Shown here piece by piece: positions 1 through 48,352 of a stretch of 48,352 nt of DNA; positions within the stretch are counted from its first letter, which is position 1; the number at the start of each line of letters is the position of its first letter. Below the pieces are notes generated by a model. It searched no databases, was not told where the DNA came from, and saw only the letters and a list, made by a program, of their open reading frames with translations. Both the position numbers and the translations under genes were made by a program. Origin of the DNA: Sulfurovum sp. (GTDB taxonomy: Bacteria > Campylobacterota > Campylobacteria > Campylobacterales > Sulfurovaceae); assembly GCA_020721345.1 (NCBI GenBank), contig DYMX01000009.1, positions 1-48,352 on the forward strand, in the 5' to 3' direction.

Positions 1-51
1 GCTGACCTCTTCGCTGCCAGCGAAGCGCTCTCCCAGCTGAGCTAATGCCCC
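1..51 (-). tRNA. tRNA-Ala (anticodon GGC), 3' end outside the window
   Basis: Read on the minus strand, the acceptor 5' arm GGGGCAT starts at 51, followed by the D-arm (GCTC-AGCTGGGA-GAGC). The anticodon stem CTTCG/CGAAG encloses the 7-nt loop CTGGCAG, giving anticodon GGC, which reads alanine codons GCC/GCU. The variable region and the start of the T-arm (AGGTC AGC) reach the window edge, so the T-arm and the 3' acceptor strand are missing. The stems pair perfectly in what is visible. Confidence 0.93.
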
Positions 52-97
52 ACAGCTTAAGAAACAAAATTGTATATCAACAAAACCTAAAAAATGC

Positions 98-1084
98 TTA
101 ATCTTTGATGGCAAAATACTCTCTTGGCTCATTTTTTGACGGAAATGAGGTTACTTTAACAACCTCATCATCAACGGTGATGTCATATATGCTATTTTTG
201 TCATTCTTGGCATAAGTTAGCGCTATTTTAGCCCCAAGCTCTTTATCTTTAGTTGTAGAATTTTTAGAAATCAGCGAATAAGAACCGATCATGGGGAGTT
301 TAAAACTTGTAAATTTTGAAGTTTGCAGACTCTCCAAGGAGTCATTATCTTCTTTGTCTCTGCCAATGATAAGTTTTGCACCGTCTGGAAGCCTAAAATG
401 TCTTCCAAATTTTAAAATTTCTATATCCTCCATATCAAACTTGTCATTTGCTATATGTTCTCTCATTTTTTGTGAGTAATATGGATCGGTAAGCAGACAT
501 CCGCCACTAGGACTCTCAAAATCTTCCCACCCGAATTCTTTTGCAAGAGCGAGCTGTCCATCTCGCCCACGCCCTGATATATCAAGCAGTTTATCCCTAT
601 CTACCCAGCCTTTAATTTCCGGCGTTGTTGCTTCCATCAGTTTTGCCGACATTGGACGAAGTATCAGCTTTTCGTCTATATCATTTGCCAATTTGCTAAC
701 AAGCCTAAGGGCATCGCTTCTTTGGCTCATCGGGCGTTGTCCTAAAACTTCTCCAGTGATGATAAATGAAGCGTCGTATTTTGGAAGCAACTCTTTTGCT
801 ATCCTAAACATATATCCGTGGCAGTCTATACAAGGATTGAAATTTTTACCATATCCGTAAACCGGATTAAATAGTATCTTTTCTACATATTCATCTCTTA
901 CATCGATAATCTCAAATTTTGCTCCAGCAATATTGGCTCTGGAGGCAAGTATATCGCTGATATCTTTTGTACCGCCAAAACCTATTTTTATGTAGAGCGC
1001 TATTACCTCTATGCCCATATCGGCAACTGTTTTGATAGCTAGCATGCTATCAAGTCCTCCGCTAAATAACGCCAATGCTCTCAT
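98..1084 (-). CDS. PP-loop ATPase of the ThiI/TrmU-like type, probably RNA-modifying
   Basis: A 328-residue protein opening with a PP-loop (SGGLDS, residues 8-13), which binds ATP in adenylating enzymes such as ThiI, MnmA and argininosuccinate synthase. Cys85 and Cys88 (NPCIDC) and Cys196 (GGCLL) resemble the catalytic or metal-binding cysteines of sulfur-transferring tRNA enzymes. The last ~80 residues look like a small RNA-binding module of the NFACT-R type, but I am less sure of this. It is often annotated as tRNA methyltransferase or argininosuccinate synthase; neither name is supported by a substrate. The ATG lies inside the end of dnaG (23-bp overlap), so the two are probably co-transcribed and translationally coupled. 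Exact substrate unknown. Confidence 0.75.
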   Translation of the reverse strand: MRALALFSGGLDSMLAIKTVADMGIEVIALYIKIGFGGTKDISDILASRANIAGAKFEIIDVRDEYVEKILFNPVYGYGKNFNPCIDCHGYMFRIAKELLPKYDASFIITGEVLGQRPMSQRSDALRLVSKLANDIDEKLILRPMSAKLMEATTPEIKGWVDRDKLLDISGRGRDGQLALAKEFGWEDFESPSGGCLLTDPYYSQKMREHIANDKFDMEDIEILKFGRHFRLPDGAKLIIGRDKEDNDSLESLQTSKFTSFKLPMIGSYSLISKNSTTKDKELGAKIALTYAKNDKNSIYDITVDDEVVKVTSFPSKNEPREYFAIKD

Positions 1085-2720
1085 GTTCTATGAGTTCTCC
1101 TTTTTTAAGTCTAGGCAATATATCTGCTTTTAATTTTCTTATTTGCAGCATTTTTGTGGCGGTTGATATATTTTTATCGTTTGTGATATTTTTTAGTTTA
1201 TCTTCATAAAAGTTAATTAGAAAATCTCTGATAGATTTTTGCATCTCAGCTTTATCTATTACCATAATATCTTCTCTTAAAAACAGCGTTCTTGCAAGTT
1301 CGTGCTCTTTATCGTTTTGACATACAACATCATAGTGAGATTGATATTCTCCAAGCATGGAAGGGTGAATATATTTTCCGACTATACTAGCAATATCAGG
1401 ATATTCTAAAAGAGATTTTAAAAAACATAATTTTGCCGTATCTTCTTTTGATTGAATACCCACGGTTGCTGCAAAATTCTTTTTTTGACCTTTTTGAAAA
1501 AGAGAAATCGGCACACCGATAACTGAAGACGCATATGGTGTATATGAATCTTTTATAATATCACTAAGCCCGCTCATATAGCTTTTAATGGCATCAAATG
1601 CATTCTCTTTTTCTTTTGGATTAGAAAGATCAAAGCCTGAAGCCAAACTTTGTATTACAAATTCAACCAATGGCTTTTGTTCCCTAAAAAGCTGCGCAAC
1701 CAGTGAAATCTGAGCGTTGGCGATCAAATCTGCCGGATCTGCATTATCCGGAAAAAGCACCACTCCGCCGTCAAATCCTGCGATGGAAAGCATTGTGGCA
1801 GCTTTAAGCGCTGCGGCAACACCTGCCTTGTCTCCATCGTAAGCAAGTACTATTTTCGGATCGCCTTTTCGTAAAAGCGGTAAATGTTCATTGGTAAGAG
1901 CAGTGCCAAGCGTTGCAACCGCTTCTTTAAAGCCGCCTTGATGAAGCATAATGACATCAAGATAACCTTCTGTTATAATAATCTTTTTATTTGCATATAT
2001 ATGTTCTTTTGCTATATTGTAGCCGTACAAAAGTTTGGATTTGTTAAAAAGTTTTGTTTGAGGCGAATTGATATATTTTGCCGGATGGTTAGAAATAGTT
2101 CTGCCTCCAAAACCTACAATAGCGCCGCTTTGATTGTATATAGGAAATGTTATACGATTGGTTAATCTTGCATAAATTCCGCCTTCGCCTTTGGCTAAAA
2201 CCCCTATCTCTTCTGAAACATTAAATGGAACAAGCGTTGATTCTAAAAATCTAACTACATCTTTGCTCTCACCGACATAGCCGACACCAAACTGTTCTAT
2301 GGAATTTTGATTTACGCCTCTCTTGTGAAGATATGCCAATACTTCGCTTTTAGAAGATAAATTTTTCTGGTACCATAACTCCAAAGATTCTAAAGCTTTT
2401 TTGCTTTCACTTAGATCACCTTTGCCTTGCGTATAATGCAAAGTAAAATTGAAACTTGATGCTATTTTCTCTACAGCCTCAGGATAGGTTAGTTTTTCCA
2501 GATCCATAACAAACTTAATGCTGTCTCCGCCTACACCACAACCAAAACAATGATATATCTGCTTATTTGGGCTTACAACAAAACTAGCGGTTTTTTCGCC
2601 GTGAAAAGGACAGCACGCTTTATAGTTTGCGCCGCTTTTTTTTAGCTCGATGTAATTGCCTATAACATCAACAATATCTATGGTATTTTTTAAGTTTTCT
2701 ATCGAAGCTGTATCTATCAT
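1062..2720 (-). CDS. dnaG: DNA primase DnaG
   Basis: 552 residues. DnaG makes the RNA primers for chromosomal replication at the fork together with DnaB. The N-terminal CHC2 zinc finger is complete: Cys37 and His40 (CCPFH), Cys58 and Cys61 (HCFGC). The primase core with the Toprim acidic motif (ITEGYLDVIMLHQ, about residue 250) and the later acidic pair AYDGDKAG follow. The C-terminal DnaB-interaction part is short and divergent, as is common in this phylum. It overlaps the downstream PP-loop gene by 23 bp. Transcription starts in the short gap before 2720 and diverges from the LapB-like gene. Confidence 0.97.
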   Translation of the reverse strand: MIDTASIENLKNTIDIVDVIGNYIELKKSGANYKACCPFHGEKTASFVVSPNKQIYHCFGCGVGGDSIKFVMDLEKLTYPEAVEKIASSFNFTLHYTQGKGDLSESKKALESLELWYQKNLSSKSEVLAYLHKRGVNQNSIEQFGVGYVGESKDVVRFLESTLVPFNVSEEIGVLAKGEGGIYARLTNRITFPIYNQSGAIVGFGGRTISNHPAKYINSPQTKLFNKSKLLYGYNIAKEHIYANKKIIITEGYLDVIMLHQGGFKEAVATLGTALTNEHLPLLRKGDPKIVLAYDGDKAGVAAALKAATMLSIAGFDGGVVLFPDNADPADLIANAQISLVAQLFREQKPLVEFVIQSLASGFDLSNPKEKENAFDAIKSYMSGLSDIIKDSYTPYASSVIGVPISLFQKGQKKNFAATVGIQSKEDTAKLCFLKSLLEYPDIASIVGKYIHPSMLGEYQSHYDVVCQNDKEHELARTLFLREDIMVIDKAEMQKSIRDFLINFYEDKLKNITNDKNISTATKMLQIRKLKADILPRLKKGELIEHESIGVI

Positions 2721-2742
2721 CTCATCATTATAGCAAATTTGG

Positions 2743-2748
2743 TATAAT
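2743..2748 (+). promoter_or_regulatory. -10 element of the LapB-like/rnhA/rnc/aroC operon
   Basis: A perfect TATAAT in the context TTTGGTATAATTAATTA lies 42-62 nt before the two candidate start codons of the LapB-like gene. There is no clear -35 box, which is normal for sigma-70 promoters of Campylobacterota. The same string GGTATAATTAATTA recurs before der (34627-34640). Confidence 0.6.
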
Positions 2749-2804
2749 TAATTACCGCACTAGGTAACAATCCAATTAAAGGAAAAGCTATTTTAAAAGA
2801 TATA

Positions 2805-3836
2805 TTGCCTGGATTTACTGATCCGCTATTTAGTATATTCATTATCTTTTTGCTTGGATTCCTTGTTGCAGTTGCAGCATATTTTTTGGAATTTTACAAG
2901 AAACAAAAAGAGCATAATTCGCTTCTGTTTTTTTTAGAAAAATTTGAAAGTAATGAATGCAGCCTAGATACAAAAAACTTAAAATATGAACCAAATATGC
3001 TAACTCCGCTCTCCTTGCTGGCAAAAGCCTTTGAAAAAAGCGGAGAATATCATAGAGCCATAAGTATATATCTCTTTTTGATCAAAAATATCCCCGATGA
3101 ACTTCCGAAATACGAGCTTATGGAATACCTTGGCAATACTTATCTAAATGCCGGCTTCTTGGGAAGGGCTGAGTCTATCTATCTTGATATACTTTCAAAG
3201 CATCCTAGAAACAAAAGCGTACTCTATTCGCTTGGTATTGTTTATGAATTGACACATAATTTCAATAGCGCTAAAGAAACATTGATCCCGCTTGAAACAT
3301 TAGGTGAAGATACTGCAAAACTAAAATCATTTTTTGAATTTGAAAGTTTGATCTATGATAAAAAAATCTCTAAAAATGAAAAAATTGATGCCTTAGTAGA
3401 GCTATATAAAAAATATCCAAATTTATACAGATTGATCATTGATTGGCTATTTAAACTTGATCCTGCAAAAGCATGGAGTATTTATGATGATAAAAAAACA
3501 GCAGAAATTATAGATATTATATGGTTCTTAGGTATAGAAAAAATAGATTTTGATATAATCAAAGACGATAGCATCATAAATGAGGTCTTTTTTATCAAAG
3601 GATATACAGATAAGGTTGCTGTTTTTTCAGATAGACTCAATCTAAATATGCTTAGTCTTGCAAAACAAAATAACTATGACAAAGCAACACTTGTTTTTTC
3701 ATATATATGTCTGGAGTGCAGAGTTGCCTTTCCAACATCATTTAAAAGATGTCCAAACTGCAAAACGGTTAATTCTATAAAAGTGGAGGATGAGCTTGGA
3801 AAAACAATGCAAAAAAGCGATAACTCTCTATTGTGA
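2805..3836 (+). CDS. LapB (YciM)-like membrane-anchored TPR protein with a C-terminal zinc ribbon
   Basis: 343 residues from TTG at 2805. One N-terminal membrane helix (about residues 8-28) is followed by several tetratricopeptide repeats (about 40-180). A rubredoxin-like CxxC...CPNC pair (YICLEC and RCPNC) sits near the C-terminus. This order matches LapB/YciM, an inner-membrane adaptor that controls lipopolysaccharide synthesis in enterobacteria; the same role here is inferred. Start choice is uncertain: the only good Shine-Dalgarno (AAAGGA, 2778-2783) lies 6 nt before an in-frame ATT at 2790, while TTG 2805 is about 21 nt away from it. ATT 2790 would add five residues. The rnhA start lies inside the 3' end of this gene. 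Confidence 0.78.
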   Translation: MPGFTDPLFSIFIIFLLGFLVAVAAYFLEFYKKQKEHNSLLFFLEKFESNECSLDTKNLKYEPNMLTPLSLLAKAFEKSGEYHRAISIYLFLIKNIPDELPKYELMEYLGNTYLNAGFLGRAESIYLDILSKHPRNKSVLYSLGIVYELTHNFNSAKETLIPLETLGEDTAKLKSFFEFESLIYDKKISKNEKIDALVELYKKYPNLYRLIIDWLFKLDPAKAWSIYDDKKTAEIIDIIWFLGIEKIDFDIIKDDSIINEVFFIKGYTDKVAVFSDRLNLNMLSLAKQNNYDKATLVFSYICLECRVAFPTSFKRCPNCKTVNSIKVEDELGKTMQKSDNSLL

Positions 3837-4233
3837 CGGCTCAAGTCTAGGCAATCCCGGTCCAGGCGGATATGGCGGCATACTTTCATATAACGGCGTA
3901 AAAAAAAGTTATAGCGGAGGCGAAGTTCATACTACAAATAACCGCATGGAGCTTAAAGCAGTCATAGAAGGATTGAAGCTCTTAAAAGAACCTTGCTGTG
4001 TTGAGATCGTAAGTGACAGCAGTTATGTAGTAAAAGCTATCAATGAATGGCTAGAAGGCTGGATAGTAAAAAAATTTGCAAAAGTAAAAAATGTTGATCT
4101 TTGGCAAGAATTCATAGAAGCCTCAAAGCCCCATATCGTAAAAGGAACTTGGATAAAAGGTCATGCAGGGCATATAGAAAACGAAATTTGTGATAAAATG
4201 GCAAAAGATGAAGCTATGAAATTCAAAGGATAA
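3790..4233 (+). CDS. rnhA: Ribonuclease HI
   Basis: 147 residues, normal size. RNase HI cuts the RNA strand of RNA:DNA hybrids. All four catalytic acids are visible: Asp in LYCDGSS, Glu in RMELKAV, Asp in SDSSYV and the final Asp in ENEICDKMA. The glycine-rich GNPGPGGYGG follows the first one. The gene starts 47 bp before the end of the LapB-like gene. GGAGG (3785-3789) directly abuts ATG 3790, leaving no spacer; TTG at 3796 has a 6-nt spacer and may be the true start, two residues later. Confidence 0.97.
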   Translation: MSLEKQCKKAITLYCDGSSLGNPGPGGYGGILSYNGVKKSYSGGEVHTTNNRMELKAVIEGLKLLKEPCCVEIVSDSSYVVKAINEWLEGWIVKKFAKVKNVDLWQEFIEASKPHIVKGTWIKGHAGHIENEICDKMAKDEAMKFKG

Positions 4234-4237
4234 TAAT

Positions 4238-4840
4238 ATGTCTATTGCATTAAAACTGGTAATCATAACTCTATTTACGATAACTATAAATGCCAATGAA
4301 ACGGTTTTGGAAGATATAAAAAGAACTTTAGCCATGATGGAAAGTGGCAACAAAAAAAGTATAGTCAATTCAAGAGGATTTTTAGGCAAATATCAACTTG
4401 GGGCAATGAGTCTGGTAGAGGCCGGTTTTGTTAAACTTGAAAATTATAAAGCATTAACTTATACACAAAAAACTAGCACAAGAGCAGCAAAAGTGATGTG
4501 GAAAGATGGATATAGTTTAACAAAATTCTTAAATGAAGAACAAAACTGGAATATAGCCGGCGGGAAAAGAGCATATTTAGCAAGCGATGAACTGCAAGAT
4601 GAAGCAATGGACAGGCTTCTAAGAAAAAATGCAAAAAGATTGGAAAATGCCGGTATTAATTTATCAGATCCGAAACTTGCGAAGTCACTATTAATGAGCG
4701 CTCATTTAGGAGGGGTTAAAAGTGCTATTGCCCTCTATAAAAACGGAACAGACTATAAAGATGAATACGGAACAAGTATCAAAAGATACTATCAAGCCGG
4801 CAAAAATTCCCAAAACGGTATAATTAAATTTGAAAATTAA
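4238..4840 (+). CDS. Secreted lysozyme-like (putative muramidase/lytic transglycosylase) protein
   Basis: 200 residues with a short signal peptide (hydrophobic 4-17, cut near INA-NE). The segment MMESGNKKSIVNSRGFLGKYQ resembles the start of a lysozyme-like/goose-type fold, where the Glu of the ES motif is the catalytic acid and GxYQ follows. This would act on periplasmic peptidoglycan. I see no LysM or SPOR domain. It sits 4 bp after rnhA and 9 bp before rnc in a housekeeping operon, which gives little functional hint. Family assignment rests on this motif only. Confidence 0.6.
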   Translation: MSIALKLVIITLFTITINANETVLEDIKRTLAMMESGNKKSIVNSRGFLGKYQLGAMSLVEAGFVKLENYKALTYTQKTSTRAAKVMWKDGYSLTKFLNEEQNWNIAGGKRAYLASDELQDEAMDRLLRKNAKRLENAGINLSDPKLAKSLLMSAHLGGVKSAIALYKNGTDYKDEYGTSIKRYYQAGKNSQNGIIKFEN

Positions 4841-4849
4841 GGAGAATTA

Positions 4850-5533
4850 ATGGACGATTATTTTGAACTAGAGTCAAGGCTTGGATATAGTTTTAAAAAC
4901 AAGCAATTGATTATTGAGGCTTTAACTCATAAAAGTTTTAAAAAGCCTTACAATAATGAGCGGCTTGAATTTTTAGGAGATGCGGTGCTTGACCTGATAG
5001 TGGGAGAATATCTGTTTAAAAAGTTTCCGTCATCGGATGAGGGAACACTATCAAAAATAAGAGCATCGCTTGTAAACGAAAACGGCTTTGCTCATTTGGC
5101 AAATGAGCTTAACTTAGGGAAATACATCTATATCTCACTGGCGGAAGAAAACAATGAAGGCAGAACTAAGCTCTCTTTGCTTTCAAATGCATTCGAAGCA
5201 GTAATGGGGGCAATTTATCTAGAGAGCGGATTAGACGGCGCTAAAAGTATTGCTATTAAATTATTAGAGGAGTGCTACCCTACTATTGATCTGCAAACAC
5301 TCTCAAAAGATTATAAAACCGCTCTTCAAGAATACACGCAGGCAAAATACGGCGTAACTCCTACATATGAGATGATAGGTTCATCTGGACCTGATCATAA
5401 AAAAGAGTTTGAAATAGAAGTTCTTTTAGTGGATAAAACTCTTGCAACTTCAAGCGGAAAAAGTAAAAAAGAGGCTCAACAAAAAGCGGCGCAAATTGCG
5501 TTGGATATTTTATCAAGCGAGGATGCAAAATGA
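4850..5533 (+). CDS. rnc: Ribonuclease III
   Basis: 227 residues. RNase III cuts double-stranded RNA and matures rRNA precursors. The signature [14 protein letters not shown] (about residues 36-49) carries the catalytic acids, and a second acidic site lies in [13 protein letters not shown]. The C-terminal double-stranded RNA-binding domain (about residues 153-225) ends in the typical [16 protein letters not shown] helix. GGAG stands 6 nt before the ATG. Its stop overlaps the start of aroC (ATGA). Confidence 0.97.
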
Positions 5534-6606
5534 ATACTTTTGGACAAAAATTAAGAGTGACAACGTTTGGTGAATCGCATGGAAAAGCGCTTGGATGTAT
5601 AGTTGACGGCGTGCCTGCCGGACTCTCAATAGATGAAGAGTTTATACAAAGCGAACTAAATCGTAGAAAACCGGGCAAAAGTCCACTTGAAACAAGCAGA
5701 AAAGAGGATGATAAAGTTGAGATATTAAGCGGCGTTTTTGAAGGATCAAGCACTGGAACTCCAATCGCAATGGTCATCTACAATACAAACCAAAAAAGCG
5801 GCGACTATGAAAATGTCAAAGATCTTTTTCGCCCAGCACATGCCGATTTTACATACTTTCACAAATACGGCTTTAGAGATTATAGAGGCGGCGGACGCTC
5901 CTCTGCAAGAGAAACGGCTGCAAGAGTCGCTGCAGGCGCTATCGCGAAATTAATGCTTAAAGAGATAGGAATAAAAATAGAAGCCGGCATAAGCGCGATA
6001 GGCAATATTGAAGGATTAGAGTATGATTTTGAATATGCCAAGAGAAGTAAAATGCATGCTCTTGATCAAAAAAGAGAAGATCTGCAAGAAAAACTTATCA
6101 TGGAAGCAAAAAATGCCCACGATTCTGTCGGTGGGACCGTAATCGTAAGAGCCACAGGAGTCCCCGTGGGATTGGGGGAACCGTTATACTACAAACTTGA
6201 CTCCACTTTAGCCGAAGCAATGATGGGAATAAACGCTGTTAAAGCCGTAGAAATAGGTGATGGCATAGCATCCTCTATGCTTAGAGGTTCACAAAATAAT
6301 GATCAAATAACAAAAAACGGGTTTAGCTCAAATCATAGCGGAGGGATACTCGGCGGGATCAGCAACGGTGATACCGTGGTTGTAAAAACATATTTTAAGC
6401 CCACACCGTCAATTTTTCAAGAACAGCATACTATCGATACATTAGGCAGGGAAGTTGAATGCAATCTCAAAGGCAGGCATGATCCATGTGTTGCAATAAG
6501 AGGTGTTGTTGTCTGCGAAGCAATGATGGCATTAGTGTTGGCAGATATGGCGCTTTTAAACATGAGCGCTAAGATGGAAAATATAAAGAGTATATACGTC
6601 AAATAA
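5530..6606 (+). CDS. aroC: Chorismate synthase
   Basis: 358 residues, full length. It makes chorismate from EPSP with reduced FMN, the last step of the common aromatic pathway. Diagnostic segments: [11 protein letters not shown] near the N-terminus, [20 protein letters not shown] in the middle, and [12 protein letters not shown] near the C-terminus. It overlaps rnc by 4 bp and closes the operon that starts with the LapB-like gene. Chorismate also feeds the futalosine menaquinone route, for which mqnC is present at 28926-29972. Confidence 0.97.
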
Positions 6607-6678
6607 TATTTTCTTATAGTCATAAAATAAAAAAAATAATTTTTAAATATTAAATTAAAATGGGTTCAAAGAGTTCAT

Positions 6679-7074
6679 ATGCTAATTTTTGGTTTCGAAC
6701 TTAACAAAAATGCGATCACGGTTGATTTTACGAAATGTAATTTTGGAAAATGGCTTTATAGCGAGTGTCAAAAACTTTGCAGTATAGATGAAAATACATG
6801 CGGGCTTATCTCAGAAGTAGAAAAACTTCATATGCAGCTTCATAATGTCTATTTGGAGATATTTAAAATATATTTCGGCGAACAGAAAAAAGGTTTTTTT
6901 GAAAGCATATTCGGCTCAAAGAAAAAATCGCTTACAGAACAAGAAGTAAAAGTGGCAAACGATCACTATAAACATCTAGAAGATATATCAAATCTTTTGG
7001 TAAATAAACTTAGCTTGCTTCAAAAAAGAATACATTCAACTTCTCAAGATGCTATTGATACCATAGGACCTTAA
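6679..7074 (+). CDS. Free-standing CZB (chemoreceptor zinc-binding) domain protein
   Basis: 131 residues, made almost only of a CZB-like four-helix domain. KCNFGKWLY carries the conserved Cys; LHMQLH and NDHYKH supply His ligands. In CZB proteins such as Helicobacter TlpD this Cys and three His bind zinc and sense oxidants. The usual first His (HxxW/F) is not inside the frame from ATG 6679; the codon just before that ATG is CAT, but no standard upstream start exists. No methyl-accepting or GGDEF partner domain is attached. It follows aroC after 72 AT-rich bases, possibly with its own promoter (TATAGT near 6614), and its stop is 1 bp from that of rnhB. Confidence 0.65.
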   Translation: MLIFGFELNKNAITVDFTKCNFGKWLYSECQKLCSIDENTCGLISEVEKLHMQLHNVYLEIFKIYFGEQKKGFFESIFGSKKKSLTEQEVKVANDHYKHLEDISNLLVNKLSLLQKRIHSTSQDAIDTIGP

Positions 7075-7075
7075 A

Positions 7076-7627
7076 TCAATAGTCTATATTTTTTATCTTA
7101 AAGCTTTTACGGTGGATATCACATCTGCCGTATTGCGATATAGCGTGGATATGTGCTTTAGTGCCGTATCCTTTATGTGATCCGAACCCGTAGTTTGAAT
7201 ATGACCTGTCATAATCTTGCATTAATTTATCTCTGGTTACTTTAGCCAAGATACTTGCTGCCATCACTTCGTCTATTGTTTCATCGGCTTTTATCATTGT
7301 TCGAAGATTTTTTACGCCAAAAGTACAATTTCCATCAAATAGATAATCAAATCCCGTTAAATTTTCTACTATGTTTTTAAGTCCATTCGCCAAGCAGGCC
7401 GATATTCCAATATCGTCTATTTGACTTGAATCTATTACGACAATATGATATTTTGAAGCTTCTATAATTTTGTCAAACAAATATTCTCTTTTTTTGTGAG
7501 ATAATTTTTTAGAATCGGCTAAATTTTCTATAGTTTGCTCCAATACAACGCCTGCCATAACAAGCGGTCCTGCAACCGGTCCACGGCCGGCTTCATCTAT
7601 GCCGCATATTTTTTGTTTATCTTGCAT
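7076..7627 (-). CDS. rnhB: Ribonuclease HII
   Basis: 183 residues. RNase HII removes ribonucleotides misincorporated in DNA. The catalytic acids are in GIDEAGRGPVAGPLV (Asp and Glu, residues 10-11), in YLFDGN and in VMAASILAKVTRD. It is the second RNase H type in the window, about 3 kb from rnhA. Convergent with the CZB gene. Confidence 0.97.
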   Translation of the reverse strand: MQDKQKICGIDEAGRGPVAGPLVMAGVVLEQTIENLADSKKLSHKKREYLFDKIIEASKYHIVVIDSSQIDDIGISACLANGLKNIVENLTGFDYLFDGNCTFGVKNLRTMIKADETIDEVMAASILAKVTRDKLMQDYDRSYSNYGFGSHKGYGTKAHIHAISQYGRCDIHRKSFKIKNIDY

Positions 7628-7669
7628 TAATTATTTTGCCTTTTTTGTTTGTAGGGCGTTAATCTTTTT

Positions 7670-7717
7670 GGAGTAAAATACAATTGTTGCAAGGTTGAAT
7701 TGCAATTCTTTTACTCC
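7670..7717. other. Long imperfect intergenic hairpin
   Basis: Arms GGAGTAAAA (7670-7678) and TTTTACTCC (7709-7717) pair perfectly. After a small bulge, AATTG/CAATT pairs again, leaving a loop of about 11 nt. No U-run follows on either strand. It lies between ppk2 and rnhB, both on the minus strand. It may be a processing or termination signal, or a decayed repeat. Confidence 0.45.
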
Positions 7718-7730
7718 TTCTTTAAATTCT

Positions 7731-7752
7731 CCACCGTTTTTTTAAGCGGTGG
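7731..7752 (-). terminator. Stem-loop directly after ppk2
   Basis: CCACCG (7731-7736) pairs with CGGTGG (7747-7752) around an AT loop. It begins 2 bp after the ppk2 stop codon in the minus direction. The stem is strong but no T-run follows on the minus strand, so it may be a Rho-assisted or 3'-end-protecting structure rather than a classical terminator. Confidence 0.5.
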
Positions 7753-7754
7753 TT

Positions 7755-8606
7755 TTATCCGACAAATTTTCCTTGATCTTTTAGATCCATTTCCATTATT
7801 TCTATCTCTCTATGACCATCATGAACTATCAAAGGGTCCACTGTAAAATCAAGTTCTTCGTTTTTGTCTTCGTATGGAACGTGACTTAGTATAGTTTTTA
7901 TGGCATTTAGCCTGGCTTTAAATTTATCGTCGCTTCTTATAACGGTCCATGGTGTTTTTCGCGTATGTGTTCGTTTTAACATCTCATATTTCATAAGAGT
8001 AAAATCATCCCATCTCTCTTGCATCTGTACATCTATTTCGCTTAGCTTCCACTGCTTTAACGGATTTGTCTCTCTCTCTTGAAATCTTAGATTTTGCATA
8101 TCTTTTGTAACGGAAAAATATATTTTTACAAAATAAAATCCGTGATTTATCAGATCAACCTCAAAAATAGGAACGCTTTTTATAAATGTATTGTATTCCT
8201 CTTTTGTACAAAATCCAAAAACAGGCTCTACCATAGCGCGATTGTACCAGCTTCTGTCAAACAATACTATTTCGCCGCCATGTGGAAACTGTTCAACATA
8301 TCTTTGAAAATACCATTGCGTTCTTTGAACATCAGAAGGCTTTCCAAGAGCCACTACGCGATAATGCTTCTCATTCATATATCTTGTTATTCTTCTGATC
8401 GCGCCGCCTTTGCCTGCCGCATCTCTGCCTTCTACAAGCACTATCATTTTTTTGTTGTGCTTTTCTAGATGATTTTGCAGCTTAATCAGTTCAACTTGAT
8501 AAGGCTTTAAAGAATTTTCCAACAGATATTCATCATATTTTTTATAAACTTTTTGCTGAAAAACACTATCGTTATAAAATTGTTCAATAAATTTTTCAAA
8601 TTCCAC
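7755..8606 (-). CDS. ppk2: Polyphosphate kinase 2 (PPK2)
   Basis: 283 residues. PPK2 transfers phosphate between polyphosphate and nucleotides. Walker A GRDAAGKGG (60-68), lid segment SDVQRTQWYFQRY and Walker B LFDRSWYNR (115-123) are all intact, with one domain only (class I size). Whether it prefers ADP or GDP cannot be told. It starts at GTG with GGAGA 6-7 nt upstream; ATG is absent nearby. A TATAAT on the minus strand (8675-8680) gives it its own promoter. It is the last gene of the phosphate island, which suggests a job in storing or mobilising phosphate. Confidence 0.95.
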   Translation of the reverse strand: MEFEKFIEQFYNDSVFQQKVYKKYDEYLLENSLKPYQVELIKLQNHLEKHNKKMIVLVEGRDAAGKGGAIRRITRYMNEKHYRVVALGKPSDVQRTQWYFQRYVEQFPHGGEIVLFDRSWYNRAMVEPVFGFCTKEEYNTFIKSVPIFEVDLINHGFYFVKIYFSVTKDMQNLRFQERETNPLKQWKLSEIDVQMQERWDDFTLMKYEMLKRTHTRKTPWTVIRSDDKFKARLNAIKTILSHVPYEDKNEELDFTVDPLIVHDGHREIEIMEMDLKDQGKFVG

Positions 8607-8674
8607 TTATATCTCTCCGCTTGTATCTTTTTATAAATAAAAAAATAATTCTAATCATTATTATCTATTTATAT

Positions 8675-8680
8675 TATACC
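8675..8680 (-). promoter_or_regulatory. -10 element of ppk2
   Basis: On the minus strand AAAGGTATAATATAAATAG contains TATAAT about 70 nt before the GTG of ppk2. No 11-bp Pho-type repeat is visible next to it, so ppk2 does not seem to share the control of pstS and olsF. Confidence 0.5.
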
Positions 8681-8710
8681 TTTTTATCACTTTTAAAATA
8701 ATTTGCTATT

Positions 8711-10423
8711 TTATGCCAAATATCTATTTCTTTTTGCCTCTTTAAGCATTGACAGATCCGTTACTATAAAACCGTCTATACAATTTCCAAAATCAACATC
8801 AACCCCAAAATCATAAAATTTCACTCCGCCCTCTTCGCATATCTCACTATACTGTTTATATAACATAGGTATCGCAAATCCCATTATCCCCAGTTCTTCT
8901 TTTAATGCCGAAAGATCTTTTTTATAGTCATTGTAGCAAAAGATATGAGCGCATCTTGCTCTCTCATCATCACTAAATTGATATGAGCATTTATGGGCAA
9001 CGAGCTTTTTGTCGCTTTTAAAATAATTCGTATAGAAATCTATCATCATAGCTTTAGCTAATGGGTTAAAAGAATCACTCATACTTACGGCTCCAAAAAG
9101 ATATCGTATATTTGGATCTGTTTTAACAAATGCGCCTATACCTTGCCACAAATAATCCAATGCTCTACTGCCCCAATATTTAGGCTGCACAAAACTCCTG
9201 CCAAGCTCTACGCCGTTTAACAAAATTTCATTGAAATCTTTTTCATAATTAAATAGTTTTGAAGTATAAAAACCGTCTATGCCATAATTGCTATAAACAT
9301 CACTTCCTATAGCAATTCGGTAAGCCCCAGCGATTTCAAGAGCCTCATCATCCCAAACAATAATATGCTTGTAATAAAAATCAAAATCATCCAAATCCCT
9401 TTTTTTGCCGCTTCCCTCTCCAACAAATCTAAAACTTATTTCTCTCAGTCTGCCTATTTCATTTAATACACAATCTTGTTTTGACGAATCGTACAAATAG
9501 ATCTGCTTGTTATCAAAAGTGCTGCCCAGCAAAACGGCATTTTTTAACTCCCTCTTTAGCTCTTGTTTGGATTCTGCAAGAGCAATATTATTTTGTGTTT
9601 GAAATATCTCTTTTTTGTCTTTTGGCAAATTGAACAGATGTTTTCTAAATAGCTTCAATAACTGTTTTGGGAGAAGCTTGGTATTTGAAAAAGATTCATA
9701 CGGTATCTGTTTGCCTATTTTAAAAACTATCTCTTTATGTGAAGATTTAAACATTTCGTGAGGCAGAGATATAGTAGAGATAGATTTATTAAAAAATGAC
9801 ATCAGATAAAATAACTTTGAATTTTTAGCTTTGATAAAAATAGGCAAAACAGGCGCTTTGGCTCTTAATGCGATTTTCAAAAATCCTTCTCTCCATTTTC
9901 CATCTTTTATGCCGCTAATATTTGCCTTACTTACTTCTCCGGCAGGAAATATAATAACTGCCATATTTTTATCCATTGCGCCGTATATCTCTTTTAGACT
10001 ATTTTTATCGATTTTATTATTAACATTATCTACGGGTATTAATATATCGTTTAACTGCTCTATTTTATTTAAAAAAGAATTGGCAACTATTTTAATATCT
10101 TTTCGTACTGTCTTGATCGTATCTATAAGTGCCAAAGAATCCAATGCGCCCAATGGGTGATTTGCTATAATTATCACTTTGCCAAATGACGGTATCCGCT
10201 CTAGCTCTTGCTTGCTAAATACGGACTTGATATTAAAATGATCTATAACGGCTTCGACAAAACCGAAGGAATCTTTTTGACTGTTCTTATCAAGAAAACC
10301 GTTGATCTCTTTTTCGTGAAAAAAATATTTTAAGAATCCAAATATAATATCTTGAAAAATTTTCGGTAAACTTGAAAGCCATGGGTAATGATGTAGTAAA
10401 AATGAATCTATATTTAGTCTCAT
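8711..10423 (-). CDS. olsF: OlsF-like bifunctional ornithine-lipid synthase
   Basis: 570 residues from ATG 10423, which has AGGA 5 nt upstream. The N-terminal ~280 residues are a PlsC/LPLAT acyltransferase with the HxxxxD motif in ANHPLGALDSL and the later FPAGEVS site. The C-terminal ~260 residues are a GNAT-type N-acyltransferase of the OlsB/hemolysin family (ELGRSFVQPKYWGSRAL). This two-domain order is that of OlsF, which makes ornithine lipid, a phosphorus-free membrane lipid: the GNAT half acylates ornithine, the PlsC half adds the second chain. A Pho-type box and -10 precede it. A 29-residue longer reading exists but runs back through the promoter and a repeat and has no ribosome site. 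Membrane-associated at the cytoplasmic face. Confidence 0.85.
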   Translation of the reverse strand: MRLNIDSFLLHHYPWLSSLPKIFQDIIFGFLKYFFHEKEINGFLDKNSQKDSFGFVEAVIDHFNIKSVFSKQELERIPSFGKVIIIANHPLGALDSLALIDTIKTVRKDIKIVANSFLNKIEQLNDILIPVDNVNNKIDKNSLKEIYGAMDKNMAVIIFPAGEVSKANISGIKDGKWREGFLKIALRAKAPVLPIFIKAKNSKLFYLMSFFNKSISTISLPHEMFKSSHKEIVFKIGKQIPYESFSNTKLLPKQLLKLFRKHLFNLPKDKKEIFQTQNNIALAESKQELKRELKNAVLLGSTFDNKQIYLYDSSKQDCVLNEIGRLREISFRFVGEGSGKKRDLDDFDFYYKHIIVWDDEALEIAGAYRIAIGSDVYSNYGIDGFYTSKLFNYEKDFNEILLNGVELGRSFVQPKYWGSRALDYLWQGIGAFVKTDPNIRYLFGAVSMSDSFNPLAKAMMIDFYTNYFKSDKKLVAHKCSYQFSDDERARCAHIFCYNDYKKDLSALKEELGIMGFAIPMLYKQYSEICEEGGVKFYDFGVDVDFGNCIDGFIVTDLSMLKEAKRNRYLA

Positions 10424-10444
10424 AATAATCCTATTTTTGTTTAC

Positions 10445-10477
10445 ATAATAGATTATTAAGATAACAATTTGGTTACA
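10445..10477 (-). promoter_or_regulatory. Pho box and -10 of olsF
   Basis: On the minus strand TGTAACCAAATTGTTATC (10477-10460) is an 11-bp-period direct repeat of the PhoB type (TGTAACC AAAT TGTTATC). Exactly 9 nt later comes TATTAT (10450-10445), 21 nt before the ATG. The same arrangement, with the same 9-nt spacer, precedes pstS. Confidence 0.75.
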
Positions 10478-10485
10478 TTCAAAAC

Positions 10486-10553
10486 TCTCAAATTTAAAGC
10501 AAAGCTTCAAATTAGCTCTTCAGCAGAGGGCTCTCGCAACCTTGTTGCTCTTT
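10486..10553 (-). repeat. Three-hairpin repeat, copy A (upstream of olsF)
   Basis: Minus-strand order: GCAAC/GTTGC hairpin, CTCT/AGAG hairpin with loop GCTGA, then AATTTGAAGC-TTT-GCTTTAAATT. It starts 20 bp after the stop of the PhoB-like gene and ends 9 bp before the olsF Pho box. Compared with the other copies the middle stem has changed G-C to C-G on both sides, keeping the pair. Confidence 0.8.
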
Positions 10554-10572
10554 AAAACTCTCAAATATATTA

Positions 10573-11265
10573 TTATGTAAGTTTATATCCTACACCCCAA
10601 ATTGGAGTAAAGTAGTTTTTATCCTCTTTTGGGTCTATCTTTTTTTTAAGACGACTGAGCGCTACATTTATTGTTTTATCATTAAAGTCGCCGTCATCTT
10701 CCCATATAGTATCTCTTAAAAAGTCTCTCGTTAAGACCTGATGTGAGTTTTTGATAAAAAGCTCCAAAAGCTTAAACTCAAGATTTGTTAAATTTATCTG
10801 CATATTGTCTATCGCAACATCCTGTCCTTTGCAATCTATAACTATATCTCTGTGTTTTAATTTATCATATTGAGATATTCCGCTTCTTTTTAAAACAGCG
10901 CTTACTCTTGCTATCAGCTCTTTTGGCTTAAAAGGTTTTGTGATATAGTCATCCCCGCCGCTATCAAAACCTTTTATAATATCGGTATCGCTGTCTTTTG
11001 CAGTTAAAAAAATAACCGGTATATCGTATCCCAATTTGCGTAAATTTGCCACAAAATCAGCTCCGTCAACTTTAGGAAGATTTCTGTCCACTATAAGAAT
11101 GGAGGGGCTTTCTTCTTCTAAAAATTGCTCAACATTATCGGTTGAGAGAAATCCGGTTACACTATAGCCTTCTTTTTGGAATATATATTCCAAAAGCTCT
11201 AACACATCCTGTTCATCTTCGATGATAACTATTTCAATATCATTTGGTCTATTTTTTACTTTCAT
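10573..11265 (-). CDS. PhoB-like OmpR-family response regulator (distal to phoU)
   Basis: 230 residues. The receiver domain (about 10-125) has the acidic pocket Glu16-Asp17, phospho-acceptor Asp60 (LIVDRNLP), Thr88 and Lys110 (TKPF). The winged-helix DNA-binding domain (about 135-228) ends in WGVGYKLT. It lies 5 bp after phoU, as the last gene of the pst operon, so it is probably a phosphate-starvation regulator of the PhoB/PhosR kind. A paralogue lies on the other side of pstS (15763-16464). No histidine kinase is near either. Confidence 0.9.
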   Translation of the reverse strand: MKVKNRPNDIEIVIIEDEQDVLELLEYIFQKEGYSVTGFLSTDNVEQFLEEESPSILIVDRNLPKVDGADFVANLRKLGYDIPVIFLTAKDSDTDIIKGFDSGGDDYITKPFKPKELIARVSAVLKRSGISQYDKLKHRDIVIDCKGQDVAIDNMQINLTNLEFKLLELFIKNSHQVLTRDFLRDTIWEDDGDFNDKTINVALSRLKKKIDPKEDKNYFTPIWGVGYKLT

Positions 11266-11270
11266 AGTTT

Positions 11271-11924
11271 TTAATCTATTTTATTTCCATCATACAAAAG
11301 ATTTGCGATGCCCGCTGCGCGGTCTCCGATCTTTTCAATTTTTCTGATAAGTGAAAGTGTCTCAAAATACTCTTTTGAAAGCTCGTTGGCATTTAACATC
11401 TCAATAAAAAGATTTTTTTCTATCATAGAGTATATGTCATCGGTTTTCGTCTCTTCAACGTTTGCTTTTACACACAGGTCTTTCATTGTGGATTTATCAT
11501 CTTCGTTTATCATAGATACAGCAAATCTCAAAGATTCCAAAGTGGCTTTTTGTAGCAATATAACATTTGGCATAATTTTCTCCAAATGCAGCTCTCCATC
11601 ATTTTTGATAGGAAAATTTTTCAAAAAACTTTTTGTATTTGATACCGCTCTTACATATTCGTTTGTAACCTTCAGATAAGCAACCATATTTTTAAGATCG
11701 CTTGCCTCAGGAGAAAAAAGCGCTAGCGTTGTTACTATTTTATTGTCAATACTGTTTGCCAAATGCGAAACATTGTCAAGTGAGCTTTTTGCATCTTTAT
11801 ACCTGCTGTAATCACCGCTAACTAGTCCTTCTAGTATTACTTCATTGGCAGCAATTATTTTTTGCCCCAATGCGATCATCATATCATTAATCCCTATTAC
11901 GCTGTTTTCAAATTTTGTTAACAT
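11271..11924 (-). CDS. phoU: PhoU-like phosphate-signalling protein
   Basis: 217 residues from ATG 11924. It is all-helical with two PhoU-type three-helix repeats; conserved acidic/Asp stretches occur in LDNVSHLANSIDNKI and LIRKIEKIGDRAAGIAN. PhoU links the Pst transporter to the PhoR/PhoB system and damps signalling when phosphate is ample. It follows pstB: the pstB stop (11926-11928) sits just before the ATG and GGGAGG lies 10 nt upstream of it. A TTG at 11933 is also possible but only 1 nt from that site. Confidence 0.9.
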   Translation of the reverse strand: MLTKFENSVIGINDMMIALGQKIIAANEVILEGLVSGDYSRYKDAKSSLDNVSHLANSIDNKIVTTLALFSPEASDLKNMVAYLKVTNEYVRAVSNTKSFLKNFPIKNDGELHLEKIMPNVILLQKATLESLRFAVSMINEDDKSTMKDLCVKANVEETKTDDIYSMIEKNLFIEMLNANELSKEYFETLSLIRKIEKIGDRAAGIANLLYDGNKID

Positions 11925-11925
11925 A

Positions 11926-12711
11926 TCAACCAAACCTCCCTGTTATATAGTCTTCTGTTTGTTTTATTTTAGGATTTAAAAATATCTGTTCAGTATCTCC
12001 AAATTCTATCAAGTCGCCAAGATACATAAATGCAGTATAATCGCTTATTCGGCTGGCTTGCTGCATATTATGAGTAACTATTGCGATACTTATATCATTT
12101 TTTAGCTCCAAGATAAGCTCTTCGATCGCTGCCGTTGAAATCGGATCAAGGGCGCTTGTAGGCTCATCAAATAAAAGAACTTCCGGTTTTAACGCAACCG
12201 CCCTTGCGATACAAAGTCTCTGTTGCTGTCCGCCGCTTAGACCCATTGCGCTGTCTTTCATTCTATCTTTAACTTCACCCCAAAGCGCGCTTCCTTTTAA
12301 GGCTGTCTCTACTCTTCCTTCAAGCTCTGATTTGTTTTTAGTACCCGCTATTCTAAGTCCATACGCAACATTATCAAATATGCTCATTGGAAATGGTGTT
12401 GGCTTTTGAAATATCATACCTACTTTTTGTCTAAGCGATATAAATTCATTCTCTTTTTTGATATTTAAAATATTTTCCATTTTGTCGGTTTCTTCGTTCA
12501 ACAACAACAATTTACCTTCATAACCGTTTCCGGGATAAAGATCGTGCATTCTGTTCAATGACCTTAAAAGTGTTGACTTACCGCAACCGCTCGGACCAAT
12601 TAGAGCAGTTATGTGATTTTTTTTGATATCCATATTTATATTTTTTAAAGCTCTGCATGGAGAGTTTGCATAAGTGAAGCTAAAATCTTCAATTTTCATA
12701 ACGATAGACAT
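11926..12711 (-). CDS. pstB: Phosphate ABC transporter ATPase PstB
   Basis: 261 residues. Walker [11 protein letters not shown]-loop [10 protein letters not shown] (typical for PstB), signature LSGGQQQR, Walker [13 protein letters not shown] and switch His in VTHNMQQ are all intact. It powers uptake through PstA-PstC at the inner membrane. The start overlaps the pstA stop (TAATG), showing tight translational coupling. Confidence 0.98.
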
Positions 12712-13523
12712 TACAATTTTCCTTTTTTATTGTTTGATAAAAATCTACCCATTAGATTGATTGTCAAAACCATTACCGTCAGCACAAAAGAACCGGCCCA
12801 CGCAAGATCTCGACTTGACTCTTGTGGATCATTTGCTAGATCATATATGCTTACTGTTAGAGATGGGAATGACTCTGTAAGATTAAGCGTAAAATAGTTA
12901 CTTGTTTCACTGGTAAAAAGCAAAGGCGCTGTTTCGCCTATGATTCTTGCGAACGATAAAAGCAATCCAGTAACAATGCCGACTTTTGCCGCTTTAATGA
13001 TAATATCCAAAATGACTCTATATTTACTAGCGCCCAAGGCGATACCTGCTTCTCTAAGCTCTTTTGGAACGAGAGAGAGCATATTGTCCGTAGTGTTGAT
13101 AATGATAGGTATCATCATGATGGCCAAAGATATTGCGCCTGCAAATCCGCTTGTACCCCCCATAGGAATGACGATTATAGCATACACAAATGCGCCGATA
13201 ACAATGGAAGGCGCGCTCATCATAATATCACTCAAATCTCTAATTACTCTTACATGTTTGCCTCTGCCGTACTCTTGAAGATAAATACCTGCTAACATTC
13301 CGATCGGTATTGCTATAAAAGATGCAATGCCGGCCATTACAAATTGACCGACTATTAAATTTCGCAAGCCCCCATCAACCAAATCATTCATAAACAATGA
13401 AAAGTGAACCGATGTTATCCCTTTTGCAATCAGTGTAAAAAGTATCCATCCTAAAAATGACAAGCCGACTATCGCTGATAATGTTGATAAAAATAAAACT
13501 ATTTTATTTATATATAATCTCAT
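12711..13523 (-). CDS. pstA: Phosphate ABC transporter permease PstA
   Basis: 270 residues with six predicted membrane helices. The EAA loop that contacts PstB is visible as [25 protein letters not shown]. It is paired with PstC and coupled to it by a TAATG overlap. Confidence 0.97.
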
Positions 13524-14488
13524 TAGTGAGCCTTTCTTAGAAAATAAAATTTAGCCAATGAGATAATTCCAAAACTAATAACAAAAAGTATCAAAGAGAG
13601 ATAAAAGAGTGAACTCAGAGTCAGTCCTGACGCCTCTCCAAAATTATTTGCCATTGCTACCGTTATTGAAATGGTAGGATCTGTTATATTTTTTGGTAGT
13701 GTAAATACAGAACCGATCAAAAATGCAACAGCCATAGTCTCACCAAGCGCTCTGCCGAGAGCTAATATAATAGAGCCAATGATGCCGGCTTTTGAATAAG
13801 GAAAAATAACATCTTTTATCACTTCAACTTTCGTAGCGCCCATAGCATAGGCTGACTCTTTTAGAACATCGGGAGTTGTTTTCATACTATCTCTAGTAAT
13901 TGCTGCCATAAATGGAAGTATCATTACGCCAAGCACAAGACCTGCAGTTAGAAGCGATACTTGATAGCCGCCAAAAATATTTTGAATTATAGGGGCAAAA
14001 TAAAACATCCCCCACATACCAAATATGATACTAGGAATTGCCGCCAAAAGCTCTATTGCTACACCTACTGGAGCGGCAATATTTTTAGGAGCAATTTCAG
14101 CTAGGTATACAGCGATACCCATGGCGATAGGAATTGCAAAAAACATAGCAATGATCGTTGAAAAAATCGAACCAACGATCGGAATAAGTCCGCCATATAT
14201 AGTTTTAGTCAAAACTTCATCCCCGGCATCATGCTTTTTAACAAAATCAGGTATCTCATCTTCGCTCATAGAATCATTGCTCTCTTCTTTGAGAGGCTTG
14301 GCCACGGCATTTTTTTGATTATCTTCGGCAGGCGCTTCAACTCCCCATGATGAATCAGTTATAAATTTAAATCCATATTCGTCAATAGCAGGCTTAGCAT
14401 TGTTATATAAACTTATAAATATCCCTACAAGTAAAACAAATACTAAAAGAGCGCTTACCAAAGATAGATTTTTGAAAAATTTTTCCAT
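13523..14488 (-). CDS. pstC: Phosphate ABC transporter permease PstC
   Basis: 321 residues from ATG 14488, which has GGAAAG 6 nt upstream; an upstream GTG at 14524 has no ribosome site. It has six membrane helices and the EAA loop LKESAYAMGATKVEVIKDVIFPYS. Between the first two helices lies an unusual acidic, hydrophilic periplasmic stretch of about 60 residues (AEDNQKNAV...SMSEDEIPDFVKKHDAGDE), which is longer than in E. coli PstC. It could modulate docking of PstS. Confidence 0.95.
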   Translation of the reverse strand: MEKFFKNLSLVSALLVFVLLVGIFISLYNNAKPAIDEYGFKFITDSSWGVEAPAEDNQKNAVAKPLKEESNDSMSEDEIPDFVKKHDAGDEVLTKTIYGGLIPIVGSIFSTIIAMFFAIPIAMGIAVYLAEIAPKNIAAPVGVAIELLAAIPSIIFGMWGMFYFAPIIQNIFGGYQVSLLTAGLVLGVMILPFMAAITRDSMKTTPDVLKESAYAMGATKVEVIKDVIFPYSKAGIIGSIILALGRALGETMAVAFLIGSVFTLPKNITDPTISITVAMANNFGEASGLTLSSLFYLSLILFVISFGIISLAKFYFLRKAH

Positions 14489-14572
14489 TAAGCTTTCCAT
14501 AAAGTTATAGAGTTTTAAAAACACACAAAATGTGCTTTATGAAAGTCTAAGCGTACGATAAGTTTAAAGCCG

Positions 14573-14591
14573 GTTTGCCAAAGAGGCAAAC
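14573..14591 (-). other. Intercistronic stem-loop between pstS and pstC
   Basis: GTTTGCC (14573-14579) and GGCAAAC (14585-14591) form a perfect 7-bp stem with a 5-nt loop, in the 108 nt between the pstS stop and the pstC ATG. There is no T-run. Such stems after binding-protein genes commonly stabilise the upstream mRNA, so that PstS is made in excess over the permease. That role is inferred. Confidence 0.6.
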
Positions 14592-14596
14592 ACTGC

Positions 14597-15598
14597 TTAC
14601 ATACCTTTTGAAGTTAGGTATGAGTTTATTTTTGCAGTTACGTCCGGAGTCAATGGAACAAAACCAAGACCCGCTGCAACACCGTCTCCTTTTTCAAGCG
14701 ACCATCTCATAAACTTAGCAACTTCTGGGCTTTTTGCAGCGCCTTTTGGTATCAAGATATAAGTTGCAGCTATCATTGGGTATGCATTGGCGTCTTTTGG
14801 GTTTGTGATAACAGCATAGAAATCTTTTGCAGGATTGAAGTTAGCCCCCGATGCTGCTGCTTTAAATGCTGTTACGCTTGGAGCAACGAATTGTCCTTTA
14901 GCATTTTGAACTGAAGCCATTGCAAGACCGTTGCTTCTCGCATCAGCATAATCAACATAACCTACAGAGTATGGAGTTTGTTTGATAAGTGCGGCCACTC
15001 CTGTGTTTGTTTTACCGCCGATATGTTGTTTACCGGGCCAGCTGATAGCTTTATCCGCGCCGAATGAGCTTCTCCACTCAGGCGAGATCATACTAAGGTG
15101 ATAAGTAAAGTTAAATGTTGTACCGCTGCCGTCAGCTCTATGAACAAAAGTTACTTTTTGATGTGGAAGATTAACGCCTGGATTTGCAGATGCAATGATC
15201 GCATCATCCCAGAAGCCTACTTTGCCAAGCGCTATTGCAGCAAGAGCTTCACGAGATAGTTTTAAACTTTTTACGCCAGGGATATTGTAGCTCATTGTAA
15301 TAGCGCCTATTACGCTTGGAATTTGTACTAGATTCGAACCGACAAGCTCGCCTCTTGTCAACGCTTCATCTGTTCCTGCAAAATCAACACTTTTTGCTTT
15401 GATATCTTTAACGCCGGCCGAGCTGCCTTTTTTGATATAGTCAACTTTTACGCCTGTTGCTTGATTGTAAGCTTTGATCCAGCCTTGATATACGCTAAAC
15501 GGAAATGATGCTCCGCTTCCTTTAATGTCTGCGGCCAAAGCCGAACCTGTTGTAATAGCCAATGCTACTATTGATGACAAAAGTATATTTTTTTTCAT
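14597..15598 (-). CDS. pstS: Periplasmic phosphate-binding protein PstS
   Basis: 333 residues with a signal peptide (cut after ALA, residue 22). The phosphate-binding segments KGSGASFPFSVYQGW, KGSSAGVKDI and HRADGSGTTFNFTYHL match PstS. It delivers phosphate to PstCAB. The signal peptide has no lipobox Cys, so it is soluble in the periplasm. AAAGGAAAG precedes the ATG. Its promoter carries the clearest Pho box of the window. Confidence 0.98.
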   Translation of the reverse strand: MKKNILLSSIVALAITTGSALAADIKGSGASFPFSVYQGWIKAYNQATGVKVDYIKKGSSAGVKDIKAKSVDFAGTDEALTRGELVGSNLVQIPSVIGAITMSYNIPGVKSLKLSREALAAIALGKVGFWDDAIIASANPGVNLPHQKVTFVHRADGSGTTFNFTYHLSMISPEWRSSFGADKAISWPGKQHIGGKTNTGVAALIKQTPYSVGYVDYADARSNGLAMASVQNAKGQFVAPSVTAFKAAASGANFNPAKDFYAVITNPKDANAYPMIAATYILIPKGAAKSPEVAKFMRWSLEKGDGVAAGLGFVPLTPDVTAKINSYLTSKGM

Positions 15599-15626
15599 TT
15601 TTTGCTTTCCTTTTTTGTGATGGCAT

Positions 15627-15659
15627 ATAATAAAAAAAAATGATTACATTTTGGTAACA
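15627..15659 (-). promoter_or_regulatory. Pho box and -10 of pstS
   Basis: On the minus strand TGTTACCAAAATGTAATC (15659-15642) is a PhoB-type direct repeat with 11-bp period. After 9 nt (mostly T) follows TATTAT (15632-15627), 28 nt before the ATG. Half-sites, spacer and -10 match those of olsF base for base in layout. Confidence 0.82.
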
Positions 15660-15670
15660 TTTAAATTATT

Positions 15671-15737
15671 TCTCAAATTTGCAGCAAAGCTCCAAATTAG
15701 GTCTTCAACAGACAGTTCTCGCAACTAGTTGCTCTTT
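15671..15737 (-). repeat. Three-hairpin repeat, copy B (upstream of pstS)
   Basis: Minus-strand order: GCAAC-TA-GTTGC, GTCT-GTTGA-AGAC, AATTTGGAGC-TTT-GCTGCAAATT (one mismatch). It begins 25 bp after the stop of the second PhoB-like gene and ends 11 bp before the pstS Pho box, the same position as copy A relative to olsF. Confidence 0.82.
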
Positions 15738-15762
15738 ATGCCATCTATTATTAAGAGTCTAG

Positions 15763-16464
15763 CTACTCGAATTTATATCCGCTCCCCCAAATAGATTTTA
15801 TATAACTATACTTATCATTGTCTATCTTTTTTTTCAGCCTTGTTATAGCAACATTTATAGCATTATAATTCAAAGACTCGCTCTTGTCGTGCCAAAAGAT
15901 CTCATATAGCATATCTCTATCTATAATCTTGGATATATTTTTCATGAAATAAAGAAACATATCATATTCTAGATTTGTTAAAGATACTTCCTTTTTATCG
16001 ATGGTCACACTTTTACTTGAACAGTCTATCTCTATATCTTTATAGATGTATTTTTCTTTTATATCTAATGCGCCGCTTCTTTTAAGAAGGGCTTTAACTC
16101 TAAGCAACAGTTCTTTTGGGTTAAACGGTTTTGTTATATAGTCGTCCCCACCTACTTCAAAACCCTCTTCTATATCATTGTCGCTATTTTTTGCGCTCAA
16201 GAAGATCACAGGTATATCATAACCTTTTTTACGCAATATTTTTACAAATTCACTGCCGTCAATTGAAGGCAAATTTCTGTCCATGATGATAAGAGATGGA
16301 TTTTCTTCATCTAAAAACTGTTCTACCCGCTCGATTGATAAAAAGCCGGTTACACAGTAGCCCTCTTTTGAGAGATGATACTCGATAAGCTCTAAAATAT
16401 CCTGTTCATCTTCTACAACAACTATTTCGATATTATGATTATTTGAAGTTTTTGATATACCCAA
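15763..16464 (-). CDS. PhoB-like OmpR-family response regulator (between pit and pstS)
   Basis: 233 residues, closely similar to the regulator at 10573-11265 over its whole length. Receiver: Glu19-Asp20 pocket, phospho-acceptor Asp62 (IIMDRNLP), Ser90 in place of Thr, Lys112. Winged helix at the C-terminus ends WGSGYKFE. It starts at TTG with AGGA 6 nt upstream and lies 50 bp after pit; a weak -10 (TACAAT on the minus strand, about 16493) may give it its own transcript. The duplicate regulators flank the pst operon, which suggests a tandem duplication with divergence. Confidence 0.9.
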   Translation of the reverse strand: MGISKTSNNHNIEIVVVEDEQDILELIEYHLSKEGYCVTGFLSIERVEQFLDEENPSLIIMDRNLPSIDGSEFVKILRKKGYDIPVIFLSAKNSDNDIEEGFEVGGDDYITKPFNPKELLLRVKALLKRSGALDIKEKYIYKDIEIDCSSKSVTIDKKEVSLTNLEYDMFLYFMKNISKIIDRDMLYEIFWHDKSESLNYNAINVAITRLKKKIDNDKYSYIKSIWGSGYKFE

Positions 16465-16514
16465 GTGTTATCCTGTAGGATTTTTGGGTATATTGTAGCA
16501 TAATTTTGTATGGG

Positions 16515-18059
16515 TTAAAGCGATGCGCCTTTTATAATAAGGAATATTATAGCACCCAAAACCGCTGAGATAGGAACCGTGATTATCCAAGAAGCTATGA
16601 TCTTCTTGATCATCTCAGTTTTAACATACTGCTCACGAAGAACTTTTTTAAGTTTTTTAACGACTTTCTTTTGTTCTTTTACTGCGTTTGTAAGCTCTAA
16701 TCTTCCTTTATAGTCACTCTCGTCACAATTTTCAAGTTTGATTTTCAAATCATCATATTTTTCAACTTCTACATGAAGCTCTTTTTTCTCTTCTCCGACC
16801 TGCTGCTTTGTTCCGAGCCACTCTCTTAAAAAGCCTACGCCAAAAACAGCCCCTATAGCTATATGCGTTGAAGAGACGGGCATACCAAGCTCAGATGCCA
16901 CAAGCACTACAAGCCCAGATGCCACAGTAATAGCAAAAACTCTTATTTGGTCAAGATCTGTTATCTCCGTTCCGACCATTTTGATAAGTTTTGCCCCAAA
17001 AAGCGCCAATCCTACTGAAAGCCCAAGAGCCCCAACAAGCGTAACCCACAAAGGAAGCGCCACATCGCTTGATATAGTCATATTTGTTATAGCATCATTG
17101 ACCGCAGCAAGTGGTCCTATCGCATTTGCTCTATCGTTTGAGCCATGCGCAAAACTTAAAAGCGCGGCTGCAAAGATAAGTGGAATATTGAAATAAGTAT
17201 TTATATTTCCTCTCAGCTCACCTGTTGCTTTTGATATTTTTTTATCAAATTGCGGCTTTACATAAAAATATGTTCCAGCGCCTGCCACTAAACCGATTAT
17301 AGTAGCTATTAGCAAACTTGGCTTTTTCTCTTGAGGCAAAAATGACAATACCGCAACTATATCTTTCCAGACATTTTTAACGCCTTTGTATATAAGATAT
17401 GTTACAAAAAGTGTTACCATAAATGCTATAAGTGCCGGAACTATCTTTTTTGCTGCGTTTAGTTGATCCTCTTTAAATACTATGGATCTTTTTATAAAAA
17501 GTAAGATCAAAGCAGCGAACAGTCCGCCAAGCACAGGAGATATAAACCAAGATGCTACGATCGAACCTATTTTACCCCATGATACTACGGCAAAACCTCC
17601 TGCCATGATACCGGCACCCACAACCCCGCCTACTATAGAGTGAGTTGTTGAAACAGGCGCTTTAAGGTAAGTAGCAAGGTTTAGCCAAAGAGAAGCGGCA
17701 AGCAAAGATGCGCTCATTGTATAAACAAATATCATAGTATCGCCGCCGAAAGCATCTTGAGAAACTATACCGTCCTTGATGGTTCCGACAACATCACCGC
17801 CTGCAATCATTGCCCCTAAAAACTCAAACGCAAAAGCTATCATTATAGCTCCGCCAAGCGTAACTGCGCCTGAACCTACAAGCGGTCCTACATTGTTTGC
17901 AGCGTCATTTGCTCCTATATTCATCGCCATATATGCTCCAAATATAGTTGCAAGTATCAAAAATCCTGCGTTTGGAAGATGACCGAATGAGCTATTTACC
18001 CACCATGCGGCAGCAACAACAAACCCAAAAGATAATATTAGTCTTGAAGTGGTTCCCAT
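16515..18059 (-). CDS. pit: PiT-family low-affinity inorganic phosphate transporter
   Basis: 514 residues with about 11 membrane helices. Both inverted copies of the PiT signature are present: GANDAANNVGPLVGSGA near residue 48 and HGSNDRANAIGPLAAV near residue 305. A charged, coiled-coil-like stretch of about 70 residues (EEKKELHVEVEK...KKVLREQY) precedes the last helix and is likely cytoplasmic. Members use H+ or Na+ to carry phosphate or metal-phosphate. Together with PstSCAB the cell has high- and low-affinity uptake. Three Pho-type repeats in reverse orientation sit at its promoter. Confidence 0.95.
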   Translation of the reverse strand: MGTTSRLILSFGFVVAAAWWVNSSFGHLPNAGFLILATIFGAYMAMNIGANDAANNVGPLVGSGAVTLGGAIMIAFAFEFLGAMIAGGDVVGTIKDGIVSQDAFGGDTMIFVYTMSASLLAASLWLNLATYLKAPVSTTHSIVGGVVGAGIMAGGFAVVSWGKIGSIVASWFISPVLGGLFAALILLFIKRSIVFKEDQLNAAKKIVPALIAFMVTLFVTYLIYKGVKNVWKDIVAVLSFLPQEKKPSLLIATIIGLVAGAGTYFYVKPQFDKKISKATGELRGNINTYFNIPLIFAAALLSFAHGSNDRANAIGPLAAVNDAITNMTISSDVALPLWVTLVGALGLSVGLALFGAKLIKMVGTEITDLDQIRVFAITVASGLVVLVASELGMPVSSTHIAIGAVFGVGFLREWLGTKQQVGEEKKELHVEVEKYDDLKIKLENCDESDYKGRLELTNAVKEQKKVVKKLKKVLREQYVKTEMIKKIIASWIITVPISAVLGAIIFLIIKGASL

Positions 18060-18080
18060 TTTTTCCCTTTTTTATTTAAA

Positions 18081-18149
18081 TCATTTGCAAGGCAAAGCCT
18101 CACTTCATTCAATGTCTTCGGCAGACAGCCCTCGCAACATAGTTGCTTT
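18081..18149 (-). repeat. Three-hairpin repeat, copy C (5' leader of pit)
   Basis: The most divergent copy. Minus-strand order: GCAAC-ATA-GTTGC, GTCT-GCCGA-AGAC, then a rebuilt third stem centred on AGGC-TTT-GCCT. It ends 22 bp before the pit ATG, so unlike copies A and B it would be inside the transcript from the -10 at 18163-18168. Confidence 0.72.
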
Positions 18150-18162
18150 AAAAACATTCAAA

Positions 18163-18205
18163 AGTATATAGAAAAAATGTTACTAAAATGTTACAGAAAT
18201 GTTAT
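18163..18205 (-). promoter_or_regulatory. pit promoter with three inverted Pho-type half-sites
   Basis: On the plus strand three half-sites follow each other at exactly 11-bp steps: TGTTACTAAAA (18178), TGTTACAGAAA (18189) and TGTTAT (18200). They face away from pit. The minus-strand -10 candidate TATACT (18168-18163) is separated from them by 9 nt. The reversed orientation over the -35 zone fits repression by a PhoB-like protein, as known for pit genes elsewhere; this is an inference. Confidence 0.6.
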
Positions 18206-18256
18206 ATTTATGCTAATGTGTGGGTTTTTTGGTGGGATGTGATGGGTAAATAGCCC

Positions 18257-18358
18257 GTCATTGCGAACGAAGTGTGGCACTCCAGTCACTGCGAGGTTTT
18301 GCAAAAACAGTGGCAGTCCACTCTTTTTTATGGATCGCTTCGCTGCGCTCGCAATGAC
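18257..18358. repeat. GTCATTGCGA-type intergenic repeat R1
   Basis: Ends GTCATTGCGA (18257) and CTCGCAATGAC (to 18358) are inverted. A full ~74-bp unit runs from TCACTGCGAG (18285) and contains GTGGCAGTCCA and GGATCGCTTCGC; a partial unit stands in front of it. It fills the gap between the Pho sites of pit and the end of hpf. Confidence 0.8.
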
Positions 18359-18380
18359 CGTCACTGTAAAGAAACTGAAA

Positions 18381-18920
18381 TTAATACAATCCAAACTTAC
18401 CGTCGGCTCTTTTATACATTACTCTCATATTGCCGTCCGCATCATTAAACACGATAAACTGTCTGGACTTTTCTTCTTTTAAATGCTGCATTGCCTCGTC
18501 AATATCTATAGGTTTATGGTCATCTAAGTTCATAGGTACGATCTCTATCTCATCTTCGCTGGCTTCGATTTCGCCGACAGCCTCAGCATCAAGACCTAAG
18601 TCTCTAAAGCTCATGACTTTATGATTTTTTATCTTTTCACTACATCTTCCAAGCGTTTTTTTAACTCTCTCGATCGCTACATCTATGGCGCTATATACAT
18701 CTTTGTCTTTTTGAGAAACAACAATGGTATTTTTGTCTTTTAAATTGATAATAAATTCAACTTTATAGCCTTTTTTACCGTTTTTCTCTTCTGATGATAT
18801 AAGTGTTGAAGCTGAAATGATATCAAGATTGAATTTGTTAAGAGTGTCTATTGCGCTATTCGCATAGTCTTTTATAGCATCTGTCAGATCAAAATGTCGT
18901 CCTACAATACTTCTGTTCAT
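18381..18920 (-). CDS. hpf: Long-form ribosome hibernation promoting factor (HPF)
   Basis: 179 residues, the long (dimerising) type. The N-terminal S30AE fold (1-100: RHFDLTDAIKDYANSAIDTLNKF ... DVYSAIDVAIERVKKTL) binds the 30S decoding site. An acidic linker (EIEASEDEIEIVP) leads to the C-terminal dimerisation domain (MQHLKEEKSRQFIVFNDADGNMRVMYKRADGKFGLY), which pairs two 70S ribosomes into idle 100S. Single gene with AAAGGAG before its ATG. Confidence 0.94.
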   Translation of the reverse strand: MNRSIVGRHFDLTDAIKDYANSAIDTLNKFNLDIISASTLISSEEKNGKKGYKVEFIINLKDKNTIVVSQKDKDVYSAIDVAIERVKKTLGRCSEKIKNHKVMSFRDLGLDAEAVGEIEASEDEIEIVPMNLDDHKPIDIDEAMQHLKEEKSRQFIVFNDADGNMRVMYKRADGKFGLY

Positions 18921-18948
18921 AATTATCTCCTTTTGGATACCTAAATGC

Positions 18949-18963
18949 GTAGATCATATCTAC
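18949..18963 (-). promoter_or_regulatory. Palindrome in the hpf leader
   Basis: GTAGATCATATCTAC has 6-bp inverted arms around a 3-bp centre. It lies between a minus-strand TATAAT-like -10 (about 18975-18985, CATATAATTATAC) and the hpf ATG, with 28 bp to the start codon. It could be an operator or a small leader hairpin. Confidence 0.4.
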
Positions 18964-19006
18964 ATTTATATTGTATAATTATATGCTTAACAGAAGATAA
19001 ATGAGT

Positions 19007-19026
19007 TGTGAGATACTAATCTCACA
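19007..19026 (-). terminator. Stem-loop after the pilin operon
   Basis: TGTGAGAT (19007-19014) and ATCTCACA (19019-19026) form a perfect 8-bp stem with a 4-nt loop, 13 bp beyond the stop of the last pilin gene. No T-run follows on the minus strand, so termination efficiency is uncertain. Confidence 0.5.
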
Positions 19027-19039
19027 CTACTAACTATTA

Positions 19040-19495
19040 CTATATTTTTTGCAGTGTTCTTCTATGATAAACGATAGGATTTGGGGATACAGCAGTATCA
19101 TTATAGGTAACATAAACATCAATGATTGCCGCCGCAACAGTATTATTTACCCCAAATGAAGTTACATCTGGATCTGCAGGCTTATTGCATGTCGCAGGAA
19201 CGCCTGTACCCCCGATATAAGATATAGCCGTACTAACACTGTAGCCGTCAGTTGCAGTTCCAACAGCACCGTTTATATTGTTTACGCAGTTATTGTTGGT
19301 TGCTCTATCATACTCTGTAATTGCCATGATCGCAAGTTCTGTATAGCTTTTTGCATAAAGCTGTGCTTGTTCTTTTCTATACTGCATTGTAGTACTCTGA
19401 GCAGTACTTGCTACCATATTGAGCGATAGTATAGCAATGGTTGCAAGTATCAGTATGACAAATATAGCCGTGACCATAGAAAATGCTTTTCTCAT
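19040..19495 (-). CDS. Minor pilin/pseudopilin-like protein lacking Glu5
   Basis: 151 residues. A class-III type leader MRKA is followed by a hydrophobic helix (FSMVTAIFVILILATIAIL). Mature residue 5 is Thr rather than the Glu that nearly all pilins have; in type II secretion this is the mark of GspK, which sits at the tip. The peptidase would cut after Ala4. Two Cys in the C-terminal domain may form a disulfide. Its ATG overlaps the stop of the preceding pilin gene (ATGA). Probably exported and assembled with the two pilins and the large surface protein. Confidence 0.72.
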   Translation of the reverse strand: MRKAFSMVTAIFVILILATIAILSLNMVASTAQSTTMQYRKEQAQLYAKSYTELAIMAITEYDRATNNNCVNNINGAVGTATDGYSVSTAISYIGGTGVPATCNKPADPDVTSFGVNNTVAAAIIDVYVTYNDTAVSPNPIVYHRRTLQKI

Positions 19496-20430
19496 CTTAT
19501 GACCGCCTTTTCTTTACATACGGATATAAAATCAGTCGTGCCTCCACCAATTGGCTGTTTGATACATATTTTTATCCTTATATCATTTTTTGATACAGGA
19601 TTTTGAGCAGCTTTAAAAACAGAAACATTTGTTGCTATTACTTGTCTTCCTATTCCTGCGGTATTAAAATTTTCTCCTCTCCAAGGCTGATAGCCATATC
19701 GTAGCTCAAGATCAAAAACATCATTTGTGCCATCTTGATTAATGTCTCTTTCATTCATTGGAACAAGAGCATAGGCGCTCCAAGCCACACCATACATATC
19801 AGCTGTAACCTTGGGAGTATTTGGCATAGCCAAACTTGTTCCCGTACTGCCGGTCATTGCAAATGCACATTTATTGTCATATGCTTGACTATTCATGCCC
19901 ATTGTATCCGGAGAATACCTTATTCCTCCCGGAGCACAGTTATCCGTTTTAAACAAAACTATAGCATCGCTAAGTCCTGCGCCTCCAAGATTTGTGACAA
20001 CAGTGCCGATATTATCCAAAGAACTTCCCGGTGTCGGACATAATGTTCTTGTAGAGTTTTGCACATCACAGTATCCGCTCCATCCTGGTGTTCCGGTAGC
20101 TTCAAAACTATCTCCGTCTGTACCTATCCACTCTACAACACGATCAGTTTGATCATTCTCATCTGCATCACCAAGCTGTATTATTCCTGTATTGTTTGTA
20201 TTTTTAAAAACAACACTCCATGGCAAGGCATAGCTTAAACGGTTTGATATCTGCTCCAATGCCAACTCGGACTTGAATGCCGCTACACTTGTAGCTTTTT
20301 GAGGAATGGTATTTTTAAAGACCTGAGCGATCGTATCCGCACTCATTGAAGCAACAATGCCTAATACCGTTATAACAAATACCAACTCGACCAAGCTGAA
20401 TGCTTTTCTAAAATTACAAATCTTTTTCAT
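19492..20430 (-). CDS. Prepilin-like protein with a Ca2+-type loop
   Basis: 312 residues. Leader MKKICNFRKA, cut after Ala10, then FSLVELVFVITVLGIVASM with Glu5 of the mature protein in place. The large globular part contains DINQDGTND (residues 229-237), which matches a DxNxDGxxD EF-hand-like calcium loop, and several Cys pairs. Size and position resemble PilW-type minor pilins, but I see no secure orthology. Overlaps both neighbours by ATGA, so translation is coupled through the whole operon. Confidence 0.75.
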   Translation of the reverse strand: MKKICNFRKAFSLVELVFVITVLGIVASMSADTIAQVFKNTIPQKATSVAAFKSELALEQISNRLSYALPWSVVFKNTNNTGIIQLGDADENDQTDRVVEWIGTDGDSFEATGTPGWSGYCDVQNSTRTLCPTPGSSLDNIGTVVTNLGGAGLSDAIVLFKTDNCAPGGIRYSPDTMGMNSQAYDNKCAFAMTGSTGTSLAMPNTPKVTADMYGVAWSAYALVPMNERDINQDGTNDVFDLELRYGYQPWRGENFNTAGIGRQVIATNVSVFKAAQNPVSKNDIRIKICIKQPIGGGTTDFISVCKEKAVIR

Positions 20431-21107
20431 AATTGTTCTCTTGTTGCCGCTACCGATGAGCCTATATTGCAGCTAAATCCGTTTAATGTTATACTTTTCT
20501 CAGCCATTGCCGTTGAAGTAAGAGTAGTGGTTACTCTTTTGATGTTTGTAGTACCGCCAGCTGTTACCACGGGATCAAAATTAAAAGTGGTTGCGGCTCC
20601 AAGCGTTATGTTATCAGGATAGTATTTGACAGCGGTAGCCATTACTACAGTAGTATCCGCATAGTCTCCGCTATAAGTTGGATTTGTCTGATCCTGATAA
20701 ACTGCAACCTGAGCTGCCAATCCATCATAATCACCTATATCATCAGTGCCGCTTATAGTTGCTATTGTTGCTTGTTGCGCTATGATATCTCTTGCGCCAG
20801 AGTTTAGCGGAGAAGGCAATTGATTTCTGCCGCTTCTAGCCGAAAAACTTACTGAATCTGTTGAGAGTATGGTTGTTTCTGTTGCCGGATTTACAAGCTT
20901 ATTGTATGCGCTGTCCCATGGTTTTGACATTATGAGATTTATATTTGATGCAACTTCTGAAACAGACTCTTGCATCATGGCACTTTGACTCCCTTTTACG
21001 GTTTGAGATGTGATCATAGGAATTGCAAGCATTGCTATACCCATAACAACTATAGAAAATATCAATTCTATCATTGCTACGGCTTTTCTTGTGCTTTTCA
21101 TTGTCAT
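20427..21107 (-). CDS. Prepilin-like protein (PilV-like position)
   Basis: 226 residues from ATG 21107, which overlaps the stop of the large surface protein (TAATG); a TTG three codons upstream is possible. Leader ends RKA, mature start VAMIELIFSIVVMGIAMLAIP with Glu5 present. The rest is Ser/Thr/Ala-rich without a recognised domain. It is the first of three prepilin genes behind the giant gene and is probably a minor pilin. Confidence 0.72.
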   Translation of the reverse strand: MTMKSTRKAVAMIELIFSIVVMGIAMLAIPMITSQTVKGSQSAMMQESVSEVASNINLIMSKPWDSAYNKLVNPATETTILSTDSVSFSARSGRNQLPSPLNSGARDIIAQQATIATISGTDDIGDYDGLAAQVAVYQDQTNPTYSGDYADTTVVMATAVKYYPDNITLGAATTFNFDPVVTAGGTTNIKRVTTTLTSTAMAEKSITLNGFSCNIGSSVAATREQL

Positions 21108-24100
21108 TACCAATTTAACCTATTTTTAGCATTACCTGAAGCCGGTTGGTTAACTACATTTCCAGTTTTTCCTTTACCCACCCAATTGTATCCTGTATCA
21201 ACAAAGTTAATAGCAAATTCAGGCAATCCGTTTTTATCTCTATCTTTATTATATCTGAGCCATATGCTAGGATCTACCTGAACTACAACTTTATTTGATC
21301 TCTCCGCAGGTCTTAAATATGCTATCTCGACATCAGGCGTGATGCCTGTCGTATTTATTGTATTGCTGTTGAACATGACATTTGCAGAAGGCGATATAGT
21401 AGGAGTTCCTTTTTCTTGACTTATCACTCTTAGCTCATCTATCTGTCCATCAGCTTCATTTACAGAATGACCGATTACTCTGTACCACGATGTATCAACA
21501 GCAGTAGTATCAAGAACTCCATTGTTTACCAATATTCCACCTGGAGCGCTTGGTAAATAAGCCAAAGTATTAAATTTTGTTTTAACACTATCATCTTGTA
21601 CTGATTTGCCATTTGGTAGATGTCTTTCAAGGTCGGTATAGACTCTACCGTAAATAAATTTAAACGAGTTATCTGCAATATCAACAACACCGCCGCTAAA
21701 GTACTCTTTTTCTTCGCCTATTTTATTTGTACTCACGCCGTCTCTCCAAGCCGTTACTTGAAGATTATCACTGCCTATCAGCGCTGAGCTCAGTTTAACA
21801 AACAGTATCTCTATAGGTCTGACTGCCACATAATATAGTTTATTGATATTGTATCTAAGGTCATAAACCAAATTTCCAAGAGATGCATCCAAAAAGTTAT
21901 CCTTGCTTGCTTGTGTTTGAATTATATCATCATAGTTGCTTCCGTCCGTTGTATCCTCTGTACTTTTTGTAACCACAGGGCTAGCAGATGAAAAACTTCC
22001 GCTATTGAAACTTTCGGCAAGATGTAATGAAGGAATGGTATCTCCGCCTTGCAGGATCGTTCCGTCCGTATTTTCCGCTTTTACATCTTTACCATCAAGC
22101 TGCGTAGTTGTGTACTGTGTAAATAGATTTACATTTTGCGCCATACATCCTGCAGTAAAGTTCGATACTGTATCGCCTTTGGCGTTTTTAGCTGCCATGG
22201 CTCCAGTAAACTGTGCTGCCATATTGTAATCTGAATCAACCTTATCAAGATTGTTCATATAAACCCATTTTGTTCCGTGAGCAGGATATGAACCGTACAC
22301 AATGCTTTGAATGTCAATTTTGGCAGGCACAAACTTAACTGGTATTTTGTTGAATTTGACGCCGCTATTTACTTCAAAAGACTGAACATCACAGCCAACT
22401 CCATTGATTCCCCCTGAAAGAATCGTACTATCTACCGAACAATCATCTCTTCCCGTTGAAACTGATGCTTTATATGGATATCTCGCCTGATCTACGAGCG
22501 TCCAATCTTTGTCCACTAAAACAACATCATAATTGCCAACATTATCATTTTCAAGTTTCCATCCAGAAGTTCCGACATCAAATCTTTTATGTGAACTGTC
22601 GGCGCAATTTGTTATATCTCCGCTATTATTTACAAGAGTATTGTTAAATTTAATGCCAAAAAACTCTTTTAGAGTATCAAATGTACTGTTTACAACATCT
22701 CTAGCATCGCTTGAAATTCTTCTAAAATAATATCCCGCGGGATTAGCTTGATCATTTGCGCTTTTTGCGACCATTTCTACTACATAATCATCCAAAACAC
22801 CGCTTATGAGATTGTGTATCAATGATGATAATGTATCATTTTTTTTGATTTCTAAGGCTTTACTTTTTGCGCTCAGCTCAACTCCATAAGGACGTACCGA
22901 GAAATTATCCCTTGAGCATATAGGTTGAGAATAAAACTTTCTTAAACATTGGTAACATTCTTCATCGATGGAACTGCTTCCACACTCTGTGTCACACCCG
23001 TCAACCGTTTTATAGTATGGATCATTAGCGTATAGATCTTTAAAACATGTGCCACTTGTATTTATGCAGTTGTTATTCTGCACGATATCATCAAGTTTCC
23101 CATCGCCGTTATAGTCTGCCACAAGCGCCCACATTCTGATACCGGCATTTCTCATTGCATATTTATTATCATCCGCACTAAATGGGAGGTCTGTCGTAAT
23201 ACTGTTTGCAAATTGACTAAAACGCCTTTGACCGTCACTCCATGTTTTTCCATTCGATGAATCTTCGCAAATCCTGTCGAAATTGTATTTATTTTCATCA
23301 TAGCTTCCAAGACTTTGGAATGACGGTATCTCAAAAGGTTCAACTTCTATGGCGCCGGTAAATGCTGTCCTGACCGTATATTCCCCGCTCCCGTCTTTTG
23401 TATAAGCTACCGCCTGTAAAGTATAATCCGTTCCTGTAACTTGCGTACTTAGAGCATAGTCTCCGGGACTAGCATTATACTTTTCAATATTGAACTGATA
23501 CCACATAGGATTGTATGTAAGTGTTCCAGGACAAACTTCAAGCGTTCCGTCACTTGTTGAATATGTATATTCCGTTAATGTTGTCTGGTCGTCTGCATCA
23601 AGAGCTAATGATGCGGTCACATCGACATTCAACTCCAAAGTTGAGCCATACAGCTTATCTGCATCAAAATTTGATATCGCATACAAGCTTTTAAATGGCT
23701 CTATGACTCCTTTTTCTCCTCCGCTTCCTGACTTATCGGTTCCTATATAATAAATCCCATCTACATTATCAATATATTCAGCTTCCTCATAAGCATAAAC
23801 ATCCGGATTTTGAACCCAGGCATCTGTAAAAGTAAGTTCAGGCGGATTTGATGATGTAGGAGAAGTTTTATCTAGCCAGTAAGCCTTCATGGAACTTTTT
23901 ACATATGGGAAGTCTCCTTCTAGGGATCTTATAAATACTTTTGACTGCAATGTTCCGTCATTTTTATGCGGTATAAATGTTCTATCTGTTGCATCTTTTT
24001 GCATCAATTCACCGTTTAGAAGCGCACTATAGTCATAGCATAGTTTTGGCAAATACAAGTCTGTTGAAAATCCAAATACGGCAGGAAAATAACCGTCTCC

Positions 24101-25549
24101 GTTACTTTTTAGAGTTATTTGTGTAGATGTTTGATTATTTGTGATAATATTTTGACCATTGGTGCCTACATTGAATGAATCTATATCTATACCTATCGTA
24201 TTGTGGCAGCTTGGACTTCTTGTATCAACATATGATCCATCATCGGTAACAGTGGCATTCATGATGTCATCCTGTGGATTTTTACTATCAGACAATTTGG
24301 TGGCCACACCTGCTTTATTCGTCAGCTGAATATAATCTCCGGCTGCCGTAACATCTCCTTCTCCTGCAAAAAACAAAAATTTAGAGTTAACATCATCGGC
24401 TATCGGAGTTTTAAACCCGCTCAATGTATATGTTTTTGATGTGAATACATCTACTCCATTATTGTCACTGGAAGAGATACCGACATATCCATCAAATATT
24501 GTTATATTTTTTGTTGTAGTATTTTTATTTTTATATATTACAACTATAGACCAAGCGCCATATGCACCACCTGTTGGTTTTCCGACTTGGCTTTTTACAT
24601 CTGCAACCATATATGTTGTGCCACTGACTCCTGCTTTAACATAATCAGTAACATCGGTCATGCCTTGATAATACCATCTTTTTTTTTCTGTGCCAAAATA
24701 TACCCAATTAAATTTATCGGCTGTCACGTCTGTATAAGTTCCCATTGCCGGTGTTTTTAGCTTCACTGTTTGTGAAGCATCCTGCTCTGCTTGATGGGTC
24801 GCATAACCATCAGAAAACTCATAGTACCCCTGCCAATACAGACCTGCCCAGACTATATCGTCACTAGTGGCACCTGTAGGCAGATTTAATTCAGCACTTG
24901 TCGAGTTTGATGTAGCGCCATTTGAATCTATATCAATATATTCTACATTTATATTATTATTTCTCGTATTGTCTGCCGCGCAACTGTTCGTAGCAGCATT
25001 TCTCATAATAGAATTTCCGATTATCTTCATATCTCCTCTGATATTTGCTTTTTTTACTATAGTGTAGTCTCTTGTATTTGAAGAGGAGTATGGAGATAAT
25101 GTATCATCATTTAGAATTTTTCCGATTCCTGCATCATCACTGATTGTCACAGGATGAGAGGAAGAACTAGAAGATTTAGCACTTGAAAGTCTTACATTAA
25201 ATATTTCATCTGACTCATAAGTTGTGTCTGCTATTACCGTAACATTAAATGTTTTTCCGCTACAGCCCCCGGTTGTTGTTGGCTTTATGCTAATAGTACC
25301 GCTTGTTGATGTATAATCGCTACCTGCTGTTGCGGTACTGTTGCTTGTAGCATAATTTACGCTATATGTTACATTTTTGTAGCATTCTCCAGATAATGAA
25401 ACTGTAAAAGTGAAAGTTGTATTAGCACCACTTCCCTCATTCTTGGTTACATCATTTATACTAAAACTAGAATTGGCGCCAAAACCAAAAACTGTCCCAA
25501 AAAATATTATAAAAGCTATAATTCTTTTTAAAATTGATAATATATTCAT
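21107..25549 (-). CDS. Giant secreted surface protein with Calx-beta domain, probable pilus-tip adhesin
   Basis: 1,480 residues with a signal peptide (cut near GFGANS, about residue 24). Residues ~28-150 are a Calx-beta domain (YATSNSTATAGSDYTSTSGTI ... IADTTYESDEIFNV ... DDAGIGKILNDD), a calcium-binding beta fold. Residues ~180-480 look like a DUF3344-type beta region (DDIVWAGLYWQGYY). DYNGDGKLDD (812-821) is a calcium-loop motif of the PilY1 kind. A Cys-rich stretch (about 825-865, CINTSGTC ... CDTECG ... CYQCL) follows. No membrane anchor or autotransporter barrel is seen at the C-terminus. GGAGG stands 5 nt from the ATG. As first gene of an operon with three prepilin genes it is a candidate tip adhesin; function not shown. 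Confidence 0.78.
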   Translation of the reverse strand: MNILSILKRIIAFIIFFGTVFGFGANSSFSINDVTKNEGSGANTTFTFTVSLSGECYKNVTYSVNYATSNSTATAGSDYTSTSGTISIKPTTTGGCSGKTFNVTVIADTTYESDEIFNVRLSSAKSSSSSSHPVTISDDAGIGKILNDDTLSPYSSSNTRDYTIVKKANIRGDMKIIGNSIMRNAATNSCAADNTRNNNINVEYIDIDSNGATSNSTSAELNLPTGATSDDIVWAGLYWQGYYEFSDGYATHQAEQDASQTVKLKTPAMGTYTDVTADKFNWVYFGTEKKRWYYQGMTDVTDYVKAGVSGTTYMVADVKSQVGKPTGGAYGAWSIVVIYKNKNTTTKNITIFDGYVGISSSDNNGVDVFTSKTYTLSGFKTPIADDVNSKFLFFAGEGDVTAAGDYIQLTNKAGVATKLSDSKNPQDDIMNATVTDDGSYVDTRSPSCHNTIGIDIDSFNVGTNGQNIITNNQTSTQITLKSNGDGYFPAVFGFSTDLYLPKLCYDYSALLNGELMQKDATDRTFIPHKNDGTLQSKVFIRSLEGDFPYVKSSMKAYWLDKTSPTSSNPPELTFTDAWVQNPDVYAYEEAEYIDNVDGIYYIGTDKSGSGGEKGVIEPFKSLYAISNFDADKLYGSTLELNVDVTASLALDADDQTTLTEYTYSTSDGTLEVCPGTLTYNPMWYQFNIEKYNASPGDYALSTQVTGTDYTLQAVAYTKDGSGEYTVRTAFTGAIEVEPFEIPSFQSLGSYDENKYNFDRICEDSSNGKTWSDGQRRFSQFANSITTDLPFSADDNKYAMRNAGIRMWALVADYNGDGKLDDIVQNNNCINTSGTCFKDLYANDPYYKTVDGCDTECGSSSIDEECYQCLRKFYSQPICSRDNFSVRPYGVELSAKSKALEIKKNDTLSSLIHNLISGVLDDYVVEMVAKSANDQANPAGYYFRRISSDARDVVNSTFDTLKEFFGIKFNNTLVNNSGDITNCADSSHKRFDVGTSGWKLENDNVGNYDVVLVDKDWTLVDQARYPYKASVSTGRDDCSVDSTILSGGINGVGCDVQSFEVNSGVKFNKIPVKFVPAKIDIQSIVYGSYPAHGTKWVYMNNLDKVDSDYNMAAQFTGAMAAKNAKGDTVSNFTAGCMAQNVNLFTQYTTTQLDGKDVKAENTDGTILQGGDTIPSLHLAESFNSGSFSSASPVVTKSTEDTTDGSNYDDIIQTQASKDNFLDASLGNLVYDLRYNINKLYYVAVRPIEILFVKLSSALIGSDNLQVTAWRDGVSTNKIGEEKEYFSGGVVDIADNSFKFIYGRVYTDLERHLPNGKSVQDDSVKTKFNTLAYLPSAPGGILVNNGVLDTTAVDTSWYRVIGHSVNEADGQIDELRVISQEKGTPTISPSANVMFNSNTINTTGITPDVEIAYLRPAERSNKVVVQVDPSIWLRYNKDRDKNGLPEFAINFVDTGYNWVGKGKTGNVVNQPASGNAKNRLNW

Positions 25550-25598
25550 CTTGCACCTCCTAAGGCACCTTTAAAACTCCGTATTTATACCTATTTCT

Positions 25599-25604
25599 AT
25601 AATA
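25599..25604 (-). promoter_or_regulatory. Possible -10 of the adhesin-pilin operon
   Basis: On the minus strand GTAGTATTATAGAAATAGG holds TATTAT about 50 nt before the ATG of the giant gene. A second AT box (GTATAAAT) follows closer to the gene. No distinctive operator is seen. Confidence 0.4.
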
Positions 25605-25631
25605 CTACAAAATATATAAAAAAGCAATATA

Positions 25632-27425
25632 TCACGCTCTCATCATAGCATTTTTAACTATCTCTTCATCATTTGCCATATCAAACCATCTAAATTTCTG
25701 TCCGCTCTGCATGGAGCCCTCTAGTATATCGCCGCTGTTTCTAAATTCTAGATCAAGCCTTGCTATATCAAAACCGCTTGTAGTTTTGGCAAATTTGGCA
25801 AGTCTTTCATTTTGTTTGTTATGGGTATATAGATAACACCGGCTTTTTAGTCCAAGCCTGCCCACTCTGCCTCTGAGTTGATGAAGTGTAGCAAGTCCAA
25901 GCCTCTCAGCCCCTACAATAACTACAAGTGTTAAACGAGGTAAAGAGATACCGACTTCAACAACGGTAGTTGCAAGAAGAATATCCCCTTTTTCTCTAAA
26001 GGATAGTAAAACCTCATCTTTCTCTTTATCTTTACCGTGAGTCACATATACATTTTCAAAGTTCTTTTCCCAAAAACCTCGCGCCTCATCTATGGAACTG
26101 TACGGTATCTGTTCGCTTTTCTCCACAAGAGGATAAACGATTAGAACTTGATGATGCACGGCTATCTCGTCTCTGATGCAAGAGAGTAAAAAAGGAAGAT
26201 CCTCTTTTGATATGATACTTGTGGATATATCCTTATCAAACGGTGTTGTAGTTATCAAGCTCACATCTACAAGGGCTGAGTCCATCATTGCCTGAGTTCT
26301 GGGTATCGGAGTGGCTGAGAATTGGAGCATATGAACCTTTTTATCTTTTTGTGAGACAAGCTTGGATAGTAAATTTCTCTGGTTTGTCCCAAAGCGATGC
26401 TGTTCATCAACCATTACTAAATCGATTTGAGGCAAATCATCTTTGTAGAGCAACGCATGAGTACCTATGATAAAGTCGGCATCCTTATGATCTCCTTTAT
26501 TGTTGCCTTGCATAACAAGCGCTATCTTTATGCTTTTTGGCAAAAATTTAACAGCTTCTTCATATAGCTGTAGCGCTAAAAGTGATGTGGGAGCCATCAA
26601 TATGCTCTTACTAGGCAATGCCATCACGGCGCTTGCAAGTATTACTATAGTCTTACCGCTTCCGACATCTCCGATAATAACTCTTTTGGCAGCCTTGAGA
26701 GGATTTGAGAGGTCAAGCTTTATCTCTTTTATAACATTGCGCTGTTCATTGGTCAGCCGAAATGGAAGCGAATCTACAAAAGAACTTATATCATTTGTAA
26801 GCGCTGTGCTTGGCGGAAAATCAACTCTTTTGCCTTTTAGTTTCTTAAAATGATTGTATGCTTCTATGATTTTTAGTATTTTGACTATATCGCTTCTATG
26901 TGCTTTATGCGACAAAATATCACTAAGTTTTTTTGGAAAATGCAGCATTAGTATAGTTTGAATTTCCTCTTCACTTAAACCTTCTTTTTTCAAATTTTCG
27001 TAATTGATAAGTCTGCCGATCATCTGCAAAATATCACTATTTTTAAATGTTGTCTTGTACTTAGGCGTTATTTTATCTATCGTTGTGATTTTTTTTGGCT
27101 GAGATAGCTGCAAAAAGCCGTTAAACTGCGTTAGCTTGCCTTTGATAAAAAGCTCAGCTCCAACACTAAAAACAGTGTAATGATAAGGGGTAACTTTAAA
27201 AAGTGTTGCAGTTATAACTCTTTTGAATTTTGGCAAAAATAGATTTATCTGAAGTTTTTCGCCTAATTTTTTAACATTTTCAACACGAGCTAAGACAACG
27301 ATCTCCTCTCCAACGATCAAAGCTTCCGACAAGGTCATATCGTCATATTGGGCGGGAATCAAAAGCGCCAAATCCAACAATGATGAAAACTTTATTTTAG
27401 AAAGTATCTCTTTTTGTTTCAGCAT
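25632..27425 (-). CDS. recG: ATP-dependent DNA helicase RecG
   Basis: 597 residues, the shortened form usual in Campylobacterota. RecG remodels stalled forks and Holliday junctions. An N-terminal OB/wedge part is followed by the helicase core: GDVGSGKTI (Walker A), MVDEQHRFG (Walker B), FSATPIPRTQ (motif III), then VVEVGISLPR and QLRGRVGRL in the second domain. AGAGG lies 6 nt before the ATG. The 214-bp gap upstream holds a repeat (R2). Confidence 0.96.
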   Translation of the reverse strand: MLKQKEILSKIKFSSLLDLALLIPAQYDDMTLSEALIVGEEIVVLARVENVKKLGEKLQINLFLPKFKRVITATLFKVTPYHYTVFSVGAELFIKGKLTQFNGFLQLSQPKKITTIDKITPKYKTTFKNSDILQMIGRLINYENLKKEGLSEEEIQTILMLHFPKKLSDILSHKAHRSDIVKILKIIEAYNHFKKLKGKRVDFPPSTALTNDISSFVDSLPFRLTNEQRNVIKEIKLDLSNPLKAAKRVIIGDVGSGKTIVILASAVMALPSKSILMAPTSLLALQLYEEAVKFLPKSIKIALVMQGNNKGDHKDADFIIGTHALLYKDDLPQIDLVMVDEQHRFGTNQRNLLSKLVSQKDKKVHMLQFSATPIPRTQAMMDSALVDVSLITTTPFDKDISTSIISKEDLPFLLSCIRDEIAVHHQVLIVYPLVEKSEQIPYSSIDEARGFWEKNFENVYVTHGKDKEKDEVLLSFREKGDILLATTVVEVGISLPRLTLVVIVGAERLGLATLHQLRGRVGRLGLKSRCYLYTHNKQNERLAKFAKTTSGFDIARLDLEFRNSGDILEGSMQSGQKFRWFDMANDEEIVKNAMMRA

Positions 27426-27540
27426 CCGTTACCTCTGTATCTGTATGTTATCAAAAAGATTTAAATTTTGTCAAAAATATTGCAAAATGACATGAATCCT
27501 GAATGAGTTTGAGTTTGAGTTTGATGTTAGACTCATTTTT

Positions 27541-27610
27541 CGTCACTGCGAGACTTTGAAAAAGTCGTGGCAGTCTATATAGTGGATTGCTTCGTTATGC
27601 TCGCAATGAC
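27541..27610. repeat. GTCATTGCGA-type intergenic repeat R2
   Basis: A 70-bp unit from CGTCACTGCGAG to CTCGCAATGAC with inverted ends and the internal strings GTGGCAGTC and GGATTGCTTCG. It lies between recG and the M16 homologue. Beside it three tandem GAGTTT units (27505-27522) and a CCCACAC-rich stretch occur; I see no gene in 27426-27639. Confidence 0.8.
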
Positions 27611-27639
27611 AGCACCCACACCCACACACAAACAACAAT

Positions 27640-28929
27640 TTACTTTTTCGCAACTATACCGAATGAAAGTTTCGTAACCTCTTTATGGGATACTATAAAC
27701 TCATTCATCTCTTTTAATGTAACACTCTCTATAAGCTTGTTTTGTTCGCTGGAAAATCCCAAAGGTCTGCCGTGATAATAATCGTCAAAAGCGCGATTTA
27801 ATCTTTGCGAAAGTGTTTCAACCCGAAGCGCTTCACTGCCAACTAAAAACTCTTTTGCATCGTCGAGTTCTTTTTGTGTTATGCCTTTTGCTACAAACTC
27901 ACTTATAACCTCTTTTACTATCTCTTTTGCCTTATGTTCATTTTCAAGTTTTGTTTGCAAATATCCGCTTAGATAGCTTGCGCTCTTAGTTCTTTGCAAG
28001 CTTGCATGTGCGCTGTAAGCAAGTCCTCTTTTTACTCTGATCTCTTCCATGATACGGCTGCCAAAACCGCCTCCGCCTAAAATATACTCCATGATCTTTG
28101 CTTTGTACTGCTCGCTTGAGCTATAATAAAAATCAAAAGGTGAGCCAAAATATATATATGCTTGCTGTGTGTCGTTATTGTAAGAATACTTTATTATTTC
28201 TTTATCCGATGCTTTTATTTTCGGCAAATTTTTAGGCTCTGCGCTTGGAAGCGTTGAGAGGATTTCCTTTGTTGTATTTTTTGCATCATTTAAACCTATA
28301 TCTCCACCCATTACCATTATCGCATTATTGTAACCTAAGTGTGAATATATAAAATCTCTCATCTGCTCTAGATTTGTTGATCTAATACTTTTTGGAGTTC
28401 CTTCGTAACTGCGAGCAAGATCCGTTCCGTCAAAAAGATTTTGCCTAAGAGTTAATGCTCCTTGGTAGTCAAAATCGCTTTTCTTTTGCTCCAGCCATCC
28501 AAGTTTTTGCATCTTAACTTTTGAGATGGCATCGTCCGTGTAGTTTGGATCTTTTAATAGCTCCTTAAGAAGCATAACAGCTGTTTTAAATTCACTCTTT
28601 AAGCTGCTAACAACAATAACAAAATTTTCTCTTCCGGCATATGAAGATATACTGATGGCTTTATCGTCAAGTTTTGTGGCATACCCTACGCTTCCGCTTT
28701 TTTTTGTACCCTCATTCATTAGAGCAGCGCTCATGCTGACAAGTCCATCTTTTTTTGAACTTAGCTGTCCGCTATTACGAAAAACTATTTGCATAGAGAC
28801 AATCGGAAGAGCTTTATTTTCCTCAAAGATCAAAGGAACTTTTACCCCACTCACATCAACATCCGACAAAACTGCAGCCACGGCAACTCCTTTAAAAAAT
28901 AAAAAAATAAAAAAAATGATCTTTTTCAA
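27640..28929 (-). CDS. Catalytically inactive M16-family peptidase homologue, exported
   Basis: 429 residues with a signal peptide (cut near AVAA, about residue 19). The fold is that of a pitrilysin/processing-peptidase subunit, with two M16 halves (GGGGFGSRIMEEIRVKRGLAYS in the second). The zinc motif HxxEH that should stand in the first half is replaced by SMSAALMNEGT, so zinc cannot be bound in the usual way. Such proteins pair with an active M16 subunit in the periplasm; no such partner is in this window. Its ATG overlaps the mqnC stop (ATGA). Confidence 0.88.
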   Translation of the reverse strand: MKKIIFFIFLFFKGVAVAAVLSDVDVSGVKVPLIFEENKALPIVSMQIVFRNSGQLSSKKDGLVSMSAALMNEGTKKSGSVGYATKLDDKAISISSYAGRENFVIVVSSLKSEFKTAVMLLKELLKDPNYTDDAISKVKMQKLGWLEQKKSDFDYQGALTLRQNLFDGTDLARSYEGTPKSIRSTNLEQMRDFIYSHLGYNNAIMVMGGDIGLNDAKNTTKEILSTLPSAEPKNLPKIKASDKEIIKYSYNNDTQQAYIYFGSPFDFYYSSSEQYKAKIMEYILGGGGFGSRIMEEIRVKRGLAYSAHASLQRTKSASYLSGYLQTKLENEHKAKEIVKEVISEFVAKGITQKELDDAKEFLVGSEALRVETLSQRLNRAFDDYYHGRPLGFSSEQNKLIESVTLKEMNEFIVSHKEVTKLSFGIVAKK

Positions 28930-29972
28930 AATCTCTCCAAGATCTCATAAGCCGTATTTCGCTTGGCAGGAAGTTCGCCTATGTCTTTTATGAGTCTTAT
29001 CATCTCATCTTGATTCATAGCATTTTTTGCGCCGGCGGCTGAGACAACATTTTCTTCCATCATAGTTGAGCCAAGGTCGTTTGCCCCATAAAGAAGCGCT
29101 AGTTGACCGATATAACTTCCTTGCGTTACCCATGAGCTTTGAATATTTTTGAAATTGTCCAAAAAAAGTCTTGCAACCGAGAGAAGTCTTAAATATTGAT
29201 TTGAAGATCGTTTCTCGATTTGTGGGATTTCTTGTTTAAGCTGTGTATTGTCGCTTTGAAATGACCACATGATAAAAGCCCTAAAACCGCCCGTCTCATC
29301 TTGAAGTTTTCTTATCAAATCCCAATGCTCTACGATCTCGCGTGTCGTTTCAACAGTGCCGTACATCATTGTTGCAGTTGATCTCATACCTATTTTGTGT
29401 GCAGTCTTATGGACTTCAAGCCAAGCAGCAGTATCAAGTTTTTGGGGCGCTATAATATCTCTAACTCTATCGCTTAATATCTCTGCGCCTGCTCCGGGGA
29501 TTGAGCTGAGTCCCTTTGCTTGAAGGCGTCTCAAGACCTCTTCGATAGTTATATGCGACCTTTTTGCAATGTAGTCTATCTCGATGGCCGAAAACCCGTG
29601 AATGATCACATTTGGATATTTTTTGTGGATATGCTCAACTAGATCTTCATACCACTCGATCTCAAGCTTTGGATGAACTCCGCCTTGGAAAAGTATCTGA
29701 GTGCCGCCGATCGCAACCAACTCGTCAATTTTCTCATCTATCTCATCAAAACTGAGTATATATCCGTCATCTTCTTTTTCATGACGATAAAATGCGCAAA
29801 ATTTACAATCAACCCAACATACATTTGTATAGTTTATATTTCTGTCCACTACAAAAGTGGTAATACCCTCAGGGTGAAGCTCTTTTTTTCTCTTCAGCGC
29901 CATTTCACCTAAAGTTTTTAAATTGCCGTTTTCTATCAATTCAACAGCTTCATCAATGCTCATTCTTGTCAT
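28926..29972 (-). CDS. mqnC: Cyclic dehypoxanthine futalosine synthase MqnC
   Basis: 348 residues. A radical SAM enzyme with the cluster motif CWVDCKFC (about residues 51-58). It cyclises dehypoxanthine futalosine in the futalosine route to menaquinone, which Campylobacterota use instead of the Men pathway. GAGAEILSDRVRDIIAPQK and MRSTATMMYGTVET are typical of the MqnC/MqnE/CofH group; the length and ILFQGGVHPKLE favour MqnC over MqnE. Coupled to the M16 homologue downstream. Confidence 0.92.
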   Translation of the reverse strand: MTRMSIDEAVELIENGNLKTLGEMALKRKKELHPEGITTFVVDRNINYTNVCWVDCKFCAFYRHEKEDDGYILSFDEIDEKIDELVAIGGTQILFQGGVHPKLEIEWYEDLVEHIHKKYPNVIIHGFSAIEIDYIAKRSHITIEEVLRRLQAKGLSSIPGAGAEILSDRVRDIIAPQKLDTAAWLEVHKTAHKIGMRSTATMMYGTVETTREIVEHWDLIRKLQDETGGFRAFIMWSFQSDNTQLKQEIPQIEKRSSNQYLRLLSVARLFLDNFKNIQSSWVTQGSYIGQLALLYGANDLGSTMMEENVVSAAGAKNAMNQDEMIRLIKDIGELPAKRNTAYEILERF

Positions 29973-30001
29973 ATGTTTCTCTTGCTATTTTTAAGTTCAT
30001 T

Positions 30002-30394
30002 TTAATTATTTAACGAATCTAAAACGCCGTTTATAAATTGCGGCGATTTATCATCTGCAAGCTCTTTAGCAAGCTCAACTGCTTCATTTATAATAATAGC
30101 CTTGTCAGTCTTGGCAATGAGTATCTCATAAGCGCCAAGTCTCATGATAGCTTTTTCTATCTTGCCGATACTATTCATATCCCAACTATCTAAATGTTTT
30201 GATATTTCGCTGTCTATAGTGCTTAAATTGCTTATTACGCCTGCAAAAAGATCTCTTGAAAAATCTCTTTGTTTATTGCGTATCTTTTGTTCTTCAAGAA
30301 TGTCGTCAAAAAAATCATTTATAGCATCATTACCTACATCATAAGCATACAAAAGTCCAACAACTGCGCTTCTAGCTTGGTGTCTTGTAGCCAT
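30002..30394 (-). CDS. nusB: Transcription antitermination factor NusB
   Basis: 130 residues, normal size and all-helical. The start MATRHQARSAVVGLLYAYD and the end KAIIINEAVELAKELADDKSPQFINGVLD are the conserved NusB ends. It binds boxA RNA with NusE during rRNA transcription. It begins 1 bp after ribH, an arrangement seen widely. Confidence 0.96.
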   Translation of the reverse strand: MATRHQARSAVVGLLYAYDVGNDAINDFFDDILEEQKIRNKQRDFSRDLFAGVISNLSTIDSEISKHLDSWDMNSIGKIEKAIMRLGAYEILIAKTDKAIIINEAVELAKELADDKSPQFINGVLDSLNN

Positions 30395-30859
30395 TTACAG
30401 CTCACCGTAAAGATTTATAAGCTCGATCAAACCGACCATAGCTTCGGCTCCTTTGTTGCCTGCTTTTGTTCCTGCTCTCTCTATGGCTTGTTCTATATTA
30501 TCAACCGTAAGCACTCCAAATGTTACAGGTTTGCCGTATTTTAACGTTACGTTTGCCACGCCTTTTGTAGCTTCCGCTGAAACATAGTCAAAATGCGGTG
30601 TCGCGCCTCTGATAACTGCGCCTAAGCAGCATACTGCATCGTATTTTCCGCTAGCAAGAGCGCGATCAAGTGCAAATGGTATCTCAAATGCGCCCGGCAC
30701 TAGTATCAGATCAAGAGTTGCCGCATCCCCGCCATGTCTAGCGTAAGCATCTTTTGCGCCTTCAACCAATCTATCTGTTATAAAATGGTTAAATCTTGCA
30801 TTTACTATCGCTACTTTTTTTGTAGTATCTACTTTTAAATTTCCTTCTACTATTTTCAT
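30395..30859 (-). CDS. ribH: 6,7-dimethyl-8-ribityllumazine synthase
   Basis: 154 residues. It forms the lumazine precursor of riboflavin. Recognisable are [26 protein letters not shown] and [24 protein letters not shown], which holds the catalytic His. A ribosome site AAAGGAGAA precedes the ATG. Probably co-transcribed with nusB. Confidence 0.97.
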
Positions 30860-30928
30860 AATTATTCTCCTTTTTTTATTTTCTTCTTAAAATATAGCAA
30901 AGCTAAACTTTAACTTTACCATATATCT

Positions 30929-30997
30929 GTCATTGCGATGAGCAAGGCGAAGAAGCAATCTATTTTCTTTGGACTGCCACGCTACGCTCGCAGTGAC
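30929..30997. repeat. GTCATTGCGA-type intergenic repeat R3
   Basis: A 69-bp unit in the orientation opposite to R1 and R2, from GTCATTGCGA to CGCAGTGAC, with AGAAGCAATC and GGACTGCCAC inside. It lies between ribH and kdsA. Confidence 0.8.
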
Positions 30998-31027
30998 AGA
31001 AACTTTTTCTATTGATCTCGACAATCA

Positions 31028-31825
31028 TTACTCTATTATTTCTCTAATAGCATCTATCTGTCCGACCAACTTTGACAGATCATCCAATTTGATCATATTT
31101 GGTCCATCACTAAGAGCGATACTAGGATCAAAATGTGTTTCAAAGAAAAAACCGTCTACTCCAACAGCGGCAGCTGCACGACTCAGGTATGGTATAAATG
31201 TACTGTCTCCTCCGCTGCTTGCCCCACCGCTTGCAGGCATCTGTACAGAGTGTGTTGCGTCAAATATAACAGGCGCGAACTCTCTCATGATCACAAGTCC
31301 TCTCATATCAACTACCAGATTGCCGTATCCAAATGTACTTCCTCTCTCACACAGCCATATGCCGTACTTTTGCGCATTTTCAAAATTTACCTCGTCGCAT
31401 CCTCTAGTTTTAAGCACTTTCCCTACCGAGTGCTTCATCGCTTGCGGAGCTAAAAATTGCCCTTTTTTGATATTTACTATAGCATCTGTTTTAGCGGCGG
31501 CTACAAGCAGATCGGTCTGGCGGCATAAAAATGCAGGTATTTGCAAGATATCGGCAACTTCTGCTGCGCTTTTTGGCTGACTTGCATCATGAACATCGGT
31601 AAGTATTTTATAGCCGAATGTATCTTTTACTTCTTGAAGCAACTTAAGCCCTTCATCAAGACCGGGACCTCTGAAGCTATCTATGCTTGTTCTGTTGGCT
31701 TTATCAAAACTGGCTTTAAAATAAAAATCTTTTGTGCAATCCTCATGATAAGGCATCAAGCTTTCCGCGATTCTCATAACATTTTCTCTATTTTCTAGGA
31801 CACAAGGCCCGGCGATTAGTATCAT
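31028..31825 (-). CDS. kdsA: 3-deoxy-8-phosphooctulonate (KDO-8-P) synthase
   Basis: 265 residues. It condenses phosphoenolpyruvate with arabinose-5-phosphate for the lipopolysaccharide core sugar KDO. It begins [12 protein letters not shown] and contains [26 protein letters not shown]-like RGSTFGYGN, and [10 protein letters not shown]. The Cys in AGPC is the residue that binds metal in metal-dependent KdsA enzymes. Confidence 0.97.
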
Positions 31826-31856
31826 TTTAAACCTTTTTTATTTGATTAATTTCTTC

Positions 31857-32085
31857 TTAATATTGTTTTGGCTTTATGCTAACCAATATTCCTGATATTA
31901 TAACGAGGATTATACCTAAAATTGTAAGAAAATCAGGCAGATTATCCCCTTAAAATAATTCCTATAATTGTTGCAAATATGATATTTGAATAACTAACGG
32001 CGCCTATAATACCTGCTTTTGAAGACGAATATGCCTTTGTCATCAAAAGCTGCGGAAATAATAGATTATCATTTTCTATTCTTTT
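31857..32085 (-). pseudogene. Decayed C-terminal fragment of an EamA/DMT-family transporter
   Basis: In the 309-bp gap before sulP, the minus strand encodes LFPQLLMTKAYSSSKAGI and IGAVSYSNIIFATIIGIIL up to a stop near 31946. A +1 shift at that point continues with DNLPDFLTILGIILVIISGI and ends at TAA 31857-31859. Together these give the last two helices of an EamA (drug/metabolite) transporter, including the AYSSSKAG...YSNIIFAT pattern. The rest of the gene is missing. It is a relic with at least one frameshift and a 5' deletion. Confidence 0.72.
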
Positions 32086-32105
32086 TAATAATTAAAGTAA
32101 TACAA

Positions 32106-32124
32106 TTTCAAAAAAATTTTGAAA
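32106..32124 (+). other. AT-rich palindrome before sulP
   Basis: TTTCAAAA-AAA-TTTTGAAA is a perfect 8-bp inverted repeat, 10 bp upstream of the sulP ATG. It overlaps where a ribosome site should be and no SD is obvious. It could be an operator or a leader hairpin. Confidence 0.4.
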
Positions 32125-32134
32125 GTTTGCCAAA

Positions 32135-33799
32135 ATGATAAGATCTACGCACGACACGCTGCAGCCAAAGCTAGTCGAGTTTCTCAAAAACCGCAAATAT
32201 ACCGTCAAGGATTTTATTAGTGATATAATGGCCGGTCTAAGTGTAGCTATCGTAGCGCTTCCTCTTGCAATGGCTATCGCTATTGCATCAAACCTGCCTC
32301 CTGAGAGAGGAATATTCACGGCAATTGTTGCCGGTTTTTTGATCTCTGCTCACGGCGGCAGCAAATTTCAAATAGGCGGACCTACTGCCGCATTTATAGT
32401 AACGGTTGCCACTGTGGCTATGAAGCATGGATACGATGGGCTAGTCCTTGCTACCATAATGGCAGGTATTATTTTAGCGATAATGGCAATTTTTAGAGCC
32501 GGTGAGCTTATAAAATTCATACCGCATCCAGTGATTGTGGGCTTTACTTCAGGCATTGCTCTGCTTATTGCATTTTCACAGCTTAGAGATTTTTTTGGGC
32601 TGAATGTATCAAAAATACCGCCTGACTTTTTAGAAAAACTTCAAGTTTATATAGCACATTTACATGAAACTAATTTCGTTGCAGTAATTGTAGCAGTGGT
32701 TTCAATATTGATAATAATACAATCAAAAAAATATATTCCAAAAATACCTGGACCTATCATAGTAGTAACCATATCAAGTATTTTTGTTATGCTTTTTAAC
32801 CTTCCAGTTGAAACAATTGAAAGCAGATTTGGTTCAATCCCCTCTATGCTTCCATCCCCGATGTGGCCGGATATCACATTTGAAAAACTAAGACTTTTAC
32901 TCCCAGATGCTATAACCATAGCTACTTTAGCCGCCATAGAGTCACTACTCTCGGCAGTCGTAGCGGATGGCATGACAGGCACAAAACATAAACCAAATGC
33001 GGAACTGTTCGGTCAAGGGGTGGCAAATGTTGCATCTGCTATTTTTGGCGGGATACCTGCAACAGGAGCGATAGCCAGAACAGCCACGAACATCAAAGCC
33101 GGAGCAAAAAGTCCACTTGCAGGAATAATGCATGCTGTATGGTTATTTATCTTTATGATAGCGCTTGCTCCTTTTATAGTAAAAGTTCCGCTCGCAGCTC
33201 TTAGCGCCATACTAATGATCGTGGCGTGGAACATGGCGGAAATTAAACATTTTAGAGAAATTATGAATGCTCCAAGAGCAGATAGAGTAGTGCTGATAAC
33301 CACTTTTGCTCTGACGGTTTTAGTGGATCTTAACTTTGCGATACAAGCAGGCATCGCGTTAGCTTCAATTCTTTTTATAGACCAAATGATGAAAGCAACA
33401 CAAATAAAACAAGTTAGCGGGGAAGAAGAGAATGATCCTGACTCAACTGTGAACAAAATCATACCGTCCAATGTCGAAGTATACGAGATACAAGGACCGC
33501 TGTTTTTCGGGATTGCCGAAAAACTTGTCGATACGCTTGCAATATTGGAAGTTCATCCAAAAGCGTTTATTTTGCGTATGCGATATGTACCGCTGATCGA
33601 TGCAGCCGGTTTGCATGCATTGGATGTATTGCATGGCAGACTCAAAGACAATGGCGCCGTACTGATACTTTCCGGTATAAATGAAAATGTGCATAAATTT
33701 ATAATACAATCAAAGCTAAATGAAAAGATCGGTAATGAAAATATCTGTGATCATATAGATAGAGCTATAATCAGAGCAAATGAGATCATTGGTCTATAA
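32135..33799 (+). CDS. SulP-family anion transporter with STAS domain
   Basis: 554 residues. About 10-12 membrane helices make up the SulP core (LPLAMAIAIASNLPPERGIFTAIVAG, FQIGGPTAAFIV), followed by a C-terminal STAS domain (about 440-550: VEVYEIQGPLFFGIAEKL, MRYVPLIDAAGLHAL). Members carry sulfate, bicarbonate or other anions; the substrate here is not readable. Its end overlaps the convergent DUF3108 gene by 14 bp. Confidence 0.93.
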   Translation: MIRSTHDTLQPKLVEFLKNRKYTVKDFISDIMAGLSVAIVALPLAMAIAIASNLPPERGIFTAIVAGFLISAHGGSKFQIGGPTAAFIVTVATVAMKHGYDGLVLATIMAGIILAIMAIFRAGELIKFIPHPVIVGFTSGIALLIAFSQLRDFFGLNVSKIPPDFLEKLQVYIAHLHETNFVAVIVAVVSILIIIQSKKYIPKIPGPIIVVTISSIFVMLFNLPVETIESRFGSIPSMLPSPMWPDITFEKLRLLLPDAITIATLAAIESLLSAVVADGMTGTKHKPNAELFGQGVANVASAIFGGIPATGAIARTATNIKAGAKSPLAGIMHAVWLFIFMIALAPFIVKVPLAALSAILMIVAWNMAEIKHFREIMNAPRADRVVLITTFALTVLVDLNFAIQAGIALASILFIDQMMKATQIKQVSGEEENDPDSTVNKIIPSNVEVYEIQGPLFFGIAEKLVDTLAILEVHPKAFILRMRYVPLIDAAGLHALDVLHGRLKDNGAVLILSGINENVHKFIIQSKLNEKIGNENICDHIDRAIIRANEIIGL

Positions 33800-34541
33800 T
33801 ATTTATTTTTTTCGTAGCTACAAGATCCCCAAAAAGCAATAGATCTTGTAAAATAGCTTTATGCGTAACTCCATTGTTATCCACAGATATCATAAACTCG
33901 CCTCTTTTGCTGGCAAATATCGGCTGATTGATGATTACTTTAAAATAATGCTTATGTCCGTCTCCCAGCTCTTTTTGATACCTTGCTATTTCGTCTTTTG
34001 AAGGAACCCTGATCTCAACATTACCGTCTTGATTTTCAGCCCCCACAGCTTTAAATCGATACACTTTTGCATCGCTGCCGGGCAAAGCGATTTGTATCGG
34101 CGTATTCATATATAGAGACAATAGATCATTTTGGCTATAAAAAGGCAGTTTTTCTGTTGAATTAATAATGATTTTGCCGTCTTTTTTTCTTATAATTTGC
34201 TTTGTTACAACTTTTGTTTTGTGATTTATAGTATAAATTTTCTCTTTTGTTTTATTGCCAAAAGAGATAAATACCCTATAGCTGTCAGATATATATTTAC
34301 CGTTTATTATATGTCCCTCACCAATATGTCTCTCGGTTCTGTTTTTGCTCATAGCTCGAACAATGCCGATTGTTTTAGCGTGTATATCTATACTGTATCT
34401 ATTGTCTGATTGTGTTAATTTCACATTTGCAACTCCAAGCTCACCAAGCACACCAAATGAAACACCGTAATTGACACTCATATTTTTACTAAAACCGAAT
34501 GTTGAAAAAAATAATAGAGTTATAAAAAGTAGTTTTTTCAT
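33786..34541 (-). CDS. DUF3108 domain protein, exported
   Basis: 251 residues from ATG 34541, preceded by AAAGGA; the reading can be extended 11 codons but without a ribosome site. A signal peptide ends near GFSKN (about residue 20). The rest is the beta-rich DUF3108 fold (VSFGVLGELGVANVKLT ... DLLSLYMNTPIQIALPGSDAKVYRFKAVG). Family function is unknown; it is periplasmic or outer-membrane linked. It is convergent with sulP and divergent from der. Confidence 0.82.
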   Translation of the reverse strand: MKKLLFITLLFFSTFGFSKNMSVNYGVSFGVLGELGVANVKLTQSDNRYSIDIHAKTIGIVRAMSKNRTERHIGEGHIINGKYISDSYRVFISFGNKTKEKIYTINHKTKVVTKQIIRKKDGKIIINSTEKLPFYSQNDLLSLYMNTPIQIALPGSDAKVYRFKAVGAENQDGNVEIRVPSKDEIARYQKELGDGHKHYFKVIINQPIFASKRGEFMISVDNNGVTHKAILQDLLLFGDLVATKKINIIDQ

Positions 34542-34628
34542 AAAAAAATAGATCCTTTTATTGATTTTCGACATTATATTATAACTATCGTGTGAAAAAT
34601 GTGAAATTGGTTTTATGGCTTCTTGTGG

Positions 34629-34634
34629 TATAAT
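34629..34634 (+). promoter_or_regulatory. -10 element of der
   Basis: TATAAT in TGTGGTATAATTAATTA, the same 14-base core as before the LapB-like operon. It would give a leader of about 120 nt that contains repeat copy D. Confidence 0.6.
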
Positions 34635-34671
34635 TAATTAAAATACAAAGATTATCAATGCAGATGGATTA

Positions 34672-34738
34672 AAAGAGCGACTAGTCGCGAGAGCTGTCTG
34701 TTGGAGACCTAATTTGGAGCTTTGCTTCAAATTTGAGA
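34672..34738 (+). repeat. Three-hairpin repeat, copy D (5' leader of der)
   Basis: Plus-strand order: GCGAC-TA-GTCGC, GTCT-GTTGG-AGAC, AATTTGGAGC-TTT-GCTTCAAATT. The first stem has G-C where the others have A-T at the fourth pair, changed on both sides. It ends 20 bp before the der ATG and has the same orientation to its gene as copies A-C. Confidence 0.82.
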
Positions 34739-34758
34739 ATAAGTTAAATAGGACATAT

Positions 34759-36138
34759 ATGAAAAAGGTAGCCATTTTAGGTCGCCCGAATGTGGGTAAG
34801 AGTTCATTTTTTAACCGACTTGCCAGGGCAAGAGATGCTATCACTTCTGATGTATCCGGCACTACAAGAGATATCAAAAAAAGAATAGTAACAATCTCTG
34901 AAAATAGAGAATTTGAAGTAATTGATACTGGTGGAATTGATGACAGCAGTGAACTTTTTAGCAAAGTAGCGGAACTTGCTTTCAAGGCTGCCGAAAGTGC
35001 GGATGTAATTATTTATATGGTGGATGGAAAAATGCTGCCGGATGAGGAAGATAAAAAACTTTTCTATCGTTTGCAAAAACTAAACAAGCCTATTACTCTG
35101 CTTATAAATAAAATCGACAACGACAAAGAAGAGAACGATAGATTTTGGGAATTTTCAACTTTTGGGGCGGAGGATATGTTCGCGGTTTCAGTAAGCCACA
35201 ATAGAAAATTTAACCCATTATATAATTGGTTAGAGAAACATATACCGCCACTTGAGGAAAAACCTTTGGCATTAAATGAAGAGTTTGACCCTCTTTTTGA
35301 TGAGCCGCAAATAGAAACAAAAGAAGAAGATAATGAAATAAAAGTAGCTATCATCGGCAGAGTAAATACAGGAAAAAGTTCACTTTTAAACGCTCTGCTT
35401 AAAGAAGAGCGAAGCGTAGTAAGTGATGTAGCCGGCACAACGATAGATCCCGTTGATGAAAGTATAACTTACGGCGATCATGACATAACATTCATTGACA
35501 CGGCAGGGATCAGAAGAAGAAGCAAGATACTCGGCATCGAGAAATTCGCTCTTGGCAGAACGGAAAATATGCTTAGAGAGGCAAATATCGTACTGCTTGT
35601 CATTGATGCGACCGTTGGAGTAACGGAGCTTGATGAAAGAGTGGCAGGACTTATAGACAAACATCATCTAGCCTGCTTGATAGTTTTAAATAAATGGGAT
35701 ATAAAAAATGATATCTCATATGAGCAAGCGGTTGAAAATATTAGATACAAATTAAAATTCTTACACTATGCATCACTTATCACGATCTCTGCAAAAACCG
35801 GTCTTAGAGTCCATAAAATTCTCGATGAGATTATAGCGATATACAAGCGATACACTATGAGAATACCGACATCAAAACTAAATGAGGTTATAAAAGAAGC
35901 CATCAGCCGCCACCATGTACCATCACACAATGGAGCAAATGTTAAGATCAAATTTGCAACACAATTTGACACCAAACCTCCAAGAATTGCGCTTGTTTCG
36001 AATTTTCCTGATTTTATACACTTTAGCTATATCAGATACTTAGCTAATTTCTTAAGAGAAAAGTTTGATTTCGAGGGAGTCCCGCTAGAAATAATGGCAA
36101 GAAAAAGAGGCGAGAGAGAAGAGGATAGAGAAAGCTAA
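34759..36138 (+). CDS. der: Ribosome-biogenesis GTPase Der (EngA)
   Basis: 459 residues from ATG 34759, which has AGGA upstream. Two GTPase domains in tandem: G1 GRPNVGKSS (about 7-15) with DTGG, and a second G1 GRVNTGKSS with DTAG and NKWD. A C-terminal KH-like domain follows (about 365-450). Der is needed for 50S subunit assembly. An in-frame TTG 15 codons upstream lies in repeat copy D and is not a likely start. Followed 18 bp later by trpS. Confidence 0.96.
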   Translation: MKKVAILGRPNVGKSSFFNRLARARDAITSDVSGTTRDIKKRIVTISENREFEVIDTGGIDDSSELFSKVAELAFKAAESADVIIYMVDGKMLPDEEDKKLFYRLQKLNKPITLLINKIDNDKEENDRFWEFSTFGAEDMFAVSVSHNRKFNPLYNWLEKHIPPLEEKPLALNEEFDPLFDEPQIETKEEDNEIKVAIIGRVNTGKSSLLNALLKEERSVVSDVAGTTIDPVDESITYGDHDITFIDTAGIRRRSKILGIEKFALGRTENMLREANIVLLVIDATVGVTELDERVAGLIDKHHLACLIVLNKWDIKNDISYEQAVENIRYKLKFLHYASLITISAKTGLRVHKILDEIIAIYKRYTMRIPTSKLNEVIKEAISRHHVPSHNGANVKIKFATQFDTKPPRIALVSNFPDFIHFSYIRYLANFLREKFDFEGVPLEIMARKRGEREEDRES

Positions 36139-36156
36139 TGGAGACAAAAAGATAAT

Positions 36157-37119
36157 ATGAGAGTACTTACGGGGATACAAGCAAGCGGAAAATTGCACAT
36201 TGGAAACTATTTTGGGGCGATGAAGCCTATGATAAAATTACAAGAAGAAAACGAGCTTTTTACCTTTATAGCAAATTATCATTCTCTTACTTCTTCAACT
36301 GATGCCGCATCACTTCGCGATCTTACGCTTGAAGCAGCAGTTGATTATCTTTCCCTTGGACTTGATCCAAACAAAACAACCTTTTGGATACAAAGTGCTG
36401 TTCCAGAAGTTCTTGAGCTTTACTGGATACTATCCAAGTTTACCCCAATGGGACTCTTAGAGAGAGCGCATAGCTACAAAGATAAAGTTGCAAAAAATAT
36501 ACCCGCATCTCACGCACTTTTCTCCTATCCTGTGCTTATGGCTGCTGATATTTTACTTCTTGATACCGACAAAGTTCCGGTAGGAAAAGACCAGATCCAA
36601 CACATTGAGATCGCTAGAGATATCGCCATAAAATTCAACAATGAATATGGGGATATTTTAAAACTGCCCGAGTACGTTGTAGATGACAATGTGGCTACCA
36701 TAGTTGGTCTTGACGGTGAAAAGATGAGCAAAAGCTATGGCAATACCATAGATATATTTATGGATGAAAAAGCTTTGCAAAAACAGTGCAATAAGATAGT
36801 TACATCGTCAACGCCTCTTGGCGAACCGCTAGAATTTGAGAACTGCAATGTTTACAAGATCGCTTCACTGTTTCTGGATGATGATGGAAAGAAAGAGCTT
36901 CAGATGCGATACCTTAGCGGGGCCGAGGGTTATGGAAATTTCAAGAAATATCTCAAAGAGCTTATTTGGGATGAATTTGAGGCAGCAAGAGAAAAAAGAG
37001 AATACTATCTTGCGCATATTGACGAAGTAAAAGACATACTCTCTTTCGGAGCAAATAAAGCAAGGGGTATTGCTAAAGAAAAAATTAGAACAGTTAAAGA
37101 TGCTACAGGGTTATGGTAG
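36157..37119 (+). CDS. trpS: Tryptophanyl-tRNA synthetase
   Basis: 320 residues. Class I signatures are GKLHIGNYFG (near residue 11) and GEKMSKSYGN (about 190). It charges tRNA-Trp. Its stop overlaps the ATG of the next gene (ATGGTAG). Confidence 0.97.
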   Translation: MRVLTGIQASGKLHIGNYFGAMKPMIKLQEENELFTFIANYHSLTSSTDAASLRDLTLEAAVDYLSLGLDPNKTTFWIQSAVPEVLELYWILSKFTPMGLLERAHSYKDKVAKNIPASHALFSYPVLMAADILLLDTDKVPVGKDQIQHIEIARDIAIKFNNEYGDILKLPEYVVDDNVATIVGLDGEKMSKSYGNTIDIFMDEKALQKQCNKIVTSSTPLGEPLEFENCNVYKIASLFLDDDGKKELQMRYLSGAEGYGNFKKYLKELIWDEFEAAREKREYYLAHIDEVKDILSFGANKARGIAKEKIRTVKDATGLW

Positions 37120-37724
37120 ATTTTTTTAGACTTGCTGATTTTGTAGGAATTATCGCTTTTGTCATTAGTGCGCTTAGCATTTCCACCAAAGAGAGACTTG
37201 ACATACTTGGTCTTTTTATAATCGCTTTTTTAACTGCTCTTGGCGGCGGGGTGATGAGAGATATATTGGTAGATAGAGTGCCAAGCAGTTTTGCAAACAT
37301 GGAAAATGTAATTATAGTTATCGGCACTATTTTTGTGGGACTCATGTTAAAACTTCATCAAAAAAATATAGATAGAAATATACTTTTTGTAGTAACTGAC
37401 AGTATGGGACTAGTTTCATTTGCGATCGCAGGGGCGCTAATAGGACTTAAGTCTGACTTTACTGTTTTTGGCATAATGTTTATAGCTCTTATCACGGCTG
37501 TTGGCGGTGGGGTGATGAGAGATATTCTGTTAAATCAAGTTCCTCTTCTTCTTAAAAGTGATTTTTATGGAAGTGTCGCTTTGCTTGTTGGTTTGATCAT
37601 ATATCTACTTGACTATTTTGGCGCGCTAAATAGTCTAACTCTAAGTATCGTATTTATAGTTGGATTTGCGATTAGAATGTTAGCTTTCAAACTTGATTGG
37701 CACTTGCCAAAAATAAAAAGCTAA
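37113..37724 (+). CDS. TRIC-type cation channel family protein (UPF0126)
   Basis: 203 residues with six to seven membrane helices in two similar halves. Each half has the GGGVMRDIL motif (ALGGGVMRDILVDRVP and AVGGGVMRDILLNQVP). Prokaryotic TRIC proteins form trimeric potassium-type channels; the physiological role is not known in this phylum. Coupled to trpS by a 7-bp overlap. Confidence 0.88.
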   Translation: MVDFFRLADFVGIIAFVISALSISTKERLDILGLFIIAFLTALGGGVMRDILVDRVPSSFANMENVIIVIGTIFVGLMLKLHQKNIDRNILFVVTDSMGLVSFAIAGALIGLKSDFTVFGIMFIALITAVGGGVMRDILLNQVPLLLKSDFYGSVALLVGLIIYLLDYFGALNSLTLSIVFIVGFAIRMLAFKLDWHLPKIKS

Positions 37725-37736
37725 GAGGAGATTGTC

Positions 37737-38645
37737 ATAGAAGTTATACTCTCTATCTCAACAGTTTATATATTTATCATTTTAGGCTTTTGGGCAAAAA
37801 AAGTTTTTGATGGGCAGATAGATCAAAATACCCTTATACTGGTTTCCCTTTATTTTCTTCAGCCTATTTTAACTTTTTGGGGACTGACTAGAGGCAAGAT
37901 TGATAGCAACCTGCTTTTTTCGCCGATTTTATATATTATCATCATAACTATAGCATTGGGAATTACGCTTACAACTTCAAGGTTTTTAAGCCTTGATGAT
38001 AAAGAGAGATCAATATATACAGTAGCGCCTCTCATAGGAAATACGGCAAATCTCGGCATTCCTTTGGGTATTGCTCTTTTTGGAGTTGAAAGTGTCGGGT
38101 ATACCAGTATCATAAATATTGCGAATGTGTTTTTTATTTATACTGTTGGGGTATTTTTTTATGCCAAAAGCGAATTTACTATCCAAAAGTCGCTTTTGCA
38201 AATAGTTAAAATTCCGATTCTTTGGTCAGCATTAGCAGCAATTTCTTTTAACCTATATGAGATTCCTATAAATCCCCATTTTGATAGATTTCTACAAATG
38301 GGCGCTTATGCTACTATTGTTATACAGCTTATGATTTTTGGCATATACTTAGCAAGCGTAAAGATAAAAACCATAGACTACTCGTTTAGCGGAAAAATAA
38401 TAACTATAAAACATTTTGTTCTTCCTGCTGTTGGATTTTTGGTTATATGGGTATCTGGCGTGGATAAATATGTTGGCGCGATTCTTTTTATGGAACTCAT
38501 AGTTCCTCTTGCTGTTAATAATGTAAATATGGCTGCTCTTTACCATTATAAACCGCAAAAAGTCACAGAAGCCGTACTTACTACATCGATTTTTTTCATA
38601 TTTGGAATATTTTTTTATGCAAAGCTGTTTGAGTTTATAGGTTGA
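37737..38645 (+). CDS. AEC-family transporter with apparent ATA start codon
   Basis: 302 residues when read from ATA 37737, ten membrane helices, the usual size of auxin-efflux-carrier family proteins (GNTANLGIPLGIALFG is the hallmark). Reading frame and helix pattern are continuous from 37737, but no ATG or GTG occurs in the first ~75 codons; the first in-frame TTG is 37953/37956, which would remove two to three helices. GAGGAG (37725-37730) lies 6 nt before ATA 37737 and directly abuts ATT 37731. Either AUA is used as initiator or the start has been mutated. Substrate unknown. Confidence 0.82.
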   Translation: MEVILSISTVYIFIILGFWAKKVFDGQIDQNTLILVSLYFLQPILTFWGLTRGKIDSNLLFSPILYIIIITIALGITLTTSRFLSLDDKERSIYTVAPLIGNTANLGIPLGIALFGVESVGYTSIINIANVFFIYTVGVFFYAKSEFTIQKSLLQIVKIPILWSALAAISFNLYEIPINPHFDRFLQMGAYATIVIQLMIFGIYLASVKIKTIDYSFSGKIITIKHFVLPAVGFLVIWVSGVDKYVGAILFMELIVPLAVNNVNMAALYHYKPQKVTEAVLTTSIFFIFGIFFYAKLFEFIG

Positions 38646-38696
38646 TAAGTATACAATTTAAAATATTTTTGTGCAAAACAACAAATAAGGGATAAA

Positions 38697-39776
38697 ATGG
38701 ATAAATTTAATTATGATGTTATCATCATCGGCTCTGGACCTGCTGGAGCATCATTGGCACGAATACTAAATCCAAACCTAAAAGTTCTACTTGTGGATAA
38801 AAGGGCATTGGACAATGAGCCTTCAAAGCTTATAAAAAATTGTGGTGGTCTCATAGCTCCAGATGCACAAAAAGCATTAGCATCTTTTGGACTAAGTATC
38901 CCAAAATCTGTACTAGTTTCGCCTCAAATGTTTAGCGTTGAGACACTAGACTTTGATAACGATATGGTTCGCTCATATCAACGCCATTATATAAATGTAG
39001 ATAAAGAAAGATATGATAGATGGCTTGTTTCTCTATGTGGCAAAAATATCAACAAGAGTTTTGGTACTAGATATATAAAAAGTGAAAAATATGAGAATGG
39101 TTTGAAAGTTACTCTTCTTAAAGATGGGGTTAAACAAACATTTTCTACTCGTATCCTAGTTGGTGCTGATGGAGCAAACTCAAGAGTAAAAAAAGAGTTT
39201 ATACCTGTTAATAACATCAAAAAATATATATCAATTCAAGAATGGTTCGAAAATACAGAAGATATCAACCAATTTGTAGCTATGTTTGATGAAGAGATAA
39301 GTGATTTTTATTCGTGGATTATCCCAAAAGATGACTATATTATATTTGGTTCTGCTGTGCAGGAAGGCAGAAATGCTACGACTTATCATAACTTGCAAAA
39401 GAAAAAGCTAGAAAAATATGGCTATAAACTTGATAATCCAATCAAAAGAGAGGGGTGCTATTTGCTTCGTCCAACTTCTCAAAAATATATAAACTTGGGC
39501 GATGGTTGTGTGGCACTCATAGGAGAAGCCAGTGGACTTATAAGCCCTACTTCTGCTGAAGGTATAAGCTATGCTATGATTTCTGGATGCATGCTTGGAG
39601 ATGCTATTAATGAAGATATAGGTAATTTTTTAAGTATCTACAAAAACAAAGCACAAAAACTCAAAAATAATATATCGAGTAAAATGCTAAAATATCCAGC
39701 TATGTATAATAAAAATATACGAAAAATGATATTTAAACTTGGAGTTGGTTCTATAGAGATAAGAGGTAGAAAATAA
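38697..39776 (+). CDS. FAD-dependent oxidoreductase, geranylgeranyl-reductase/CbrA-like
   Basis: 359 residues. The N-terminal Rossmann motif IIGSGPAGASLARIL (about 10-24) binds FAD; a second FAD contact is ILVGADGANSRVKKEF and a third GDGCVALIGEASGLISPTSAEG. The pattern is that of the geranylgeranyl reductase-like flavoproteins, which reduce isoprenoid double bonds or act on quinone-like substrates. AAGGGATAAA precedes the ATG and TATACAAT lies about 45 nt upstream. Actual substrate unknown. Convergent with murI. Confidence 0.8.
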   Translation: MDKFNYDVIIIGSGPAGASLARILNPNLKVLLVDKRALDNEPSKLIKNCGGLIAPDAQKALASFGLSIPKSVLVSPQMFSVETLDFDNDMVRSYQRHYINVDKERYDRWLVSLCGKNINKSFGTRYIKSEKYENGLKVTLLKDGVKQTFSTRILVGADGANSRVKKEFIPVNNIKKYISIQEWFENTEDINQFVAMFDEEISDFYSWIIPKDDYIIFGSAVQEGRNATTYHNLQKKKLEKYGYKLDNPIKREGCYLLRPTSQKYINLGDGCVALIGEASGLISPTSAEGISYAMISGCMLGDAINEDIGNFLSIYKNKAQKLKNNISSKMLKYPAMYNKNIRKMIFKLGVGSIEIRGRK

Positions 39777-39777
39777 A

Positions 39778-40557
39778 CTAAATTTTTATATACTCCACTT
39801 CATATTTTTTACCTAAGATCATCTCTACCATACTCCCGCTTATTTTGCCGGTAGTAAATATTTTAAGACTGTTTTCATTTTCACATTTCATGGAATTATT
39901 ACAAAGTTCATTTACTCTTTTTGTGATTGCATGTGAAGTTTCGATCAAGTTTATATCATTATGCATTACTTTTTTTATCGATTCTCCTACAAGGGGATAG
40001 TGTGTACAGCCAAGCACTATAGTATCCACTCCGGCTTCTCTCATAGGGGAAAGCCAATCTTCAAGCATTGAAATTGTTTTTGGCGTATCAATTTCGCCGT
40101 TTTCTATCTGCTGCACCAATCTCGGGCAAGCCTGCTCAAAGACATCAACTTTATATTGTTTTGATAACTCATCTCTAAGAAGTTTATATTTTTCGCCATT
40201 TAGCGTAGCCGGAGTTGCCAAAACTCCTACTTTTTTACTCTGCGAATGAGATATGGCTGGTTTTAACCCCGGTTCTGTTCCTATAATAGTAAGATCTTTA
40301 AATTTCTCTCTTAGCGTAGTGATGGCGGCGCTTGTTGCTGTGTTACAAGCGATGACGAGTGCATCTATATGAAATTCATCTATAAAATATTGTGTTATCC
40401 TAGTGCTAAAATCTATGATCTGTTCTGTTGTTTTTTCGCCATAAGGAGCATTTATGGTATCTGCGATATAAACTATCTCCGCGCCATGCAAATTTTCAAG
40501 CATAGTTTTTACTATTGTCAGCCCGCCAAGTCCAGAGTCAAAAACACCTATTTTCAT
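39778..40557 (-). CDS. murI: Glutamate racemase
   Basis: 259 residues from ATG 40557 (a TTG four codons upstream is possible). It makes D-glutamate for peptidoglycan. Both catalytic Cys are present, in ACNTATSA and GCTHYPLV; FDSGLGGLTIV is the N-terminal signature. Confidence 0.96.
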   Translation of the reverse strand: MKIGVFDSGLGGLTIVKTMLENLHGAEIVYIADTINAPYGEKTTEQIIDFSTRITQYFIDEFHIDALVIACNTATSAAITTLREKFKDLTIIGTEPGLKPAISHSQSKKVGVLATPATLNGEKYKLLRDELSKQYKVDVFEQACPRLVQQIENGEIDTPKTISMLEDWLSPMREAGVDTIVLGCTHYPLVGESIKKVMHNDINLIETSHAITKRVNELCNNSMKCENENSLKIFTTGKISGSMVEMILGKKYEVEYIKI

Positions 40558-40574
40558 ATTTACCGCCAATCAAT

Positions 40575-40603
40575 GGATTGCGTCGCTTGCTTCTCGCAAT
40601 GAC
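40575..40603. repeat. GTCATTGCGA-type repeat R4, half unit
   Basis: GGATTGCGTCGCTTGC and CTCGCAATGAC match the right end of R1 and R2; the left end is missing. It lies between murI and rho. Confidence 0.65.
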
Positions 40604-40624
40604 AAACTCACACTCACAACTATA

Positions 40625-41953
40625 TTATGCGCCTTCATTCATTATAGACAAAAACTCTTCATTGGTTTTTGTTTTTAGCATTTTAGAGAACAAGAATTTA
40701 AGCCCCTCAACCTCTTCCATAGTCTGCATTGCATTACGCAGAGCCCAAACTTTTTGTAACATTTCCGGACTTGTAAGCAGCTCTTCTTTTCTAGTTCCTG
40801 ATTTTGTTACATCAATTGCAGGATAAATTCTTCGTTCGCTTATATGACGGCTTAAGATTACTTCGGAGTTACCGGTACCCTTAAACTCTTCAAAAATTAC
40901 CTCATCCATCTTGCTTCCTGTTTCAATAAGCGCAGTTGCAATGATAGTCAAGCTCCCGCCCTCTTCTATATTTCTAGCTGCTCCAAAGAATCTTTTTGGT
41001 TTATGCAGTGCATTGGCATCTACCCCACCGCTTAGCACTTTACCACTGCTTGGCGTTACGGTATTGTATGCACGCGCTAGTCTTGTAATAGAGTCAAGAA
41101 GTATGATGACATCTTTGCCAAGCTCAACTCTTCTTTTTGCTCTCTCTATTACCATTTCAGCTGTTCTTACATGATTTTGAGCCGGAAGGTCAAATGTTGA
41201 GCTGTAAACTTCGCCTTTTACAGAGCGCTGCATATCTGTAACCTCTTCTGGTCTCTCATCAACAAGAAGTACCATAAGTGTTGCATCAGGGCTATTGTAT
41301 GTGATACCATGCGCAAGCTCTTTAAGCAACTCTGTTTTACCTGTTCTTGGAGGTGCGACTATCAAAGCTCTTTGCCCTTTACCGATAGGAGTAAATAGAT
41401 CGAGTACTCGGCCTGTTAATTTCATAGGATTGTATTCTAGTTTTAACTTGTCATTTGCATAAAGCGGAGTAAGGTTATCAAAAAGAGGTCTTTGTTTTGA
41501 GATTTCAGGAGAAAGATAATTGATAGCTTCAATTTTCAAAAGCGCATAATATTTCTCTTGATCTTTTGGCGATCTTACTTGTCCTGTTACGACATCACCG
41601 TTTCTAAGTGAAAAGAGTTTTATTTGCGTTCCGCTTACATAAGTGTCATTGCTAGAATTCGCAAAATTCCCGTCAAGCGATCTCAAAAAACCATACCCAT
41701 CGCTCATAAGCTCTAAAATTCCTGTAAACAGTATATATCCGCCTTGACTTACTTGGGATTTTAAAATCTCAAATATCAGATCGCGTCTAGGGTACTCATG
41801 TGGACTTTCAACTTTCATCTCATCTGCTATTTCAAGAAGTTCCGGAAGTGTTTTTTGCTGCAGGTCTTCTATTTTGTAACCTTCAACAGGAACATGTGTT
41901 CTATTTTTTTTACTGCTTGTATTTGATTTCTTTGTATTGGTTGATTCGTTCAT
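40625..41953 (-). CDS. rho: Transcription termination factor Rho
   Basis: 442 residues. N-terminal helical and cold-shock-like RNA-binding domains ([11 protein letters not shown] is the RNP1-like site), then the ATPase core with [10 protein letters not shown] (P-loop), [13 protein letters not shown], and the Q/R-loop area. The first ~25 residues are Ser/Thr/Lys/Asn-rich and probably disordered. It fits with the scarcity of U-tailed terminators in this window. Confidence 0.97.
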
Positions 41954-41985
41954 CTGACCTCTTTGTAGTTAGGTGGGGGTAAATA

Positions 41986-42014
41986 ATAGTAGATTATTAT
42001 GACACTATTGTCAA
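41986..42014 (-). promoter_or_regulatory. Sigma-70 promoter of rho
   Basis: On the minus strand TTGACA (42014-42009), a 17-bp spacer and TACTAT (41991-41986) form a near-perfect promoter, with an unusual full -35 for this phylum. The -35 is part of the palindrome TGACA-CTAT-TGTCA (42000-42013), so an operator is possible. Confidence 0.65.
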
Positions 42015-42091
42015 TTTAGTTTAAAAATTATACAATACTCAATATAAAAAGTAATTTAAAAATAAATAAATAGATATTTGGATAGAATCTA

Positions 42092-42097
42092 TATAAT
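42092..42097 (+). promoter_or_regulatory. -10 element of ccoI
   Basis: TATAAT in AATCTATATAATTTACATT, 22 nt before the TTG start codon of ccoI. Confidence 0.5.
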
Positions 42098-42118
42098 TTA
42101 CATTAATGGGGGTTAAAG

Positions 42119-44536
42119 TTGGCTGACGTAAAGTGTACGCACTGTGGTCTTATATTTGATGAAAGCGCAATGATAATAGAAAAAGAAGGAGATAAAACAC
42201 TCTTCTTTTGCTGTCATGGATGCCAAGGAGTATATCATCTGCTGTCATCTGAGGGTCTTGATACATTTTATAGCAAATTAGGCAAAACCACACTAACTCC
42301 TCCAAGAAATCAAAACTTTGAAGACTTAGAAAAATTTAACCTTGACGGCTTTAGAAACAAATACGTCAAAGTCAACAAAGACGGTTTAAATGAAGTTAGC
42401 CTTATCATAGAAGGCATCCACTGTTCAGCTTGTGTATGGCTGAATGAAAAAGTTCTTCATAGGACAGACGGCATCATAGAAGCAACCATAAACTATACGA
42501 ACAACAAAGCAAAAGTGGTGTGGGATAACGACAAAGTCAAACTTTCTCGCATCATCGAGGTTATCAGGTCTATCAGCTATGATGCTTTTGCATACGATCC
42601 GGCTTTGCAAGAAGTAAGGGCTTTGAAAATTAGAAGAGATTACTACAGCAGAATACTAGTTGCTATTTTTGGCATGATGAATATCATGTGGATAGCAGTT
42701 GCGCAATATGCCGGATATTTTACAGGCATAGAACAAGAACATAAAAATATCTTAAATGTTGCAGAGTTTGTTCTGGCAACCCCGGTACTGTTTTACAGTG
42801 GCTGGGTGTTTTTCAGGGGTGCATACTTTGGCTATAAAAACCGCATGATAAATATGGATGTTCTCGTTGCCGCCGGAGCAACGCTTGCCTACTTATACTC
42901 TATATATGCGATGATAACCCAGAGGGGAGAAGTTTATTTTGATTCTGTCGTAATGATCATAACTTTTGTTTTAGTCGGAAAATACCTAGAGGTTTTAGGC
43001 AAAAAACATGCTGTTGACACGCTTGATCTCTTAACTAGCACTATACCGACCGAGATTGTGGTTATAAAAAACAATCAAAAAAATCTAGTAGCGCTTGAAA
43101 ATGTCGAGGTAGGAGACATCATAGAGGTAAAAGCGGGTGAAAAGATAGTAATAGACGGCATCATCAAAGAGGGCGCGGCATCGTTTGACGAGAGTTCTCT
43201 TACGGGAGAAAGTTTACCGCTTTTAAAACTCATTGGGGATAATATACTCAGCGGCTCTATATGCTTGGACAGTACCATTAGATACGAAGCAACCAAAGAC
43301 TCCTCATCTTCACTGCTTCACTCCATAGTAACGCTTCTTGAGGATTCTATCACCAAGAAACCCAAGATCGAACAACTTGCAAATAGCATATCGGGATACT
43401 TTTCTGTCATCATACTTCTAATTGCGGCTGCAACATTTATAAGCTGGTACTATCTGAGCGATATCGGGTTTGAAAGATCTCTTATTATATCTATCTCTGT
43501 GATCGTGATAGCATGTCCGTGTGCATTAGGCCTTGCAACTCCCATGTCAACGCTTATGGGCATAAGCTTAGCGGCAAAGCGCGGTATATTGTTTAAAGAA
43601 GCCTCAAATCTTGAAACCTTGGCAAAATGCGATATCGCAGCGCTTGATAAAACCGGTACTTTAACTGAAGGCAAGCCGAAGGTCATAGAGGCAAATTTTT
43701 TAAAAGAGTTTGATATCTCTTTGCTTTACTCTTTAGTAAGCAACTCAAACCACCCCATAAGCAAGGGAATAAAAAATTATATCGCTCAAAACTTTGAAAA
43801 CTTCAAAGAATTAAAGCTGGGTGATATCAACTCCATACAAGCAAAAGGGATAAGCGCAACATATAATGGACAAAAGATATTTGGCGGAAATAATGCCTTG
43901 ATGATCGATAACGGTATAGCAACAAAAAACATTACAGAAAATCTAGTGTTTAACTTTGCCGTAAATGATGGACTTGTAGCCTCCTTTGAGCTTAAAGATA
44001 CTCCAAAAGATGGTGCGAAGGAGATGATAGGCAGTCTTAAATCTCTTGGATTAAAAGTAGTAATGCTTACAGGAGATCATGAAAAAAGCGCTAAAAATAT
44101 TGCAAGTGAACTTGGCATTGATGATATAAAATGGGGATTGCTACCTGCCGGCAAAGCTGAAGTGATAGATGATCTTCATAAACAAAATAAAAAAGTTATC
44201 ATGGTGGGAGACGGCATAAATGATTCGATCGCATTAGCCAAATCTGATATTGCCATCGCTATGGGAAATGGAGCTGACATTGCCATAAATGTCAGTGATG
44301 TTGTGCTTCTAAATGAAAATGTAGAAAAAATAGCAGAAGCTTTGCAGATATCAAAAAGAACGTACAAGGCGATAAAAGAAAATCTAGCACTTTCGATTAT
44401 TTACAATGTCATAGCCATACCTCTAGCAGTAGCCGGTTTTGTATATCCTTTGGTTTCTGCTCTATCTATGAGCCTAAGTTCACTGATAGTCGTAGGAAAC
44501 TCTATAAGAATAAAAAGATTAAAATTTAAAAAATAA
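42119..44536 (+). CDS. ccoI: Copper-transporting P1B-ATPase CcoI/FixI
   Basis: 805 residues. An N-terminal Cys cluster (CTHCG ... FCCHGCQG) and an HMA metal site (GIHCSACVW) precede eight helices. The ion-channel motif CPCALGLATP, phosphorylation site DKTGTLTEG and hinge VGDGINDSIALAKSD are intact. It exports copper for assembly of cbb3 cytochrome oxidase, as confirmed by the neighbouring ccoS. It starts at TTG with GGGGG 6 nt upstream; the ATG at 42106 is out of frame. Confidence 0.94.
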   Translation: MADVKCTHCGLIFDESAMIIEKEGDKTLFFCCHGCQGVYHLLSSEGLDTFYSKLGKTTLTPPRNQNFEDLEKFNLDGFRNKYVKVNKDGLNEVSLIIEGIHCSACVWLNEKVLHRTDGIIEATINYTNNKAKVVWDNDKVKLSRIIEVIRSISYDAFAYDPALQEVRALKIRRDYYSRILVAIFGMMNIMWIAVAQYAGYFTGIEQEHKNILNVAEFVLATPVLFYSGWVFFRGAYFGYKNRMINMDVLVAAGATLAYLYSIYAMITQRGEVYFDSVVMIITFVLVGKYLEVLGKKHAVDTLDLLTSTIPTEIVVIKNNQKNLVALENVEVGDIIEVKAGEKIVIDGIIKEGAASFDESSLTGESLPLLKLIGDNILSGSICLDSTIRYEATKDSSSSLLHSIVTLLEDSITKKPKIEQLANSISGYFSVIILLIAAATFISWYYLSDIGFERSLIISISVIVIACPCALGLATPMSTLMGISLAAKRGILFKEASNLETLAKCDIAALDKTGTLTEGKPKVIEANFLKEFDISLLYSLVSNSNHPISKGIKNYIAQNFENFKELKLGDINSIQAKGISATYNGQKIFGGNNALMIDNGIATKNITENLVFNFAVNDGLVASFELKDTPKDGAKEMIGSLKSLGLKVVMLTGDHEKSAKNIASELGIDDIKWGLLPAGKAEVIDDLHKQNKKVIMVGDGINDSIALAKSDIAIAMGNGADIAINVSDVVLLNENVEKIAEALQISKRTYKAIKENLALSIIYNVIAIPLAVAGFVYPLVSALSMSLSSLIVVGNSIRIKRLKFKK

Positions 44537-44545
44537 GGATAAATA

Positions 44546-44782
44546 GTGAGTAATAGCATAATGATACTGATGTTGACTGTCTCAACATTTTTAGGAGCAT
44601 TGGGGCTCGCGGCTCTTATTTGGGGGATTAGAACCGGTCAATTTGACGACCAAAGCAAATTTATAGACGGCTCAAGATATGATAATGAAGAAGACTTACA
44701 TGATGCTGCCATGATGGATGAAAAGAAAAAAGCGCAAGAGGCAAAGAGCAAAAGAGAAAAAGAGTATGGACCGCCTGATTAG
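44546..44782 (+). CDS. ccoS: cbb3-type cytochrome oxidase assembly protein CcoS
   Basis: 78 residues. One membrane helix followed by ALIWGIRTGQFDD, the CcoS/FixS signature. The tail is charged (KKKAQEAKSKREKEYGPPD). It lies 9 bp after ccoI and has AAGGAT before a GTG start. Needed with CcoI to insert copper and haem into the oxidase. Confidence 0.93.
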   Translation: MSNSIMILMLTVSTFLGALGLAALIWGIRTGQFDDQSKFIDGSRYDNEEDLHDAAMMDEKKKAQEAKSKREKEYGPPD

Positions 44783-45402
44783 ACAAATGACTTTATTTTT
44801 TCTTTTAAATGTGGAAACGGCTTTACTATTCTCTCTTTAAACAAGCCCCACTTTTTATCACATCTCTTGGTTCCCAAGGGTTTGATATACTCTAATAGTG
44901 GGATTTGATTATTATCCCCTATGCCGTCAATCACTATCAATTTAAAACTATTTTCATCATATTTTTTAACCAAAATATTATCCATATCAAGATCAGAAAA
45001 TAAGATATATTGATCTTTTAGATAGACTCTCAACTCTTCGATCAGTTTAACCATTTTTGCTGTAATATTTTTATCTCTCAAACTCAAATAATATTCTAAA
45101 TTTTTCGATATTTTACCATCATGATCTCTTACTAGCTCATACAGGTTGCCTTCTCCGAGATTGGTTTTGATATCGCCCTTGAAGTCAGATATCATATCGA
45201 ACGACTTGCCTCTTTTGTGAAGTCTTTTAAAATAATCTATCTCTCTTTGCGAGCTTCGCTTTCCTCTTTTGGAAGGTATCTTTATGCATAATTCTTCATT
45301 TGTTGGATGAATATAGCATTTTCTTCCCATTCCTTCTCCTATAAATAGATCGTCATTTAAAGTAGTTATATATTTTTGATTTGATTTTATATTATTTTCC
45401 AT
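44779..45402 (-). CDS. YrbL-like protein, kinase fold
   Basis: 207 residues. FIGEGMGRKCYIHPTNEELCIKI is the glycine-rich start of YrbL-type proteins, which have a protein-kinase-like fold; LFSDLDMDNILVKK and LIVIDGIGD look like catalytic-loop and metal-loop remnants (xxDxDxxN and DG in place of DFG). In enterobacteria YrbL is a PhoP-controlled gene of unknown function, and relatives sit in lipopolysaccharide clusters as sugar or heptose kinases. Its neighbours here are glycan genes. It overlaps the glycosyltransferase by 11 bp. Confidence 0.78.
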   Translation of the reverse strand: MENNIKSNQKYITTLNDDLFIGEGMGRKCYIHPTNEELCIKIPSKRGKRSSQREIDYFKRLHKRGKSFDMISDFKGDIKTNLGEGNLYELVRDHDGKISKNLEYYLSLRDKNITAKMVKLIEELRVYLKDQYILFSDLDMDNILVKKYDENSFKLIVIDGIGDNNQIPLLEYIKPLGTKRCDKKWGLFKERIVKPFPHLKEKIKSFV

Positions 45403-46408
45403 TTTCTAATTTGCTAAGATATATTTTTTCTAGCCTCTTTGCTACTACTTTTATATCATGAACTCTTTCTACATATTCACGCCCTTGCTTGCCTATATCA
45501 TGTCTTTTTTGTGGGGATAGGATAAGTTCTTCAAGCACTGATTCTATAGTATCTGGATTTGCATTTACGATTGGAACCCCATCAGGGTATGTTGATAGTA
45601 ATGTTTCTTGTATATATGTAACAACTGGTTTTCCCAAAGCCATCCCCTCGCACGCAAATATACCATGTGAGCCAATAAGTAGTTCATCTGCTATTATATC
45701 AGCCTGAGAATATATCTTTATGGCTTCATCATGAGTCATATTTTCTACTTGTATATATTCAAATTCTATATTTTTAAGACGCAGAGATTCTAAAGCCTTT
45801 TCTATATATATAGTTCCTTTTGTATCCCTATTTGTTGGAGCGTGTACAATTTTTGGTACTATCCTGTCAACATCAGGATAAACAGGCTTAAGTAGTGAAG
45901 TATCCACCAACTGTCTTGTGATGTGTATAGTATTAAAATATGGTTCAAGAAAAATATCAAATGAGTTGTCAGCAATTATGACTTCATTTGTTTGCTTCGA
46001 CCAATATTTTAGACGCTTTATCTGCTTTTTTGAATTATTTATTTCTGGTTCTTGATAATATGGATTTCTTTTATGTTCTATACTATTTATACGTATATCT
46101 GAGCCATGAAATTGTATGAAAAATGGTTTGTTGATTAATTTTAGGTATGCAATGTCTAGACCAAATGGCAATAGGTATGATTGATGATAGTGAAATATAT
46201 CATAACTATGAGCCCATTTAAAAAATCTAAAGGTATTTAATATTTTATTGATAAAACCAAACTTGGTTAGCTCTAAATTGTAATCTCTGCGATAATAGAA
46301 TTTTGTAGGATATGAAGCACTTTTTGCATTATGACCTATCTCTTTCAAGCCCTGTGTCGAGAGAGATAGCTGTGACGCTATTTCAAATGGCAATTGTATT
46401 ATATTCAT
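45392..46408 (-). CDS. Glycosyltransferase, GT4-like
   Basis: 338 residues. The C-terminal donor-binding half has EGMALGKPVVTY and a P-rich IVHAPTNRDTKGT segment typical of GT-B enzymes; the N-terminal half has FFIQFHGSDIR and SYDIFHYHQS. It probably adds a sugar to a lipid-linked surface glycan on the cytoplasmic side. Start overlaps the stop of the HisF-like gene (TAATG). Confidence 0.85.
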   Translation of the reverse strand: MNIIQLPFEIASQLSLSTQGLKEIGHNAKSASYPTKFYYRRDYNLELTKFGFINKILNTFRFFKWAHSYDIFHYHQSYLLPFGLDIAYLKLINKPFFIQFHGSDIRINSIEHKRNPYYQEPEINNSKKQIKRLKYWSKQTNEVIIADNSFDIFLEPYFNTIHITRQLVDTSLLKPVYPDVDRIVPKIVHAPTNRDTKGTIYIEKALESLRLKNIEFEYIQVENMTHDEAIKIYSQADIIADELLIGSHGIFACEGMALGKPVVTYIQETLLSTYPDGVPIVNANPDTIESVLEELILSPQKRHDIGKQGREYVERVHDIKVVAKRLEKIYLSKLENGK

Positions 46409-47169
46409 TATCTTAATGTCTCCTCTAGTTTTCTTCTATCAGGAAAGTTTACTAAAACTCCCATTCCTTGTTTCTGATAAACTACCATGCTTCCGACAGC
46501 ACAAGCAGATACATTTGCTTTTTTTACAACTTCACCTATGTGTTCTATTTTTCCACATCCGCCATTGGCTATAACTGGAACTTGGACATTTTCAGCAATA
46601 CTTTTAGTGAGTTCTATGTCGTATCCTTCCCAACTTCCTTCTCTGTCAATTGAAGTTATAAGTAATTCTCCGATACCAGCATTTTCAAGCTGTTTCGCCC
46701 AATCAACTATTTCTGAATTTTGTTTAACTTTGCCATGATGCGAATAAATTCTTTGATTGCCCAAGAAAGTTTTTTTTATATCCATAGCGCCCACAACACT
46801 TTGAACCCCAAAATATTTTGATATCTTTTCTATTAATTTTAAATTATCAAAAGCATTTGAATTTATAACAATCTTTTCAAAACCAATTTCAAATATCTTT
46901 TTGGCATCATCTAAGTTTTTAATATTGCCCCCATAACTAAGTGGCATAAAGCATTCGTTTGCTATGTCAGCTAAAATTTTGTAGTTAATATTTCTATTTT
47001 CTTTTGAGGCAAATATGTCTAAAAACATCAGTTCATCTACTTCAAGTTCATTAAATATTCTAACCGTATTTATTGGGTCGCCTATATAATTATAACCTTT
47101 AAACTTAATTGTTTTGACGAGGCTTTCATTTTTCAAAAGCAAACATGGTATTACTCTGGTTCGTAACAT
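46408..47169 (-). CDS. HisF-like protein of glycan amidination (WbuZ-type)
   Basis: 253 residues with the HisF (beta-alpha)8 barrel and two phosphate sites (VIANGGCGK; VGSMVVYQ). The first catalytic Asp of true HisF, in IPCLDVK, is Leu here (IPCLLLKN); the second Asp (GAMDIKK) is kept. With the HisH-like and amidotransferase genes next to it, it belongs to the WbuX-Y-Z type set, which turns an N-acetyl group on a nonulosonic acid or amino sugar into an acetamidino group. It likely channels ammonia rather than making histidine. Confidence 0.87.
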   Translation of the reverse strand: MLRTRVIPCLLLKNESLVKTIKFKGYNYIGDPINTVRIFNELEVDELMFLDIFASKENRNINYKILADIANECFMPLSYGGNIKNLDDAKKIFEIGFEKIVINSNAFDNLKLIEKISKYFGVQSVVGAMDIKKTFLGNQRIYSHHGKVKQNSEIVDWAKQLENAGIGELLITSIDREGSWEGYDIELTKSIAENVQVPVIANGGCGKIEHIGEVVKKANVSACAVGSMVVYQKQGMGVLVNFPDRRKLEETLR

Positions 47170-47171
47170 AC

Positions 47172-47789
47172 TTATATCCTCGCAAAATTTTCAAAAAGCT
47201 TCATGCCAAACTTATGACTTTTCTCTGGATGAAACTGTGCACCGTAGATATTATCTTTTTGAATTGCACTATCAAAGTCAAGTCCATAATTTGTCTTCAA
47301 TATTGAGTTTTTTTCATCTTCAACTTTTACAAAATATGAATGTACAAAATAAAATCTAGTCTCTTCAAACTCTTCAAAGCCATCAGTAAGTAAACTTTCA
47401 TTGGATTTATTTACAATATTCCAGCCCATATGAGGGATTCTATATTTTTTGTCAATTCTATCTTTAAAACTCATAGTTTTAGCATTTATCCAGCCAAGAC
47501 CTTGTAAATCTCCTTCTTCGCTTGAGTTAGTCAAAAGTTGCATCCCAAGACAAATACCAAGAATCGGTACCTGTTCTTTTAAAGCTTTTTCATTTAAAAC
47601 TTCTATTAAGTCACTTTTGTTTATCTTTTTCATAGCTGTATCAAAGGATCCAACACCTGGCAAAAGTATCTTTGAAGCATTTTTTATTTTATCCGCATCG
47701 CTTTGTATTGTAGCGTCTATCCCAATATATTTGAACATATTTTGGATAGAACCCAAATTTCCCATCCCATAATCAACTATTGTTATCAT
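47172..47789 (-). CDS. HisH-like glutamine amidotransferase (WbuY-type)
   Basis: 205 residues from ATG 47789, which overlaps the preceding stop (ATGA) and has GGGGG upstream; an in-frame start ten codons earlier lies within the amidotransferase gene. Class I glutaminase triad: Cys in LGICLGMQLL, His and Glu in AQFHPEKSH. It releases ammonia from glutamine for its partners. Confidence 0.9.
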   Translation of the reverse strand: MITIVDYGMGNLGSIQNMFKYIGIDATIQSDADKIKNASKILLPGVGSFDTAMKKINKSDLIEVLNEKALKEQVPILGICLGMQLLTNSSEEGDLQGLGWINAKTMSFKDRIDKKYRIPHMGWNIVNKSNESLLTDGFEEFEETRFYFVHSYFVKVEDEKNSILKTNYGLDFDSAIQKDNIYGAQFHPEKSHKFGMKLFENFARI

Positions 47790-48352
47790 TTTCCCCCATC
47801 CTTTGGCATTGGAAAGCAATATTTGAGATAAAAACTCATAGGCACTAAATTTCCATTTGCTAATATCTTAAAAAGTGGTCTTAACAATTCAAAAGTCTTT
47901 TTATATGTAGGGTACTCCTGCCATGATTTTGGTTTTCTTGCCATGATTGTTTCATACTCTTCATCGCTTAGCCCAAGTCTCTTTTTTAAATATTCTATCA
48001 AGTCTTTTTCAATATGTGGTGGCGTGTTATACTCTTTCCATGCATCTTCACGACTCATTCTTCCATTTCGCACCATCGCAGAAAGTGTATTGTTTCTCAT
48101 ATCTGTATAAAATTTATTTGGTAAATATACACTATGAAAAAATGCTGTCATTCTATTTTTTAAATGATGTCCACCATAATATTTCCAGTCATATTCATTG
48201 ATTAAGAATTTCTTTGCATCTTCTTTGTTGTAGTCTATATACCAAAATGGTCTAATTTTTTGAATCTTAGCAAATACCGTCCAAAATAAAAACCGACTTA
48301 TTGTCATAAGAGGGTATGATTTCATCGGTAGCTTTCCAAACTTTTTATGAAT
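47786..48352 (-). CDS. N-acetyl sugar amidotransferase (PseA/WbuX/WbpG family), C-terminal part
   Basis: Only the last 188 codons lie in the window; the frame stays open to the edge (IHKKFGKLP before Met48325). The segment YDWKYYGGHHLKNRMTAFFHSVYLPNKF followed by RNNTLSAMVRNGRMSREDA is the conserved C-terminal block of these enzymes. The family uses ammonia supplied by the HisH/HisF-like pair to make acetamidino sugars of O-antigen or flagellin glycans. The N-terminal PP-loop must lie beyond 48352. Confidence 0.88.
   Translation of the reverse strand: MHKKFGKLPMKSYPLMTISRFLFWTVFAKIQKIRPFWYIDYNKEDAKKFLINEYDWKYYGGHHLKNRMTAFFHSVYLPNKFYTDMRNNTLSAMVRNGRMSREDAWKEYNTPPHIEKDLIEYLKKRLGLSDEEYETIMARKPKSWQEYPTYKKTFELLRPLFKILANGNLVPMSFYLKYCFPMPKDGGK

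Follow-up and report, generated by a model that had tools for sequence, protein, structure and literature searches.

The MSHA genes of V. cholerae form two operons, mshI-F and mshB-Q, and mshQ is given there without a function (PMC4624765). MshQ is also listed among the MSHA components as a protein of unknown function (PMC9815625), and PMC7439477 cites by title a study that deals with MshQ in the piliation and biofilm of Aeromonas. In the published model of MSH systems, mshE, mshG, mshL, mshM and mshA are mandatory and several loci with loners are allowed, mshA being permitted as a loner; such systems were detected in Epsilonproteobacteria, almost always as one locus and usually without a prepilin peptidase (PMC6668835). 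Minor-pilin complexes are located at the tip and capped by a subunit that lacks Glu5, and the tip protein PilY1 is modular (PMC10191384). In Campylobacter jejuni, cj1474c-cj1471c correspond to ctsD (pore), ctsP (NTPase), ctsX and ctsE, and the locus number of ctsT (cj1077) directly follows that of proC (cj1076) (PMC8308473).

Here, we analysed a stretch of 48,352 nucleotides from a Sulfurovum genome, referred to below as the window, which carries a giant gene followed by three prepilin genes. We propose that this operon probably encodes the tip of a dispersed MSHA-type type IV pilus, with an MshQ-family giant placed on a complex of the three minor pilins PV, PW and PX.

The operon and its prepilins

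The host is a Sulfurovaceae genome. The preliminary description had seen in the window an operon of an exported 1,480-residue protein and three prepilin-like genes, and both the four ORFs and the prepilin signals are confirmed. The four ORFs are tightly coupled and all lie on the minus strand. The operon and its neighbours are organized as follows:

21107..25549, minus strand: MshQ-like giant, 1480 aa, with a Sec-type signal sequence (identified by eye)
20427..21113, minus strand: PV, prepilin at the PilV/MshD position, 228 aa, cleavage site KA^VAMIE
19492..20430, minus strand: PW, prepilin at the PilW/MshO position, 312 aa, cleavage site KA^FSLVE
19040..19495, minus strand: PX, prepilin at the PilX/GspK/MshP position, 151 aa, cleavage site KA^FSMVT, lacking Glu5
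25556..25561, minus strand: Shine-Dalgarno-like AGGAGG upstream of the ATG of the giant (read by eye)
18381..18920, minus strand: ribosome hibernation-promoting factor (S30AE), outside the system, often the downstream neighbour of the operon in relatives
25632..27425, minus strand: RecG-like helicase, outside the system, near the operon in many genomes

The overlaps of 4-7 bp initially reported between these genes hold in part. The PV/PW and PW/PX junctions overlap by 4 bp each (ATGA), but the 7 bp at the giant/PV junction are obtained only with the called TTG start of PV. With the ATG of the TAATG at the stop codon of the giant, which is the likely start of PV, this overlap is reduced to 1 bp. 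In several relatives, proC and in some of them also fliW are found directly upstream of the operon (L041:11645-12403, L054:5298-6460, L062:10913-11659, L034:13592-14338, L048:5659-6048). A search of plasmid DNA gave no matches.

The basic leader, the A/G^ site and the hydrophobic stretch of a class III signal are present in PV, PW and PX, which are predicted substrates of a prepilin peptidase. PW scores above the Pfam N_methyl cut-off, PV falls below it and matches type IV PilV (E=6.9e-6, under that model's own cut-off), and PX weakly resembles GspK (E=4.9e-4). Comparison of the globular parts of these proteins with single Aeromonas MshD, MshO and MshP sequences revealed no detectable signal. 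Since PX lacks Glu5, it is the kind of subunit that caps minor-pilin complexes (PMC10191384).

The filament machine of the genome

The 1.24-Mb genome is 98.9% complete and encodes a single copy each of a platform protein, an extension ATPase, a secretin, a prepilin peptidase and a PilT-like ATPase. This single machine is therefore the sole candidate to handle the PV, PW and PX prepilins. The genes of the platform, the ATPase and the secretin belong to one cluster with the order I-J-K-L-M-N-E-G, and the same order is observed in the relatives examined. The secretin scores above the MshL equivalog cut-off (TIGR02519, 253.5 vs 250.2 bits). We compared the cluster with the MSHA locus of Aeromonas caviae, an unannotated record in which genes were assigned from their position and from DUF6701. 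In phmmer searches, L, E and G find counterparts there, and the profiles of K and M match the ORFs located where MshK and MshM are expected, all in the same order; the profiles of I, J and N have no match in this locus. Counterparts of mshE, mshG, mshL and mshM, which are mandatory in the model of PMC6668835, are thus all present and match the Aeromonas locus in order. Furthermore, contig C28 encodes three major-type pilins with PF07963 matches and without an MshA-specific match, and C13 encodes a candidate MshC-like pilin. Comparison of the family of the latter with Aeromonas MshC gave 57.9% (E=1e-4), and the motif FDxxGRP, noted by eye, is common to both. The pilus genes are scattered over C2, C13, C22, C24 (the window) and C28 rather than gathered in the single locus that is typical, though not strictly required, for the MSHA type, and we read this dispersal as a variant of the MSHA-type layout. 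The only type IV filament machine of this genome is of the MSHA type.

The same machine might serve mainly for DNA uptake, with the giant as the tip protein of a competence pilus and the Cts system of C. jejuni as a reduced relative. The order ctsD-ctsP-ctsX-ctsE is similar to L-M-N-E in the cluster described here (PMC8308473), and proC, the numerical neighbour of ctsT, is found ahead of the operon in several relatives. However, ctsT encodes only 100 aa, and we consider this assignment unlikely. DNA uptake would be compatible with adhesion. A type II secretion-like pseudopilus, with the giant secreted as a substrate and not displayed, appears quite improbable. The weak resemblance of PX to GspK and the binding of effectors by T2SS tip complexes (PMC10191384) would fit such a system, but the secretin that passes the MshL cut-off stays far below that of GspD (164.5/351), and the genome carries a PilT-like ATPase together with three major-type pilins. 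The other type II secretion equivalog cut-offs are missed as well (GspE 534.8/630, GspF 255.6/424).

The giant: conservation, family and domains

The genes of the giant and of the minor pilins form one unit, which agrees with the likeness to a minor-pilin/PilY1 tip complex with the giant gene first that had been pointed out before. Among the named loci, which are best matches and hence a non-random sample, 59 of the 63 informative ones (at least 2.6 kb of downstream sequence) keep the order giant-PV-PW-PX, some with a fourth, MshC-like prepilin, and two further loci have their pilins about 5 kb away from the giant. Homologues are thus not regularly found without pilin genes, which the preliminary description had named as the observation that would contradict it. 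PV lies downstream of the giant in 37 of the 40 fetched loci; of the exceptions, L065 is cut off by the end of its contig, and no pilin genes adjoin the giant in L050 and L058.

Within the order, a search with the full-length giant matched 129 of 299 genomes, some of these matches covering only Calx-beta or a different shared domain. With a profile built from the C-terminal half of the giant, 202 genomes were matched. Strong matches of PW (E<1e-15, a threshold read from the list) occur in 211 of the 299. Cross-tabulated by hand, 198 genomes have both the C-terminal half and PW, four have the giant only (G011, G032, G074, G135), 13 have PW only and 84 have neither. Conservation of the operon extends over most of the order. 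All named relatives are Campylobacterota, the nearest being Sulfurovum sp. clone C5 (45%).

Several loci have particular arrangements. L044 carries two tandem giant genes before the pilins, which could reflect a duplication of the tip protein. The distance of about 5 kb between the giant and its downstream pilins in L158 and L185 would accommodate a second giant. The giants of L050, L058 and L187 (titled Nautiliaceae) have no adjoining pilin genes, and PW relatives are located elsewhere in those genomes (e.g. G033:C6:38975-39967).

In Aeromonas MshQ, the C-terminal part corresponds to DUF6701 (PF20419; 6.3e-99). Several orthologous giants, a number of which lie at the operon locus, match this domain above the Pfam cut-off, up to 5.2e-24, and the giant of the window itself has no significant match to DUF6701. 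Giants with and without a DUF6701 hit form one family (hhalign, 1.6e-78 over the C-terminal part). Compared with Aeromonas MshQ, those with a hit reach a probability of 90.7%, and those without a hit, taken alone, 1.2%, that is, no match. By transitivity, the giant of the window is therefore assigned through its orthologues to the DUF6701/MshQ family. With a machine of the MSHA type and a giant related to MshQ, the earlier idea of a new type of pilus tip finds no support. In Aeromonas caviae KAM479, the coding region of mshQ (L191:17896-24432) is split; an ORF on the opposite strand (21162-22322) may represent an insertion.

Three regions are distinguished in the giant:

residues 40-138: Calx-beta domain (E=3.3e-11)
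residues about 150-520: conserved beta-sandwich domain, structure model confident (pLDDT 91.5)
residues about 640-1480: DUF6701-like C-terminal half, structure model moderate (pLDDT 71.6)

PDB fold searches with the models of the 150-520 domain and of the C-terminal part gave generic beta-sandwich or Ig-adhesin likeness with low TM-scores, and the fold of these domains is therefore left unassigned. The 150-520 domain also occurs in plasmid surface proteins of Thermus and Deinococcus that have no annotated pilin genes adjoining, so that its presence does not by itself indicate a pilus. Among homologues, the N-terminal extension varies from 16 to 813 aa, the added domains being typical surface modules, and the remainder of the protein is conserved. 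The giant of the window ends in NRLNW-stop. A terminal Trp is present in 62 of 70 giants from the named loci and in 38 of 41 giants of the genome set, two partly overlapping sets of genomes, compared with a background of 6/272 in other ORFs. We do not regard this Trp as a side effect of the TGG-TAATG gene overlap, as it is retained in L050 and L058, which have no pilin gene downstream. The other 8 of the 70 named-locus giants end in (D/E)Y(T/A/S)P(A/S)xR; the two endings suggest that there may be two docking subtypes.

The putative calcium-binding features reported earlier are present, namely the Calx-beta domain and the loop strings of the giant (DYNGDGKLDD) and of PW (DINQDGTND, at residue 229), but their proposed role in calcium control is not borne out by conservation. 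The position of the giant's loop is occupied in most homologues by variable short loops such as DENGT and not by DxDxDG. A calcium-controlled pair of adhesin and pilin, to which the DxNxDG-like loops in both proteins, the Calx-beta domain and the retention of the pilin loop within one genus would be suited, is very improbable, since Calx-beta is found in just 6/33 giant homologues, the motif of the giant arises in 8.9% of shuffles and the DxxxDGxND loop of the pilin was seen in only three sequences of that genus (window, L041 and L043). By the shuffling measure, the motif of the giant is unremarkable, and that of the pilin, at 0.65%, is less expected by chance. Calcium does not appear to be the defining feature of the operon.

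The proposed pilus tip and known systems

In the MSHA-type tip that we favour, PX, PW and PV would assemble into the complex that primes the pilus and forms its tip. The giant would be exported by the Sec pathway and then dock on this complex via its conserved C-terminal half and the terminal Trp, and its interchangeable N-terminal modules, here Calx-beta, could bind surfaces. The pilus would be built and retracted by the prepilin peptidase, the MshE-like extension ATPase, the MshG-like platform, the MshL-type secretin and the PilT-like ATPase, all encoded elsewhere in the genome. The sequences show the genes, their conservation, the type of the machine and the link to the MshQ family; tip location, docking, adhesion and retraction are what we infer. 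More broadly, it is possible, though doubtful, that MshQ/DUF6701 proteins are the general PilY1 equivalent of the MSHA class, modular and docking on a minor pilin without Glu5 via a C-terminal peptide (Trp here), and that the Cts DNA-uptake machine of Campylobacter descends from such a system and has lost this tip protein. The spread of this family over most of the order, its near-constant minor-pilin neighbours, variable N-terminal modules and fixed C terminus provide a concrete hypothesis for the function of MshQ and its docking site, and this hypothesis comes from genomes that have no type IV filament besides the MSHA-type machine.

The Cts system of C. jejuni shares with the Sulfurovum genome the gene order secretin-NTPase-X-ATPase and the proC neighbourhood, as judged from gene order and locus numbers only; in contrast, its published list contains no giant, and ctsT is short (PMC8308473). 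The resemblance to PilY1/PilC1 with PilVWX of type IVa pili concerns a large modular exported protein, co-operonic with PilV-, PilW- and PilX-like pilins, whose N terminus is variable and C terminus conserved. Unlike PilY1/PilC1, the giant has a C-terminal half of the DUF6701 type and its gene comes first. The PilY1 propeller PF05567 was not found in the giant and was matched in none of 31 genomes, a search that had no positive control, since no control genome gave a match either.

Compared with the MSHA pilus of Vibrio, Shewanella and Aeromonas (mshI-G, mshBACDOPQ), the Sulfurovum loci are dispersed on at least five contigs, the giant gene is first and not last, the giant has a terminal Trp, and the genome encodes a prepilin peptidase of its own, with no further type IV filament found in it. 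The 150-520 domain was not detected in Aeromonas MshQ, as judged from a Pfam search in which the N-terminal piece of MshQ gave no match. Both systems have the order I-J-K-L-M-N-E-G, an MshL-type secretin and pilins at the D, O and P positions together with a giant assigned to the DUF6701 family, and the Sulfurovum genome has a candidate counterpart of the MshC pilin.
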